Below, one piece after another: positions 1 through 64,000 of a stretch of DNA of 64,000 nucleotides. Every line of letters begins with the position of its first letter. Positions within the stretch are counted from its first letter, which is position 1. The DNA lies in contig JAOICL010000003.1 in NCBI GenBank assembly GCA_028131545.1, forward strand, positions 62,001-126,000, written 5' to 3'. The position numbers and the translations under genes are program-made. The DNA is from Vibrio sp. (GTDB taxonomy: Bacteria > Pseudomonadota > Gammaproteobacteria > Enterobacterales > Vibrionaceae). Below the pieces are notes generated by a model. The model did not search any database. It worked only from the letters and a program-made list of their open reading frames with translations, and was not told the origin of the DNA.

Positions 1-2
1 TT

Positions 3-461
3 AACCCTCTGGTTATCATGCTAACTGTACCTATGGGAATTTTTGGCGGTATCCTTGGTATGGTAGTCATGTCTCAAGGCTTTAATATTTATAGTCAAAT
101 AGGCATGATCATGTTGATAGGAATGGTAACCAAGAACGGTATTCTAATCGTTGAATTCGCCAACCAACTGCGTGACCAAGGGGCTACTTTTGAGAAGGCG
201 ATTATTGATTCTGCAGCTCGACGTTTACGTCCTATTTTAATGACGGCATTTACGACGCTGGCGGGATCGATTCCGTTGATTATATCGACAGGTGCCGGCT
301 ATGAAAGTCGTATTTCGGTGGGTACGGTTATTTTCTTTGGAATGGGCTTTGCCACAGTAGTGACGCTTTTTGTTGTACCAGCAATGTATCGTTTAATCTC
401 TGGGACGACACGTTCTCCTGGACATGTCGAAGCACAGCTGAATAAAGAATTGGATTCTTAA
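3..461 (+). CDS. RND-family efflux transporter permease, C-terminal part (5' truncated by window)
   Basis: Open frame from window edge; GMIMLIGMVTKNGILIVEFANQLRDQG and RRLRPILMTAFTTLAGSIPL typical of AcrB/MexF-type RND pumps. Confidence 0.92.
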   Translation, partial: NPLVIMLTVPMGIFGGILGMVVMSQGFNIYSQIGMIMLIGMVTKNGILIVEFANQLRDQGATFEKAIIDSAARRLRPILMTAFTTLAGSIPLIISTGAGYESRISVGTVIFFGMGFATVVTLFVVPAMYRLISGTTRSPGHVEAQLNKELDS

Positions 462-474
462 CCGCTTCACTCTA

Positions 475-522
475 AAGCTATCTCATGTTAGAACTATTTC
501 ATGTTAAAGCTATCTCATATTA
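475..522. repeat. Imperfect 16-bp tandem repeat, 3 copies
   Basis: aagctatctcatgtta / gaactatttcatgtta / aagctatctcatatta, 14 bp after the RND stop codon. Confidence 0.85.
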
Positions 523-558
523 AAGCAATAAGGGTCTGAGTGACTCGACCTTTAAACA

Positions 559-596
559 AAAATGCCTCGCTAGATTTTTAGCGAGGCATTTTTTAT
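559..596. terminator. Bidirectional intrinsic terminator
   Basis: aaaatgcctcgcta-gattttt-agcgaggcattttttatt hairpin between convergent genes. Confidence 0.85.
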
Positions 597-641
597 TCGT
601 TCATCAACATTAATTGACCGTTGATGAAGTGGCGATGGTAT

Positions 642-1244
642 TTAATCGGTGTACTTGACCACATAACGATTGGGTTTATGGTTCATGGATAAGACGATAC
701 TGACCGCAATCACACTGACGATCGAATAAAAGACAACCATAGGCGTCGCATAAATAAGAGCAGAACTGATGATGATGGTATCAACAATAAGTTGTGCTTT
801 ACCTGCTGCAAACCCCGTTTTATCTTGAATATATAAGCAAAGTACATTGAACCCACCTAAGCTGGAACGATGTCGAAATAGGATTAACATCCCGATACCC
901 GCTAATAACCCACCAGTGATGGCACTGTATAATGGATCAATGCTTTCCAGGGGCATAAATAAATGTATTTGATCAGCCATAATCGACACTAAGCCACCAG
1001 ATATTAAACTGTTTAGAGCAAAGGCTTTACCAAAGCGACGCCACGCAAGCACATAAAAGGGGAGGTTACAAAGAAAGTAAAGTGTGCCAAAAGAGAGGTC
1101 AGAAAATTGGTTAAAAAATAAAGCCAAACCTGCGGTTCCACCGGTTAGGAAGCCTGATACTTGAAAGAAATACAAACCATGAGCAACCAAAAAGCTGCCA
1201 ATGATGATTGCAATTCCATCCTCTTTTAAAGTGTGTTTTTCCAT
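642..1244 (-). CDS. YitT family (DUF161) membrane protein
   Basis: 200-aa multi-TM protein; GGTAGLALFFNQ and RHRSSLGGFNVLCLYIQDK pattern of YitT family. Confidence 0.8.
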   Translation of the reverse strand: MEKHTLKEDGIAIIIGSFLVAHGLYFFQVSGFLTGGTAGLALFFNQFSDLSFGTLYFLCNLPFYVLAWRRFGKAFALNSLISGGLVSIMADQIHLFMPLESIDPLYSAITGGLLAGIGMLILFRHRSSLGGFNVLCLYIQDKTGFAAGKAQLIVDTIIISSALIYATPMVVFYSIVSVIAVSIVLSMNHKPNRYVVKYTD

Positions 1245-1489
1245 TATACCCTTCGACTATCAATAATATGATGCGTAAATCCCTATATAGTAATTTCATA
1301 TGTAAGATTTTGATAGCCATTGAAAAAAACACTAGCCAGAGAGTGTCATAACAATGAAACAGGAGTGTATTAAATTATTTACAGTCCTTTGTTAAATCGA
1401 TCTGAAATTTATCGAGGTGTGTTCGAGAATAAATTTGATTTAATTCTTTAATTACATCAAATTTCCTGTAAAATCTGGGAAATATAGAT

Positions 1490-1505
1490 ACGAAAACGTT
1501 TGCTT
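1490..1505. promoter_or_regulatory. Putative PurR box upstream of glyA
   Basis: acgaaaacgtttgctt resembles PurR palindrome ACGCAAACGTTTGCGT; glyA is a known PurR target in enterics. Confidence 0.6.
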
Positions 1506-1651
1506 TGTTATTTTTGGTGGTATCTTTTGTATTATAAAGATATATCTAAGCCAGTAATATCGTGATGTTTTCATGAGTATTTTGAGTTTGCCTCACTATT
1601 CAACTTAGGTATAGTAAGCACTCAAGGATTTATCTGAACTAGGAGAGACAG

Positions 1652-2902
1652 ATGTTAAAGCGTGATATGAATATTGCTGATTATGATGCAGAGCTTTTCG
1701 CTGCGATTCAAGAAGAAACCCTTCGTCAAGAAGAGCATATTGAACTAATCGCTTCTGAAAACTACACCAGTCCACGAGTCATGGAAGCTCAAGGATCTCA
1801 GCTGACAAATAAATACGCTGAAGGTTATCCAGGTAAACGTTACTACGGTGGTTGTGAGTACGTTGATAAAGCAGAAACACTAGCGATTGATCGTGCGTGC
1901 CAGTTATTTGGTTCAGAGTACGCTAATGTACAACCGCACTCAGGCTCTCAAGCAAACAGTGCTGTTTATATGGCGCTATTAAGCCCTGGTGATACCGTAT
2001 TAGGAATGAGTTTAGCTCATGGTGGTCATTTAACTCATGGTTCCCCAGTGAACTTCTCTGGTAAGCACTACAATGTGATTCCTTATGGTATTGATGAAGC
2101 AGGTCAAATTAACTATGAAGAAATGGAAGCGCTTGCTTTAGAACATAAACCAAAGATGATTATTGGTGGTTTCTCTGCTTATTCTCAAATTGTTGACTGG
2201 GCAAGAATGCGCGAGATCGCCGATAAAGTTGGCGCTTATTTCTTTGTTGATATGGCACACGTAGCTGGCTTAATCGCAGCAGGAGTATACCCAAACCCGG
2301 TACCTCATGCACATGTAGTGACAACGACGACACATAAAACATTAGCAGGCCCTCGTGGTGGATTAATTCTATCAAGCGCTGGTGAAGATATGTATAAAAA
2401 GCTGAATTCAGCAGTTTTCCCCGGTGGTCAAGGTGGCCCGTTAATGCATGTTATTGCTGCTAAAGCCGTTGCATTTAAAGAGGCGATGGAGCCTGAATTT
2501 GCAGATTATCAGCAGCGTGTTGTTAATAATGCAAAAGCGATGGTGGCTCAATTCCAAGCTCGTGGCTATAAAATTGTGTCGAACAGTACTGAGAACCACT
2601 TATTCTTGGTTGACCTTATCGATAAAGGGATTACTGGTAAAGAAGCGGACGCCGCTTTAGGTGCTTCCAATATTACTGTGAATAAGAACTCGGTACCCAA
2701 TGACCCACGTAGCCCATTTGTAACATCAGGTATTCGCATTGGTACTCCATCGATCACTCGCCGTGGCTTTTCAACAGAAAATGCAGTGGAATTAGTGAAC
2801 TGGATGTGTGATGTAATGGATGATATCGACAATCAAGACGTGATCGAATCAACTAAAGCGAAAGTGTTAAACATTTGTAATCGCTTACCTGTTTACGCAT
2901 AA
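1652..2902 (+). CDS. glyA: Serine hydroxymethyltransferase
   Basis: 416 aa; [59 protein letters not shown] site. Confidence 0.98.
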
Positions 2903-2940
2903 TTTATTAAGGTCATAATCGACTGAAGCGATAATCGACA

Positions 2941-2992
2941 AAACCCTTACGCGACTCAGCTTATTAGTTGGACGTCGGTAAGGGTTTTTTTA
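2941..2992 (+). terminator. glyA terminator
   Basis: aaacccttac...gtaagggttttttta inverted repeat plus T run. Confidence 0.75.
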
Positions 2993-4165
2993 CCATTGTA
3001 CACCCAGCTGTATTGCAGCACCCAGCGCATCTTTTTCTCCAGCCATCAATACAGTATCGAGGGTGACGGTATTGTAAGGGCTTATATTAAATCCAATAGT
3101 ATAGAGTGTTTGATAATTATCCTGTAAATCAAGTCGTACTCCTGTACCAACTTCAAGCCAAGAATAGAAAGCATAATTCAAACCAAATCGAGCCCATTGC
3201 TTTTCGAGTAAGAACGCATTGAAGCTAGGATCTTTTTCTAAATCAATATCCATTGCAAGTGTCGCTTGCTCAGTTTGATAGCCAATAGCAGCCGTATAGG
3301 TCGTTTGAGTGGTGTGTTTATCTCCAAAAGCATCTTCAATTTCTATACCGCTAATATTTCGAGCGACGAGTCCAAATTTGTAATTTTTCTTGTAATCAGC
3401 GCTCATCCCTATATCGAGATCAACACCCGCAGCACTACTTCGGTATTGATCATTAAACCAATCATCAGTATCGGCGTTATTAACATTCAAGTTATAAGCA
3501 TAGGATTGTAGATCGATATATTTAGGAGATACTCCATATCGAACTCGCCAATGCTGAGTATAGAATTGCGTGGCAAAATGAAGGGCGAGCTCCGTGATCG
3601 CAATACCGCGAATATCAAGGTTTGAGGTTAAGTCATCTTCATTAAATTCAGTGGTCGCTAAAGCTTCATTCAAAATGGCTTCATCAGACTCGGTATAGTG
3701 AAAGTTCAACCCCACATAGCTGGCATTGATAACCGAAAAGCCCATGGCAAAGGTATGAGAAGGGGCATAAATACCGATTCGAGCGCCCAAGGAGCCCGTT
3801 GGTGTCTCTTCATCAAGAGAAGACAACCCACTAATAATTGATTCTTTTTCACTGAGCGCTGTCGATTGGTCGAGATTGTTTATTGCACGATCAAAATTAT
3901 CGATAGAGTCTTGTATGTCATCTACGGTATCGATGCTATCGCGATAGTTTTCTCCTGTAGCGCCAATACCAAGGGTAATGTACATCTGGTCAGTGTGTTT
4001 ATCGAACACACTCAGCAGAGCAGGATTAATCGGAGCATTAACAAAATGACCAGTAGCAACGCCAGTACCGGCTACTCGCGCCGTTTTAGCATCACCAAGG
4101 TAGTAAGCTGAGACCGGAAGTGAACACGACAAGCTAACGATTAATGTGGTTATTTTTATCTTCAT
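2990..4165 (-). CDS. TraF-like outer-membrane beta-barrel protein (conjugal transfer TraF-2 family annotation)
   Basis: 391 aa with signal peptide; YYLGDAKTARVAGTGVATGHFVNAPINPALLS and repeated amphipathic strands. Confidence 0.7.
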   Translation of the reverse strand: MKIKITTLIVSLSCSLPVSAYYLGDAKTARVAGTGVATGHFVNAPINPALLSVFDKHTDQMYITLGIGATGENYRDSIDTVDDIQDSIDNFDRAINNLDQSTALSEKESIISGLSSLDEETPTGSLGARIGIYAPSHTFAMGFSVINASYVGLNFHYTESDEAILNEALATTEFNEDDLTSNLDIRGIAITELALHFATQFYTQHWRVRYGVSPKYIDLQSYAYNLNVNNADTDDWFNDQYRSSAAGVDLDIGMSADYKKNYKFGLVARNISGIEIEDAFGDKHTTQTTYTAAIGYQTEQATLAMDIDLEKDPSFNAFLLEKQWARFGLNYAFYSWLEVGTGVRLDLQDNYQTLYTIGFNISPYNTVTLDTVLMAGEKDALGAAIQLGVQW

Positions 4166-4172
4166 ACATAAA

Positions 4173-4194
4173 AAATAGTCATTGATGACTATTT
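4173..4194 (-). terminator. Perfect AT-rich hairpin followed by T run (minus strand), abutting a start codon
   Basis: aaatagtcat-tg-atgactattt; on minus strand followed by TTTT and then ATG at 4165. Confidence 0.6.
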
Positions 4195-4238
4195 CTGCCT
4201 AACTAAAGATAAAAATACCGAGAAGATTAACGTGATGG

Positions 4239-4568
4239 CTATTTAGGGATGCTTAATAGAGCACCCGATTTGCACTTAAATGAGTAATATTTTTTACTTT
4301 CGTTAAACTTACCTAAACCACCGCCATCACAATATTCAATGTTAATGTCTTTCATTGTATAAAGTGTTTTTTCGTTCTTCATTGCAAACTTAGAACCATC
4401 TTCACAAATGACTCGAACACGGCCATCATCACTTATTGAGTACACCTTGATATTGGTATTACAAAGCTCGAAAGACATTTCTTGATAGACATCAGAAGGG
4501 GTATCAGATGAGCAACCAGATAGGGCACCCAATAATAAAGAAACAGAAGTGATAGTTAGCGCTTTCAT
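4239..4568 (-). CDS. Hypothetical small lipoprotein
   Basis: 109 aa with lipobox LSGCSSD. Confidence 0.7.
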   Translation of the reverse strand: MKALTITSVSLLLGALSGCSSDTPSDVYQEMSFELCNTNIKVYSISDDGRVRVICEDGSKFAMKNEKTLYTMKDINIEYCDGGGLGKFNESKKYYSFKCKSGALLSIPK

Positions 4569-4640
4569 ACAAACATCCTTGATGATACAGAGTATATTCG
4601 TATAAGTTTAGACCATTTTCTATCGTCTATAGAGGATACA

Positions 4641-4676
4641 AAAAAGCCACAAATCCGCTAGGCTTTGTGGCTTTTA
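4641..4676 (-). terminator. Intrinsic terminator
   Basis: aaaaagccacaaa...tttgtggctttt. Confidence 0.7.
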
Positions 4677-4698
4677 TTATAGAACGTTGAAATCGGCT

Positions 4699-5670
4699 TT
4701 ATGCGACTTCAATACCTTTTGCTTGAAGATCAGCATGATAAGATGAACGAACAAAAGGTCCACAAGCAGCGTGAGTAAAGCCAAGCTCTAATGCGATTTC
4801 TTTTAGTTCATCAAATTCAGAAGGCGGAACATAGCGCTCTACTGGTAGATGGTGACGGCTTGGCGCAAGATATTGGCCTAGTGTTAACATAGTCACACCG
4901 TGCTCTCTAAGATCTTTCAGTACTTGAACTATCTCTTCTTTTGTTTCACCTAATCCCATCATAATACCTGACTTCGTTGGTACCGTTGGGTGCTGCTCTT
5001 TGAATTTCTGTAGTAACTGCAGTGACCATTTATAGTTCGCACCAGGGCGAGCTTTACGATAAAGGCGAGGAGCGGTCTCTAAGTTATGGTTGAATACATC
5101 AGGTGGGTTATCTTTTAATAACTCAAGAGCGGTATCCATTCGGCCACGAAAGTCAGGGACTAATGTTTCAATCTTAATTTCAGGGTTAAGTACTCGAATT
5201 TCACGAATACAATCAGCGAAGTGCTGAGCACCGCCATCACGTAAATCATCACGATCAACCGAGGTGACCACGACATACTTAAGCTTCATGTCTTTAATGG
5301 TTTGCGAGAGCTTTGTTGGTTCTTCGGCTTCCGGAGGAAGAGGTCGACCATGAGCAACATCGCAGAATGGACAACGGCGAGTACAAATAGCACCCAGGAT
5401 CATGAAGGTCGCAGTACCATGATTGAAACATTCAGCTAGATTTGGACAAGATGCTTCTTCACATACAGAGTGAAGATCATTTTTTCGCATCGCCGCTTTG
5501 ATTTCTTGAATACGTTTACTATCTGATGGAAGTTTTATTTTCATCCATTCAGGTTTACGTAGAATGGGCTTTGGCTCTGTAGAAGCTGGCATGTTCTTGA
5601 CAGGGATGAGAGCCATTTTATCAGCGTCACGATATTTAACGCCTTTTTCCATTTGAATAGGTTTACTCAT
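4699..5670 (-). CDS. lipA: Lipoyl synthase
   Basis: Radical [29 protein letters not shown]. Confidence 0.98.
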
Positions 5671-6344
5671 ATTAGGTTCGCCTCTGTTGTATAAACGACT
5701 TGAGGGTAAACCATCAAGCTTTGTAGTTCTTTTACGAGTTGCTCTGATACGTTCTTCACATTATCAGGGCCATTGAGATCCGTTAATTGTACCATTTCCA
5801 TTCCCGCATAACCGCATGGATTAATACGTAGAAATGGCGTTAAATCCATATTGATATTGAGTGCCAAACCATGAAAGGAACACCCTTTACGTATACGCAA
5901 ACCGAGAGAGCATATTTTTTTATTATCAACGTAGACTCCCGGTGCATCTGGTCTTGCTGCCGAATGAACACCATAGTGGTTGAGCGTATTAATAACGGTA
6001 TTTTCAATATGGGTAACTAGATCGCGTACGCCGACCTTTTTACGTTTTAAATTAACAAGAATATAAGCAATTAATTGCCCTGGACCATGATAGGTCACTT
6101 GACCACCACGATCGGTTTGCACGACAGGTATCTCACCAGTGTTGAGTAGGTGCTCTGTTTTACCTGCCTGTCCTTGTGTAAAAACAGGATTATGCTCGAC
6201 TAACCAAACTTCATCAGCAGTATCTTCTGTTCTTGAATCGGTAAAGCGATGCATCGCCTTCCAAATAGGTTCATAGTCTTGTAAACCTAAATGACGCACA
6301 ATTAATTGCTCAGACATCTTCCTTCCTAATGTCATGTCTCTCAT
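5667..6344 (-). CDS. lipB: Octanoyltransferase
   Basis: [21 protein letters not shown] motif; overlaps lipA by 4 bp. Confidence 0.97.
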
Positions 6345-6371
6345 TGTTGAGAGATAAAGAGAACAAATGGC

Positions 6372-6650
6372 TTATAGAACCATTCTTACTATATCGATTT
6401 CGCCTAATTCTTTATAAAGCGTTTCAACTTGCTCTATTGACGTCGCTTGGATAGTCACTGACACGGAATTATAGTTACCTTTGGCGCTTGGCTTAATCGT
6501 TGGCGTATAGTCACCAGGTGCGTGCTTTTGAATGACAGCGATGACTTTTTCTGGTAACTCGGGTTTTGCGTAACCCATTACTTTATAAGTAAATTTACAT
6601 GGGAACTCGAGTAAGTCTTTTAATTTCGCGTCTGAATTGATGTTAAGCAT
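6372..6650 (-). CDS. ybeD: YbeD/DUF493 family protein
   Basis: 92 aa; [24 protein letters not shown]; position between lipB and dacA. Confidence 0.92.
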
Positions 6651-6810
6651 TATGGTTGCTCCAGATATAATGTTCTATCGCATTGATATTATGTTCTTTC
6701 AGTCACCTAGGTAATAGAGTGATATGAATGTTCAATGTGAGAGGCATAAGTCAATTAATTGGAGCAATACTAATGTTAAATGAAGGAATTCTCAAGGTGC
6801 ATATAAAAGA

Positions 6811-6835
6811 AAAGGGCCAGTTTAACTGGCCCTAT
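6811..6835 (-). terminator. Intrinsic terminator downstream of dacA
   Basis: aaagggccagtttaactggccct; T-rich on minus strand. Confidence 0.7.
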
Positions 6836-6871
6836 ATAATAAGCGTGATACCGCGCTATTTAATACCTTAT

Positions 6872-8047
6872 TTAGAATAGGCCTTTTACAAATAGGAAAA
6901 TATAGTCCCATAGGCGGCTAAATAGGCTACCTTGCTCTACATCTTCAAGGGCAAGAAGAGGGTACTCTGCAATATCTTCACCGTTAAGTTGGTAAAATAG
7001 TTTACCGACAACTTGGCCTTTTTGAATTGGCGCTTCCAGCTCTTGTTCAAGAACGAAACTGGCTTTTAAATTTTTTGCTTGTCCACGAGGGATCGTCACA
7101 TAAGTATCTTGGTCGACACCTAAAGAGACCGTGTCTTTATCTGCCATCCAAATCTTTTCACTAGCAAAGTTCTCACCTGCTTTGTGTGGAGCGACAGTTT
7201 CAAAGAAGCGGAAGCCATAGCTGAGCAGCTTTTTACTTTCTGCTTTACGTGCCGACTCGCTTTTTGTTCCCATCACAACAGCGACAAGACGCATGTCACC
7301 TTCTGTTGCTGAGCTGACGAGGTTATAACCGGCACCACTGGTATGACCCGTTTTGATGCCATCAACATTCATGCTTTTATCCCAAAGCAGACCGTTACGG
7401 TTATATTGACGGATACCGTTATAAGTAAACTCTTTTTCCGCATAGATGCGGTACTCATCGGGCACATCTTTAATTAACGCTCGACCTAACAGTGCCATAT
7501 CATAAGGTGTAGAATATAAATTATCGTTATCTAATCCATGCACATTGGCAAAGTTGGTGTTCGTCATGCCAATTTGCTGGCTCCACGCATTCATTAGGTC
7601 AACAAACGCATCTTCTGTTCCTGCAATGTGCTCAGCCATCGCAACACAAGCATCATTACCTGATTGAATGATAATACCACGATTTAAATCATCAACAGAC
7701 ACCGTTGTGCCGACTTCGATGAACATTTTTGATGAGTCTGGAAATTGCTTCGCCCAGGCGTTTTTACTGATCGTAACTTCATCGTCGAGGGAGATATTAC
7801 CTTGCTCTAATTCTTGACCAATAACATAACTGGTCATCATTTTAGTTAAGCTCGCAGGAGACATCTTTGTGTGTGAATCTTTCTCTGCAATGACTTTGCC
7901 AGATTGAAAATCCATTAACACATAGCCCTTTGCTGCAATCTGTGGTGCATCGGGTACAACACTTGGCGCAGCATAAGAAGTGGTTGCAGTCGTTACAGTG
8001 AGTGCAATTGAAGTACTAAAAAGGGTATTTAAAACTTTTTTATTCAT
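6872..8047 (-). CDS. dacA: D-alanyl-D-alanine carboxypeptidase (PBP5/6)
   Basis: SPASLTKMMTSYV (SxxK), SGNDACVAMAEH, DGIKTGHTSGAGYNLVSSA (KTG). Confidence 0.96.
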   Translation of the reverse strand: MNKKVLNTLFSTSIALTVTTATTSYAAPSVVPDAPQIAAKGYVLMDFQSGKVIAEKDSHTKMSPASLTKMMTSYVIGQELEQGNISLDDEVTISKNAWAKQFPDSSKMFIEVGTTVSVDDLNRGIIIQSGNDACVAMAEHIAGTEDAFVDLMNAWSQQIGMTNTNFANVHGLDNDNLYSTPYDMALLGRALIKDVPDEYRIYAEKEFTYNGIRQYNRNGLLWDKSMNVDGIKTGHTSGAGYNLVSSATEGDMRLVAVVMGTKSESARKAESKKLLSYGFRFFETVAPHKAGENFASEKIWMADKDTVSLGVDQDTYVTIPRGQAKNLKASFVLEQELEAPIQKGQVVGKLFYQLNGEDIAEYPLLALEDVEQGSLFSRLWDYIFLFVKGLF

Positions 8048-8141
8048 AATAGTATAGTGTTATATGTTTATTGTTTTTATCTTAGCAGAATCCATGCTTC
8101 AAACTAGATGAATATGGTAGGAGAGTGCACTTAGCTTGGTA

Positions 8142-8927
8142 TTATTGCGTAACAATATGTTTCCGTACAAATGCCGAGTTGTGTCCCATGACTTTAACCT
8201 GATTTAACACGTCATATGTTAACTTATAGTCAGTAAATGGGCCAAGGTATATTCGATGAAAATCATCGTTACTTTCAATAAAGCTTCCAACACGTAAACT
8301 TTGACTCAAATTTTGAGCTAAAGTTCGAGAATTATTTTCCTTTGAGGAGGAGGCGACTTGTATTATATACGCTTGAGCTTTATCCGTTGAATTGCCATGC
8401 TGTGGTTTATCGCTATGAATCACTTCAATGACCACATTCGCCGTCCCAGTCTCAATAACTCCCAGCTTGGTTGCTGCAGCGTAACTTAAGTCGATTATTC
8501 TACCTTCATGAAATGGGCCTCGATCGTTGATCCTAACAATTGTATGCTGACCATTATCTTTATTCGTGACTTTGACATAACTTGGCAAAGGAAGAGTTTT
8601 ATGCGCAGCGGTCATCGAATACATATCATAGATTTCGCCATTCGATGTTTCATAACCATGGAACTTAGCCCCATACCATGAAGCAATACCTTGCTGCTGA
8701 AAATCCGTTGTATCTCGAATTATTTGGTAATGACCACCTCTAAGCTGGTAATCATTATTCCCCTTTAAACTGTACAGTTCATATCGGGGCTTAGCATCAT
8801 CAATTCCTTCGACCGATATTGGGGTTGTTGGTGCTATATCGCTATTGATGTGGTAGCGTCCACTAGAGTTGCAAGCGGAAAGTACTAAGCATAATGTACT
8901 CGTCGCAGCCATAGATAACCACTTCAT
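8142..8927 (-). CDS. rlpA: Septal ring lytic transglycosylase / rare lipoprotein A
   Basis: GIASWYGAKFHGYETSNGEIYDMYSMTAAHKTLPLPSYVKVTN plus C-terminal SPOR domain; lipobox LSACNSS. Confidence 0.95.
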   Translation of the reverse strand: MKWLSMAATSTLCLVLSACNSSGRYHINSDIAPTTPISVEGIDDAKPRYELYSLKGNNDYQLRGGHYQIIRDTTDFQQQGIASWYGAKFHGYETSNGEIYDMYSMTAAHKTLPLPSYVKVTNKDNGQHTIVRINDRGPFHEGRIIDLSYAAATKLGVIETGTANVVIEVIHSDKPQHGNSTDKAQAYIIQVASSSKENNSRTLAQNLSQSLRVGSFIESNDDFHRIYLGPFTDYKLTYDVLNQVKVMGHNSAFVRKHIVTQ

Positions 8928-8970
8928 ATTATGACCTTCATGTCAGAGGGTGAACGTATCCTTGTTCGTT

Positions 8971-8998
8971 CTTACATCAAAACATATTTTGATGTAAG
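8971..8998. terminator. Perfect 12-bp-stem hairpin in rodA-rlpA intergenic region
   Basis: cttacatcaaaa-cata-ttttgatgtaag. Confidence 0.5.
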
Positions 8999-9027
8999 AA
9001 AGTATGATTCTACTCTCATAATGAGAG

Positions 9028-10149
9028 TTATGTCGCTTTTGAAAATGCGGCTCGATGCGTATGTATTGACATTAATATACCAAAACCCGCCATCAGTGTA
9101 AGCATGGATGTACCACCATAGCTAATTAAAGGTAATGGAACACCCACAACAGGTAGTATACCGCTGACCATGCCGATGTTAACAAAAATATAAACAAAAA
9201 AGCTTAATACAATACTGCCAGCCATCATTCGACCAAAAGCGGTTTGAGCTTGACTCGCAAGGTATAGCCCTCTGCCGATAATGAATAAATACAACGCTAA
9301 TAGAGCAATGATTCCAATAAGTCCCCACTCTTCACCTATCACCGCGAAAATGAAGTCGGTATGTCTTTCAGGAAGAAATTCCAATTGTGATTGAGTGCCT
9401 TGTAACCAGCCTTTACCTTGAATACCACCCGAACCAATCGCAATTTTACTTTGGATAATATGGTACCCAGCGCCTAACGGATCGGATTCAGGGTCGAAAA
9501 GCGTTCTTACTCTGACTTTTTGGTATTCATGCATTAAAAAGAACCACAAAATAGGAATAAATGCACTGAGAGCAATAGCGGCAGCCCCGATGATCTTCCA
9601 ACTGATCCCAGCTAAGAATATAACGAAAATACCCGACGCCGCAATTAAGATGGATGTGCCTAAATCAGGTTGTTTTGCGATTAAAATGGTTGGCACAAAT
9701 ACCAAGACCAAAGAAATTGTTAATGTTACAAAAGTCGGTGGCAAAGGTTTTTGACCGATATAGCGAGCCACCATAAGAGGGACGGCTAGTTTTAATAATT
9801 CAGAAGGTTGAAATCGGACAAAGCCTAAATTGAGCCATCGTTGTGCTCCCTTTGAAGTTTCACCAAAAAATAAGACTCCAAAGAGTAAGATAACGCCTCC
9901 GATGAAAAGCATAGGAGCTAATGCTTCATAGGTTCTAGGGGATATTTGAGCAAGCGCTAGCATAACGAAGAGAGAGAGCCCAACGCGCACCACTTGCCTT
10001 TCCATCATGGCATCACTTTGACCACTGGCACTAAACATGATCACTAGACCAAAACCAATCAGTGCTAATAGCCCGAGTAATAGAGGCATATCGATATGGA
10101 AGCGTTCAAAATAAGCGCGACTTTTCCCTGTTGTTGGATCGAAAGCCAT
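9028..10149 (-). CDS. rodA: Rod-shape peptidoglycan glycosyltransferase RodA
   Basis: SEDS family; [59 protein letters not shown]. Confidence 0.97.
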
Positions 10150-12050
10150 TACTGCTTGTCCTTATTATTTTCTTCAAGAGCATTTTCTCCAAGTACTACC
10201 CAGTCGAATATTTTACGAACGACAGGAGCAGCATTGGTCGAGCCACCGCCAGCATTTTCTAATACAACTGTTGCAACTACTTTGGGATCGTTGACCGGGG
10301 CAAAACCGGTAAATAAAGCATGATCCCTTAGGTGTTCTGCAACCTCATCGGCATTATATTCTTCATCTTCAGCTAAACCAAAAACTTGAGCAGTACCTGA
10401 TTTACCGGCACTTTGATAGGGCATATTATAAAAGGCGGCTCTTGCTGTGCCTTTTTTACCATGATTTACTCGGCGCATACCTTCTATTGCGATCTTCCAA
10501 TAACGCTCTTGGACACCCGTGATAGGAGGGTAAGATGTTGGCATTTCCAATACTTGATCCTTAAAGGAATCCCCTTTTTTCAACGTGGAACGCAATAGGT
10601 GAGGAGCGGTCACTTCACCATGATGTATTAAAACAGACGTTGCCTTTGTTATTTGCATCGGAGTGGCTGTCCAGTAGCCTTGTCCGATTCCAACAGGGAT
10701 CGTATCGCCTTGATACCAGGGTTGGCGATATTTCAAACGTTTCCAGTCCCGAGTAGGCATATTGGCACGGCTTTCTTCATGAATATCGATGCCGGTGTGG
10801 TCACCGAATCCAAACTTCATCATCCATGTAGAAAGGCGATCAATTCCCATATCATAAGATACTTGATAGAAGAAAGTATCAACGGATTCCTCGATAGATT
10901 TGGTTATATTGACTCGACCATGCCCCCACTTTTTCCAATCTCTAAAAGGTTTCGTTTTTGAGTTAGGAATACGCCAATAACCCGGATCATTACGTGTGGT
11001 CGCTGGTGTAATAATGCCTTCTTGAAGCGCAGAAGTAGCGATAAAAGGTTTTACCGTCGATGCTGGCGGATAGATACCAAGAGTCGCTCGGTTGACTAAG
11101 GGTCTTTTTTTATTATGAAGCAGCGCTCGATACGCTTTTCCAGATATACCATGAACAAAAGCATTTGGGTCATAGCTAGGACTAGATACCATAGCCAAGA
11201 TGCCGTTATCTTCTGGGTCGAGAACGACCGCGCTGCCACGGCGTCCATCAAGTAAATCATGAACGTAACGTTGTAAATTAATATCAATATTGAGGATGAT
11301 GTCTTTTCCTGGAATCGGAGGGACGTATTTTAATGTTTTTACGACACGGCCTCGACTATTCACTTCGACTTCTTGATAGCCAGCGATACCGTGCAGTGTT
11401 TCCTCATAAAAGCGCTCAATACCGAGTTTCCCTATGTCTCTGGTGGCTTGGTAATTGGCTTCTTTACCTTCTCGAATTAATCGTTGTACATCTCGGTCAT
11501 TTATTTTTGATACATAGCCCATTACATGAGTCAGTATATTACCATAGGGATAATAACGCTTGAGCTGACCGTTAACGGAAACACCAGGATAGCGGTGTTG
11601 AATCGCTGAGAATTGAGCGACTTGCTTTTCAGTTAACTGGGTTAATAAAGAGATCGGTTTAAATCGACGATTCCTGCGGCGTTCTTTTTTAAAGCGCGCA
11701 ATATCATCGTTATCAATAGGAAGGAAAGTTTGAAGATCAGCAATGGTTTTATCGATATTATGTGTTTTCTCAGGGATAACATCCAATGTAAAAACAGGCC
11801 TGTTTTCAGCTAATAACAGGCCATTTCGGTCATAAATAAGACCTCGATTAGGTGCTATAGGTACGATTTTAATCCGATTGTCATTGGAACGAGTTTGATA
11901 ATCTTGAAACTGATTGACTTGGATATTATAAAGATTCGCAACAAGCATACCCATTAATGCGATGATCCCCATGAAGGCAACAATCGCACGATGCTTAAAT
12001 AACCGGCTTTCTTCCTTGTGATCACGTATCTTGGTACGTCGATATAGCAT
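10149..12050 (-). CDS. mrdA: Penicillin-binding protein 2
   Basis: [13 protein letters not shown]-like N-term, [28 protein letters not shown]. Confidence 0.97.
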
Positions 12051-12166
12051 TAGCGTCCTATCTCTTATCCATAGTAATTAGGTGTGTGTTGAATGGCTTA
12101 AATTAACGAAATTTACCGTGTTCCGCAATCGTTCATTGCCCTTGTGGTAAATGTTATCCATCGTTC

Positions 12167-12214
12167 ACTTTCTCTATAGTTTACTTTATCTGTAGTTTAT
12201 TTTATCTATAGCTA
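12167..12214. repeat. Imperfect 16-bp tandem repeat, 3 copies
   Basis: actttctctatagttt / actttatctgtagttt / attttatctatagcta. Confidence 0.85.
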
Positions 12215-12298
12215 ACTAGCCTTATGATCACAACGCCGTTATCGAAGTTGATTTGTCTACATCTTTATAATATTAAAATGCTCTAATAATAGTAATCT

Positions 12299-12769
12299 TT
12301 ATTCTCTATGATAAGGGTGGTTAGCTGTAATGCTCCATGCTCGGTAGAGACTTTCAGCCATAATGACCCGCACTAAAGGATGAGGCAATGTTAAAGGAGA
12401 TAAAGACCAGCTTTGATCGGCGGCGGCTTTGCATGCTGGAGCGAGGCCTTCAGGGCCACCAATGAGTATGCAAACATCCCGAGCATCCATTTTCCAAGCT
12501 TCTAGCTGTTCGGCTAGTTGAGGCGTATCCCATCGTTTCCCTGGGATATCTAAAGTCACAATACGACTTCCCTTGGGTATGGAAGACAACATGGCTTCAC
12601 CTTCTTTTTGCAATATCCGCGCTATATCTGCATTTTTACCTCGTTTACCTGCCGGAATTTCAATGAGATCAAGAGGCATATCATTTGGAAAGCGTCGTTT
12701 ATATTCTTGGAAGCCAGTTTCTACCCACTTTGGCATTTTTGTTCCAACAGCAATTAAAGTGATTTTCAT
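12299..12769 (-). CDS. rlmH: 23S rRNA pseudouridine1915 N3-methyltransferase
   Basis: [48 protein letters not shown]. Confidence 0.97.
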
Positions 12770-12813
12770 TGTTTACTCGTTACTTTTATAATAAAAACAG
12801 AAGTATATGAACT

Positions 12814-13146
12814 CTAAGCCCATAGTTTTTCTAGTTGATATAACTCTCGGTGTTGTTCTTGTAAGACGTGTAACATTGTGGTGCCGAGATCAAGCACAAT
12901 CCATTCACCTTCTACTTCTCCATCAAGACCAAGAGGGTCATGCCCGATTAATTTAGATTCTTTGGCGACATGATCGGCAATGGAAGCAACATGTCGTTTG
13001 GATGTACCAGTGCAAACCACCATAAAGTCAGTCACGCTTGATTTACCTTGGACATCTAAGGTAACAAGATCAACCGCTTTCATGTCATCGGCTTTATCTG
13101 CGATAAAGTCGCGTAATGATTCTTTTGATAGACGTTCTTTTTGCAT
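12814..13146 (-). CDS. rsfS: Ribosome silencing factor
   Basis: VTDFMVVCTGTSKRHVASIADHV, GEVEGEWIVLDLGTTMLHVLQEQHRELYQLEKLW; start revised from ORF track to MQKERLSK at 13146. Confidence 0.93.
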   Translation of the reverse strand: MQKERLSKESLRDFIADKADDMKAVDLVTLDVQGKSSVTDFMVVCTGTSKRHVASIADHVAKESKLIGHDPLGLDGEVEGEWIVLDLGTTMLHVLQEQHRELYQLEKLWA

Positions 13147-13205
13147 TATTGTATCCATAGCTATAAAGGGAAATAAATTACAGTAAAGGGAATCAACTCT
13201 GATTT

Positions 13206-14273
13206 TTAGAGGTACTCTAAAGTGATCTTGGAGGTGATCTCTGGGTGGCAAATGGATATCGTCATTTGCCTTAAGACATCCCATATTGAGATGTTTGAAG
13301 TCATCACGTCAAGATTATTGGTATCAAGATAACTTGCTTTACTTTCGTATTCAGCTTGAACCAGTAAACGAAGAATTCGTTTCAATGATCCCGCTGATAA
13401 TCTTTGTACTGCATTGGTATATAAAGGAACTTTATTTTGCCACACTCGGTATTGTGATAACACTTGATTAAGTGGCAGAGTACTTGCTTCACGTTGAATC
13501 TTACTGATTAATAGAAGCTCTTTTTGTAGACTTCTCAATAAAATATTTGGCTCAATGCTGTCTTTTTCTAATTGGTCTAATATTTTCAAACAACGTTTGT
13601 TATCACCTTTCAGTAAGCTGTCAATCCAATTAAATACCGAATAATGAGCATGCTGTGTGAGTACTTCTTGAACCTGTTCAAGAGAGACGGTAGTTGATTT
13701 GTACAATAGGGCCAGTTTAACCAAACTTTGCTCTAAAGCCGTTAGGTTGCCTTCATACCATTCCGCTAAACATTGCACACTTTGAGGGTGTAAAGACAGT
13801 GAATGTCGATGAGATCGAGCTTTAATATACTGTGGTAAACGGCGTTTGTCAGGTGTAAGGCAATTGACATAAACACCAGTGCCTTCTAATGCTTTAAACC
13901 ACTTGGTATTTTCTTGAGCTTTAGTGAGTTTTTTTCCAGAAATAATGAGGTAGGTATCCTCATTAAATAGGGGGATCAATTTAATTAAATTCGCTGTTAT
14001 CGTTGCGTTGGTTCCACTTTCAGGAAGTGTTAATTCAATGAGTTTTTGATTGGAAAATAAGCCAATTTCTTGAAATAGGCCAAAAATATCATCCCAATTA
14101 AAATGTGCATCAATCGAAAATTTATAATGCTCATCGACTCCTGAAGATTCAAAGGCCACTTTTAATGTTTTTATTGATTCTTGTATTAGAAAGGGCTCAC
14201 TACCAAAGATTAAGTACAGAGGAGATAGGTTACTCTGTACTTGTTTCTCTAAGCCATCAGCAAAAATACGCAT
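13206..14273 (-). CDS. holA: DNA polymerase III delta subunit
   Basis: MRIFADGLEKQVQSNLSPLYLIFGSEPFLIQESIKTLK; between lptE and rsfS. Confidence 0.94.
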   Translation of the reverse strand: MRIFADGLEKQVQSNLSPLYLIFGSEPFLIQESIKTLKVAFESSGVDEHYKFSIDAHFNWDDIFGLFQEIGLFSNQKLIELTLPESGTNATITANLIKLIPLFNEDTYLIISGKKLTKAQENTKWFKALEGTGVYVNCLTPDKRRLPQYIKARSHRHSLSLHPQSVQCLAEWYEGNLTALEQSLVKLALLYKSTTVSLEQVQEVLTQHAHYSVFNWIDSLLKGDNKRCLKILDQLEKDSIEPNILLRSLQKELLLISKIQREASTLPLNQVLSQYRVWQNKVPLYTNAVQRLSAGSLKRILRLLVQAEYESKASYLDTNNLDVMTSNISIWDVLRQMTISICHPEITSKITLEYL

Positions 14274-14281
14274 GAATGCCG

Positions 14282-14983
14282 CTACTCTTTGTTATCTGTT
14301 GAGTCAGTTTCTGTTTGCGGCACACTTTCTTGCTCTTGCTCGATTAGCTCTGGAGTCTGACCATTTTGAGGAACATTATCACTAGAGTAGGTTTCAACAT
14401 CATATTGTAAGTCACTTTGACTTGGGTGTGTTGGATCCACATCGCTACGTTGCTCTAGTTCACCATCAATTAAGTCGTTTTGAAGTCGAGCAAGTTGGCG
14501 AATAATTTGTGTTGCAGCCAATTTACGCATTTCATCTTCAATCATGCTTAATTCAACGGATTTTGCGAGTGCAGCAAGAGGATTTTCTAGGTAACTGCGC
14601 GTGACGCTAGTGGTAAACGTTCTGGCCCCTTTATTGGGCACAGTGACACTATAACTTGTACGGAATGTGATTTCTTTTTCAGCCGCCCTAGATGTTTGAT
14701 ACAGAGAGAGAGTACGAGTGGTAATACTTTCATTTCTTAGGTGTAAATTAGCGACATCTTCACCTTCTCCGACTTGAACAAGTTCCACTTTATTGAGAGT
14801 CAGCTGGCTTTTTACAAAACGAGTAAATAGGCTGTATTCGTCGTAGCTGGTTAAGGATATTTTGTTCAGTTCTTCGGGAATATCATAATCACCACGTAAA
14901 TGGAATCCACATCCGCTCAGGGTTAAGCTTAATAAAATCGATAATAGAACGGTAACATTGAAGGAAGAAGGGAGTGAAGGCAT
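14282..14983 (-). CDS. lptE: LPS-assembly lipoprotein
   Basis: Lipobox LSGCGFHLRGDYDIPEEL; leuS-lptE-holA synteny. Confidence 0.95.
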   Translation of the reverse strand: MPSLPSSFNVTVLLSILLSLTLSGCGFHLRGDYDIPEELNKISLTSYDEYSLFTRFVKSQLTLNKVELVQVGEGEDVANLHLRNESITTRTLSLYQTSRAAEKEITFRTSYSVTVPNKGARTFTTSVTRSYLENPLAALAKSVELSMIEDEMRKLAATQIIRQLARLQNDLIDGELEQRSDVDPTHPSQSDLQYDVETYSSDNVPQNGQTPELIEQEQESVPQTETDSTDNKE

Positions 14984-15111
14984 TCTGTGTCTTATCTCTT
15001 GATTAGGTCAATATTTATCTGAGTATTTTAAATGGAATCTGTCATTGATTCGAACAAAACACTGAGATAAATAGTGAAACGCTGATGATAGGGTTAAGTC
15101 AGCAATAAATT

Positions 15112-15144
15112 AAGATAAGCAGGGGGGAACCCTGCTTATCTTTT
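15112..15144. terminator. Hairpin between leuS and lptE
   Basis: aagataagcaggg-ggaa-ccctgcttatctttt. Confidence 0.75.
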
Positions 15145-15204
15145 GAATACTTATTATTTTAGCCTTGAATGAAGCAGTACGCTCATTTAGGTGATGAATA
15201 AGTT

Positions 15205-17778
15205 TTAGTTAGCAACAATATTTAATAATTTGCCAGGAACGTAGATAACTTTACGAATGGTTTTACCCTCTGTAAATTTAACGACATTTTCATCGGCCAT
15301 GGCGATAGCTTCAACGGATTCTTTATCCGCATCTGCAGCGACAGTCAATTTAGCGCGAAGCTTACCGTTAATTTGAACTACGATAAGTTTTTCATCTTCA
15401 ACAAGCGCTTTTTCATCAAATGATGGCCATGTTGCGTTATCCATATCACTTTGACCTAATGCTGACCAAAGTTCAAAACAGATATGTGGAGTAATTGGAT
15501 AAAGCATAACAACAACGGCTTTGACCGCTTCATCAAGAATGGCTCTATCTTGCTCCGACTCTTGAGGTGCCTTCGTTAGCTTATTCATTAACTCCATGAT
15601 CGCCGCGATTGCCGTATTGAATGTTTGGCGTCGAGCAACATCATCAGTCACTTTGGCGATAGTTTTATGAACATCACGGCGCAGCGCTTTTTGATCGCCG
15701 TTAAGTGAAGCAACATCTAATGCTTCCACTTGGCCTTTACTCGTATGAGTGTTAACCAATTTCCAAATGCGTTTTAGGAAGCGATTCGCTCCTTCAACAC
15801 CCGACTCTTGCCATTCTAATGTCATATCAGCCGGTGAAGCGAACATCATGAATAAACGAACAGTGTCAGCACCGTACTTATCAACCATCTCTTGAGGGTC
15901 AATACCGTTATTCTTAGACTTAGACATTTTGATCATGCCAGAGTGTTCAACGTTACGACCTGTAGTATCAACAGCAGAAGTGATACGACCTTTACCATCA
16001 CGTTCGATAGTGACGTCAGTCGGTGCGATCCATTCTTTAGTCCCTTTATCATTGGCATGATAAAAAGCATCCGCTAATACCATACCTTGACATAGTAGCT
16101 GCTTGAATGGTTCATCAGAAGTAACGTAACCTGCATCACGGAGTAGTTTGTGGAAGAAACGCGAATACAATAAGTGCATACATGCGTGCTCGATACCACC
16201 CACATACTGATCGACAGGTAGCCAATAGTTTGCTTTTGCTGGATCAAGAATATCATCAGCTTGTGGAGAGCAGTAACGTGCATAATACCAAGACGACTCC
16301 ATAAAGGTATCGAAGGTGTCGGTCTCACGTAATGCTGGCTCACCGTTAAAGGTGGTCTTTGCCCATTCTTTATCAGCTTTGATTGGACTGGTTACCCCAT
16401 CCATCACAACATCTTCAGGAAGAATAACCGGTAATTGATCCGAAGAGACCGGATGAACTTCACCGTCTTCTGTTGTCACCATTGGAATTGGAGCACCCCA
16501 ATAACGTTGGCGCGATACACCCCAGTCACGTAGACGGAAGTTGACCGTTTTTTTACCTTTACCTTCGGCTTCTAATTTTGCTGCGATCGCATCAAATGCA
16601 TCTTGGAAAGCGAGACCATCAAATTCACCAGAATCAAAGAGTATACCTTTTTCAGTATAAGCCGCTTCAGAGATATCCAGTTCAGACTCATCTTCAGGTT
16701 TGATAACCGGAATAATATCGATGCCGTATTTAGTCGCAAATTCAAAGTCACGTTGATCGTGTGCTGGAACGGCCATTACCGCGCCAGTACCGTAATCCAT
16801 CAATACGAAGTTAGCGACGTACACTGGCACTTCACGACCATTCAATGGGTGAATCGCAGTTAGGCCTGTTGCCATGCCTTTCTTTTCCATTGTAGCCAGT
16901 TCAGCTTCAGCGACTTTGTTGTTTTTACATTCATCGATGAATGCCGCTAATTCCGGGTTGCTTTCAGCAGCAATCGTTGCAAGTGGGTGACCAGCAGCAA
17001 TACCAACATAAGTCACACCCATCAGAGTGTCAGGACGAGTGGTATACACTTCTAGATCTTGTTGGCCTTTCACTTGAAAAGACAGTTCAACACCTTCAGA
17101 ACGACCAATCCAGTTACGTTGCATGGTTTTAACCATGTCAGGCCAACCATCTAATTTATCAAGATCATCGAGTAGCTCTTGGGCATATTCGGTGATTTTA
17201 ATAAACCATTGCGGGATTTCTTTTTGTTCTACAGGGGTATCACAGCGCCAGCAAGCACCATCTTCTACCTGTTCGTTAGCAAGAACAGTTTGGTCATTTG
17301 GACACCAGTTAACAGAAGATGTTTTCTTGTAAACGAGCCCTTTTTCGTAAAGTTTAGTGAAAAACTCTTGTTCCCAGCGGTAATATTCTGGTGTGCAAGT
17401 GGCAAATTCACGACTCCAATCGTAACCAAAGCCTAATAGCTTAAGCTGGTTTTTCATGTACTCGATATTTTCGTATGTCCAAGGCGCAGGAGCGGTATTG
17501 TTTTTTACAGCCGCATTTTCAGCAGGTAGACCAAATGCATCCCAACCAATAGGTTGCATGACATTTTTGCCTTGTAGACGCTGGAAGCGAGAGACCACAT
17601 CACCGATCGTATAGTTACGAACGTGGCCCATGTGCAGGCGACCACTTGGGTATGGGAACATAGAAAGGCAGTAGAATTTTTCTTTGCTTGAATCTTCGGA
17701 AACAACGAACGTTTTGTTGTTGTCCCAGTATTGTTGAACATTCTTCTCAATGTCCTGATGATTATATTGCTCTTGCAT
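15205..17778 (-). CDS. leuS: Leucyl-tRNA synthetase
   Basis: [22 protein letters not shown] (HIGH), [12 protein letters not shown] (KMSKS); 857 aa. Confidence 0.99.
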
Positions 17779-17909
17779 CGATGAGTATCCGTTTCGTGGA
17801 ATTCATAAAGATATCGTCATAGAATACCTAAAGGAGCTCTTGACAACAACTATTGATTGCCAAAGCATACTATTGATTTGTAAGAAGCCGTATCATCGGG
17901 GAGGGTAAT

Positions 17910-18392
17910 ATGTCTCAGCAACAAAAAACACCCAAACACAGCAGCTATGAGTTCATGGTAAAAGATGTCGTGGAAACGTTGCAACATACACCAGAAGAAC
18001 TGAAACATTCCTTAGATAAATCAGTTGAAGTCCTGCAAGCGGCGAGCGATATGACGAAGGATGAATTAGCACTTGTCGCGAGTTATGTAAAAGCGGATTT
18101 ATCGGTGTTTGCTAAAGAGCGGAACACTCTTTTAAATGCCCCTTTTTCGCTAATGATTAAGGAGTCAATGTGGCAAGCTTTACTTGATATTACCGATAAA
18201 ACCCAAGTTGAGTGGCAAGAGTTATTCATTGATTTTGAACATAATGGAGAATACAAAACCGGAGACATGGTTGGCTTAGGGGTATTGAGTTGCCAGCAGT
18301 GTACCCATGAAGTGACGTACCGTTACCCAGAGGTGGTACAACCTTGTATTGAATGTAATGGTCATGTGTTTTCACGTCGTCCGATAGAATAA
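17910..18392 (+). CDS. ybeL: YbeL family zinc-ribbon-containing protein (DUF1451)
   Basis: 160 aa; C-terminal CQQCTHEVTYRYPEVVQPCIECNGHVFSRRP; divergent from leuS. Confidence 0.9.
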   Translation: MSQQQKTPKHSSYEFMVKDVVETLQHTPEELKHSLDKSVEVLQAASDMTKDELALVASYVKADLSVFAKERNTLLNAPFSLMIKESMWQALLDITDKTQVEWQELFIDFEHNGEYKTGDMVGLGVLSCQQCTHEVTYRYPEVVQPCIECNGHVFSRRPIE

Positions 18393-18401
18393 CTGTCGTT
18401 C

Positions 18402-18437
18402 AGCTAGTGAGCATACGATAAAACCTGTTCACTAGCT
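18402..18437. repeat. 9-bp inverted repeat hairpin after ybeL (possible terminator)
   Basis: agctagtga ... tcactagct. Confidence 0.5.
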
Positions 18438-19154
18438 TGAACTTCTAAGGAGTATGTGAATAAATTGAAGAGATGAGACAATTTGAGTCCATTCTTCACA
18501 TACTTAACCGCAGTGCTTTCAGCATTGCTATGTTTCTCTAACTGAATAATCAATCCAAAACTGACCCCAGTTTACAAAGTGCTTTATTGTACTTGTCCTC
18601 ACCCGTTACGTTCTTTTCTATTGAACCATACCATTACTATTGTTTCTATCTACATGGGATCAGGTCGTCGGGCTTGTAAGAAGTTCAACCGATTTAGTCA
18701 ACAATGCCCACAGCTGTACATAAAAAAAGAATTAAGCCATTAATCTTTTGTTAAGTTTATCGCATTTTATTTTTAACTATTATTGTATGTATTTTTGGTT
18801 TTATACACTGCTTATCTTTGCGCGTTAAGGTTTTAATATGTCTTTTTTGTTTTATTTTGCGGTTTAATTGTAATTAATAACAATATATTAACGCAACTGA
18901 TAGTATTTGAATTTACATAACTTTACATATTATCTATCTAATATTTTAAGGTGTATGATTTAATATTTAAAGGTTTTATTGACAGTGATAAGCAATTGAG
19001 TTGTTATTTATCGTTATATGGTGACTTAAATTTGATAAGGGTTGATTATTCCTGTTTTTATTTAATATATTGTTGTTGATGAATACATGGTATTTTGGGA
19101 TTGGTAATATTTATAGTTTAGCACTAAGACTAGTATTGTAACAATAGGACTTGT

Positions 19155-19850
19155 ATGATTTTTAAAGTGTCACGTTATATGATGTTCTTTATGTGTTTGT
19201 TTTATTTTGAATATGCCATTTCACAATATGAATCAACATATTCTAATCAGGCTGATATATATATTGAAGGTGATGAACTGTATTATATAGGGGAAATTAG
19301 TGATGGGAGTGTTCTCCATACCTTAAGAATAATAGAACAGTCAGGTGATAATATTAAACGATTGTCTATAAATTCAGTAGGCGGGAGCATTGAAGGTGCC
19401 ATACATTTAGCATATTGGGTATATGAAAATAATATAGCCTTAACTGTTGATGAATTGTGCTTTTCATCTTGTGCTAATTATATCATACCCTCCTCACCTG
19501 ATGTCTATATTAAAAAGAATTCGATTGTTGGTTGGCATGGAGGAGCTACCTATAATAAACATTTAAATGTAGGTGTTATGGATGATGCTAAAAAAGAATA
19601 TTGGGATTATTTATCAGATAAAGAAAGGATATTTTTCGATGAAATAGGAGTGGATATAAAAATAACAGGGTATCCAACTATTGAAAGTCAAATGGATTGC
19701 ATGGTAAATAACCGTTACTTTGGTTGGTATTACAGTGAAATCCATTTAAAATCTATGGGTTTGAGAGATATAACATATGAAGGTGGTATATCAAATGAAT
19801 TTAATCATAATGGTCATATTATGAGGCTGTGCCTTTTTTCTCCTAAATGA
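19155..19850 (+). CDS. Secreted ClpP/SppA-fold-like protein (COG3904-like), copy A
   Basis: 231 aa with signal peptide; GGSIEGAIHLAYWVYENNI, CFSSCANYIIP, SIVGWHGGATYNK; 226-aa paralogue downstream. Confidence 0.7.
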   Translation: MIFKVSRYMMFFMCLFYFEYAISQYESTYSNQADIYIEGDELYYIGEISDGSVLHTLRIIEQSGDNIKRLSINSVGGSIEGAIHLAYWVYENNIALTVDELCFSSCANYIIPSSPDVYIKKNSIVGWHGGATYNKHLNVGVMDDAKKEYWDYLSDKERIFFDEIGVDIKITGYPTIESQMDCMVNNRYFGWYYSEIHLKSMGLRDITYEGGISNEFNHNGHIMRLCLFSPK

Positions 19851-20105
19851 AAAAATAGGACATTCATTGATTTTAATACCAATCGTATTACCCGATTATA
19901 ACGTTTAATTATGGTCACAGTACTCTTTTACTGTAAATTTAAAAGGGTTGATGGTGGTAAGGGAAGCTCTGGTGGTGATAAAAAAGATAGTGAAAGTGGA
20001 GATAATGGAGGTCGCTATTATTAGGGTGCCTTTGAAATTTATGAATAGGTCTAATAATGTCAGTATAGACATGGAGATATTATTGTTTATTTAAGGTGCG
20101 GTTAT

Positions 20106-20789
20106 ATGAGATTTTTATTTTTTTTTACTTTTTTTATTTCTGGTTGTATGACTTTTCCAGAAAAGTATTCCAATAATACAAAAGTTGAAATAAATGGAGG
20201 AGAACTTCATTTTTATGGTGAAATTGGTGATGGTGTTGTACTTCATGCCATTCATTTAGCTAATCGTTCAAAAGAGCCTATTGTTAAATTAGTTATTCAA
20301 TCTACTGGTGGAAGTATAGAAGGAGGAATTCATCTAGGGTATTGGGTATATGATAATAATATCAGTGTTGTAGTTGATAGATATTGTTTTTCTGCATGCG
20401 CTAATTATGTATTGCCAGCATCAAGGAATATACATATTAATAGCGATAGTGTTATAGGTTGGCATGGTGGGGCAACTTATTCTAAATATATATTGCCTGA
20501 GGGCTTGCCCGAGGATCTTGAAAGTTTTAAATCTTACTTATCTGATAAGGAAAAAAAGTTTTATGATGAAATTGGAGTAGATATTAAAATAACAGGATAC
20601 CCTACTTTACCCGAACAAGTTAACTGTATGCGAGATGAGTATAATGGCTGGTTTTATTCTGTTGAAAGTTTAAAGTTAATGGGAGTAAAAGACATAGTAC
20701 TAGAAGATGAGTATCTACATGGGAGTTTTTTTAATAAAAAAGGTCACTTGCCAAAGATGAACCTTTGTTTATCTAAACCTAAATTCTGA
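20106..20789 (+). CDS. ClpP/SppA-fold-like lipoprotein (COG3904-like), copy B
   Basis: 227 aa; lipobox FISGC; GGSIEGGIHLGYWVYDNNI, CFSACANYVLP, VIGWHGGATYSK. Confidence 0.7.
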   Translation: MRFLFFFTFFISGCMTFPEKYSNNTKVEINGGELHFYGEIGDGVVLHAIHLANRSKEPIVKLVIQSTGGSIEGGIHLGYWVYDNNISVVVDRYCFSACANYVLPASRNIHINSDSVIGWHGGATYSKYILPEGLPEDLESFKSYLSDKEKKFYDEIGVDIKITGYPTLPEQVNCMRDEYNGWFYSVESLKLMGVKDIVLEDEYLHGSFFNKKGHLPKMNLCLSKPKF

Positions 20790-20854
20790 TAGGAATTTTT
20801 ATAGTATTAAAAACGCTTCATTTTCTCTAGTGAATTTGTCCTTAATGAATAATT

Positions 20855-21181
20855 GTAACTACCAATGCAGTAAAGGAGTGCAAAACCATTACTTTTGACA
20901 ATGGTGGGGAGTTTGCCGGCCATATGAAAATAGCGAAGGCTATAAAGTGTAAAATCTATTTTGCGAAGCCTTATTATTCTTGGCAAAGAGGGCTAAATGA
21001 AAATAGTAATGGATTATTAAGACGCTACTTCCCAAAACGAACATCCATCGCTAAGATAAGTAAAAAAGTACTCGATAATGTTAGATCATTGATTAATATG
21101 CGACCCAGAAAAACCCTAAATTATCTAAACCCGATAGAAGCTTTTACTGGTAAGCGTGTGTCGCTTATGTCGAGAATCTAG
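20855..21181 (+). pseudogene. IS30-family transposase C-terminal remnant
   Basis: Reading upstream of the annotated ATG in frame: KTITFDNGGEFAGHMKIAKAIKCKIYFAKPYYSWQRGLNENSNGLLRRYFPKRTSI...NMRPRKTLNYLNPIEAF; N-terminal half absent. Confidence 0.85.
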
Positions 21182-21208
21182 GGTTTGCCTTTTTTATAGA
21201 AGATTATA

Positions 21209-21652
21209 ATGAAGAAATATTTAGTTATATTATTTGAAGCTTTGCTGTTGTCCATGCTTACACTTTTTTTATCATTTTTTACTGTGTGGGTTAAAAGTTT
21301 TTTTTATGATGTCAATAATGTCGAAAAATTAGTATCTTATTATCTATATGACACTGTATTTCTTGTACCATTTATAGAGACGATAATTACTATTTTTATT
21401 TTGAAGTTACTATTGCTTTTCTTTGGGAAATATCCATCAATATTATTAATGGCTGCTTTTTGGGGCGTGATACATAGCTTGGTTGGCGGAGTAACATTAG
21501 CTTTTATAGCTTATGTGGCTTTTTTTTCTTATGGGGTTATCTTTTATAAGTATAAGAATTTTAAAATCCGATATCTAACATTAATAATGATGCTTCCTCA
21601 TTCTCTTCATAACTATTACATGTACTATTTAGCAGAGGTTTATTTAAATTGA
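21209..21652 (+). CDS. Small multi-TM protein, possible CPBP (Abi/CAAX protease)-like
   Basis: 147 aa; PFIETIIT, FWGVIHSL and LPHSLHN resemble CPBP motifs 1-3 (E.., WxxxH, HxxxN). Confidence 0.5.
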   Translation: MKKYLVILFEALLLSMLTLFLSFFTVWVKSFFYDVNNVEKLVSYYLYDTVFLVPFIETIITIFILKLLLLFFGKYPSILLMAAFWGVIHSLVGGVTLAFIAYVAFFSYGVIFYKYKNFKIRYLTLIMMLPHSLHNYYMYYLAEVYLN

Positions 21653-21884
21653 ATGCTTTAAAAAACAACACTTAATTTTTCCTAGTAAACTGAGAAATAA
21701 TGAGTAATTTAAATGAACTATTCGCTTGCAAGGTATTAACGATTAACCTTATGGTTGGAGAGGCTTTACAGTAATAAATTCTGTTATCCCTACTGTTTGA
21801 TGATGAATGTCGCACTTATTATCTGAAATCGGGTTTTACTAGGCTGAATGAATTGTGATGTAAAGTAATATAGGCTTTTGCTGA

Positions 21885-22118
21885 ACAGTTACGATTCAAG
21901 TTGACCAAAAAATTACGGGCTATGGGGTATTGCCGGATGAACATTCTTGTTATATCGGTACGTATAATGGCTGGTATTATGATATAGAAGATTTAAAGAA
22001 AATGGGCCTTGATAATATTACTATGATTGATCGTGACTTTCCATCATCGATTGATTATAGCTATCGTGATCTTGGTGAATTAACACTATGCAAAATGCCT
22101 AAAATATTTAGTACTTGA
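21885..22118 (+). pseudogene. Truncated third copy (copy C) of the ClpP/SppA-like family
   Basis: In frame: VDQKITGYGVLPDEHSCYIGTYNGWYYDIEDLKKMGLDNITMIDRDF, aligning to VDIKITGYPTLPEQVNCMRDEYNGWFYSVESLKLMGVKDIVLEDE of copy B; no N-terminal part. Confidence 0.75.
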
Positions 22119-22186
22119 ACTTAAATCGTAGGCGTCATCGAGCATGGAGTCATATTTGTATGCTTTTTTGTCGTTAGACGGAAAAA

Positions 22187-23740
22187 TCATAACACTCTTT
22201 TTCTACGTAATGAGGCAGCAGCGACGAACATTAAGCTAACGATGAAATACAGCGGCCAGCTTCCCCATTTCAAATAAGGTGTTTCACCAATGGATGGGTA
22301 GATGGTCGCTTTTAAGGTTGCTCTTTCAAACTGAGGAATTTGATGAGCAATATTTCCTTTATGATCGGTGATAGCGGTGACACCATTATTGGTGGAGCGA
22401 ATAACCGGCTTTCCAAATTCGAGGGAGCGCATTTGTGCGATTTCCATATGTTGTAATGGACCAATAGAATCCCCAAACCAAGCATCATTAGATAGGGTTA
22501 AAATATAATCGGTACTCTGAGTTATGTTTTGACGAATTTGTTCATTGAAAAGAATTTCAAAACAAAGCGCAGCAACTAATTGGTTGTTTTTTGCAACGAT
22601 ATTGGGCTGAATATAGCTGCCAGCGGTAAAGGATGACATCGGTAAATTAAAGATCGGACCCAGTTTTCTAAGGTAATCTTCAAACGGAACAAATTCTCCA
22701 AAGGGCAGTAAATGATGCTTGTTATAACGTTGAGTAATGTCGAACTTATAATCCCCGTAGATACTATCCCCAATCGTTAAAACACTATTATAGTAACGAC
22801 TTTCTATTTCCCCTTGGCTCTCTGGGGTGAGCTTTCTATGCACATTGACGACACCAGTAATCAGTGCAGTCTCATTTTCTTTCGCAGTTTTGTCCAGTGA
22901 TGTTAAAAAGGATGAAACAGTCGTTTCGAAAGCCGGTATAGCCGCCTCAGGCCATATGATAATATCAGCATCCCAATGCTGGTTGGTATCTTCAGTATAT
23001 TGATTGATTGTCGGCCAGCGATAGCTGGGTACCCACTTAGTTTCTTGAGCGATATTTCCCTGTATTAATGCAATTTTAGTCGGAGCATCGATATTGGGTG
23101 TCGTCCATTGAATCCCTTGTAATACATAAGACGCAGTAAAGACTCCTCCGATAATGAATACACCGAGAAATGACTTCTCAATCAAGCTATAGACAAATGC
23201 ACCAGCACACAATGCTACGAGTAATGTTATCGCATCAACGCCAGCGACGGGAGCAAAGGCGGCTAATGGCGATTCTATTTGACTGTAGCCAAGCCAAAGC
23301 CACGGAAAGCCCGTCATCACCCAACCTCGTAGCCATTCTGACAGTAACCAAAGAGCCGGAGCGGCAAATAAGTATTGCGCTTTCTTCGTGGAACGTGAAA
23401 AAAACTTTTTGAACGCAAAGGCAAAAATAGCTGGATACAAGGAAAGATACAGGATGAGCAATGCCATCAATAACCAATTGACAGCAGGAGGCATGCCACC
23501 AAAGTTATCGATGCTGATATGAACCCAACTGATTCCTGTGCTGAACTGACCAATGCCCCAAAACAAACCAAGGTACAGTGCCTGCTTAGGCGTCGCATTC
23601 AGTAAGGTGAATAAGAGTAAAATTAAACTGATGATGGCCATTGGCCATATTGAGTAGGGGGCAAATGCTAAGGTGGTTGAAGCGCCAGCTAAAGTGGCGA
23701 GTACGAGTCGAAGTGCAAGAGGCTGGTGAGAGAGCTTCAT
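22187..23740 (-). CDS. lnt: Apolipoprotein N-acyltransferase
   Basis: IIWPEAAIPAFE, LLPFGEFVPFE, CFEILFNE, LTLSNDAWFGDSIGPLQH. Confidence 0.97.
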   Translation of the reverse strand: MKLSHQPLALRLVLATLAGASTTLAFAPYSIWPMAIISLILLLFTLLNATPKQALYLGLFWGIGQFSTGISWVHISIDNFGGMPPAVNWLLMALLILYLSLYPAIFAFAFKKFFSRSTKKAQYLFAAPALWLLSEWLRGWVMTGFPWLWLGYSQIESPLAAFAPVAGVDAITLLVALCAGAFVYSLIEKSFLGVFIIGGVFTASYVLQGIQWTTPNIDAPTKIALIQGNIAQETKWVPSYRWPTINQYTEDTNQHWDADIIIWPEAAIPAFETTVSSFLTSLDKTAKENETALITGVVNVHRKLTPESQGEIESRYYNSVLTIGDSIYGDYKFDITQRYNKHHLLPFGEFVPFEDYLRKLGPIFNLPMSSFTAGSYIQPNIVAKNNQLVAALCFEILFNEQIRQNITQSTDYILTLSNDAWFGDSIGPLQHMEIAQMRSLEFGKPVIRSTNNGVTAITDHKGNIAHQIPQFERATLKATIYPSIGETPYLKWGSWPLYFIVSLMFVAAASLRRKRVL

Positions 23741-23873
23741 ACCGTTAGCATTATCCTTAAGCTTAGAACAACAGTGTTCTTATCGGTAAACATGATAAAA
23801 AGTATTAGGTCTTCGGTAGCGTATAATTAAAGACCTAATACTTAAAGATAAGAGGAGCGATAGCGTTGATAAG

Positions 23874-24776
23874 TTAGCTTTCGGTCTCACTATCTTCTGA
23901 AGGTGTCGGTAATTTCACTTGTAATTGCAGTATGCGTCGGTTGTCAGCTGACATGATCTTAAATTGATAGCCATCAATCTCGACCATTTCACCACGAGAA
24001 GGCAAATGTCCAAAGGCTGTCATGACTAAGCCACCGATCGTATCGACTTCTTCATCACTGAAATCTGATGTAAACGTATCGTTAAAGTCTTCAATAGTTG
24101 TTAATGCTTTTATTGAATACGTTCGCTTACTGAGCTTACGAATATCGTTTTCTTCATCATCATCGAATTCATCTTCTATTTCACCGACAATTTGCTCTAA
24201 AATATCTTCGATGGTAATTAACCCTGAAACACCACCAAATTCATCGACAACAATCGCCATGTGATAGCGTTCTTCTCGAAACTCTTTAAGTAATCGATCG
24301 ACACGTTTACTTTCAGGGACAACGACAGCAGGGCGCAATACCTCATCAATACGAAATTCAGAGCTATTTGAGCCAAGGTAGCGAAGTAAATCTTTTGCTA
24401 ACAGCATGCCTTCAACGTGATCTTTATCTTCATTGATAACAGGGTAACGAGAGTGTTGAGCGTCAGAGATGATGGAGATGATCTCATCTAGATTGCTTTC
24501 TTTATCAATGGTGACCATTTGAGAACGAGGGATAATAATATCACGAACTCGCATGTCAGCAATACTCATGACACCTTCAAGCATATCACGTGTGTCATGG
24601 TCGATTAGATCGTTTTCCTCAGAGTCGCGGATGACATCCACAAGCTCATCTCTATCTTTAACGTCTGCTTGGAAAAACTGAGTCATGCGTTCAAAGAGGG
24701 ATCTTTTCTGTATGTTATCAGTTGATTCTTTTCTTTCACTCATCGAACTGTGAGGGTTATCGTTGTCTGCGTTCAT
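23874..24776 (-). CDS. corC: CBS-domain / CorC family protein
   Basis: [16 protein letters not shown]-like, [27 protein letters not shown]. Confidence 0.95.
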
Positions 24777-24830
24777 TGCTCTTCAATTGTATAATACTAC
24801 CCAAAGTGGGGCAGCTCACATAGCTTAAGA

Positions 24831-25289
24831 TTATTGCTCTTGATAAGGGTTTTCAAATCCAAGTTCAGCAAGAATGTTAATCTCAAGGGTTTCCATCTCG
24901 ATGGCGTCAGTGTCATCAATATGATCATAACCTAATAAGTGCAGAGTACCATGTACAACCATATGTGCCCAGTGTGCGGTTAGGGTTTTATTTTGTTCTT
25001 TGGCCTCGACTTCGACAACTGGCTGACAAATAACAAGATCACCGATTAAATTTAATTCAATCTCAGGCGGGACTTCAAAGGGAAAAGAGAGCACATTAGT
25101 CGGCTTATCTTTACCTCGATATTCATGATTAAGTGCTTGGCTTTCTTCTGAATCGACGATGCGGATAGTAAGCTCAGAGTCTTTATCTCGAACACTAAGA
25201 GCGTGGGTCAGCCAATGATTAAACTGTTCAATTGAAGGTAAGTCGGAAGACTTTTCAACGGCAATTTGTAAATCTAAATCGATATTCAT
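24831..25289 (-). CDS. ybeY: Endoribonuclease YbeY
   Basis: [34 protein letters not shown]. Confidence 0.97.
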
Positions 25290-25330
25290 AACTATTTACT
25301 CGTTTGAGGAGTGAATTATCCTAGCGGTCT

Positions 25331-25400
25331 AAGTACTAAAGTGTTTCAATATATAAAAGTGTTTCAGTATCTAAACAGTTTCGGTACATAAAACGTTTTA
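25331..25400. repeat. Imperfect 17-18-bp tandem repeat, 4 copies
   Basis: aagtactaaagtgtttca / atatataaaagtgtttca / gtatctaaacagtttcg / gtacataaaacgtttta. Confidence 0.8.
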
Positions 25401-25479
25401 CATACGGCAGTGTGAATGAAACCGCGAGGAAGAAGAGGAAAACACGAATCGAAGTGTTTCCCCTATTAACGTTCAAAGG

Positions 25480-26550
25480 TTAGCCAATCGTTGGCTGCGT
25501 TGCTTGAAGCTGTGCTTCTCTTTCTTCTCTTCGAGCTTTTTCTCTTTCTTTACGTTCTTTTTGATCTTTGGTTTCCCACTTCTCATAGGCGTTAACAATA
25601 CGGGCAACGACAGGGTGGCGAACGACATCATCAGCTTGGAAGAAATTAAAGCTAATATCATCGACATCACTTAACACTTCGATGGCATGACGAAGCCCTG
25701 ATTTCGCTCCTCTTGGTAAATCTATTTGGGTTATATCACCCGTGATCACGGCTCTCGAATTAAAACCAATACGAGTAAGGAACATTTTCATTTGTTCTAT
25801 CGTGGTATTTTGGCTTTCATCTAGAATAATGAACGCATCATTGAGGGTTCTGCCTCGCATATAAGCTAAAGGTGCGACTTCGATGACATTACGTTCAATT
25901 AACTTTTCTACGCGTTCAAAGCCCATCATTTCAAAAAGAGCATCATAAAGAGGGCGCAGGTAAGGATCGACTTTCTGGCTGAGATCCCCGGGTAGAAAGC
26001 CTAACTTCTCGCCGGCCTCTACAGCGGGTCTCGTTAACAAGATGCGGCGAATTTCTTGGCGCTCTAATGCATCGACGGCTGCAGCCACGGCAAGGTAGGT
26101 TTTACCGGTACCGGCAGGCCCAACACCGAAAGTGATATCATGTGTCACCATATTCATTAAATACTGACCTTGATTCGGTGTGCGCGGTTTGATCACCCCT
26201 TTTTTGGTCTTAATGAAGACTTCTTTACCATGACTTAATTCGGATTCTTGAGTTTGTTCAAGTACACCCGTTTCTTTTATCGCTAAGTGAATCAGTTCTG
26301 GTTCTATATCTGGGATTTGTCCGCGTACAGGAGCTGTTTCTACGTACAACGACTTTATTATCTCTAATGCCCCAGCAGAAGTATGAGGTTGGCCAACAAT
26401 AGTGAAAAAATTACCACGGTAGCTAATTTCAACACCAAGACGGCGCTCTAGTTGCTTTATATTGTCATCAAATGGGCCACATAAGCTGGCTAAACGGCGA
26501 TTATCTGATGGCTCTAAATTAATTTCTAATGTAATGGTTTTATTGCTCAA
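25480..26550 (-). CDS. ybeZ: PhoH-like ATPase (YbeZ)
   Basis: FGVGPAGTGKTYLAVAAAVDAL, AFIILDESQNTT; the ORF track start at 26649 is probably too long, a TTG start at 26550 (LSNKTITLEINLEPSDNRR) is plausible. Confidence 0.93.
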   Translation of the reverse strand: MSNKTITLEINLEPSDNRRLASLCGPFDDNIKQLERRLGVEISYRGNFFTIVGQPHTSAGALEIIKSLYVETAPVRGQIPDIEPELIHLAIKETGVLEQTQESELSHGKEVFIKTKKGVIKPRTPNQGQYLMNMVTHDITFGVGPAGTGKTYLAVAAAVDALERQEIRRILLTRPAVEAGEKLGFLPGDLSQKVDPYLRPLYDALFEMMGFERVEKLIERNVIEVAPLAYMRGRTLNDAFIILDESQNTTIEQMKMFLTRIGFNSRAVITGDITQIDLPRGAKSGLRHAIEVLSDVDDISFNFFQADDVVRHPVVARIVNAYEKWETKDQKERKEREKARREEREAQLQATQPTIG

Positions 26551-26655
26551 AGAAGCCTCTCTGCATCCTGCGTTAGTCGTTGTATTCAATACGAACGACC
26601 TCGGGTATATAATCATAATATTGGGTGTATTCATGATAATTTCAAGCAATAAAAA

Positions 26656-26690
26656 TAAAGCCCTTCTTTTGGCAAGAAGGGCTTTATTTA
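26656..26690 (-). terminator. Intrinsic terminator after miaB
   Basis: ataaagcccttctt-ttggc-aagaagggctttat. Confidence 0.8.
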
Positions 26691-26712
26691 ATTTAACCTA
26701 AAGAACGAAGGT

Positions 26713-28137
26713 TTATGGGGTGAATGTTGTCACGCCTAAATCATCTTCACGCTTTGTTTTCTTTTTCATTTCAGCAGGAGAGGTACTAATTCTTAAGCCC
26801 ATTTCCGCTTCTGTACGAACCAATTCGCCACGTAGAGAGTTCGCAAAGACATCAACAATTTTAACATCAACGAATTGACCGATAAGATCAGGTGATCCTT
26901 CAAAGTTAACCACACGGCTGTTTTCAGTACGGCCACGAAGTTCCATTAAATTCTTTTTAGATGTGCCTTCAACCAGAATACGTTGCTCTGTGCCCATCAT
27001 CAGACGAGAGTAGCGCATCGCTTGTTGGTTGATCGTGTGTTGAAGTTCGTATAAGCGATTTTTCTTCTCTTGCTCAGTCAGATCACACGGGTAATCCGCC
27101 GCAGGTGTTCCTGGGCGCGGAGAGAAGATAAAGCTGAAGCTCATATCAAAATCTACGTCACGAATCAATTTCATCGTACTTTGGAAATCTTTGTCCGTTT
27201 CACCAGGGAAAGCGACAATAAAGTCCGAGCTGATTTGAATATCAGGGCGAGCTTTACGTAATTTACGAATGATAGACTTGTATTCAATACCAGTATGAGG
27301 ACGTTTCATCATCGTTAAAATACGATCTGAGCCACTTTGTACTGGAAGATGTAAGAAGCTAACCAGCTCTGGAGTATCTTCATAAACGGCAACGATATCA
27401 TCGGTAAACTCAAGCGGGTGGCTTGTTGTAAAGCGGATGCGGTCGATACCATCAATGGTGGCAACAAGACGAAGTAACTCAGCGAAGGAGCAAATATCGC
27501 CTTCATGCGTTGGACCACGGTAGGCGTTGACATTTTGACCCAGTAAGTTCACTTCGCGCACACCTTGTTCTGCAAGCTGTGCGATTTCGAATAAAACATC
27601 ATCCATTGGACGGCTGACTTCTTCACCACGAGTATAAGGTACTACGCAGTAAGTACAGTATTTAGAACAACCTTCCATAATTGAGACGAAAGCAGTAGGG
27701 CCTTCAGCTTTAGGCTCTGGTAAGTTGTCAAACTTTTCAATCTCAGGGAAGGTAATGTCCATTACCGGAGCTTCTGTAGATTGAGATTGTTTGATCATTT
27801 CAGGAAGACGGTGCAGCGTTTGTGGACCAAAGATAACATCGACAAATGGCGCTCGCTCACGAATGCTGTCACCTTCTTGAGTCGCTACACAGCCACCCAC
27901 ACCGATAACAACACCAGGCTTTTTATTTTTTAACGTTTTCCAGCGACCTAGCTGGTGAAATACTTTTTCTTGTGCTTTTTCACGAATAGAGCACGTGTTT
28001 AGTAGTAAAACGTCGGCTTCTTCAGGCTCTTCGGTTAACTCAAAGCCATTGGCAGCATTAAGTAGATCAGCCATTTTAGATGAATCGTATTCATTCATCT
28101 GGCAACCCCAAGTTTTGATTAGCAGCTTTTTACTCAT
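26713..28137 (-). CDS. miaB: tRNA-2-methylthio-N6-dimethylallyladenosine synthase
   Basis: [32 protein letters not shown] radical SAM. Confidence 0.98.
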
Positions 28138-28408
28138 CTTACGTCGCTCATATTATTCAATCAAAAGGAACTATTGGTAATACAGACACATTATTTTAGA
28201 GATCACGTCTCAAAAAAAGAATACAAATAAGTGTGCACTGCTGTTTATTTTATAAACATACCAATAACAATAGCGGCGTATTGTACTTATTTCCTGACTC
28301 GGTTACTAGGTTATTATGCATTTTTTCACTTAATTTTTATTTTCAGGAAGAGTATACTTTTTGATAATGGGCAGCGGAATGCCCCTATCTGATTAAAGAA
28401 GTTAATGT

Positions 28409-29563
28409 ATGAAAAAGTTTGATATAGCAATAATTGGCGGCGGCATGGTTGGGGCGGCCTGTGCATTAGGGTTTGCTAAAAAAGGACTGTCGGTGGCATT
28501 GGTTGAAAATAATAAACCAAAACCGTTTGAACAATCACAGCCTTACGATTTGAGAGTTTCTGCGATATCAATGGCTTCAGTCACATTACTTGAATCGTTA
28601 GGTGCGTGGGAGAGCATTCAAAATACAAGAGTAACACCTTATAAACGTCTGGCGACTTGGGAATACAGTGAAGCGGCCGTTGAGTTTAACGCTAAGGATC
28701 TTGAATTAGAACAATTGGGTTATATCATTGAAAATCGAGTTGTTCAATTGGGTTTATGGGAGCAATTATCACATTACCCGAATGTATCCATTTTATGCCC
28801 AGAGACATTATTATCTATTTCTTCAGGGCATACTCACCACCATGTGGTTCTTGATTCAGGAATGGAACTTGACGTTAAATGGGTCGTGGGTGCCGATGGA
28901 GCGAACTCTAAAGTGCGCCAAATCGCTGGGATTGGAGTGACAGCTTGGGATTATCGCCAACACTGTATGCTGATTCATGTTCAAACTGAATTGCCTCAAC
29001 AGGACATTACATGGCAACATTTTACTCCATCAGGGCCTCGCTCTTTCTTACCTCTCAACGACGAAAATGCCTCTTTAGTTTGGTACGATTCCCCACAGCG
29101 CATTACCCAGTTGCAAAGCTTATTACCTATTCAATTGGAAAAAGAAATACAGCAATACTTCCCTAAGACATTGGGAAAAATTAAAGTGATGCAATCAGGC
29201 AGCTTCCCATTGGTTCGCAGTCATGCCCAGAAATATTATAAAAATGGACATGTAGTGATTGGGGATGCTGCACATACGATTAATCCATTGGCAGGACAAG
29301 GCGTCAATCTTGGCTTTAAAGATGTGATGGCCTTATTGGATGTTACAAGTGAATATTCAATGACAGATACCGCTCTACAGGCCTACCAAAGTAGGCGCTA
29401 TACGGATAATTTACTCATGCAATCAGGAATGGATTTGATTTATAAAGGATTTAAAACAAATTCAGTGCCATTAAAATTGTTAAGAAATGCCGCATTTAAA
29501 TGGGTCGATCGCACCGATCTGATAAAAAAGCAGGTACTTAAATACGCTGTTGGGCTTAAATAG
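28409..29563 (+). CDS. ubiF: UbiH/UbiF/COQ6 family FAD-dependent hydroxylase, likely UbiF
   Basis: DIAIIGGGMVGAACALGFAKKG; VIGDAAHTINPLAGQGVNLGFKDV; miaB neighbour. Confidence 0.88.
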   Translation: MKKFDIAIIGGGMVGAACALGFAKKGLSVALVENNKPKPFEQSQPYDLRVSAISMASVTLLESLGAWESIQNTRVTPYKRLATWEYSEAAVEFNAKDLELEQLGYIIENRVVQLGLWEQLSHYPNVSILCPETLLSISSGHTHHHVVLDSGMELDVKWVVGADGANSKVRQIAGIGVTAWDYRQHCMLIHVQTELPQQDITWQHFTPSGPRSFLPLNDENASLVWYDSPQRITQLQSLLPIQLEKEIQQYFPKTLGKIKVMQSGSFPLVRSHAQKYYKNGHVVIGDAAHTINPLAGQGVNLGFKDVMALLDVTSEYSMTDTALQAYQSRRYTDNLLMQSGMDLIYKGFKTNSVPLKLLRNAAFKWVDRTDLIKKQVLKYAVGLK

Positions 29564-29566
29564 TTT

Positions 29567-29672
29567 CGTTGAATTATCTCTAATGTTAATCATTTTCGTG
29601 GAAGTATAGCTTTGTTGAAATGCAGCTTCGTTGAATTAGGGCAGTTGAGTCGAATTAGAACCGTTAAATTGG
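29567..29672. repeat. Degenerate ~16-bp repeats after ubiF stop (about 7 units)
   Basis: cgttgaatta (29567), tgttaatc (29584), cgtggaagta (29597), tgttgaaatg (29613), cgttgaatta (29629), agtcgaatta (29648), cgttaaattg (29662). Confidence 0.65.
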
Positions 29673-29736
29673 ACAAGAATAAGTAACAGGCAGATGCCAA
29701 CGGCCAAACAACGTCTTTGGAGAATGTAGTAGAAAT

Positions 29737-29770
29737 AAAAAAGCGCAGCATGTCATGCTGCGCTTTTTCT
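29737..29770. terminator. Bidirectional terminator ubiF/crr
   Basis: aaaaaagcgcagcatg-tcatgctgcgcttttt. Confidence 0.85.
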
Positions 29771-29810
29771 ATAATAGCGGACTGTATCGTTATAACAACG
29801 AGATCAGAAC

Positions 29811-30332
29811 CTATTTAGTGATAGCAAGAACTGGAGTTTCACCAACAGTAACAGAACCAGAGAACTTACTTAGCTCTTTGATTTCGTCCATGTTAGAAAT
29901 AACAACTGGAGTCAGTGTAGACTTGCCTTTTGCTTCTTGTAGCGCTTCTAATTTCGCTAGATCAAATTCGATGATGGTATCACCAGCTTTCACTTCTTGA
30001 CCTTCTTCTGCGATACGGTTGAAGCCTTCGCCTTTTAGTTCAACAGTGTCGATACCAAAGTGTACGAAAAGCTCAATGCCATCTTCAGATTCGATTGAGA
30101 ATGCGTGGTTTGTCTCGAAGATCTTACCAATTGTACCATTTACAGGTGCAACCATTTTGTCGCCAGTTGGTTTGATAGCAATACCATCACCAACAATTTT
30201 TTCAGCGAATACTACATCTGGCACATCTTCAATATTTACGATTTCGCCAGATAGAGGTGCAATAATGTTAATTGCTGCTGCATCTGCACTGTCGTCAGAA
30301 ACAAATTTCTTTAGTTTATCAAAAAGACCCAT
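29811..30332 (-). CDS. crr: PTS glucose EIIA component
   Basis: [32 protein letters not shown]. Confidence 0.97.
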
Positions 30333-30496
30333 GTCTTACTCCGAAAGTAGTTATGATTTTTGTTGGCACATTCTATCTGAATAACGGTCGTTTAACGACC
30401 CGTTTTTGTTATTTTTATAAAGATTTGGTTTTATTAGTCAAACTAAGTAGTCCAAATCTTTCAATACATTGCAAATAAAATGTGCGTTCAATTGTT

Positions 30497-30555
30497 TTTT
30501 ATTTAATCAAGCGTGCTTTGCTTTTATTTAATCAAAAGTGCTTTTATTTAATCAA
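30497..30555. repeat. Imperfect 20-25-bp tandem repeat including the ptsI stop codon
   Basis: ttttatttaatcaa at 30497, 30522 and 30542, each followed by a ..tgc variant. Confidence 0.85.
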
Positions 30556-32273
30556 GAATGCTTTGCAATGAATTGCTCTACATGTGCTTTGATTTCATCA
30601 GCGGTTGGTAATGATAGCGCTTCATCTGCCATTGCTTTTACATCAGCAAAGTTAGTGTTACGAATGACTTTCTTAACGAGAGGGATAGAAATACCGCTCA
30701 TAGAGAATTCATCTAATCCCATACCTAGAAGTAATAATGTCGCGTTGTCATCACCGGCTAATTCACCACACATACCTGTCCATTTACCTTCAGCATGAGA
30801 TGCATCAATTACCTGTTTGATAACGGTTAGTACTGCTGGTGATAGAGGGTTGTATAGATGAGAGATCATTTCGTTACCACGATCGACAGCCAATGTATAT
30901 TGCGTTAGATCGTTTGTACCAATAGAGAAGAAAGACACTTCTTTTGCTAGATGGTGAGCAATCGCCGCTGCTGCTGGTGTTTCAACCATTACGCCAATTT
31001 CGATACTTTCATCAAATGCTTTACCTTCAGTACGAAGCTCGGCTTTGTATTCTTCGATAGCAGCTTTTAGCTCTCGGATTTCTTCAACAGAAATGATCAT
31101 TGGGAACATGATACGTAATTTACCATGTGCAGAAGCACGTAGAATACCACGTAGCTGATCACGAAGAATCTCACGACGATCTAAGCTGATACGAATTGCA
31201 CGCCATCCTAGGAATGGGTTCATTTCTTCAGGTAAATCCATGTAGGGTAGATCTTTATCACCACCGATATCCATAGTACGGATAATGACAGCTTCACCGT
31301 GCATCGCTTCAGCAACATCTTTGTATGCTTGATACTGTTCTTCTTCAGTTGGTAAAGAATCACGATCCATGAATAGGAATTCAGTACGATATAGACCAAC
31401 GCCTTCACCGCCGTTGTTTAAAATACCAGCACAGTCTTTAACCGTACCGATATTACCGCAGACTTCGACACGATGACCGTCTAATGTTTCAGCGGGTAGA
31501 TCTTTCAATTTAGCCAGTTCAGCTTTTTCAGCGAGTACTTTTTCTTTGCCTTCTTTTGCTGCAGTGACTTCTGCTTCAGAAGGATTAATAACAATCTTGT
31601 TATTTTCAGAATCAAGAATAAGCATATCGCCATTCTTTACCTGCTTAGTGATTGTGTTCGTGCCGACAATCGCAGGCAGTTCTAATGAGCGAGCCATGAT
31701 TGAAGTATGAGAAGTACGACCACCGATATCACATGCAAAACCCAGTACGTAATCTAGGTTGATTTGCGCAGTCTCTGAAGGCGTTAAGTCGTAAGCTACT
31801 AGGATAACTTGCTCATTAATGTCACTTAAAGAGACAATGTTGATGCCAAGAGCATTTTTTACAAAGCGCGTACCAATATCACGGATATCAGTTGCTCGCT
31901 CTTTTAGATATTCATCATCTAAAGACTCAAGAGCACAAGCTTGCTCTTCGATTACAGTATGAATTGCGTTATCAGCAGATAATTTGTCACCTTTGATAAG
32001 AGTTAGAATTTCTTCTTCTAATTCTTCGTCTTCTAGCAGCATGATATGCCCTTCGAAGATGGCTTCTTTTTCTTCACCAAAAGTTTCTAGTGCTTTTTGC
32101 TTAACGATTTCAAGCTGAGCAGCCGATTTGTTACGAGCGTCATAAAAGCGTTGAATCTCAGCATCAACTTGATCGTCAGCGATTGCGTTTGTATTTAGAA
32201 CAATTTCGTCTTCTTGAAGAAGGAGGGCTTTACCAATAGCAATGCCTGGAGAAGCAGGAATACCTGAAATCAT
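30552..32273 (-). CDS. ptsI: PTS enzyme I
   Basis: [22 protein letters not shown]; 573 aa. Confidence 0.98.
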
Positions 32274-32398
32274 ATTTATACCTTCACTGTTAAAGTGTTT
32301 TTAGGCTAAAAGAACAAAAGGAACCAAACGAATTATAAATAATCCTATTTGACTCCTTTTATCAAAAATTTTGTTACTTTAATAGGTTACAACACGTA

Positions 32399-32656
32399 TT
32401 AGTGAAGTTCGTCCATTAGAGCTACTAGGTGATCAACGGCTTCTTGAGCTTGTGCACCTTCTGCAGAGATAGTGACAACAGTGCCTTTAACTAGACCTAG
32501 AGTTTGTAGTTTAAATAGGCTTTTTGCGCTTGCGCTTTTGCCGTTAGAAGTCACAGTGATGTCAGCGTCGAAGCTTTTTGCTTCTTTTACGAATTGTGCC
32601 GCTGGACGAGTGTGAAGGCCGTTTTCTGCTGTGATTTCTACTTGTTTCTCGTACAT
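32399..32656 (-). CDS. ptsH: PTS phosphocarrier HPr
   Basis: [18 protein letters not shown]; 85 aa. Confidence 0.98.
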
Positions 32657-32890
32657 AAGATGCTCCGTTTACTTATTTTTTTAGTAATTTATTAGAATGC
32701 TAAGATAGAAGTCATTCAGTGGAAGCTTCATATTATAGCAAATTATCGAAGTGAATTATAAATACTCTGCCTACAAAATCAACTTTATAAACTGAAAGCT
32801 TACAAAAGAGGGTGTTTATTGACTTAGCGTTATTTATTTTGCACCTTGAAATATTAAAGGCATAGTAGCAAATATTTTCTTCCATTCAAT

Positions 32891-32919
32891 AAAAAAGCCC
32901 CAAAAAGGAGCTTTTTTTA
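32891..32919 (-). terminator. cysK terminator
   Basis: aaaaaagccccaaaaaggagcttttttt (imperfect). Confidence 0.6.
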
Positions 32920-32951
32920 TGAAATAATGATCTAGGTCAATATTTGACAGT

Positions 32952-33920
32952 CTACTGCTGATTTTCTTTCTCTGTGAAAATGCCAGCAAACAGAGCGGTG
33001 CTGAGATAACGTTCGCCAGAACTAGGGAGAATAACGACGATCGTTTTATCTTTATACTCTGGCAGTTCTGCTAATTTATTTGCTGCAACGACGGCTGCAC
33101 CGGATGAAATACCCGCCAAAATACCTTCTTCTTCCATTAAGCGACGCCCCATCTCAATGGCTTCGTCAGAAGATACGGTTTCTACGCGATCCAACAATTC
33201 TAAATCTAGGTTACCAGGAATAAACCCAGCGCCGATACCTTGAATCTTATGAGGAGCAGGTTGAATCTCTTGACCAGCCAGTACTTGTGAGATCACCGGG
33301 GACTCAGCGGGTTCAACGGCGACCGAGGTAATGGCTTTGCCTTTTTCCCCTTTAATGTAACGACTGGTACCAGTGATGGTTCCACCGGTACCGACACCAG
33401 CAACAATGACATCAACTTGGCCATCGGTTGCGTCCCAAATTTCAGGACCGGTCGTTTTTTCATGGATTTGAGGGTTGGCTGGGTTATTGAATTGTTGCAG
33501 TAGTAGATATTTAGATGGGTCGCTGGATACAATTTCTTCCGCTTTCGCTATTGCGCCTTTCATACCTTTAGCTGCTTCCGTAAGTTCTAAGTTTGCGCCC
33601 AAGGCTTTGAGTAATTTACGACGCTCTAAACTCATTGACTCAGGCATTGTAAGCGTTAACTTATAGCCACGAGCTGCAGCAACAAACGCAAGAGCAATAC
33701 CCGTATTACCACTGGTTGGCTCGACTAATTCAATACCAGGTTTTAATAAACCTTGCTTTTCTGCTTCCCAGACCATATTGGCACCAATACGGCACTTTAC
33801 ACTGAAACTTGGATTGCGAGCTTCAATTTTCGCTAGAACATTGCCTTTGCTGACTTTATTCAGGCGAACAAGGGGGGTATTGCCAATAGTTTGAGTATTA
33901 TCTTCGTAAATTTTGCTCAT
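32952..33920 (-). CDS. cysK: Cysteine synthase A
   Basis: [36 protein letters not shown]; start at [10 protein letters not shown] (33920) rather than ORF start 33992. Confidence 0.97.
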
Positions 33921-34061
33921 CGATTCTTCCTTCCATGTAGGGTGTTGAGTCACTCTCTTATTAGTGGACAACAATCTGGGGTATTCATTCAAGATACTTT
34001 TATCTTAATCTCTATTTCATCATGGCAAAATACGAAATAGTTATAAGATAGAGGCAAGCTA

Positions 34062-34841
34062 TCACTTATCTTGTCGATATTCAGAGACATATAAGGATGT
34101 TGCTCCACATACTGCAATGGGCATAATGAACAAATTAAGAAAGGGAATGGCTGTACCTAAGGTAATTAAGCTGCCAAAGGTCAGTGCTTTGGTTTTCCGT
34201 TGTTTTATCCATTGCTTTGAATCTGTAAAGCTGGATTGGTTATTATCGAAGGGTAGATCAATATAGTGAATGGCCCACATCCATGAACCAAAGGCAAACC
34301 ATATAAAAGGCCCAATAGTTTGTCCTAGGCCTGGAATGAGTAAAAAAAGAAATAATCCGATCGTACGAGGGAGTGTATATTTGAGTTTTTGAAGCTCTCG
34401 CCCTAATGATCTTGGTATTTCTTTAATCATGTCGCTCACCGAACTATTATCTGTGGTCGTGTCGCCAAGAAGGTGAGCTTCGACCTTTTCTGATAGTAAT
34501 CCGTTAAAAGGGGCGGCAATGGCATTTGCTATGGTACTAAAGACATAACCGAAGGCGATAAATAACGTGATCGCAAGTAGAGGCCACAATACATAGCTTA
34601 GCCAATCTAACCAAGTCGGAAGACCTGAAAGCATATCGTCAATCCAGCCATTGAGGTTCGTCATTAAATAATACAATGTACTGCCAATCACGAGGATATT
34701 CGCAAGCAAAGGAATCATGACAAAACGCTTGATTCCTGGTTGTATGGCGAGAGAGAGTCCATGAAATAGATAGCCTACTCCACTGCGTTTTTTAGGTAGG
34801 GAAGTGCTACCTGAAGATAAATTGTGTGCCTTTTTATTCAT
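34062..34841 (-). CDS. cysZ: Sulfate transporter CysZ
   Basis: GVGYLFHGLSLAIQPGIKRFVMIPLLANI; between cysK and zipA. Confidence 0.95.
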   Translation of the reverse strand: MNKKAHNLSSGSTSLPKKRSGVGYLFHGLSLAIQPGIKRFVMIPLLANILVIGSTLYYLMTNLNGWIDDMLSGLPTWLDWLSYVLWPLLAITLFIAFGYVFSTIANAIAAPFNGLLSEKVEAHLLGDTTTDNSSVSDMIKEIPRSLGRELQKLKYTLPRTIGLFLFLLIPGLGQTIGPFIWFAFGSWMWAIHYIDLPFDNNQSSFTDSKQWIKQRKTKALTFGSLITLGTAIPFLNLFIMPIAVCGATSLYVSEYRQDK

Positions 34842-35001
34842 AATATGACGTTTGTGTATATTTCATTCGAATTAATTTTTACGATTGTCACATATTTTGA
34901 TACTGTTCGTCATCCCCTTGAAGCATGACTATACATCAATTAGGCTAAGAGATAGGATAAAACAATATTCAATGGACTCGGATAGGTTTGAGAGCTGAAT
35001 T

Positions 35002-36087
35002 ATGCAGGAATTGCGAATAGTATTAATAGTGGGTGGTTTATTGGCGATCGCGGCATTACTTTGCCATGGTTTTTGGACACACCGTAAACAAAATCAAATC
35101 AAATTTAAAAAAGCACCTCTAACCAATGTGGATACATCCGAGGTTAGAGCGAAAAGTGGGAAGAAAGGCTCTCAGGCAACAATAGAGTTACCTGAAGAAG
35201 TCGAGCAACCTAATGATCTCGACCTGTCTGAAAGCACTCAAGCGGCTGGGTTAATTTCATCACTGAAAAACAGAGATAAAAAAGAAGAAGTGATTCCAAG
35301 TATTACGACTGAATTTTTGGATGATGCTGATATATCGCTTAGCAAAAAGACAATCAAGCCGACAAGTGAAACTGTTGACGTTGAATCTCACGAGGTCACC
35401 CTACAAGAAGCACCAGCGAAGAATCATCAAGCGACGATTAAAAGTGATAGTCAGTTAGATATATCTGAGCCTGAAGCTTTTTCTGAACCAATGGTTTCAG
35501 TTGATCATACTGTTTTAGGATATGACACAGCTTTAGGCGATGATACAGATTTAGGAAATGACACAGCTTTAATTAGTGATACAGCCTTAACTGATGAAAT
35601 AGCGTCTGCTGATCACATACAACAGCCTGAAGCTAAAACGAAGGAATCTCCAAAGGATGAAGCACCTTTTGAGGTTATTGTCTTACATGTTCATGCCAAG
35701 GAATCTCAAGCACTAAATGGTGTGGAATTATTTGATAGCATGCGACGTAATGGATTAGTCTTTGGAGAAATGGACATATTCCATAGACATGTCGATTTAC
35801 ACGGAGCCGGTAAGGTACTGTTTAGTGTCGCTAATATCATGCAACCAGGTACATTTGGTTGCGATAATGCAGAAAGTTTCTCTACTTTAGGTTTGTCTTT
35901 CTTTATGACACTTCCAAGTTATGGCCGGTCGGATCTTAATTTTAAGATGATGCTTGAAACCGCAGAAAATATCGCAAACGATATGGATGCTATCGTTATG
36001 GATGAAGTGAGACAACCATTAACGCTTGATAAGATCGAGTTTATCCAAAATAAGATTGCAGATTTTACGGAAGTAGAAATGGCATGA
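35002..36087 (+). CDS. zipA: Cell division protein ZipA
   Basis: N-terminal TM MQELRIVLIVGGLLAIAALLCHGFWTHRK; long acidic linker; C-terminal FtsZ-binding domain. Confidence 0.96.
   Translation: MQELRIVLIVGGLLAIAALLCHGFWTHRKQNQIKFKKAPLTNVDTSEVRAKSGKKGSQATIELPEEVEQPNDLDLSESTQAAGLISSLKNRDKKEEVIPSITTEFLDDADISLSKKTIKPTSETVDVESHEVTLQEAPAKNHQATIKSDSQLDISEPEAFSEPMVSVDHTVLGYDTALGDDTDLGNDTALISDTALTDEIASADHIQQPEAKTKESPKDEAPFEVIVLHVHAKESQALNGVELFDSMRRNGLVFGEMDIFHRHVDLHGAGKVLFSVANIMQPGTFGCDNAESFSTLGLSFFMTLPSYGRSDLNFKMMLETAENIANDMDAIVMDEVRQPLTLDKIEFIQNKIADFTEVEMA
35521..35592 (+). repeat. In-frame 18-bp tandem repeat x4 in zipA linker
   Basis: YDTALG DDTDLG NDTALI SDTALT. Confidence 0.9.
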
Positions 36088-36117
36088 TTTTCAGATGAAA
36101 TGTGTTTATTTCTAACT

Positions 36118-36142
36118 AAAAGCTCCTACGGGGGCTTTTTTG
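36118..36142 (+). terminator. zipA terminator
   Basis: aaaagctcc-tacg-ggggctttttt. Confidence 0.8.
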
Positions 36143-36212
36143 TTACTCATCCTTTTTTTTAATAGAGAGCGAATCCAATGTGCTTGTGTTGCTCGTTTAT
36201 AGGAGATTGAAA

Positions 36213-38180
36213 GTGTTAAATATCAATTTTACACATGAGCAAATCGACGTTCTAAATCAATTAGATCGAGAAATTAACTCAGCCGAGTTAACTCAACTAT
36301 TTAAACATTCTGAGTTAGATGCAGGACAGTTAGATGTAGGAGAGTTAGAAACGGAAGAGTTAGTACTATTACTGACAGTATCCAATGCGCTCTATCGAGC
36401 CGGTGTCCCTGTCATATCTGATGAGCAATACGATTTATACATTTCGATGCTTGTCACGATGAATCCTATTCATCCCTATTTGCATACAGTGGAACCAGAA
36501 GTGGTTGCGGAAGCAAAAACCGTTGAGCTGCCACAAAGAATGCTATCTACGGAAAAAGCTTATTCAAAGAATGACATTCAAAAATGGTTGAAACGAATTC
36601 TAAAGGCTGCTCAAGAAATCCATATCCCAGAAGAAGACATTGAATTAAGGGTCACCCCTAAGCTTGATGGATACGCTGCGTTTGATGATGGAACGACATT
36701 ATACACACGAGGTGATGGGTACCGAGGTCAAGATGTGACACGAGCATTTGTTCGAGGGTTAAAGGTAGCGAATGACGGTAGCAGAGGATTGGGCCCTGGA
36801 GAAATCGTCATTAAGAAAAGTTATTTTGATCGTGTATTGAGCGATGTTTTTGAAAACTCTCGTAATATTCAAGCGGGCATTATCGCTGAAAAGAAAATTG
36901 ATGAGAATGTACAAAGGGCGATTGATGAGGGGGCTTGTGTATTTTATCCATTTGCATTATTAGAGAATAAAACCGCTCATTTTTCTGACATCATGGATAA
37001 CTTTGACGCGATTGTTGATGAACTGTGGAGTGTGGTTGATTTTGATATTGACGGCATCATTCTTGAAACGACCCATGTTGATCTTAAAGAGTACATGGGA
37101 GCGACAAGAAAGAATCATCGCTGGCAGATTGCGTTTAAAGTAAATGAAGAGTCAACCCATGTTGAAGTGTTAAAGATTATTCCGCAAACCTCTAGAACAG
37201 GGCGTATTTCTCCTGTTGCTGAATTGGTTCCGACCAAACTAAGTGGTGCGACAATCAGTCGCGTTACCGTTCACCATTACAATATGGTTAAAACCAAAAA
37301 AATTGGTCCTGGCGCTGTTGTTCAATTGGTGAGAAGTGGGTTGGTGATACCAAAAATAGAAGAAGTGATAAAAGAAGCGGAGCCGCAACTCCCTGATGAA
37401 TGCCCAAGTTGTCATTCTTCTCTTTTGTGGGAGTCCGATCATTTGATTTGTCCAAACAAAAGTGATTGTCCAGCTCAAACAGAAAATACGTTAATTCATT
37501 TCTTTAAAACGTTAGGGAATAACGATGGTTTTGGTCCAAAGGTAATCGAAAAACTGAGTATTTTTGGTAAGAAACATATCCATGAGATTTATGATATTAG
37601 CGTGCATCAGTTTACGACGTATGGTTTTGGAGATAAAACGTCTCAAAACTTGTTTGACCAATTACAAGCAAGCAAAGACATTCAAATAGAAGATTGGCGC
37701 TTTTTGTCTGCCTTTGGGGTGAGTCGTTTAGGAGGAGGTAATTGTGAAAAACTCCTGCAGCATCATTCAGTGGTTGAGTTGTTTAGTTTGTCATCTGAAG
37801 ACATCATTAACATAGAGGGTTTTGCCCAAATTAGTGCTGAGGCGATCGTTGAAGGGTTATCGAATATTCGAGAAGAATTTTTTAAGGTTTATGAACTTGG
37901 TTTTAATTTAGCGAAGACGCCAAAACAATCGGAGAATAATAACTCAGATTCACCGATAGCAGGAACCATTGTGGTATTTACAGGTTCAATGCAACAAGGC
38001 TCTAGAGGCGATATGGAAAAGCATGCGAAATCTCTTGGTGCAAAGGTCGCAAAGTCAGTGACTGGCAAGACGACGTACTTAGTCACAGGGGAGAGAGTCG
38101 GTGAAGCGAAGACGAATGCAGCAAAAGAGAAAGGGGTTCAAGTGTTAACGGAACAAGAATATTTGAATTTAATCAACTAA
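36213..38180 (+). CDS. Divergent NAD-dependent DNA ligase (LigA-like; adenylation, OB, Zn-finger, HhH and BRCT domains)
   Basis: KLDGYAAFDDGTTLYTRGDG, FDIDGIILE, HRWQIAFKV, RTGRISPVA, CPSCHSSLLWESDHLICPNKSDCPAQ, BRCT GTIVVFTGSMQQGSRGDMEKHAKSLGAKV; GTG start at 36213 preceded by AGGAG. Confidence 0.85.
   Translation: MLNINFTHEQIDVLNQLDREINSAELTQLFKHSELDAGQLDVGELETEELVLLLTVSNALYRAGVPVISDEQYDLYISMLVTMNPIHPYLHTVEPEVVAEAKTVELPQRMLSTEKAYSKNDIQKWLKRILKAAQEIHIPEEDIELRVTPKLDGYAAFDDGTTLYTRGDGYRGQDVTRAFVRGLKVANDGSRGLGPGEIVIKKSYFDRVLSDVFENSRNIQAGIIAEKKIDENVQRAIDEGACVFYPFALLENKTAHFSDIMDNFDAIVDELWSVVDFDIDGIILETTHVDLKEYMGATRKNHRWQIAFKVNEESTHVEVLKIIPQTSRTGRISPVAELVPTKLSGATISRVTVHHYNMVKTKKIGPGAVVQLVRSGLVIPKIEEVIKEAEPQLPDECPSCHSSLLWESDHLICPNKSDCPAQTENTLIHFFKTLGNNDGFGPKVIEKLSIFGKKHIHEIYDISVHQFTTYGFGDKTSQNLFDQLQASKDIQIEDWRFLSAFGVSRLGGGNCEKLLQHHSVVELFSLSSEDIINIEGFAQISAEAIVEGLSNIREEFFKVYELGFNLAKTPKQSENNNSDSPIAGTIVVFTGSMQQGSRGDMEKHAKSLGAKVAKSVTGKTTYLVTGERVGEAKTNAAKEKGVQVLTEQEYLNLIN
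36312..36371 (+). repeat. In-frame 15-bp tandem repeat (~4 units) in ligase N-terminus
   Basis: gagttagatgcagga / cagttagatgtagga / gagttagaaacggaa / gagttagtactatta (ELDAG QLDVG ELETE ELVLL). Confidence 0.85.
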
Positions 38181-38235
38181 CTGTATTTTCGAAGAGAAGA
38201 GTGTCGCCACACGTAAGCGACATTCTTTTTCAAGG

Positions 38236-38296
38236 GATAGGTTGACTAAAGATAGGTTGACTCGACGGCCTATAAACTCTCAATGTCCTATAAACT
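38236..38296. repeat. Two short tandem duplications after ligase stop
   Basis: gataggttgact at 38236 and 38251; cctataaact at 38269 and 38287. Confidence 0.8.
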
Positions 38297-38318
38297 AAGG
38301 TAACATCATACTAACGCC

Positions 38319-38355
38319 AATAAGCCCAAAAGCGTTATTGGCTTTTGGGCTTATT
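38319..38355. terminator. Perfect 15-bp-stem hairpin between convergent genes
   Basis: aataagcccaaaagc-gttattg-gcttttgggcttatt. Confidence 0.75.
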
Positions 38356-38375
38356 GAAACTGCTAATCACTGAGG

Positions 38376-38891
38376 TTAGTTGTTTAGCGCGACATCCATC
38401 GAATCTTTGATTGTATATTCTTTTGTAAATAAATAGGTTTTAACGTAGTCACCTTGGCTATTACGTTGAACATTATAAACATCAATGTTGCGTGTTAACG
38501 GTTGAGAGTAAACAAACTCCCCTACTTTTTGCAAATCCACATCCATACCTTCTCCATTTAGCTGGTACTTATTCTTTGTCACATCGATGGCACCGACTTT
38601 TTGACTCTGGCCTATACGTTCAAAAGCGTAACTATCACTTCCTTGGCGACCATTATGGTTGATTAATTGGTAATCACCAGATTCGAATGTTGTCATTAAT
38701 TGACCGTTTTGGTGCGTAACATTAAAAACATTAGTACGCAGGCTACCGACTTTTATAGTGTGATTTGATAGCGAGATGGTATTACTCTGACGAATCTCAT
38801 CCCATGTTGAGTCTTGTGTTAATGCAGCTGAAGCGCCAAAAGAAGCGATGGCTAAAATAATGCCTGACAGTAAAGTACGTGTGTGTTTCAT
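38376..38891 (-). CDS. Hypothetical exported protein
   Basis: 171 aa with clear signal peptide LLSGIILAIASFGASAA; no recognised domain. Confidence 0.75.
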   Translation of the reverse strand: MKHTRTLLSGIILAIASFGASAALTQDSTWDEIRQSNTISLSNHTIKVGSLRTNVFNVTHQNGQLMTTFESGDYQLINHNGRQGSDSYAFERIGQSQKVGAIDVTKNKYQLNGEGMDVDLQKVGEFVYSQPLTRNIDVYNVQRNSQGDYVKTYLFTKEYTIKDSMDVALNN

Positions 38892-39571
38892 AATAAATCC
38901 CTCTTAGTCTTGTCGTATTGGATACCTTTAAATAGACACGGCTATGTTGAATTTAATTTCACAAAAGTTGATGTTTTTTTGATGTTCATCCGAATTATCA
39001 AATTTTATTCTTGCAATTGAACTTATCTATCAAATGGTGGACACCTTGGTTTTATGCGTGTAATTTAATAATGGATATAAATCTTAATGCATTAACTTAC
39101 GCTACGTGATGGCAGGGGAGAGTAGTTTTAGATCTAATATTTGATGATGTTATAAATAATACCATTAGCATGGAGTCTTATTTTATTCTGTGATTTATCG
39201 CACTTAAATTTATATATTTTATCATTAGATAGATCAATGCGATCAATATATCTAACCCTTACCTTGTTTGATTTAAGATTTTGATTTTAAAGTTATTTTA
39301 TTTTATAAAGCACTCTGTTTATATTTGTGATGATTGTCATTAAATTGTAAAAAATTTGCGGTCCGTCCTATTTTAAGGCCTGTATGGGAACTATTTATTG
39401 GATCTTTTTCATCACGAATATAATCTATTGGACATGGATACACGGACGTGTATGCAGGAATTAGAAAGTAAATATAATCCACTGAATACTTTCTCTTTTT
39501 ACTTATTCTTTCCTTTTTGCTTGCCTCACTAAGGAATAGAAGAAAAAGCAATTTACTTTAGGAGTTTTTCC

Positions 39572-40567
39572 ATGGAAAACGTATTTAAGCGCACTCTTCT
39601 TGGTGCGGCAGTTGCTCTAGCAGCAACAGGTGCAAATGCAGCAATTCAACTTGCTGGTGAAAATGTAGAGCTTTACGGTGTAGCTGCTGGTTATAACATG
39701 ACTACCTCTTACGCAGCTGACGGTGCGGACACAACAAACCATTCTTTGATTGAAACAAAATTTGGTTTTAAAGGTCGTCATCAATACGATGATTTCGGTC
39801 CAGATATCATTTGGCAAGTAGAGACAGGTTATGCCTCTCACCAAGATCATTCTTGGGGTGCGTTTAACGGTTTAGTTGGTGGTCGTGATACTTGGGTTGG
39901 CCTAGATTGGACTAATGTTGGTTCTTTAAAAGTAGGTCGTCAGTTAGTTGCTGCTTATAACTACGTTGATTGGCCGCACTCTAACCCAGGTCTAGGTAAC
40001 GTTTTCGACTGGAACAATGATATCGGCGCTCCTTTCCAAGATCGTGCTGATAACGTAGTACGTTTTGATTCTGCTAACTTTGGTGGCTTTAACTTCCAAG
40101 CTTCAGCATCAGGCATGGAAGCATCAACGGATGAAATGGTTCTTTCTTTAGCGGGTTCTTTCCAATTAGGTCCTGTTAACCTACATGCTGGTCACTATTC
40201 TCGCGATGAAGCAGCTGATGGTTCTTTTGAAGATCATTCATACACAATCGTTGGTGCGTCTGCAGGTCTAGGTAAACTAACTCTTACTGGTGCGGTTAAA
40301 GCAATGGAACATGGCTCTCAAGAGCAAAATGCTTACTCTGCAACAGCTCAACTTCTTCTTACTGACAAACTTCTTGTTAAAGCGGGTTATGCATTAACTG
40401 AAGAAGTGGATAGCAATGATGATGGTGATGTAGCAATGACAGTTCGTTTAGGTTACTTACTGCCAAGTGCTTACCTATACGCAGACGTTCGTGATTACGA
40501 CTTCAACGGTGATGATGAATCAGCTGACCAAACTCGTCTACTTCTAGGTATGGAATACTACTTCTAA
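39572..40567 (+). CDS. Gram-negative porin (OmpU/OmpC-like)
   Basis: 331 aa; signal peptide; LKVGRQLVAAYNYV, C-terminal LLLGMEYYF. Confidence 0.9.
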   Translation: MENVFKRTLLGAAVALAATGANAAIQLAGENVELYGVAAGYNMTTSYAADGADTTNHSLIETKFGFKGRHQYDDFGPDIIWQVETGYASHQDHSWGAFNGLVGGRDTWVGLDWTNVGSLKVGRQLVAAYNYVDWPHSNPGLGNVFDWNNDIGAPFQDRADNVVRFDSANFGGFNFQASASGMEASTDEMVLSLAGSFQLGPVNLHAGHYSRDEAADGSFEDHSYTIVGASAGLGKLTLTGAVKAMEHGSQEQNAYSATAQLLLTDKLLVKAGYALTEEVDSNDDGDVAMTVRLGYLLPSAYLYADVRDYDFNGDDESADQTRLLLGMEYYF

Positions 40568-40594
40568 TTTATCGAGTTTGAAGTAAAATCTATT

Positions 40595-40620
40595 AGGCGA
40601 GCAGCGATGCTCGCCTTTTT
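40595..40620 (+). terminator. Porin terminator
   Basis: aggcgagca-gcga-tgctcgccttttt. Confidence 0.85.
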
Positions 40621-40640
40621 AACGTTTAAAGGACTAAATT

Positions 40641-41294
40641 ATGAACAATAAAATCACGAGTGTATTAGCGGTAACTATGATGGCATCATTTAGTTCTATC
40701 GCAGCGGTAAAGGTTGATTTTCATCCGGAAGTCGAAGCAGTGATCATTAATGGTAAGGATTATTCTCAATCCCTAAATACACCAGGTGAAGTGGAATTGC
40801 CTGATGGTGCCAATCAATTAATGTTGCGAGTTACTCGATTAATTCGAGAGCAAGGTCGTTATAATAAATTCAAATCAGAGCCTGTCGTACTCACCATCAA
40901 TGCCACGGATACATCATTCAAGATCGAACCGGGTAAAGAATTCACATCGATTGAGCAAGTCGGCGATTTTAAGAAGAAACCGACTTTAAAAATCATGACA
41001 GAGTCAGGTAACGAACCGCAATATAATGTCGGATATTTAGAACGTGGTGATAGTTTGATTCGAAACTATTCTGCTGAACTTGCCGCGTTTAATGCACAAC
41101 ATAACTACCAATTCAGTATGGTCGCGGCATCTTCGGCGGCCGTAGTGGCGACGGAACAGGCTGCTGCATCAAAGGGAAGTACGAATACCATCTCCTTAAA
41201 TGAAGGTACCGATCTCGATAAGATGAAAAAAGCGTATTCAGAATTACCCTTACACCAACAAAAAGCCTTTTTATCTTGGGCGGTAACACAATAG
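40641..41294 (+). CDS. DUF2057 (YccT-like) family protein
   Basis: Signal peptide; GKDYSQSLNTPGEVELPDGANQLMLRVTRLI...KFKSEPVVLT. Confidence 0.8.
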   Translation: MNNKITSVLAVTMMASFSSIAAVKVDFHPEVEAVIINGKDYSQSLNTPGEVELPDGANQLMLRVTRLIREQGRYNKFKSEPVVLTINATDTSFKIEPGKEFTSIEQVGDFKKKPTLKIMTESGNEPQYNVGYLERGDSLIRNYSAELAAFNAQHNYQFSMVAASSAAVVATEQAAASKGSTNTISLNEGTDLDKMKKAYSELPLHQQKAFLSWAVTQ

Positions 41295-41341
41295 TTTTTT
41301 CATTCTAACTTTATTTCAGATAATCAAGTTCAGGAATAAAT

Positions 41342-41382
41342 AAGAGCAACCTTTGACTAGAAATAGTCATCGAGTTGCTCTT
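41342..41382. terminator. Hairpin between convergent DUF2057 and ybbN genes
   Basis: aagagcaac...gttgctctt. Confidence 0.6.
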
Positions 41383-41440
41383 ATGCTTTAGCGATAGGCT
41401 GTTTGTGGAAGATTGCTAAGGAAGAATACAAACAGTATGG

Positions 41441-42295
41441 TTAGTAAAGTAGCGAATAGAGCTTCCGACGATATTGACCCGCCAGAGCATTTCCTTGACC
41501 TAATGCACTTAAAATATCCATGAATACCTTTCTGATTTCGCCATTATGTGCCCCGATCTCTTTTTGTAAAATAGGCAGTAATAATGCGAGCGCTTCTTCA
41601 TCACGATTCACTTGATGATATTGAACAGCCAGATCATGAGCGACGCTTAAGTTCATTGGATCTTGTGTTAAGGTCTCTTCCAGTGATTGAATTTCTGGTG
41701 AGTTGGCTGCTTGTGTATGCAGCTCTAGTTTAGCGACCAAGTTGTGATAATCCCCTTGTTGGTATTCTAATGGGATCGTATTCAATATCTCTTGAGCTTG
41801 AGATACTTGCTGAGTTTCCAGCAAGCAAGAAGCATGAATCAGTTTTACATCACCTTGATTTAAATACTCTTCTGGTAGTGTATTCAAAATGACTAATGCC
41901 TCTTGAAAAGCTTGTTCAGCGTATAGGTGCTGAATTTTTTTCCAATTCATTTCATCTTGGCTAGGTAAATGTTTGATCAGCATTTGTGAAATGGCATCAA
42001 TGGTTTGTGGACCACCAAGTCCATCAACGGCTTGCCCATTAATGAATAGTGCAATTGTTGGTAATGCTTGCACACCAAATTGCATAGCAATCGCCTGTTC
42101 TTGCTCACAATTGAGTAAAGCCAGTTGAAATGCACCACCACCTTGTTCAGATAGGTGCTTTAACGCAGGGATGACTTGGCTACTTTCTGGCTGAGAAGGC
42201 GCCCAAAAGTGGATAAGAATGGGAGTCTGCATAGAAGACTCCAAGACAGGGCGAAAATTTTGCTCATTAAGTTCTATAACAGTTTGGTTTTGCAT
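41441..42295 (-). CDS. ybbN: Thioredoxin-like / TPR co-chaperone YbbN (CnoX)
   Basis: Thioredoxin fold with degenerate active site FWAPSQPES, plus TPR region. Confidence 0.9.
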   Translation of the reverse strand: MQNQTVIELNEQNFRPVLESSMQTPILIHFWAPSQPESSQVIPALKHLSEQGGGAFQLALLNCEQEQAIAMQFGVQALPTIALFINGQAVDGLGGPQTIDAISQMLIKHLPSQDEMNWKKIQHLYAEQAFQEALVILNTLPEEYLNQGDVKLIHASCLLETQQVSQAQEILNTIPLEYQQGDYHNLVAKLELHTQAANSPEIQSLEETLTQDPMNLSVAHDLAVQYHQVNRDEEALALLLPILQKEIGAHNGEIRKVFMDILSALGQGNALAGQYRRKLYSLLY

Positions 42296-42451
42296 CTAAT
42301 TATCTCTAAATAAATCATTAATAGAGATATGAGGGTTGAGAGGGAAAAATCAAGAGGGAGGAGGTGATCTGTTGTGCTGTCATTCTGAAGTAAAGAGTAA
42401 CTAGAAAATCCAATTACTCTTTCTTGAAAGTGTCTTTCGATAAACTAGCGA

Positions 42452-43225
42452 TTATTGAAGTTCATTTTTAATCATTATACGTTGATCTATCCCTTTCAAT
42501 GTCATTTCATCCATGATGAAATTGACAGTATTAAGGAAACGTTGTTCGCCTTTTGGAATAAGGTAACCGAATTGGCTTTTGGTAAAAGGAGTCGTACAAC
42601 TTACGGCTTCTAGACGCTTATCTTTGACTTGGTAATACAGTGCTTCAGGTGTCTCGGTTACCATTATGTCGACTTTACCAGCGGCAACGGCTTCAGGAAC
42701 ATCTAAGTTGTTTTCATATTTCGTAAATTGAGCGCTAGTTAAAAATTGTTCGGCAAAAGCTTCATTTGTCCCACCAATATTCATACCGACTTTTACGTTA
42801 CCTGTATTCGCTTCTTTTAGCGTATCGAATTTATTTCCTTCACCTTTACGTGCGAGAAAGCACTTGCCAAACGTCATGTAACCCTGTGTTTGTTCTGCGT
42901 TCAATTGACGCTGAATCTTTCGTGTAATACCACCCATGGCAATATCGTATTTATTTTGCTCTAAATCAGAAAGTAGACCCTTCCATGTGGTTTGAACAAA
43001 CTCAACTTTAACTCCAAGTGTCTTTGCAAAGTGATAAGCGACATCGATGTCATAACCGTTAAATTCGTTATTATGAAAATGGCTAAAAGGTTTGTAATCA
43101 CCCGTTGTTCCGACGCGTAATACACCTGAGTCTAAGATATCATCAAGTTGATCAGCAGAGGCTGTGGTCGGAAAAAGGCAAGAAGCGATAGCAAAAGGGA
43201 GTGCCTTTTTAAGTAGTGCGTTCAT
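42452..43225 (-). CDS. Periplasmic substrate-binding protein, cyclohexadienyl dehydratase (PheC)-like
   Basis: LRVGTTGDYKPFSHF, GYDIDVAYHFAKTLGVKVEFVQTTWKGLLSDL, NIGGTNEAFA. Confidence 0.75.
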   Translation of the reverse strand: MNALLKKALPFAIASCLFPTTASADQLDDILDSGVLRVGTTGDYKPFSHFHNNEFNGYDIDVAYHFAKTLGVKVEFVQTTWKGLLSDLEQNKYDIAMGGITRKIQRQLNAEQTQGYMTFGKCFLARKGEGNKFDTLKEANTGNVKVGMNIGGTNEAFAEQFLTSAQFTKYENNLDVPEAVAAGKVDIMVTETPEALYYQVKDKRLEAVSCTTPFTKSQFGYLIPKGEQRFLNTVNFIMDEMTLKGIDQRIMIKNELQ

Positions 43226-43648
43226 GGAAATAGGAAGTCCTTATCAGTTCGTTACTGCGTTGAATAGAGTTCATTCTTGTTCTGAGTTATTAGTAACAGA
43301 TAGGACGTCACAATGTAAATATTTTAATGCTTGGAAAGGGCTGTTATGGAGAGGGTGTTGATTTTATGTACTGGATGTTTTGTGGGATAGGTCGTTCAGT
43401 CTTGACTATACCGATCATGAATATAGCTTGGTGCTCCCATTCAGGGAGCGTACCAAAATAAGCTTTAAAACAATACAAAATACAAAATAACAAGACTTAA
43501 CCCGATATAGCTTAAGCGATTGAGCGTTAACACTATAATGATTCCTCTACTAGCTGAATAACTCATTAAAGGATAACGCAACTTTATGACAGTAATATGT
43601 CACCTGTGAAGTCTTTCGCAAAAAGTAAGGCGATCGTGTTTAGGTTTC

Positions 43649-44485
43649 TTACGCAGCAGAATGTAAAATACGATCTAAGAGTCTAGTGGGTAATAAACGT
43701 TTAAGTACTCCAAAAACAAGAGTAGGAACGGTGACTTTATAGCGTATTTTTGGTCGATTGGCTGTGAGTGCATGTATGACGGGTGCCACGCATGAGGAAG
43801 CGGGAAGGGTAAAGTGCTTTTCTGATTTTTTTTGGCTTAAGCGATTGATTTGTCTTAAGTAGCGTTCTTCATGATGGCTTCCCTCTACCGTGATCCACTT
43901 TTTAAAAGCGATAAGCGCATTTGCCCTAAATTGCGTTTCAATAGGACCGGGTTCTAGCAATGAAATATGGATATTTGTCTCTCGTAATTCAAGACGTAGA
44001 GTGTCAGTCCAACCTTCAAGTGCAAATTTTGACGCGTTATAAGCCCCGCGATATTTCATTGCAGCAAATCCTAAGACGGAACTATTTTGAATGATACGTC
44101 CTTCACCTTGAGTTCTCATTAAAGGGAGGATTTGTCGTGTTAATTCATGCCAAGAAAAGAAGTTTGTTTCAAATTGTTCTCTAAGTGCTTGAGTTGGAAG
44201 GTCTTCTAATGCACCAGTTTGACCATAAGCACCATTATTGAATAAACCATACAGTTGACCATCAGTTATTTTAGACAATTGAGAGACGGCATTATCGATA
44301 CTCTCCTGAGAGGTTAAATCTAAATGTAGGCAGGTCAATCCTTCTTGTTGCAAACGTTCGACATCCACGAGTTGACGACAAGAAGCGATGACATGAAAGT
44401 CATCTCTACTGTGTAAATCGTGGGCCACTTCATAACCAATTCCAGTAGAGCAGCCGGTAATAAAAACGTATTTAACTGGTAACAT
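43649..44485 (-). CDS. Short-chain dehydrogenase/reductase (YbbO-like)
   Basis: VFITGCSTGIGYEVAHDL; YRGAYNASKFALEGWTDTLRLEL. Confidence 0.92.
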   Translation of the reverse strand: MLPVKYVFITGCSTGIGYEVAHDLHSRDDFHVIASCRQLVDVERLQQEGLTCLHLDLTSQESIDNAVSQLSKITDGQLYGLFNNGAYGQTGALEDLPTQALREQFETNFFSWHELTRQILPLMRTQGEGRIIQNSSVLGFAAMKYRGAYNASKFALEGWTDTLRLELRETNIHISLLEPGPIETQFRANALIAFKKWITVEGSHHEERYLRQINRLSQKKSEKHFTLPASSCVAPVIHALTANRPKIRYKVTVPTLVFGVLKRLLPTRLLDRILHSAA

Positions 44486-44544
44486 TGTTGCCTTCCTTAA
44501 TGATGAAGTGGATTGCTATATAACGAAATAACGGACCTTATTTT

Positions 44545-44829
44545 TTACTTAGAATCTGAATGGCCGAGATCTCTATCAGGATCGATAATGTTTCGTACCC
44601 GTTGTTTTAATATTTTTGCTTCAGGGAAACCATTATCACGTTTTCTTTCCCATATAGATTGTCCGTTACAAAAAATTTCAAAGTAACCTCCCGTATCAGG
44701 GTGGAGGCTGATTTGATCGACTTCTTCACTAAATGTGTGGAGTAATTCTTGTGTTAACCATGTTGCACGCAACATCCAATTGCATTGTCGACAATAGTAA
44801 ATACGAATATGTGCTTTTTCTTTTAACAT
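44545..44829 (-). CDS. SelT/SelW/SelH (Rdx) family protein
   Basis: 94 aa; IYYCRQCNWMLRATWLTQELLHTF CxxC; EIFCNGQSIWERKRDNGFPEAKILKQRVR. Confidence 0.9.
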   Translation of the reverse strand: MLKEKAHIRIYYCRQCNWMLRATWLTQELLHTFSEEVDQISLHPDTGGYFEIFCNGQSIWERKRDNGFPEAKILKQRVRNIIDPDRDLGHSDSK

Positions 44830-44839
44830 AGAATCGGTC

Positions 44840-45595
44840 TCAAAATAGTAGTTTTATACCAACGGCGAACGTTAAGAGTTCAAATGCTTTCTTAATGATT
44901 TGATTACTGGACACTAATGCCAATTTGGCCCCAAGAGCACCACCCAGAAAGGAACTGAATAGCAAAATAGGAAGCCATTCCCAATAAATAGGTGCACCAG
45001 CCATTGAAACAGCAATACCACCGATACCATTCCAAAAAAGCCCCACACACACTAGCGTCAGAGCGACGGCTTGTTTATAGCTATAGCCAAACCATTGGAC
45101 GAGGAACAAGGTAACAAGTAAGCCAGAGCCGGCGGTGAGGGAGCCATTGATAATACCAATAAAGAAAAGTACGAAACCACCTAATATAAATCCGATAGGT
45201 TGTCTTCTTTGGATGGTTTCATTGATCCCTAGATCCTTTTTGACATAGGAATAGAGACCTAAGGCGATGATCATGATACCTAAGCTAAATTCCGCGATAT
45301 GATCTGGGATTTTAAGGATCAAGTTTGCGCCTAATATGACTCCAAGAGAGCCAATAGCGATCACGTAGAAACCAAAGGAAACGGGGATAGAACGGTTTTT
45401 GAAATGGGTGTAGGCAGCGCCTAATCCTAGAGCAACACTGGCCACTTTATGCGTTGCCAAGGCTTGTCCAAAAGGAAGGCCAAGAAAGAGTAATAGAGGA
45501 AATTGCAGCAAGCCAGCCCCACCTCCAGAAAGTGATGCCAGTGTGTTTGCGATGAGCGATCCCAAAAAAAGTGAGAGGCTATTTATCCAATCCAT
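44840..45595 (-). CDS. TauE/SafE (DUF81) membrane permease
   Basis: LASLSGGGAGLLQFPLLLFLGLPFGQALATHKVA; start likely MDWINSLS at 45595 rather than 45667. Confidence 0.88.
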   Translation of the reverse strand: MDWINSLSLFLGSLIANTLASLSGGGAGLLQFPLLLFLGLPFGQALATHKVASVALGLGAAYTHFKNRSIPVSFGFYVIAIGSLGVILGANLILKIPDHIAEFSLGIMIIALGLYSYVKKDLGINETIQRRQPIGFILGGFVLFFIGIINGSLTAGSGLLVTLFLVQWFGYSYKQAVALTLVCVGLFWNGIGGIAVSMAGAPIYWEWLPILLFSSFLGGALGAKLALVSSNQIIKKAFELLTFAVGIKLLF

Positions 45596-45751
45596 GTTAC
45601 CCGATCCATAGGTTTCTTTGATTGTAGAAGTATAAGGTATTCTAGCGGTGGCTTTGTGTAAACTCAAGAAGTGAATCGGAGTTCTAGTTTCAATAAAGAA
45701 CTAACAATAATGCCCCCAGTATGATGGAGGCATTAAATAATAAAAAGCGAA

Positions 45752-46267
45752 TTAATGAGCAACTAAAACAGAAGAGCCTTGATTTAAGTTACTTGCAAGA
45801 ATCGAGCTTTCATTGATGACTTCAATTTTACGGCTAGATTGCGAATCTTGCTTATAGGTTTGTAAAATCAACGCGATCTTGTCTTCAGAAAACTTCTCTT
45901 GATTGATCGTTTCTATGCTTTCAAATTTATTAGGCTGAAGCAGTAAATAGTTATCAGTGACAGACCAAATACCTTCTTCAGAAATATCAATGTAGTTGAC
46001 GTCTTCTGGGTTCTCAGTAATTAAATTTAATCGAGTTTGGCGAACATAATTACCTGAATCAAGGTACATAATGTTACTGCTTTGTTCGATCTGTAAGAAA
46101 GGAATCGTGTCTTCTTGCGCATTCATTACGACGTTCGTTGTGACGGTTTTGCTTTGCCACTCAGAACTGGACAGTAATTTAGATAACTGGACATCGGTTC
46201 CCCAGTGCATCCAGCCACTTAAGCCAGCGGATACCGCGAGCGCGAGTATGGCTAATTTATTATACAT
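45752..46267 (-). CDS. toxS: Transmembrane regulatory protein ToxS
   Basis: Downstream of toxR; single N-terminal TM; GWMHWGTDVQLSKLLSSSEWQSKTV. Confidence 0.92.
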   Translation of the reverse strand: MYNKLAILALAVSAGLSGWMHWGTDVQLSKLLSSSEWQSKTVTTNVVMNAQEDTIPFLQIEQSSNIMYLDSGNYVRQTRLNLITENPEDVNYIDISEEGIWSVTDNYLLLQPNKFESIETINQEKFSEDKIALILQTYKQDSQSSRKIEVINESSILASNLNQGSSVLVAH

Positions 46268-47123
46268 TGCTTTCTTCTCCACAAGCTGTTTGTGTACTTT
46301 GAGCGTCAGTCACAACACGGATAGTATGATTTTTATCTGATTGATCTTTTGAATAAATGTAATTCAAATACAGATGTTCAGTTTCACTGCCAGTGACAAT
46401 GATATCGGCTGGCTTTTCTTCATTATCCGATTGATGAGAGGTAATACATTGCTCAATCAATGGAAGTACATTAGATAAATCTGACTGTGATGCCGTTGTG
46501 ACGATATTAATACCATTGATCACGGTAATTGGCTTTAACTCTGACTTAGAAGCAGTTGCTGTATTATAAACAACAATCGGCAGAATCATGGCACCAATGA
46601 GTACAAGTTTACTCCATAGGGTCATCATCGGAGATGGCTTCTTCATCGCAACGGTTGGCTTGATCATCTGAGAATGAGTCTGTGCCATGTCGATATTAGG
46701 CATAACTGGCGCCTCTACGGCAATAACTTGTGCAGGCGTTTCGATTTCTTGACCTGGTTCAATTGCTGTAATAGAAGCGATCAGTTGATAACCACGCTTT
46801 GGCACAGTCTTTACAAATTGCGGTGCTTTTGTTGGATCTTTTAGCATTTTTCGAAGAGTTGAAATTGCCTGTGTAAGACTCGAATCATCCACTTCAAAAC
46901 CTTGATCACGCCACACAAATTCATGCAGCTCTTTACGGCTAACCACTTCATTTTGTTTTTCTAGAAGTAACAAAAGAATACGACTTTCATTGCTACCTAG
47001 TCTGACAAGAGTGTCACTTTCCGCTTTATCAATCAGCGTATTGCTGGTTGGAGAGAAGATGAACCGGTCTCCAATCGCATATTTTAATTCTGTATTTTTC
47101 ATATTATTGGTTAATCTTTTCAA
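46260..47123 (-). CDS. toxR: Transmembrane transcriptional regulator ToxR
   Basis: N-terminal OmpR-type winged helix (SRKELHEFVWRDQGFEVDDSSLTQAISTLRKMLKDPTKAPQFVKTVPKRGYQLI), TM segment, periplasmic domain; divergent htpG. Confidence 0.95.
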   Translation of the reverse strand: MKRLTNNMKNTELKYAIGDRFIFSPTSNTLIDKAESDTLVRLGSNESRILLLLLEKQNEVVSRKELHEFVWRDQGFEVDDSSLTQAISTLRKMLKDPTKAPQFVKTVPKRGYQLIASITAIEPGQEIETPAQVIAVEAPVMPNIDMAQTHSQMIKPTVAMKKPSPMMTLWSKLVLIGAMILPIVVYNTATASKSELKPITVINGINIVTTASQSDLSNVLPLIEQCITSHQSDNEEKPADIIVTGSETEHLYLNYIYSKDQSDKNHTIRVVTDAQSTQTACGEESNV

Positions 47124-47243
47124 AAAGTGGGAAGAATGTATCTACGTAATCAAACTGGGCTAATGTTTAGATTGTTTTATAAAGATTTGCGTGCATATTA
47201 ACCAAATTAAATATAAAAAAATATCGGATTTAGCTGTTTTTAC

Positions 47244-47271
47244 CTTGAATTAACATTTATCAACCCAATCT
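47244..47271 (+). promoter_or_regulatory. Putative sigma-32 (RpoH) promoter of htpG
   Basis: CTTGAAT-N13-CCCAATCT, close to RpoH consensus CTTGAAA-N11-16-CCCCATNT, ~75 bp upstream of ATG. Confidence 0.6.
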
Positions 47272-47344
47272 AACTCTTATGTGATAAAGCCCTGACATTT
47301 CTGACGGTCAGGTAAATAAAAGTACGCTAAAAAATGGAGTTATC

Positions 47345-49243
47345 ATGAGCGAAGCAGCAACACCAACTAAAGAAACTCGTGGTTTTCAATCAGAAGTGAA
47401 GCAACTTCTGCACCTAATGATCCACTCTTTATATTCAAATAAAGAGATCTTTTTAAGAGAATTGATCTCTAATGCATCAGATGCATCCGATAAGTTACGT
47501 TTCCAGGCATTATCAAATCCAGAGCTTTACCAAGGTGAAGCGGATCTTGGCGTTAAACTGACCTTCAATGAAGAAAACAATACATTGATGATCTCTGATA
47601 ATGGGATAGGGATGGGTCGTGAAGAAGTGATTGAGCATCTGGGTACGATCGCTAAATCAGGTACAGCCGATTTCTTTGCGAACTTATCAGATGATCAAAC
47701 AAAAGATTCCCAACTGATTGGTCAATTTGGTGTTGGCTTTTACTCAGCATTTATTGTCGCGGATTCGGTTACCGTAAAAACTCGCCGTGCAGGCTTAGAT
47801 GCGGATCAAGCGGTTCAATGGTCTTCAGCTGGTGAAGGTGAATATACAATTGAAACGATCACAAAGGAATCTCGTGGTACAGAAATCATTCTTCATATGC
47901 GCGAAGAAGGAAAAGAGTTCTTAAGTGAATGGCGTTTACGAGAAGTCGTTGGAAAATATTCTGATCACATTAGTATTCCTGTTTCAATGCAGACAAAAGT
48001 TCGTGATGATGAAGGAAATGAGACGGAAGAGCTAAAATGGGAACAGATCAACAAAGCTCAAGCGTTATGGACTCGTAATAAATCCGATATCAAAGAAGAA
48101 GAATATCAAGAGTTCTATAAACATATCTCTAATGACTTTAATGAACCTTTAACCTGGAGTCATAACCGTGTTGAAGGCAAAAATGATTACACGAGTTTGT
48201 TGTATGTCCCGACGAAAGCACCATGGGATATGTTTAATCGTGATCATAAAAGCGGCCTGAAATTATACGTTCAACGCGTGTTTATTATGGATGATGCTGA
48301 GCAATTCATGCCGACCTATCTCCGCTTTATTCGTGGTTTAATTGATTCAAATGATTTACCTCTGAATGTTTCTCGTGAAATCTTACAAGATAATAAGGTC
48401 ACACAATCTTTGCGTACTGCTTTAACTAAGCGTGTTCTTGGTATGCTAGATAAAATGGCGAAGAAAGATGAAGACAGTTATCTAAAATTCTGGAAAGAAT
48501 TTGGTTTGGTTCTAAAAGAGGGACCAGCTGAAGATATGGCGAACAAAGAAAAAATCGCTGCGCTATTGCGTTTTTCAACCACTGAAAATGATTCATCTGA
48601 TCAATCGGTTTCTTTGGCTTCTTATGTTGAGCGAATGAAAGACGGTCAAGATAAGATTTATTACATCACAGCAGATAGCTACGCAGCAGCAAAGAATAGC
48701 CCACACTTAGAGCAATTTAAGACGAAGGGTATTGAAGTTGTTCTTATGCATGAGCGTATTGATGAATTCTTAATGAATTACCTGACAGAGTTTGATGGTA
48801 AGCAGTTCCAATCGATTACAAAAGCAGGTCTTGATTTAAGTCAATTTGAAGACGAAGCTGAAAAAGAGAAGCAGAAAGAGACGGAAGAAGAGTTCAAATC
48901 AGTCGTTGAACGTACTCAAGCGTATCTAGGTAATCGCGTTAAAGAAGTCCGTACGACCTTCAAGCTAGCGAATACACCCGCTGTTGTCGTGACCGATGAT
49001 TTTGAAATGGGAACGCAAATGGCGAAGTTATTGCAAGCCGCTGGTCAAGAAGCTCCTGAAGTTCAGTATATCTTTGAAATTAACCCAGAACATGATGTGG
49101 TTAAAAAGATGGCTGATGAAGCGGATGAAGCGGCATTTGGTCGTTGGGTTGAGGTGCTATTAGGGCAAGCGATGCTAGCCGAAAAAGGATCGTTAGATGA
49201 TCCCTCTCAATTTGTGAGTGCGATGAATGCATTATTGAAGTAA
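47345..49243 (+). CDS. htpG: Chaperone Hsp90
   Basis: [39 protein letters not shown]; 632 aa. Confidence 0.99.
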
Positions 49244-49442
49244 AAATCTTTAATAGGCAGCATCTCTCTATTTTATGTTGCAATAAGCAAAGTATAAAGA
49301 GAGTTTAATTCACAAAATATAGAGAAAGAGTGTCAACAAGAGCCATAAATTGGTACACTCTTTCTCTTATTTTTATTCCATTATCGAATAGATAAATGGG
49401 CAACATCAGTTATTAATTGAAGTCGTTATATGAAAGCGCTAA

Positions 49443-50126
<684 letters not shown>

Positions 50127-50141
50127 TATCGAAACACAGTT

Positions 50142-50170
50142 AAAAAAGCGGTCTATAGACCGCTTTTTTT
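50142..50170 (+). terminator. adk terminator
   Basis: aaaaaagcggtc-tata-gaccgctttttt. Confidence 0.9.
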
Positions 50171-50229
50171 GATCGTAATACACGGTAGTGTCGTATTATT
50201 AGTCTTTAAATTATTAATGTGGGAATAGA

Positions 50230-51198
50230 ATGGATAACAACACACAGAGAAAACAGGGAGTTCTGTTAGTTAACTTGGGTACACCCAGTGCACCAACGGC
50301 ATCTGCAGTCAAATCTTTCTTGGGCCAATTCTTACATGATCACCGTGTTGTTAGTTTAAATCGCTTTATATGGTGTCCGATATTACATGGTATTATCTTG
50401 CCTTTCCGTTCACCTAAAGTTGCTAAATTGTATGACATGGTATGGATGGAAGAAGGGTCACCATTAATGGTGTACTCAAAACGTCAAATGAGCAAACTCG
50501 ATGAACGTTTAGATATACCAGTTTCATTAGGTATGACCTATGGTGATCCTAGTATTGAATCTGGAATCGATGAGCTGTTGGATCAAGGGGTTAATGACAT
50601 TATTGTCCTTCCATTATATCCTCAATATTCTTCAACGACGACAGCGGCGGTTTCAGATGCGCTTCATCGTGCTTTCAAGAAAAAGAAAGTATTACCAACT
50701 TATAAGCTCATCGCTAATTATCACCAGCACCCTTTATTTATTGACGCGTTAGCTCAGAGCGTGACTCAATTTAGGGAAGCTCATGGGCAATCCGATTACC
50801 TCCTTTGTTCTTATCATGGTATACCTCAACGTCTTGCTGATCAGGGGGATACTTATCCTCAACACTGTGAAGAAACGACAACGCTACTTGCGAAGTCACT
50901 GAATTTAAATTCAGACGAAATGGGAATGAGTTATCAATCTCGATTTGGCCGAGAGGAGTGGTTGAAGCCATATACAGACAAAGCATTGGAGTTATTGCCT
51001 AAAAAAGGCGTGACCCGAATTGATATTATGGCACCCGCTTTTTCCGTTGATTGTTTGGAGACTTTAGAAGAGATAGCGGAACAGTGTAAAGAAACCTTTA
51101 TCGATGCGGGTGGTGTAGAGTTTCGCTATATTCCATGTTTGAATGATAATGCTGAACATATAGACATGATGGCAGCGTTAATAGAAGAGCATCGATAA
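50230..51198 (+). CDS. hemH: Ferrochelatase
   Basis: [42 protein letters not shown]. Confidence 0.97.
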
Positions 51199-51210
51199 GC
51201 TATTCTTTGT

Positions 51211-51241
51211 AAGAAAGTCAGTATTAAGATAGTCAGTTATT
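51211..51241. repeat. Short 15-bp tandem duplication after hemH
   Basis: aagaaagtcagtatt / aagatagtcagttatt. Confidence 0.8.
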
Positions 51242-51283
51242 AACAGCCCCTAGACGAATAAACGACTAAGTGGACTTTAAATC

Positions 51284-51315
51284 AAAAAACACCGTTGAAT
51301 CAACGGTGTTTTTAT
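51284..51315. terminator. Bidirectional terminator hemH/asnB
   Basis: aaaaacaccgttg-aat-caacggtgttttta. Confidence 0.9.
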
Positions 51316-51377
51316 TTTTATAGCATTATATTTTCATCAGTATTACAGATGAATGTAATGTCTATTGATGTGCTAGA

Positions 51378-53054
51378 TTATGCTTCTTCAGCATACGCAT
51401 CATTGTGTACGGCTTGTACAGCACGTCCTGATGGATCAACACAGTTCTTAAAGGATTCATCCCACTCAATTGCTTTTGCTGAAGAACATGCAACAGAAGG
51501 GCCACCTGGTACACATTCAGCGGCAGAAGGTAGAGGGAAAAGCTCTTCGAATATCTCGCGATAGGCGTAACCTTCTTTTGTTGTTGGCGTATTATATGGG
51601 AATCGATAAGCTGCTGTTTCCATTTGAGTATCAGTTACTTTCTCTTCAGCGACAGCTTTTAATGTGTCAATCCAATTGTAGCCAACACCGTCTGAGAATT
51701 GCTCTTTCTGACGCCATGCAATCGATTTCGGTAAGTAATGCTCGAAACACTCACGAAGAATGTGTTTCTCCATTTTACCGTTACCACACATTTTATCTTC
51801 TGGGTTTAAACGCATGGCAACATCGATAAATTCTTTATCTAAGAATGGAACGCGACCTTCTACTCCCCATGCTGCTAATGATTTATTTGCGCGAGCACAG
51901 TCAAACATATTTAAAGCAAGCAGCTTACGAACTGTTTCCTCATGAAACTCCTTCGCATTTGGGGCTTTATGGAAGTATAGGTAGCCACCAAAGATTTCAT
52001 CGGCACCTTCTCCAGAAAGAACCATTTTGATGCCCATTGCTTTGATCTTACGGCCCATTAAGAACATTGGAGTTGATGCTCTAATTGTGGTCACATCATA
52101 GGTTTCAATATGATAAATGACATCACGGATAGCATCTAAACCTTCTTGAATCGTATAGGTCATCTCATGGTGCACAGTGCCAATTTGATCGGCAACTTCA
52201 CGAGCGGCTTTTAAATCAGGCGCACCTTCTAAACCAACAGCAAAAGAGTGCAACTGAGGCCACCAAGCTTCAGATTGACCATCATCTTCAACACGCATAG
52301 CTGCAAAACGTTTCGCGACAGCGGAGGTGATCGAAGAATCAAGGCCACCGGAGAGTAATACACCATAAGGTACATCGGTCATTAACTGACGTTTGACAGC
52401 ATTCTCAAGAGCTTGTGTTAGTTCTTCTTTACTGGTTGAATTACCTTGTACAGCAGCGTATTCATTCCAATCACGTAGGTAATAGCGCTGTGGTTCATTG
52501 TCATTTGAAGAATAATGGCAACCAGGAGGGAACTCACTGATGGTTTTACAAACAGGAGTTAAGGCTTTCATCTCCGATGCAATGTAGTAGTTCCCATTTT
52601 CATCGAAGCCTTGATACATTGGAATAATACCGATATGGTCACGACCAATGAGATATTGGTCTTTTTCTTCGTCGTAAAGAACAAAAGCAAAAATACCATT
52701 CAACTCTTCAAGAAGGTCAGTACCCATATCTTGGTACAGCGCAAGAATGACTTCACAATCAGAGTCGGTTTGAAAGTCGTATTTTCCTTCATAACGTGCA
52801 CGAAGCTCTTTATGGTTATATATTTCACCATTTACGGCTAAGATTTGCTTTTTGTTCGGGCTATACAGTGGCTGTGCACCACTATTTAAGCCAACGATAG
52901 CTAAACGTTCATGAGCTAAAATAGCGTTGTCTGATGCATAGATGCCAGACCAATCAGGGCCTCTATGGCGAAGCGTTTTAGACATCTCCAATGCAACAGG
53001 ACGCAATTCAGCTGCGCTAGTCTTTATATCTAATATGCCAAATATTGAACACAT
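51378..53054 (-). CDS. asnB: Asparagine synthase B (glutamine-hydrolysing)
   Basis: MCSIFGILDIKT; GVLLSGGLDSSITSAVAKR; 558 aa. Confidence 0.98.
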   Translation of the reverse strand: MCSIFGILDIKTSAAELRPVALEMSKTLRHRGPDWSGIYASDNAILAHERLAIVGLNSGAQPLYSPNKKQILAVNGEIYNHKELRARYEGKYDFQTDSDCEVILALYQDMGTDLLEELNGIFAFVLYDEEKDQYLIGRDHIGIIPMYQGFDENGNYYIASEMKALTPVCKTISEFPPGCHYSSNDNEPQRYYLRDWNEYAAVQGNSTSKEELTQALENAVKRQLMTDVPYGVLLSGGLDSSITSAVAKRFAAMRVEDDGQSEAWWPQLHSFAVGLEGAPDLKAAREVADQIGTVHHEMTYTIQEGLDAIRDVIYHIETYDVTTIRASTPMFLMGRKIKAMGIKMVLSGEGADEIFGGYLYFHKAPNAKEFHEETVRKLLALNMFDCARANKSLAAWGVEGRVPFLDKEFIDVAMRLNPEDKMCGNGKMEKHILRECFEHYLPKSIAWRQKEQFSDGVGYNWIDTLKAVAEEKVTDTQMETAAYRFPYNTPTTKEGYAYREIFEELFPLPSAAECVPGGPSVACSSAKAIEWDESFKNCVDPSGRAVQAVHNDAYAEEA

Positions 53055-53162
53055 ACAACTTCCTTATTTTAAAAATTCCATCTGATTAATTCAATTTGCC
53101 ACTAATGTGAAAAATTGCAACCTTTCCTGTAAAAAAAAGGTAAATAACTCGTACAATTTTAT

Positions 53163-54767
53163 TTATTGTTGTTTATTCTGTTCGGTTTTGTCTATGTCGA
53201 GAGAAAGTTCAGAGAAAACACTTCTAGCAAAACCATTACCTGCTTCACTGTAAATATTGAATGCAATATCAGCACCTTGTTCCATTAAAGCGGTTGCATC
53301 TTCTGGGTAACTGGCAATAGCCGCTACTTTCCCTGTAAATCCCTTTTGTTTCAAAATTGTTAAGACCGATTCATTACCATGATGATGTGGCATGCTTAAA
53401 AGAACCAGCTTTACGTTGGTAATATCGAGAATACGTTCCCAAAAGTCAGCATCAGAGCCATCACCTACGACGATATTTCTGTTTTCATTTCGGTGCTCTT
53501 GAACGGCATGTTGACGCAGCTCAACACCCAATACAACAGGACCATAGGTATGTGTTATTTCATCATAAGCACCGGTACCAATACGGCCCATACCAATAAC
53601 CATAACTTGAGAACGCCCTGGATCAATCAATTTATCTCTGGTGTGTAACACTTCATTGGCATGTTCTCGAAGCCATTTACTTGATTGAGAATAGAGCTCG
53701 TGCCCTTTACGATTAATCGGAGAAGCGAAGACGAAAGAGGCGGAAACTGCAAGAGCGATAGCCACCAAGATATCCCCACTCAACCAGCCTTGTTGGAAGG
53801 CGAGTCCACCGACAATCAAACCAAATTCACTGTAGTTTAATAATGTAAAGGAAGTGAGTAATGATGTTCTTACTCTAAATTTAAAAAAATGCAGGGTATA
53901 GAAATATAACATGCCTTTAATGGGTAACATGATCAGGAAGATAAAAGCGAGAGCGATACCAGTTGTTGTGATGGATTGTTGCAAACCAATATTAAGGAAG
54001 AAACACACAAGGAAAAGCTCTTTCATATTAAATAAAGATTTTGATAGGCTAGATGCTTTCTTATGGCTGGCTAATAACATACCAGCAATCAGCGCACCTA
54101 AATCAGCCTTTAATCCTACGGCATAAAATAAGCCTGCTCCCATCACTAGCGCAAAAAAGACGCCATATAGGGTTAACATTTCACCATGTCCCACTTTATC
54201 TAAAATTTTAAAGAAAAGAGGACGTAGAAAAGGTAAAGCAATCAGTGCTACAGCATACCATTCAGGTATTTTCCCTGTGGATGCAGTGAGGAAGACAACG
54301 GCAAAGATATCTTGCATGACCAGAATACCAATCGCAATTGAACTGTACACTGCATTGATATCCCCTTTTTCTTCTAGTGTTTTGATTGCAAAAACCGTGC
54401 TTGAAAAAGATAAAACAAAGCCTAAGAGAATCAGTTGTAAACTTGAGAACTCAGAGAGAACATGCAGCCCAAGAGTCTTTAAAATGATGAGAATGAACGT
54501 GAAGGCAAGAGTAGAAATGAGGTTATGTGCTGTTGCTCCTAACCAAATTTCTTTTCGTAATAAACTCTTTATATCTAACTTGAGTCCGATCGTAAATAAC
54601 ATGATGGTAACACCAAGATCGGATAGCGTGGAAATGGTTTCATTGGACTCGAAACCAAAATATTTAAGAATAAAGCCTGTAATTAAAAAACCAACGAGTG
54701 GTGGTAAATTAATCGCGAGAGCAAATAGCCCACTGGCGAATGCCGAAGCGATGATTAACGGGTCCAT
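53163..54767 (-). CDS. Kef/YbaL-type cation:proton antiporter with TrkA-N domain
   Basis: 534 aa; CPA2 TM region (FSSTVFAIKTLEEKGD, GADLGALIAGMLLA-like) and C-terminal VMVIGMGRIGTGAYDEI. Confidence 0.88.
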   Translation of the reverse strand: MDPLIIASAFASGLFALAINLPPLVGFLITGFILKYFGFESNETISTLSDLGVTIMLFTIGLKLDIKSLLRKEIWLGATAHNLISTLAFTFILIILKTLGLHVLSEFSSLQLILLGFVLSFSSTVFAIKTLEEKGDINAVYSSIAIGILVMQDIFAVVFLTASTGKIPEWYAVALIALPFLRPLFFKILDKVGHGEMLTLYGVFFALVMGAGLFYAVGLKADLGALIAGMLLASHKKASSLSKSLFNMKELFLVCFFLNIGLQQSITTTGIALAFIFLIMLPIKGMLYFYTLHFFKFRVRTSLLTSFTLLNYSEFGLIVGGLAFQQGWLSGDILVAIALAVSASFVFASPINRKGHELYSQSSKWLREHANEVLHTRDKLIDPGRSQVMVIGMGRIGTGAYDEITHTYGPVVLGVELRQHAVQEHRNENRNIVVGDGSDADFWERILDITNVKLVLLSMPHHHGNESVLTILKQKGFTGKVAAIASYPEDATALMEQGADIAFNIYSEAGNGFARSVFSELSLDIDKTEQNKQQ

Positions 54768-55003
54768 AAATATGCGATGAGTAAAGATTGGTATCTAGAA
54801 GTATATACTGTACCGACAATTAAATCATAGTAGAGGTGTATCTCGAGATCAGATTAAATTCAGCATTTTTAATGGACATCAATACTATAAAGAGTACTTG
54901 TGGTGGCGAATTTTTAGCCTTTAATGTCACGTTATGGACAATTCCTTTGTAATAAAAACGAATGAACTAAGGTCTATTATCGAGAATTCAATCATATTAA
55001 GGA

Positions 55004-55888
55004 ATGATGATGCTTCTCTTTAATCAAGAACGCTCAATTGATATTAGTCGATGTTTACTCGGTATTTTTCTTTTTACAACGGCATTGAATCGCTTCACGC
55101 AGGCAGATGCCGTTTATTATGCAAAACAATTAGATATTTTATCTATAGAGCCAATAGGGTGGTTAGCACCAGGGATCGGGATACTGCAATTGCTGGCTGT
55201 TATTGCTCTTGTCTTTCCGAATAAAAAAGGTGCAACGTCCATTTTATTTATTTATGCATTGGCCAGTTTATTCCCTGTGCTGATGATGTTTACACATCCA
55301 GTTTGGATTGAATCAATGGGCGGTTTCCCTGCGATAGGGGCTGGTCAAGGGTTGATAAAATATGTTGCTATTGTCGGTGTTACCGCTTTTATTGCGTCAC
55401 ATTATGCCGATTTACCTCGTTTAAAAGATTTATCTCTTACGGTGGCATGCTTTGGTGTGATACTCGTGATGGGCTGGATTGGTGGAATGAAATTTACTCA
55501 GTATGAAGCTGATGGTATTCAGCCGTTATTATCTGGTAGCCCATTGTTTAGTTGGATTTATGATTACTTTAATGTACTGCATGGATCCTATTTTATTGGT
55601 GTGATAGAAATGATCGCTGTTGTTGGATTAGCCGTTGGGCTTCGTGTTCGATTAGGTTATTTGGCTGGATTATTATCAGGAGGGGTGACGTTTTTGGCAA
55701 CTCAAACATTTTTAATCACTTATGATCCAGCGATAACAGTAGAATCTGGTTTTCCACTATTAAGCAGTGGAGGGCAATTTATTATTAAAGATATTATTTT
55801 ATTGGCGACCTGTGTCTTGTTATTTACACACCGATTTGGACCAACAATATCTCATGCTCGAGGGCATGTTAAGTTATCGGTAGCATAA
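55004..55888 (+). CDS. DUF417 (YkgB/RclC-like) membrane protein with DoxX-like N-terminal half
   Basis: 294 aa; WIGGMKFTQYEADGIQPLLSGSPLFSWIYDYF. Confidence 0.8.
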   Translation: MMMLLFNQERSIDISRCLLGIFLFTTALNRFTQADAVYYAKQLDILSIEPIGWLAPGIGILQLLAVIALVFPNKKGATSILFIYALASLFPVLMMFTHPVWIESMGGFPAIGAGQGLIKYVAIVGVTAFIASHYADLPRLKDLSLTVACFGVILVMGWIGGMKFTQYEADGIQPLLSGSPLFSWIYDYFNVLHGSYFIGVIEMIAVVGLAVGLRVRLGYLAGLLSGGVTFLATQTFLITYDPAITVESGFPLLSSGGQFIIKDIILLATCVLLFTHRFGPTISHARGHVKLSVA

Positions 55889-56000
55889 GTAGGAGAGAAG
55901 CAGCCTTGGAGTCTTTGGTTTGTATTTAGCCTAATGAAGTCTATTCATAAGGGGACTGAATGTCCTCTTATGTTGGTTGGCGGTGATCAATTTATTGATG

Positions 56001-57221
56001 TTACTCATGATCAAGAATCAATTGTAATAACTCACCACTTAATATCGCTTTTTTTATGATAGCAAAGGCACCGAGAGTGGGTGTCTTCGTTAATTGTGAA
56101 GAAACAATGCTCATCTGCTTTGAGAAAGCTTTAAGAGATTGATTTTCTATATTGCGATAGAGAGCTGGAAGTATAATATCTTCACATTCTGTAATCGCAC
56201 CAGCAAGAACCACCTTTTGAGGGTTAAATAGGTTAATGGTAATCGCTATCGCTTTACCTAAATAATTGCCGACGTTGATTAATGCTTGTTTGGCTAAATC
56301 ATCACCCTGATTGGCATGTTGGCATACATCTGTAATGGTTATATTGTCAATATTCTCTAAAGAGCTAGAAAACCCTTGTTGTATCTTTTTATTGATATGA
56401 GACACAATAGCAGGGTTAGAGGCAATCGTTTCTAGACAACCAAAGTTCCCACATTGGCATTGCTCACCGAGCGGGTCGACTTGGATGTGCCCAATTTCGC
56501 CAACGTTGCGGTTGAATCCAAGGAAGATATCACCGTTAATGATGATACCAGAGCCTGTACCACGGTGAACACTGATTACAATGGAATCTTGGCAATCTTT
56601 CGTTTTCCCAAAATAATGCTCAGCCAATGCCATGGCTTTGACATCATTGCTTAAAAAGCAAGGAATAGAGAAAGCAGAACGAACCTTATCAGCGAGTTCA
56701 AAGTTCTCAATATTGGTATTAGGCATGTAGTTGATTATTCCATTAGTCGGATCAACTAACCCTGGAAGTGTAATACCAATAGCAACGATAGTTTGTGTTT
56801 TATCGCTGTGTGCTGTTAGAAAAGCATTGAGGTGAGAGAGTAAGCCTGTTTCTAAACTTGACGCATCATTATAAGTAAAATGTTGATATTCATGAGCGAC
56901 TGACTGTGCATCTAGATTCATTAGAGACAATTGGATGTAATCTCGACCTAAACGAATCGCTATCGAATGGAAGTTAGATGTATCTGTTGTTAAAGAAATC
57001 GCACGACGTCCACCCGTTGAGGCTTGTTGAGCGACTTCTTTAATCAGTCCTTTCTCTAAAAGCTGGCGTGTAATTTTTGTCACACTAGCGGGTGCCAATT
57101 GACTGCTTTCCGCTATTTGAATGCGAGAAATAGGCCCTTCTTGGTCGATAAGTCGATAGACTGCAGCGCCATTCAGTTGCTTGACGAGATCGACGTTACC
57201 GATAATTCCGCTAGTGTTCAT
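56001..57221 (-). CDS. nagC: N-acetylglucosamine repressor NagC (ROK family)
   Basis: HTH LVKQLNGAAVYRLIDQEGPISRIQIAESSQLAPASVTKITRQLLEKGLI; CQCGNFGCLET ROK zinc motif. Confidence 0.96.
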   Translation of the reverse strand: MNTSGIIGNVDLVKQLNGAAVYRLIDQEGPISRIQIAESSQLAPASVTKITRQLLEKGLIKEVAQQASTGGRRAISLTTDTSNFHSIAIRLGRDYIQLSLMNLDAQSVAHEYQHFTYNDASSLETGLLSHLNAFLTAHSDKTQTIVAIGITLPGLVDPTNGIINYMPNTNIENFELADKVRSAFSIPCFLSNDVKAMALAEHYFGKTKDCQDSIVISVHRGTGSGIIINGDIFLGFNRNVGEIGHIQVDPLGEQCQCGNFGCLETIASNPAIVSHINKKIQQGFSSSLENIDNITITDVCQHANQGDDLAKQALINVGNYLGKAIAITINLFNPQKVVLAGAITECEDIILPALYRNIENQSLKAFSKQMSIVSSQLTKTPTLGAFAIIKKAILSGELLQLILDHE

Positions 57222-57250
57222 TATTATGTACCAATCCTTAGATTTATAAG

Positions 57251-58408
57251 TTAATTAGCGATGTATTCGCCGTTAACTACGGTTGCTGTTACATTAAAGT
57301 CGTAGGTGAAAATAGCAAGGTTAGCGATTTTTCCTGTATGGATACTACCTAGATGAGCATCAGCGCCAATGGCTTTAGCAGGGTAGAGTGTTGCCATTCG
57401 AATCGCTTCATCTAGAGAGATGTGCGCTTGCTCTACGGTATTTTGCACCGCTTCCATCATAGTGAGTGCTGAGCCTCCAAGCGTACCATTAGCATCAACA
57501 CATTTTCCATCTTTATAATAAACCGTTGTCCCTACAAAGTTAAATGAATCAATATTCGCACCCGCAGGTGCAGTCGCATCAGTAACAAGAACCAGTTTAT
57601 CCCCTTTGATTTTATGAGCAATGCGGATATTTGCGTAATCAACATGGTAGCCATCGGCAATAATACCAGCATAGACGTTTTGATCGTCATAGATAGCGCC
57701 GACGACGCCAGGCTCACGTCCTGTCATCGGGGTCATTGCATTGAATAGGTGTGTAGCAAAGGTAATACCAGCATTAAAACCTTGTTTTGCCTGCTGATAA
57801 GTTGCATTAGTATGGCCAATCGCAACAGTAATACCCGCTTCTTTTAGGCGACGAATGTGCTCGAGTTTATTATCTTCAGGAGCCAATGTCACTTTAGAAA
57901 CGACGTCTGCATTGTCACAAATAAAAGCAATCATATCATCATCTGAAGGACGAATATGCTGAGCTTGGTGAATACCTTTCTTTTCTACGTTTAGGTATGG
58001 CCCTTCTAGGTGCAAACCTAAAGAGTGGTTTTGATGCTCATTGTGGTATTGTTTTGCAGCTTCGATCGCTTGAATCATATTGTCGTTCGACGATGTAATG
58101 AGTGTCGGCAGAAAACTCGTACATCCAGATTGTAGATTAGCCAGATGCATTGTGTGGATAGCGTCAGCAGTAATGTCATCGTTAAACATGACTCCACCAC
58201 AACCATTCAATTGAAGGTCAATGAATCCCGCGCTAATAATTTTACCATTTAAGTCAATGGTTTTTAACTCTTTGTCGAGTTCTTTTTCAGAACATACATC
58301 TAGGATCTTGTCTCCATCGATAATGACTGCATGATTGTCTAGAACTTCATTTCCAGTATAAACTTTGCCGTTGATTAAAGCGTACATAATATATCCTTGG
58401 GAATTCAC
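57251..58408 (-). CDS. nagA: N-acetylglucosamine-6-phosphate deacetylase
   Basis: [46 protein letters not shown]-like; nagC operon. Confidence 0.97.
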
Positions 58409-58624
58409 TTTTGTATGCTATTGAGCATATCGAAATTTTGATAAAAATAAATTAAACAAGCAGTTTTTTGTGTTATATCAAGCTGGTTTTTCTGCTTACT
58501 AAGGTTGTATTATCTCACAACCTTGATTTATAGAGCCAATAGTAACTTATATTTTTAGTTATTTTTTAATGTGAAATAAGTTTTGTGATGTAATCCTATT
58601 TTTTTTCTTCCCCATGACCTTTAA

Positions 58625-58640
58625 GGTGATACTTGTCACA
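58625..58640. promoter_or_regulatory. Putative CRP site in nagA-nagE intergenic region
   Basis: GGTGA-tacttg-TCACA versus TGTGA-N6-TCACA. Confidence 0.6.
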
Positions 58641-58651
58641 TAAATATCAGT

Positions 58652-58675
58652 ATTAATTTGCGGAGTGAATTATAA
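58652..58675. promoter_or_regulatory. Putative NagC operator
   Basis: attaatttgcggagtgaattataa, close to enteric nagE NagC box TTAATTTGCGATACGAATTAAA. Confidence 0.6.
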
Positions 58676-58739
58676 AGTATAAAATCGCCTTCGAAAATTA
58701 ATAAATTAGGGCGGAAAGCCCAGACAACATTTAAATCCT

Positions 58740-60245
58740 TTGGGGGAAACAAAAGTGAACATTTTAGGTTACTTTCAGAAAGTAGGTAAGGCACTTATGG
58801 TGCCTGTAGCTACTTTGCCGGCAGCGGCAATTTTAATGGGTATAGGCTACTGGATCGATCCAAATGGTTGGGGTGGTGAATCAGCATTAGCTGCATTCCT
58901 GATCAAAGCGGGTGCATCTATTATTGATAACATGTCATGGCTTTTCGCTGTGGGTGTTGCTTACGGTATGTCTAAAGATAAAGATGGCGCAGCGGCACTG
59001 GCTGGCCTAGTGATGATGTACGTTGTTACAACACTGTTATCGCCAGGCGCGGTTGCACAAATTCAAGGCATTGACCCGTCTGAAGTGGCAGCTGGTTTTA
59101 ATAAAATCCAGAACCAATTTGTGGGTATTTTAGTCGGTATTATTACTGCTGAGATCTACAACCGTTATTCAACAGTTGAATTACCAAAGGCGTTGTCTTT
59201 CTTCTCAGGTAAGCGTTTGGTTCCTATCCTGACTTCTATTGCTGGTATTGCTTTAGCGTTTGTACTGATGTATATCTGGCCTGCAGTATACGGTGGTCTT
59301 GTTGCATTTGGTGAGAGCATTACAGCACAAGGTTCAGTTGGCGCTGGTATCTACGCTTTCTTCAACCGTCTACTTATCCCTGTTGGTTTGCACCACGCAC
59401 TAAACTCAGTATTCTGGTTTGATGTAGCGGGCATTAACGATATCCCTAACTTCTTAGGTGGTGCTCAATCTATCGCGAATGGTACGGCGACTCCTGGTGT
59501 TACTGGTATGTATCAAGCAGGTTTCTTCCCTGTCATGATGTTTGGTCTTCCTGCTGCCGCATTTGCTATGTACCAATGTGCTAAGAAAGCAAACAAAGAA
59601 AAAGTCGCTTCTATTATGATTGCTGCTTCTTTCGCTTCTTTCTTTACCGGTGTGACAGAGCCATTAGAATTTGCATTCATGTTCTTAGCTCCAGCACTGT
59701 ACGTATTACACGCACTATTAACGGGTATCTCTGTCTTTATCGCCGCTGAAATGCAGTGGATTGCTGGCTTTGGTTTCTCTGCGGGTCTAGTTGATATGGT
59801 TCTATCTTCTCGTAACCCACTAGCCGTTAACTGGTACATGCTAATCCTTCAAGGTGTAGTCGTTGCTGGTGTTTACTACTCTGTATTCATGTTTGCGATT
59901 AAGAAGTTTGACCTTAAAACTCCTGGCCGTGAAGACGAAGAAGAAGGCGAAGCTGCGGCAACGTCTGGTTCTAAAGACTCTGCAAAGCTAGCTCGTCAAT
60001 ACCTATCAGTATTAGGTGGTCACGATAACCTAACGGCAATTGATGCCTGTATCACTCGCCTACGTCTTACAGTAAAAGACATGAGCGTTGTTGATGAAAA
60101 AGCACTAAAAGCATTAGGCGCGATGGGCGTTGTTAAATTGGGTACAAATAACTTACAAGTTATCCTTGGCCCACTGGCTGAAATCATTGCGGGTGAGATG
60201 AAAAAAATTGACCCAAGTGAAGAGTTAGTTGCTGCAAAAGCTTAA
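58740..60245 (+). CDS. nagE: PTS N-acetylglucosamine transporter EIIBC
   Basis: MVPVATLPAAAILMGIGYWIDP; VGLHHALNSVFWF; EIIB AIDACITRLRLTVKD. Confidence 0.96.
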   Translation: MGETKVNILGYFQKVGKALMVPVATLPAAAILMGIGYWIDPNGWGGESALAAFLIKAGASIIDNMSWLFAVGVAYGMSKDKDGAAALAGLVMMYVVTTLLSPGAVAQIQGIDPSEVAAGFNKIQNQFVGILVGIITAEIYNRYSTVELPKALSFFSGKRLVPILTSIAGIALAFVLMYIWPAVYGGLVAFGESITAQGSVGAGIYAFFNRLLIPVGLHHALNSVFWFDVAGINDIPNFLGGAQSIANGTATPGVTGMYQAGFFPVMMFGLPAAAFAMYQCAKKANKEKVASIMIAASFASFFTGVTEPLEFAFMFLAPALYVLHALLTGISVFIAAEMQWIAGFGFSAGLVDMVLSSRNPLAVNWYMLILQGVVVAGVYYSVFMFAIKKFDLKTPGREDEEEGEAAATSGSKDSAKLARQYLSVLGGHDNLTAIDACITRLRLTVKDMSVVDEKALKALGAMGVVKLGTNNLQVILGPLAEIIAGEMKKIDPSEELVAAKA

Positions 60246-60273
60246 TTCGACACATAAATTGATTTAGCGAAAT

Positions 60274-60303
60274 GAAAAGCCTCCCTTTTGGGAGGCTTTT
60301 TTG
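60274..60303 (+). terminator. nagE terminator
   Basis: gaaaagcctccc-tttt-gggaggctttttt. Confidence 0.9.
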
Positions 60304-60450
60304 TATGAAAGCTATACACTTATGTTATAAAATGAAAGAAATCTCAAGATCATATTGAGTAATCCGACAAAATTGTGGATCATTGATGATAACTTGCATG
60401 AGATCTCAGGATCTCGAACTATCCCTAACACACATATTGAGGTGCTGTCG

Positions 60451-62115
60451 ATGAGTGAAGCTGAGGCTCGTCCATCAAACTTTATCCGCCAAATCATTGA
60501 TAAAGATTTGGCCGAAGGCAAACATACAAGCGTGCATACTCGTTTTCCGCCAGAGCCAAATGGTTATCTGCATATTGGTCACGCAAAATCCATTTGTTTG
60601 AACTTTGGTATCGCTCAGGATTATCAGGGCCAATGTAACTTACGCTTCGATGACACCAACCCTGAAAAAGAAGACGCTGAGTACGTTGAGTCTATTAAGA
60701 AAGACGTTGAATGGCTTGGCTTTGAATGGTCTGGTGAGGAACGTTATTCTTCTAATTATTTTGATGCGCTTTATGGCTACGCTATTGAGCTAATTGAAAA
60801 AGGGTTAGCGTACGTTGAAGAGCTGACTCCAGATGAGATGCGTGAGTATCGCGGTACATTAACGGCGCCGGGTAAACATAGCCCATACCGCGATCGTAGT
60901 ATTGAAGATAACTTGACGTTATTTGAAAAGATGCGAGCAGGTGGCTTTAAAGAAGGCGAAGCGTGTTTACGTGCGAAAATTGATATGTCGTCATCTTTTA
61001 TGGTGATGCGCGATCCGGTTCTTTATCGAGTTCGTTTTGCTACACACCATCAAACAGGTGATAAATGGTGTATTTATCCAATGTATGATTTTACCCATTG
61101 TATTTCTGATGCAATTGAAGGTATTACTCACTCGCTATGTACATTGGAGTTCCAAGATAACCGCCGTTTATATGACTGGGTACTAGACAATATTTCTATT
61201 GAATGCCAACCTCGACAGTACGAGTTTAGCCGTTTAAACCTTGAATATACCGTGATGTCTAAGCGAAAGCTGAATCAACTGGTTGTAGACAATTTAGTTC
61301 ATGGTTGGAGTGATCCACGTATGCCTACGGTTTCTGGGCTACGTCGCCGTGGTTTTACTCCTGGTTCTATTCGTGAGTTTGCTAAGCGAATTGGTGTCAC
61401 TAAGCAAGACAATATGATTGAAATGGGCGTATTAGAGTCATGTATTCGTGATGACTTGAACACAAACGCGCCACGAGCAATGGCGGTACTTGACCCAGTT
61501 AAAGTTGTCATTGAAAACTTCGATGAAACAGAGCAACTGACTGTCGCTAATCATCCAAATAAACCAGAAATGGGCGAGCGTACCATTCCATTTTCTCGTG
61601 AAGTTTGGATCGAGCGTGATGACTTCCGTGAAGAAGCGAATAAGAAATACAAGCGTTTGGTTCTTGGTAAAGAAGTTCGTTTACGTGGTGCGTATGTGAT
61701 TAAAGCTGAGCGTATTGAAAAAGATGAGAGTGGTCATATCACGACAATCTTTTGTAGTTACGATCCAGAAACATTAGGCCAAAACCCGACCGATGGTCGT
61801 AAAGTGAAAGGCGTCATTCATTGGGTGTCAGCTGAGGCGGGTATACCGGCTGAAATCCGTTTATATGATCGTTTATTTACGGTTGAAAACCCAGCAGCAG
61901 CTGAGGATTTTTCAGCAACCATTAACCCTGATTCACTGGTTGTATTACAGGGTATTGTAGAACCAAGTCTTCAAACAGCTGAAGCGGAAAAGGCATTCCA
62001 ATTCGAAAGAACGGGCTATTTCTGTATTGATTCTCAAGACTCTACCGCTGAAAGCTTAGTGTTCAACCGTACTGTTGGACTCCGTGATACTTGGGCTAAG
62101 ATCGAAGCTAAATAA
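60451..62115 (+). CDS. glnS: Glutaminyl-tRNA synthetase
   Basis: [34 protein letters not shown]; start [11 protein letters not shown] at 60451 with gaggtg SD. Confidence 0.98.
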
Positions 62116-62121
62116 AAATAT

Positions 62122-62165
62122 AACTGCGCTTGCGTGATTAAAAAAGCAGGCGCAGTTTTTTTTAA
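62122..62165 (+). terminator. glnS terminator
   Basis: aactgcgcttgc...gcaggcgcagtttttttt. Confidence 0.75.
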
Positions 62166-62202
62166 CTTTTAACTTTTAACTTTTAACTTTTAACTTTTAA
62201 CT
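62161..62202. repeat. Perfect 7-bp tandem repeat (TTTAACT) x6
   Basis: Read directly; overlaps stop codon of the DUF1853 gene. Confidence 0.95.
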
Positions 62203-62975
62203 TTAGTACTTTCAGGCCAATGTTCAGGCATGATGAACCAAAATACGCCATTCTCATCTTGGCAATGAATAAATTTCTCTCCGAATTCCGTTACTTCTTT
62301 TGAATCTTGTGTTTTTCCTGTGATCCATTCTGGTTTGTTCAAGTGATAGAGTTTGCTGGTAATTAAGTGAACCTGCGAGCGATAGCACCAATATCCTTTT
62401 ATTCTTTCTGTATTCAAAGAGGCATTCAAACATTGGTTTGGTACTGGTTCATTTTCAAAAGGGTTAGTGTATAAGCGCCCTTGTATTAATAGCTTTGGAT
62501 CTAATTGTGGCCACTGTGGGTATTGTTCTTTAAATAACGTTGTTTGAGACATCATTAATTGATGTGACAGCATTCTATCGAGCTTTTTATCTAATTGGTC
62601 ATGTGCATTTGGGCCGTACCATATCCCTTCCTTTAATAGATAAAATTTAATAGCGACCTCCCAATGTTCAATACCCTCTGTATTGAGATTGCTTAGGATT
62701 AAGTCAATGGCCCCTAACGTCTGTCCATTTTCTTTATTGAGTTGAATTTCTTCTGCCAAAATAGAATAGTTTGGATGATGTCGGATCAGTTGTTCACAGA
62801 CGTATTGATAAACAAACCCCAACCGATAATTACCCGTATATTCATTCCCAATATCTGGATAAGAAGGTTGATCGTTGATATTCGCTGGGAAATACTCAAC
62901 AATAGGTGTGTTAGGGGAGGCGGTAAATAGCGTAGGTGTGCGTAACACCCATTGTGCGATTTTATTGAGTTCCAT
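62190..62975 (-). CDS. DUF1853 family protein
   Basis: SPNTPIVEYFP, RLGFVYQYVCEQLIRHHPNYSILAEEIQLN...GAIDLIL; HWEVAIKFYL; start likely MELNKIAQW at 62975. Confidence 0.85.
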   Translation of the reverse strand: MELNKIAQWVLRTPTLFTASPNTPIVEYFPANINDQPSYPDIGNEYTGNYRLGFVYQYVCEQLIRHHPNYSILAEEIQLNKENGQTLGAIDLILSNLNTEGIEHWEVAIKFYLLKEGIWYGPNAHDQLDKKLDRMLSHQLMMSQTTLFKEQYPQWPQLDPKLLIQGRLYTNPFENEPVPNQCLNASLNTERIKGYWCYRSQVHLITSKLYHLNKPEWITGKTQDSKEVTEFGEKFIHCQDENGVFWFIMPEHWPESTKVKS

Positions 62976-63016
62976 ACGTTCCTTTTTCAACTTCCAATAT
63001 GATCTTCGGATAACCA

Positions 63017-63775
63017 ATGAATAATTTAGCATTAGAAAAAATTTTAGACGACCTTCTATCTCCACAGAAAATTAAAGACTATGCACCGAATGGACTGCAA
63101 GTTGAAGGTAAAAGTGAGATTAAAAAAATAATCACCGGAGTAACAGCAACTCAAGCATTAATCGAAAGGGCGATTGAAGAAAAAGCCGATGCCATTGTAG
63201 TTCATCATGGTTACTTTTGGAAAGGAGAGCCTCAGCCAATCAGGGGAATGAAAGGAAATCGTATTCGTTCTTTGATTAAGCATGATATTAATTTATATGG
63301 CTACCATCTTCCTTTAGATATCCACTCTGAGCTAGGTAATAATGCACAGTTAGCACAAAGATTGGGTATCACTATAGAAGGTGGCTTAGAAGGGCATTCA
63401 CAGTCTGTTGCTTTGTATGGTCGATTACATCAAGCGATGACAGGGGAAGCGTTATCACAGCGCATTGCAGATACATTGAATCGAACACCACTCCATATTG
63501 CACCGAATAATGAAACAAAAATGATTGAAACAATAGGCTGGTGCACGGGGGGCGGGCAAGATTATATTGATCTTGCCGCTCAGCATGGATTAGATGCGTT
63601 TATTTCGGGTGAAGTATCAGAAAGAACCACGTACTCTGCACGTGAGCAAGATATACATTATTTTGCTGCGGGACATCATGCGACCGAGCGTTACGGTGTG
63701 AAAGCGTTAGGGGAGTGGTTAGCAAAAGAATATGGTATAGACGTGCGCTTTATTGATATTGATAATCCAGTATAA
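63017..63775 (+). CDS. ybgI: Nif3/YbgI family metal-binding protein
   Basis: APNGLQVEGKSEIKKIITGVTAT; VVHHGYFWKGEP; HHATERYGVKALGEWL. Confidence 0.95.
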   Translation: MNNLALEKILDDLLSPQKIKDYAPNGLQVEGKSEIKKIITGVTATQALIERAIEEKADAIVVHHGYFWKGEPQPIRGMKGNRIRSLIKHDINLYGYHLPLDIHSELGNNAQLAQRLGITIEGGLEGHSQSVALYGRLHQAMTGEALSQRIADTLNRTPLHIAPNNETKMIETIGWCTGGGQDYIDLAAQHGLDAFISGEVSERTTYSAREQDIHYFAAGHHATERYGVKALGEWLAKEYGIDVRFIDIDNPV

Positions 63776-63813
63776 TAGCGACTTTATTTTGAAATGTGAT
63801 CCATGGTTGTATT

Positions 63814-64000
63814 ATGCAGCATCAATACTCAGATTTGATTCATGTATTTGAACGAACTTTTTATGAAGAGTACAATACGAAATTGATACGGGGTGATGAT
63901 GAGCCTGTCTATTTACCAGCGAATGGTGTAACGGCATTCCATCAAATTGTTTTTGCCCATGGGTATTATTCATCGGCTTTACATGAGATTTCCCATTGGT
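63814..64000 (+). CDS. epmC: Elongation factor P hydroxylase, N-terminal part (truncated by window)
   Basis: MQHQYSDLIHVFERTFYEEYNTKLIRGDDEPVYLPANGVTAFHQIVFAHGYYSSALHEISHW, open to window end. Confidence 0.85.
   Translation, partial: MQHQYSDLIHVFERTFYEEYNTKLIRGDDEPVYLPANGVTAFHQIVFAHGYYSSALHEISHW

Follow-up and report, generated by a model that had tools for sequence, protein, structure and literature searches.

A foreign NAD-type DNA ligase in the ligA slot of a Vibrio, probably descended from the cargo of a ligA-targeting island

The swap of an essential single-copy replication gene in its own locus is hard to explain without a viable intermediate. The window analysed here, a stretch of 64,000 nucleotides from Vibrio sp. 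(assembly GCA_028131545.1, contig JAOICL010000003.1, positions 62,001 to 126,000), poses this problem: directly after zipA, the fixed left neighbour of ligA, stands a gene for a NAD-type DNA ligase of full architecture that is far from ordinary LigA. A preliminary description of the locus had called the gene divergent and considered whether it was a neofunctionalised LigA, a specialised second ligase beside a canonical one, or the sole ligase with a remodelled pocket. Where did this gene come from, and what became of ligA?

The ligase of the window and its active site

The gene starts with a GTG at 36213, preceded by AGGAG at 36201-36205, and a family alignment agrees on this start; its frame is open from 36180 and its stop codon ends at 38180. 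The product has the Ia-NTase-OB-Zn-HhH-BRCT architecture and the catalytic KxDG of the LigA fold family. Pfam recognizes the OB fold, the four-Cys zinc finger (weakly), BRCT and, again weakly, HhH and Ia; the adenylation domain (PF01653) scores 64.8 bits versus about 350 in ordinary Vibrio LigA, which bears out the divergence first noticed. The ligase stays below the cut-offs of both NCBIfam models, with 318.7 for TIGR00575 (cut-off 444.45) and 309.5 for PRK07956 (cut-off 369). Its AF2 model (mean pLDDT 82.7, pTM 0.48) matches E. coli LigA (2OWO) with an E value of 1e-31. With LigA as represented by TIGR00575 and the E. coli enzyme it shares the domain order, KLDG, GE, DG, K314, the four cysteines and the slot after zipA, at an identity of about 30% over the C-terminal 400 residues.

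Residues were compared by alignment to E. coli LigA and checked across 54 chromosomal members of the family of surrogate ligases described below (Table 1). The three departures named in the preliminary description, E113 to T, H23 to R and R208 to A, are all real, as is the retention of the catalytic Lys, the KLDG Asp, R200 and the zinc cysteines; K290 to E, R277 to W and Y225 to F had been missed. NPRN is also changed, to NSRN. Kept in the window ligase are K115, D117, G118, E173, R200, D285, K314, Y22, D32, Y35, D36 and the four cysteines.

Across the 54 chromosomal relatives T113, R23, F225 and E290 are invariant; T113, E290 and R23 are therefore no sequencing errors. The catalytic Lys, D117, G118, E173, R200, D285, K314 and the four cysteines are kept by the same relatives. 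Of the NMN-binding residues of domain Ia, the window ligase keeps Y22, D32, Y35 and D36, whereas H23 is replaced by R. Such conservation of the catalytic core over the range of the family indicates that the surrogate is a working enzyme, which would seal nicks with NAD.

In LigA structures, E113 and K290 contact adenine. The surrogates make up a subfamily of NAD-type ligases whose adenylate pocket is altered (E113T, K290E) and which probably serves free-living bacteria as their only NAD-type ligase; through them the need for near-invariant LigA residues becomes testable.

Table 1 Features of the ligase locus in the window (residue numbers of E. coli LigA where so stated)
Feature	Position	Strand	Remarks
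zipA, fixed left neighbour of ligA	35002..36087	+	Host-type
zipA-ligase gap	36088..36212	+	Terminator-like hairpin and T-run at about 36117-36143 (by eye)
Surrogate NAD-type DNA ligase, 655 aa, in the ligA slot	36213..38180	+	ORF, domains, family alignment
R62 at E. coli H23 (domain Ia, NMN side)	36396..36398	+	R in 54/54 chromosomal members
T148-P149-K150, E113 to T with catalytic Lys115 kept	36654..36662	+
A225 at E. coli R208	36885..36887	+	A 39, K 13, R 1, S 1 among 54
W272 at E. coli R277	37026..37028	+
E285 at E. coli K290, motif IV DGVVIK to DGIILE	37065..37067	+	E in 63/63 members
GLVIP at the place of canonical GDVIP	37338..37352	+	GAYGT target core of the island absent
Four-Cys zinc finger (C397, C400, C413, C419)	37401..37469	+

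Elsewhere in the window, 19155-19850 and 20106-20789 encode tandem paralogous secreted or lipoprotein-like proteins of ~230 aa with a common SxCANY...GWHGG motif.

Islands between two halves of ligA

At ten loci, one of them in Vibrio G003, a 5' fragment of canonical ligA lies between zipA and the surrogate. A search with E. coli LigA located the 3' part, usually codons about 370-671, elsewhere in nine relatives. In Photobacterium aquimaris, Vibrio G003, Marinomonas rhodophyticola and two Acinetobacter it lies on the same contig, 16-35 kb further downstream. Idiomarina retains an eroded piece of 120 residues, about 10 kb downstream, whereas in M. lutimaris, Pseudoalteromonas luteoviolacea B and Colwellia psychrerythraea the 3' part is on a different contig. 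In a MAG (L089) the 5' part alone was found; there and in P. luteoviolacea B the 5' fragment ends near codon 338, and the original junction has therefore been lost. Assembly error was considered for the split genes and rejected, as the split recurs across hosts, including a complete Acinetobacter chromosome and a Vibrio assembly of three contigs.

The order within the island is ligA 5', surrogate, cargo, four recombination genes and ligA 3', over 16-35 kb where complete. At the left end the surrogate comes first, separated from the broken ligA upstream by 11-97 bp. The recombination genes form an operon on the opposite strand that begins at the right end and comprises T (708-1026 aa), L (about 660 aa), S (about 175 aa, a coiled coil by eye) and R (about 451 aa). 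R and L both retain the residues typical of tyrosine recombinases (R, HxxR, H, Y). The cargo includes type I restriction systems (in Photobacterium and, with genes assigned by eye, in Acinetobacter), the candidate defence families PDC-S06, PDC-S20 and PDC-M68, and CBASS together with Gabija in M. rhodophyticola. In this last island (L181, 5165-18544) the CBASS operon encodes a cyclase, E2/E1-like and JAB proteins and is joined by two Gabija-type helicases, with further, unassigned ATPase genes nearby.

At the left end the sequence is GGYGAYGT(G/A)-RGTGTCACC, at the right end GTGACACYYY-GAYGTN-ATHCC. Common to both is the core GAYGTN, the Asp-Val of the LigA GDVIP motif, and (R)GTGTCAC constitutes the terminal inverted repeats. 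Both patterns are found a single time, where expected, in 5/5 complete islands; attL is present in 8 genomes and attR in 6 islands. The attL and attR cores differ in four of the six islands, always as synonymous GAYGTN: GACGTG/GATGTT in Vibrio G003, GATGTA/GATGTG in A. colistiniresistens, GATGTA/GATGTT in A. KCTC 92772 and GACGTG/GATGTG in M. lutimaris. An automatic search for direct repeats at the junctions returned chance repeats alone; the short GAYGT core emerged on comparison with intact ligA.

When the flanks were joined in silico, all four islands tried gave an uninterrupted LigA (672, 671, 677 and 676 aa), alignable with E. coli LigA over the whole length at 49-64%. It is the same gene, at the same codons, that is interrupted in different hosts, as in a site-specific integrative island. 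The surrogate reads GLVIP at this place, and GGYGAYGT is absent from 8/8 surrogates examined, which should render it immune to the element.

The R recombinase goes together with the split gene. It is found in 1/228 Vibrio genomes, the one with split ligA, and in 8/36 other carriers, all counted as split; Photobacterium alginatilyticum is included among these on the strength of an attL half-site at a contig start and the recombinase. The totals are 9/11 split and 0/32 unsplit carriers (Fisher p 1e-7, relatedness ignored), or 8/10 and 1/33 without P. alginatilyticum as a split case (p 3e-6, relatedness likewise ignored). The two split carriers without recombinase are a MAG and the eroded Idiomarina island. 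Two Acinetobacter species share surrogate DNA at 100% and recombination genes at 99.2% identity, against 72.6% for their ligA 5' halves, 73-81% for the host ligA halves and 81% for zipA; this points to recent transfer between species.

Elsewhere the islands are found in decay. In Idiomarina the recombinases and most of the ligA 3' half are gone. Colwellia ponticola has a ligA 5' pseudogene full of stop codons ahead of the surrogate, and Catenovulum agarivorans a 53-residue ligA remnant. In Vibrio G237 (two contigs) the last 30 ligA codons survive on the same strand, about 860 bp past the surrogate. In Vibrio G237, G181 and G148 the surrogate is preceded by sequence of the island left end, as judged by eye. 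No island remnants were found with the family ligase of Methylococcaceae, where it follows zipA, or of SUP05; these lineages could have gained it another way.

Origin of the window gene

When GTDB genomes were scanned, the family turned up at 55 loci in many Gammaproteobacteria families and one Desulfuromonas MAG, most of them directly after zipA. The ligase is present in 5/368 other sampled gammaproteobacterial genomes and in 17/394 other genomes of the order, 13 with the chromosomal type (60%-plus) and 4 with the plasmid type. Among 228 Vibrio genomes, six (G013, G148, G181, G196, G237 and G003) have a gene 66-70% identical to that of the window. The Desulfuromonas ligase (L126, JAGGYC010000010.1) is 52% identical, by transfer beyond Gammaproteobacteria or through a binning error. 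Streamlined SUP05/Thioglobus-like genomes (L138, L135, L142, L193, L195) hold family ligases of 48-50% identity.

A sister branch is formed by plasmid and ICE ligases named 'BRCT domain-containing protein' (for example on pNDM-116-14, pTK9001 and a Methylomonas plasmid), with E at K290 in 9/9. They are 34-45% identical to the window ligase and reside on large plasmids or an ICE, outside the ligA slot; G048, the one carrier of this type that was checked, still has a canonical LigA as well.

Family ligases with E at K290, annotated merely as BRCT or helix-hairpin-helix proteins, occur on 180-600 kb plasmids (including L080 (NC_013930.1), L081, L082, L083 and L084) of Vibrio, Shewanella, Photobacterium, Halomonas, Thioalkalivibrio and Methylomonas; on pTK9001 the gene is near type IV CRISPR csf genes. 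On the ICE-like segment of G048 (L035, G048:C70:76000-89000) the ligase gene spans 5760-7682, preceded by a separate 125-aa BRCT ORF and followed by a TraC-like gene. A scan of viral contigs yielded no relative, and therefore no viral source was found; a phage collection held solely canonical-like or T5-like ligases (29% or less), and GDVIP, R208 and K290 are all present in the KB12-38 phage ligase.

In the tree, the window ligase falls in a set (99/92) with Colwellia, Paraferrimonas and Marinomonas, apart from the other Vibrio, and a single Vibrionaceae clade is rejected (AU p 0.0003). It is 81% identical to the ligase of Colwellia ponticola, its nearest relative, versus 69% to those of Vibrio. 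Its neighbours are Vibrio-like: cysK at 88.5%, ptsI at 86-87% and zipA at 48%, versus 33% for zipA of Colwellia and Paraferrimonas. By sequence, the window gene belongs to a ligase family of its own, which spreads horizontally; it took the place of the native ligA and did not arise from it by mutation.

We conclude, with a probability of about 0.84, that this gene encodes a complete NAD-type ligase of foreign origin, which now serves in place of LigA as the replicative ligase of the cell and descends from the cargo of a ligA-targeting island. The window is best read as the domesticated end state of such an island with its rescue ligase. A four-gene module with two catalytic tyrosine recombinases would integrate at the Asp-Val codons (GAYGTN) of GDVIP and cut ligA after the OB fold, with removal of the zinc finger, HhH and BRCT, which should leave the native LigA dead. 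The surrogate behind the truncated gene would then keep replication going, possibly from the ligA promoter, while defence genes ride behind it. Were excision to leave the empty site unrestored, as in the SE discussed below, the loss would be permanent and the cell tied to the surrogate. Later erosion of the recombinases, the cargo and both ligA halves would produce the zipA-surrogate arrangement of the window. No attachment-site scar, ligA fragment or recombinase was found in the window, nor attL or a trace of the canonical ligA 5' half in the gap between zipA and the ligase, and the island stage of the window therefore rests on its relatives.

The intermediates found in those relatives suggest how an essential gene may be swapped: a mobile element breaks it and brings the replacement. 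We think it likely that a distinct class of islands lands in an essential replication gene, carries a target-immune surrogate and turns integration into permanent dependence, and that repeated invasion and decay have replaced the replicative ligase in many gammaproteobacterial lineages, with the stages captured from intact ligA through split ligA with surrogate to surrogate only. For defence islands, this would amount to a strategy of selfish dependence.

Ordinary allelic exchange, in which a donor zipA-ligA segment with an already domesticated surrogate recombined in and no island ever entered the window lineage, is the foremost competing account, and we regard it as unlikely. It would fit the scarless locus and the position of the ligase after zipA in the nearest relatives as well; however, zipA and cysK of the window are Vibrio-like and only the ligase is foreign, crossover between flanks so diverged would not be easy, and other Vibrio retain island scars.

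Within the island reading, the truncated LigA (about 390 codons) might still work, alone or with the surrogate, whose role would then be defence or repair of element DNA. The fragment is indeed open, with intact NTase motifs, in several genomes, but it has no zinc finger, HhH or BRCT, is frameshifted in M. rhodophyticola, survives before the surrogate of C. ponticola as a stop-riddled pseudogene and is gone in most carriers, which keep the surrogate. A working fragment is thus very improbable.

Slimmer still are the chances of the specialised second ligase, with a canonical LigA hidden in the missing 27% of the genome. The assembly of the window (2.77 Mb) is 73% complete, and the gene at 36213..38180 is the only NAD-type ligase found in it; the search for a canonical LigA elsewhere in the assembly returned none. 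Against a second ligase speak 12 unsplit carriers searched, all without canonical LigA: five Vibrio (G013, G148, G181, G196 and G237, all 99-100% complete), in which the surrogate is the only NAD ligase and occupies the same slot, and seven carriers beyond Vibrio (Paraferrimonas, Colwellia, Marinomonas, Catenovulum, Pseudoalteromonas, Alteromonas and Pleionea), in which it is likewise the only NAD-type ligase. The idea of a sole ligase with a remodelled pocket gains support from the same genomes. Motilimonas has an extra match with a 497-aa open frame besides its surrogate. A small ATP-type ligase (PF01068, ~290-346 aa) occurs in the other Vibrio, both in those with a canonical ligA and in those without; we rejected it as the true replacement, since it is also present in the canonical-ligA control G021 and is therefore ancestral.

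Fast divergence and neofunctionalisation of the native Vibrio ligA, the label first given to the gene, would agree with the unchanged slot and domain architecture but is hardly credible, since canonical LigA is separated from all 63 family members, which group together (100/100, branch 5.7), a split that places the window ligase, devoid of equivalents of E113 and R208, outside Vibrionaceae LigA, its nearest genes are in other families, and split ligA and surrogate coexist as separate genes, which refutes it.

Comparison with known integrative elements

The island resembles the strand-biased circularizing integrative elements (SE) of gammaproteobacteria, median size 15.7 kb, in its two catalytic tyrosine recombinases (one of them large) with two accessory genes, its terminal inverted repeats, a core of about 6 bp and attL/attR spacers that often differ (PMC10214605). 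The same source describes a brought-in att spacer for SE and Tn554-type elements (PMC10214605), with which the differing attL and attR cores of the ligA island agree. Excision of SE is reported not to restore the empty site. The gene order is T-L-S-R in the ligA island and intA-tfp-intB-srap in SE, and the island targets ligA and carries a rescue copy. In an HMM comparison with the SE of pAQU1 only L resembles IntA/IntB, weakly (E 6e-6, 8e-4). Identity of the module with SE was rejected on this comparison and on gene order.

GInt elements (ginABCD, PMC5385486) also have a four-gene recombinase operon at one end, cargo and a conserved target gene; the targets reported for them, such as ssb ends, do not include ligA (PMC5385486). 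The small gene is third in transcription order in our island and last (ginD) in GInt, a distinction drawn from the published description. The Tn554 family and Tn552-II with tgl share with the island a multi-component recombinase and a brought-in att spacer, and tgl has been proposed to rescue the disrupted target gene (PMC12486829). These are Firmicute elements, however, with a yolD-like target rather than an essential replication gene and no known domestication of the surrogate. Homologous T-L-S-R modules, in the same order, are present on P. putida and P. aeruginosa plasmids (L207, NZ_CP133756.1 468445-474368; L206, NZ_CP047312.1), and the module therefore has relatives with other targets.

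The Gamma-Mobile-Trio (GMT) islands (Mahata et al. 2024) are reportedly gammaproteobacterial too, with recombinase genes and defence cargo. They are said to be prevalent in Vibrio (PMC12039261), whereas the ligA-island recombinase is in 1/228 Vibrio genomes; this comparison is by description, and none of the NCBIfam matches of the island module bears a GMT name. A literature search, mostly among papers outside subscription, found none that names ligA as an integration target. Altogether, the kind of element is known in outline; what is new is that its target is essential and that it brings a surrogate, which has repeatedly been domesticated.
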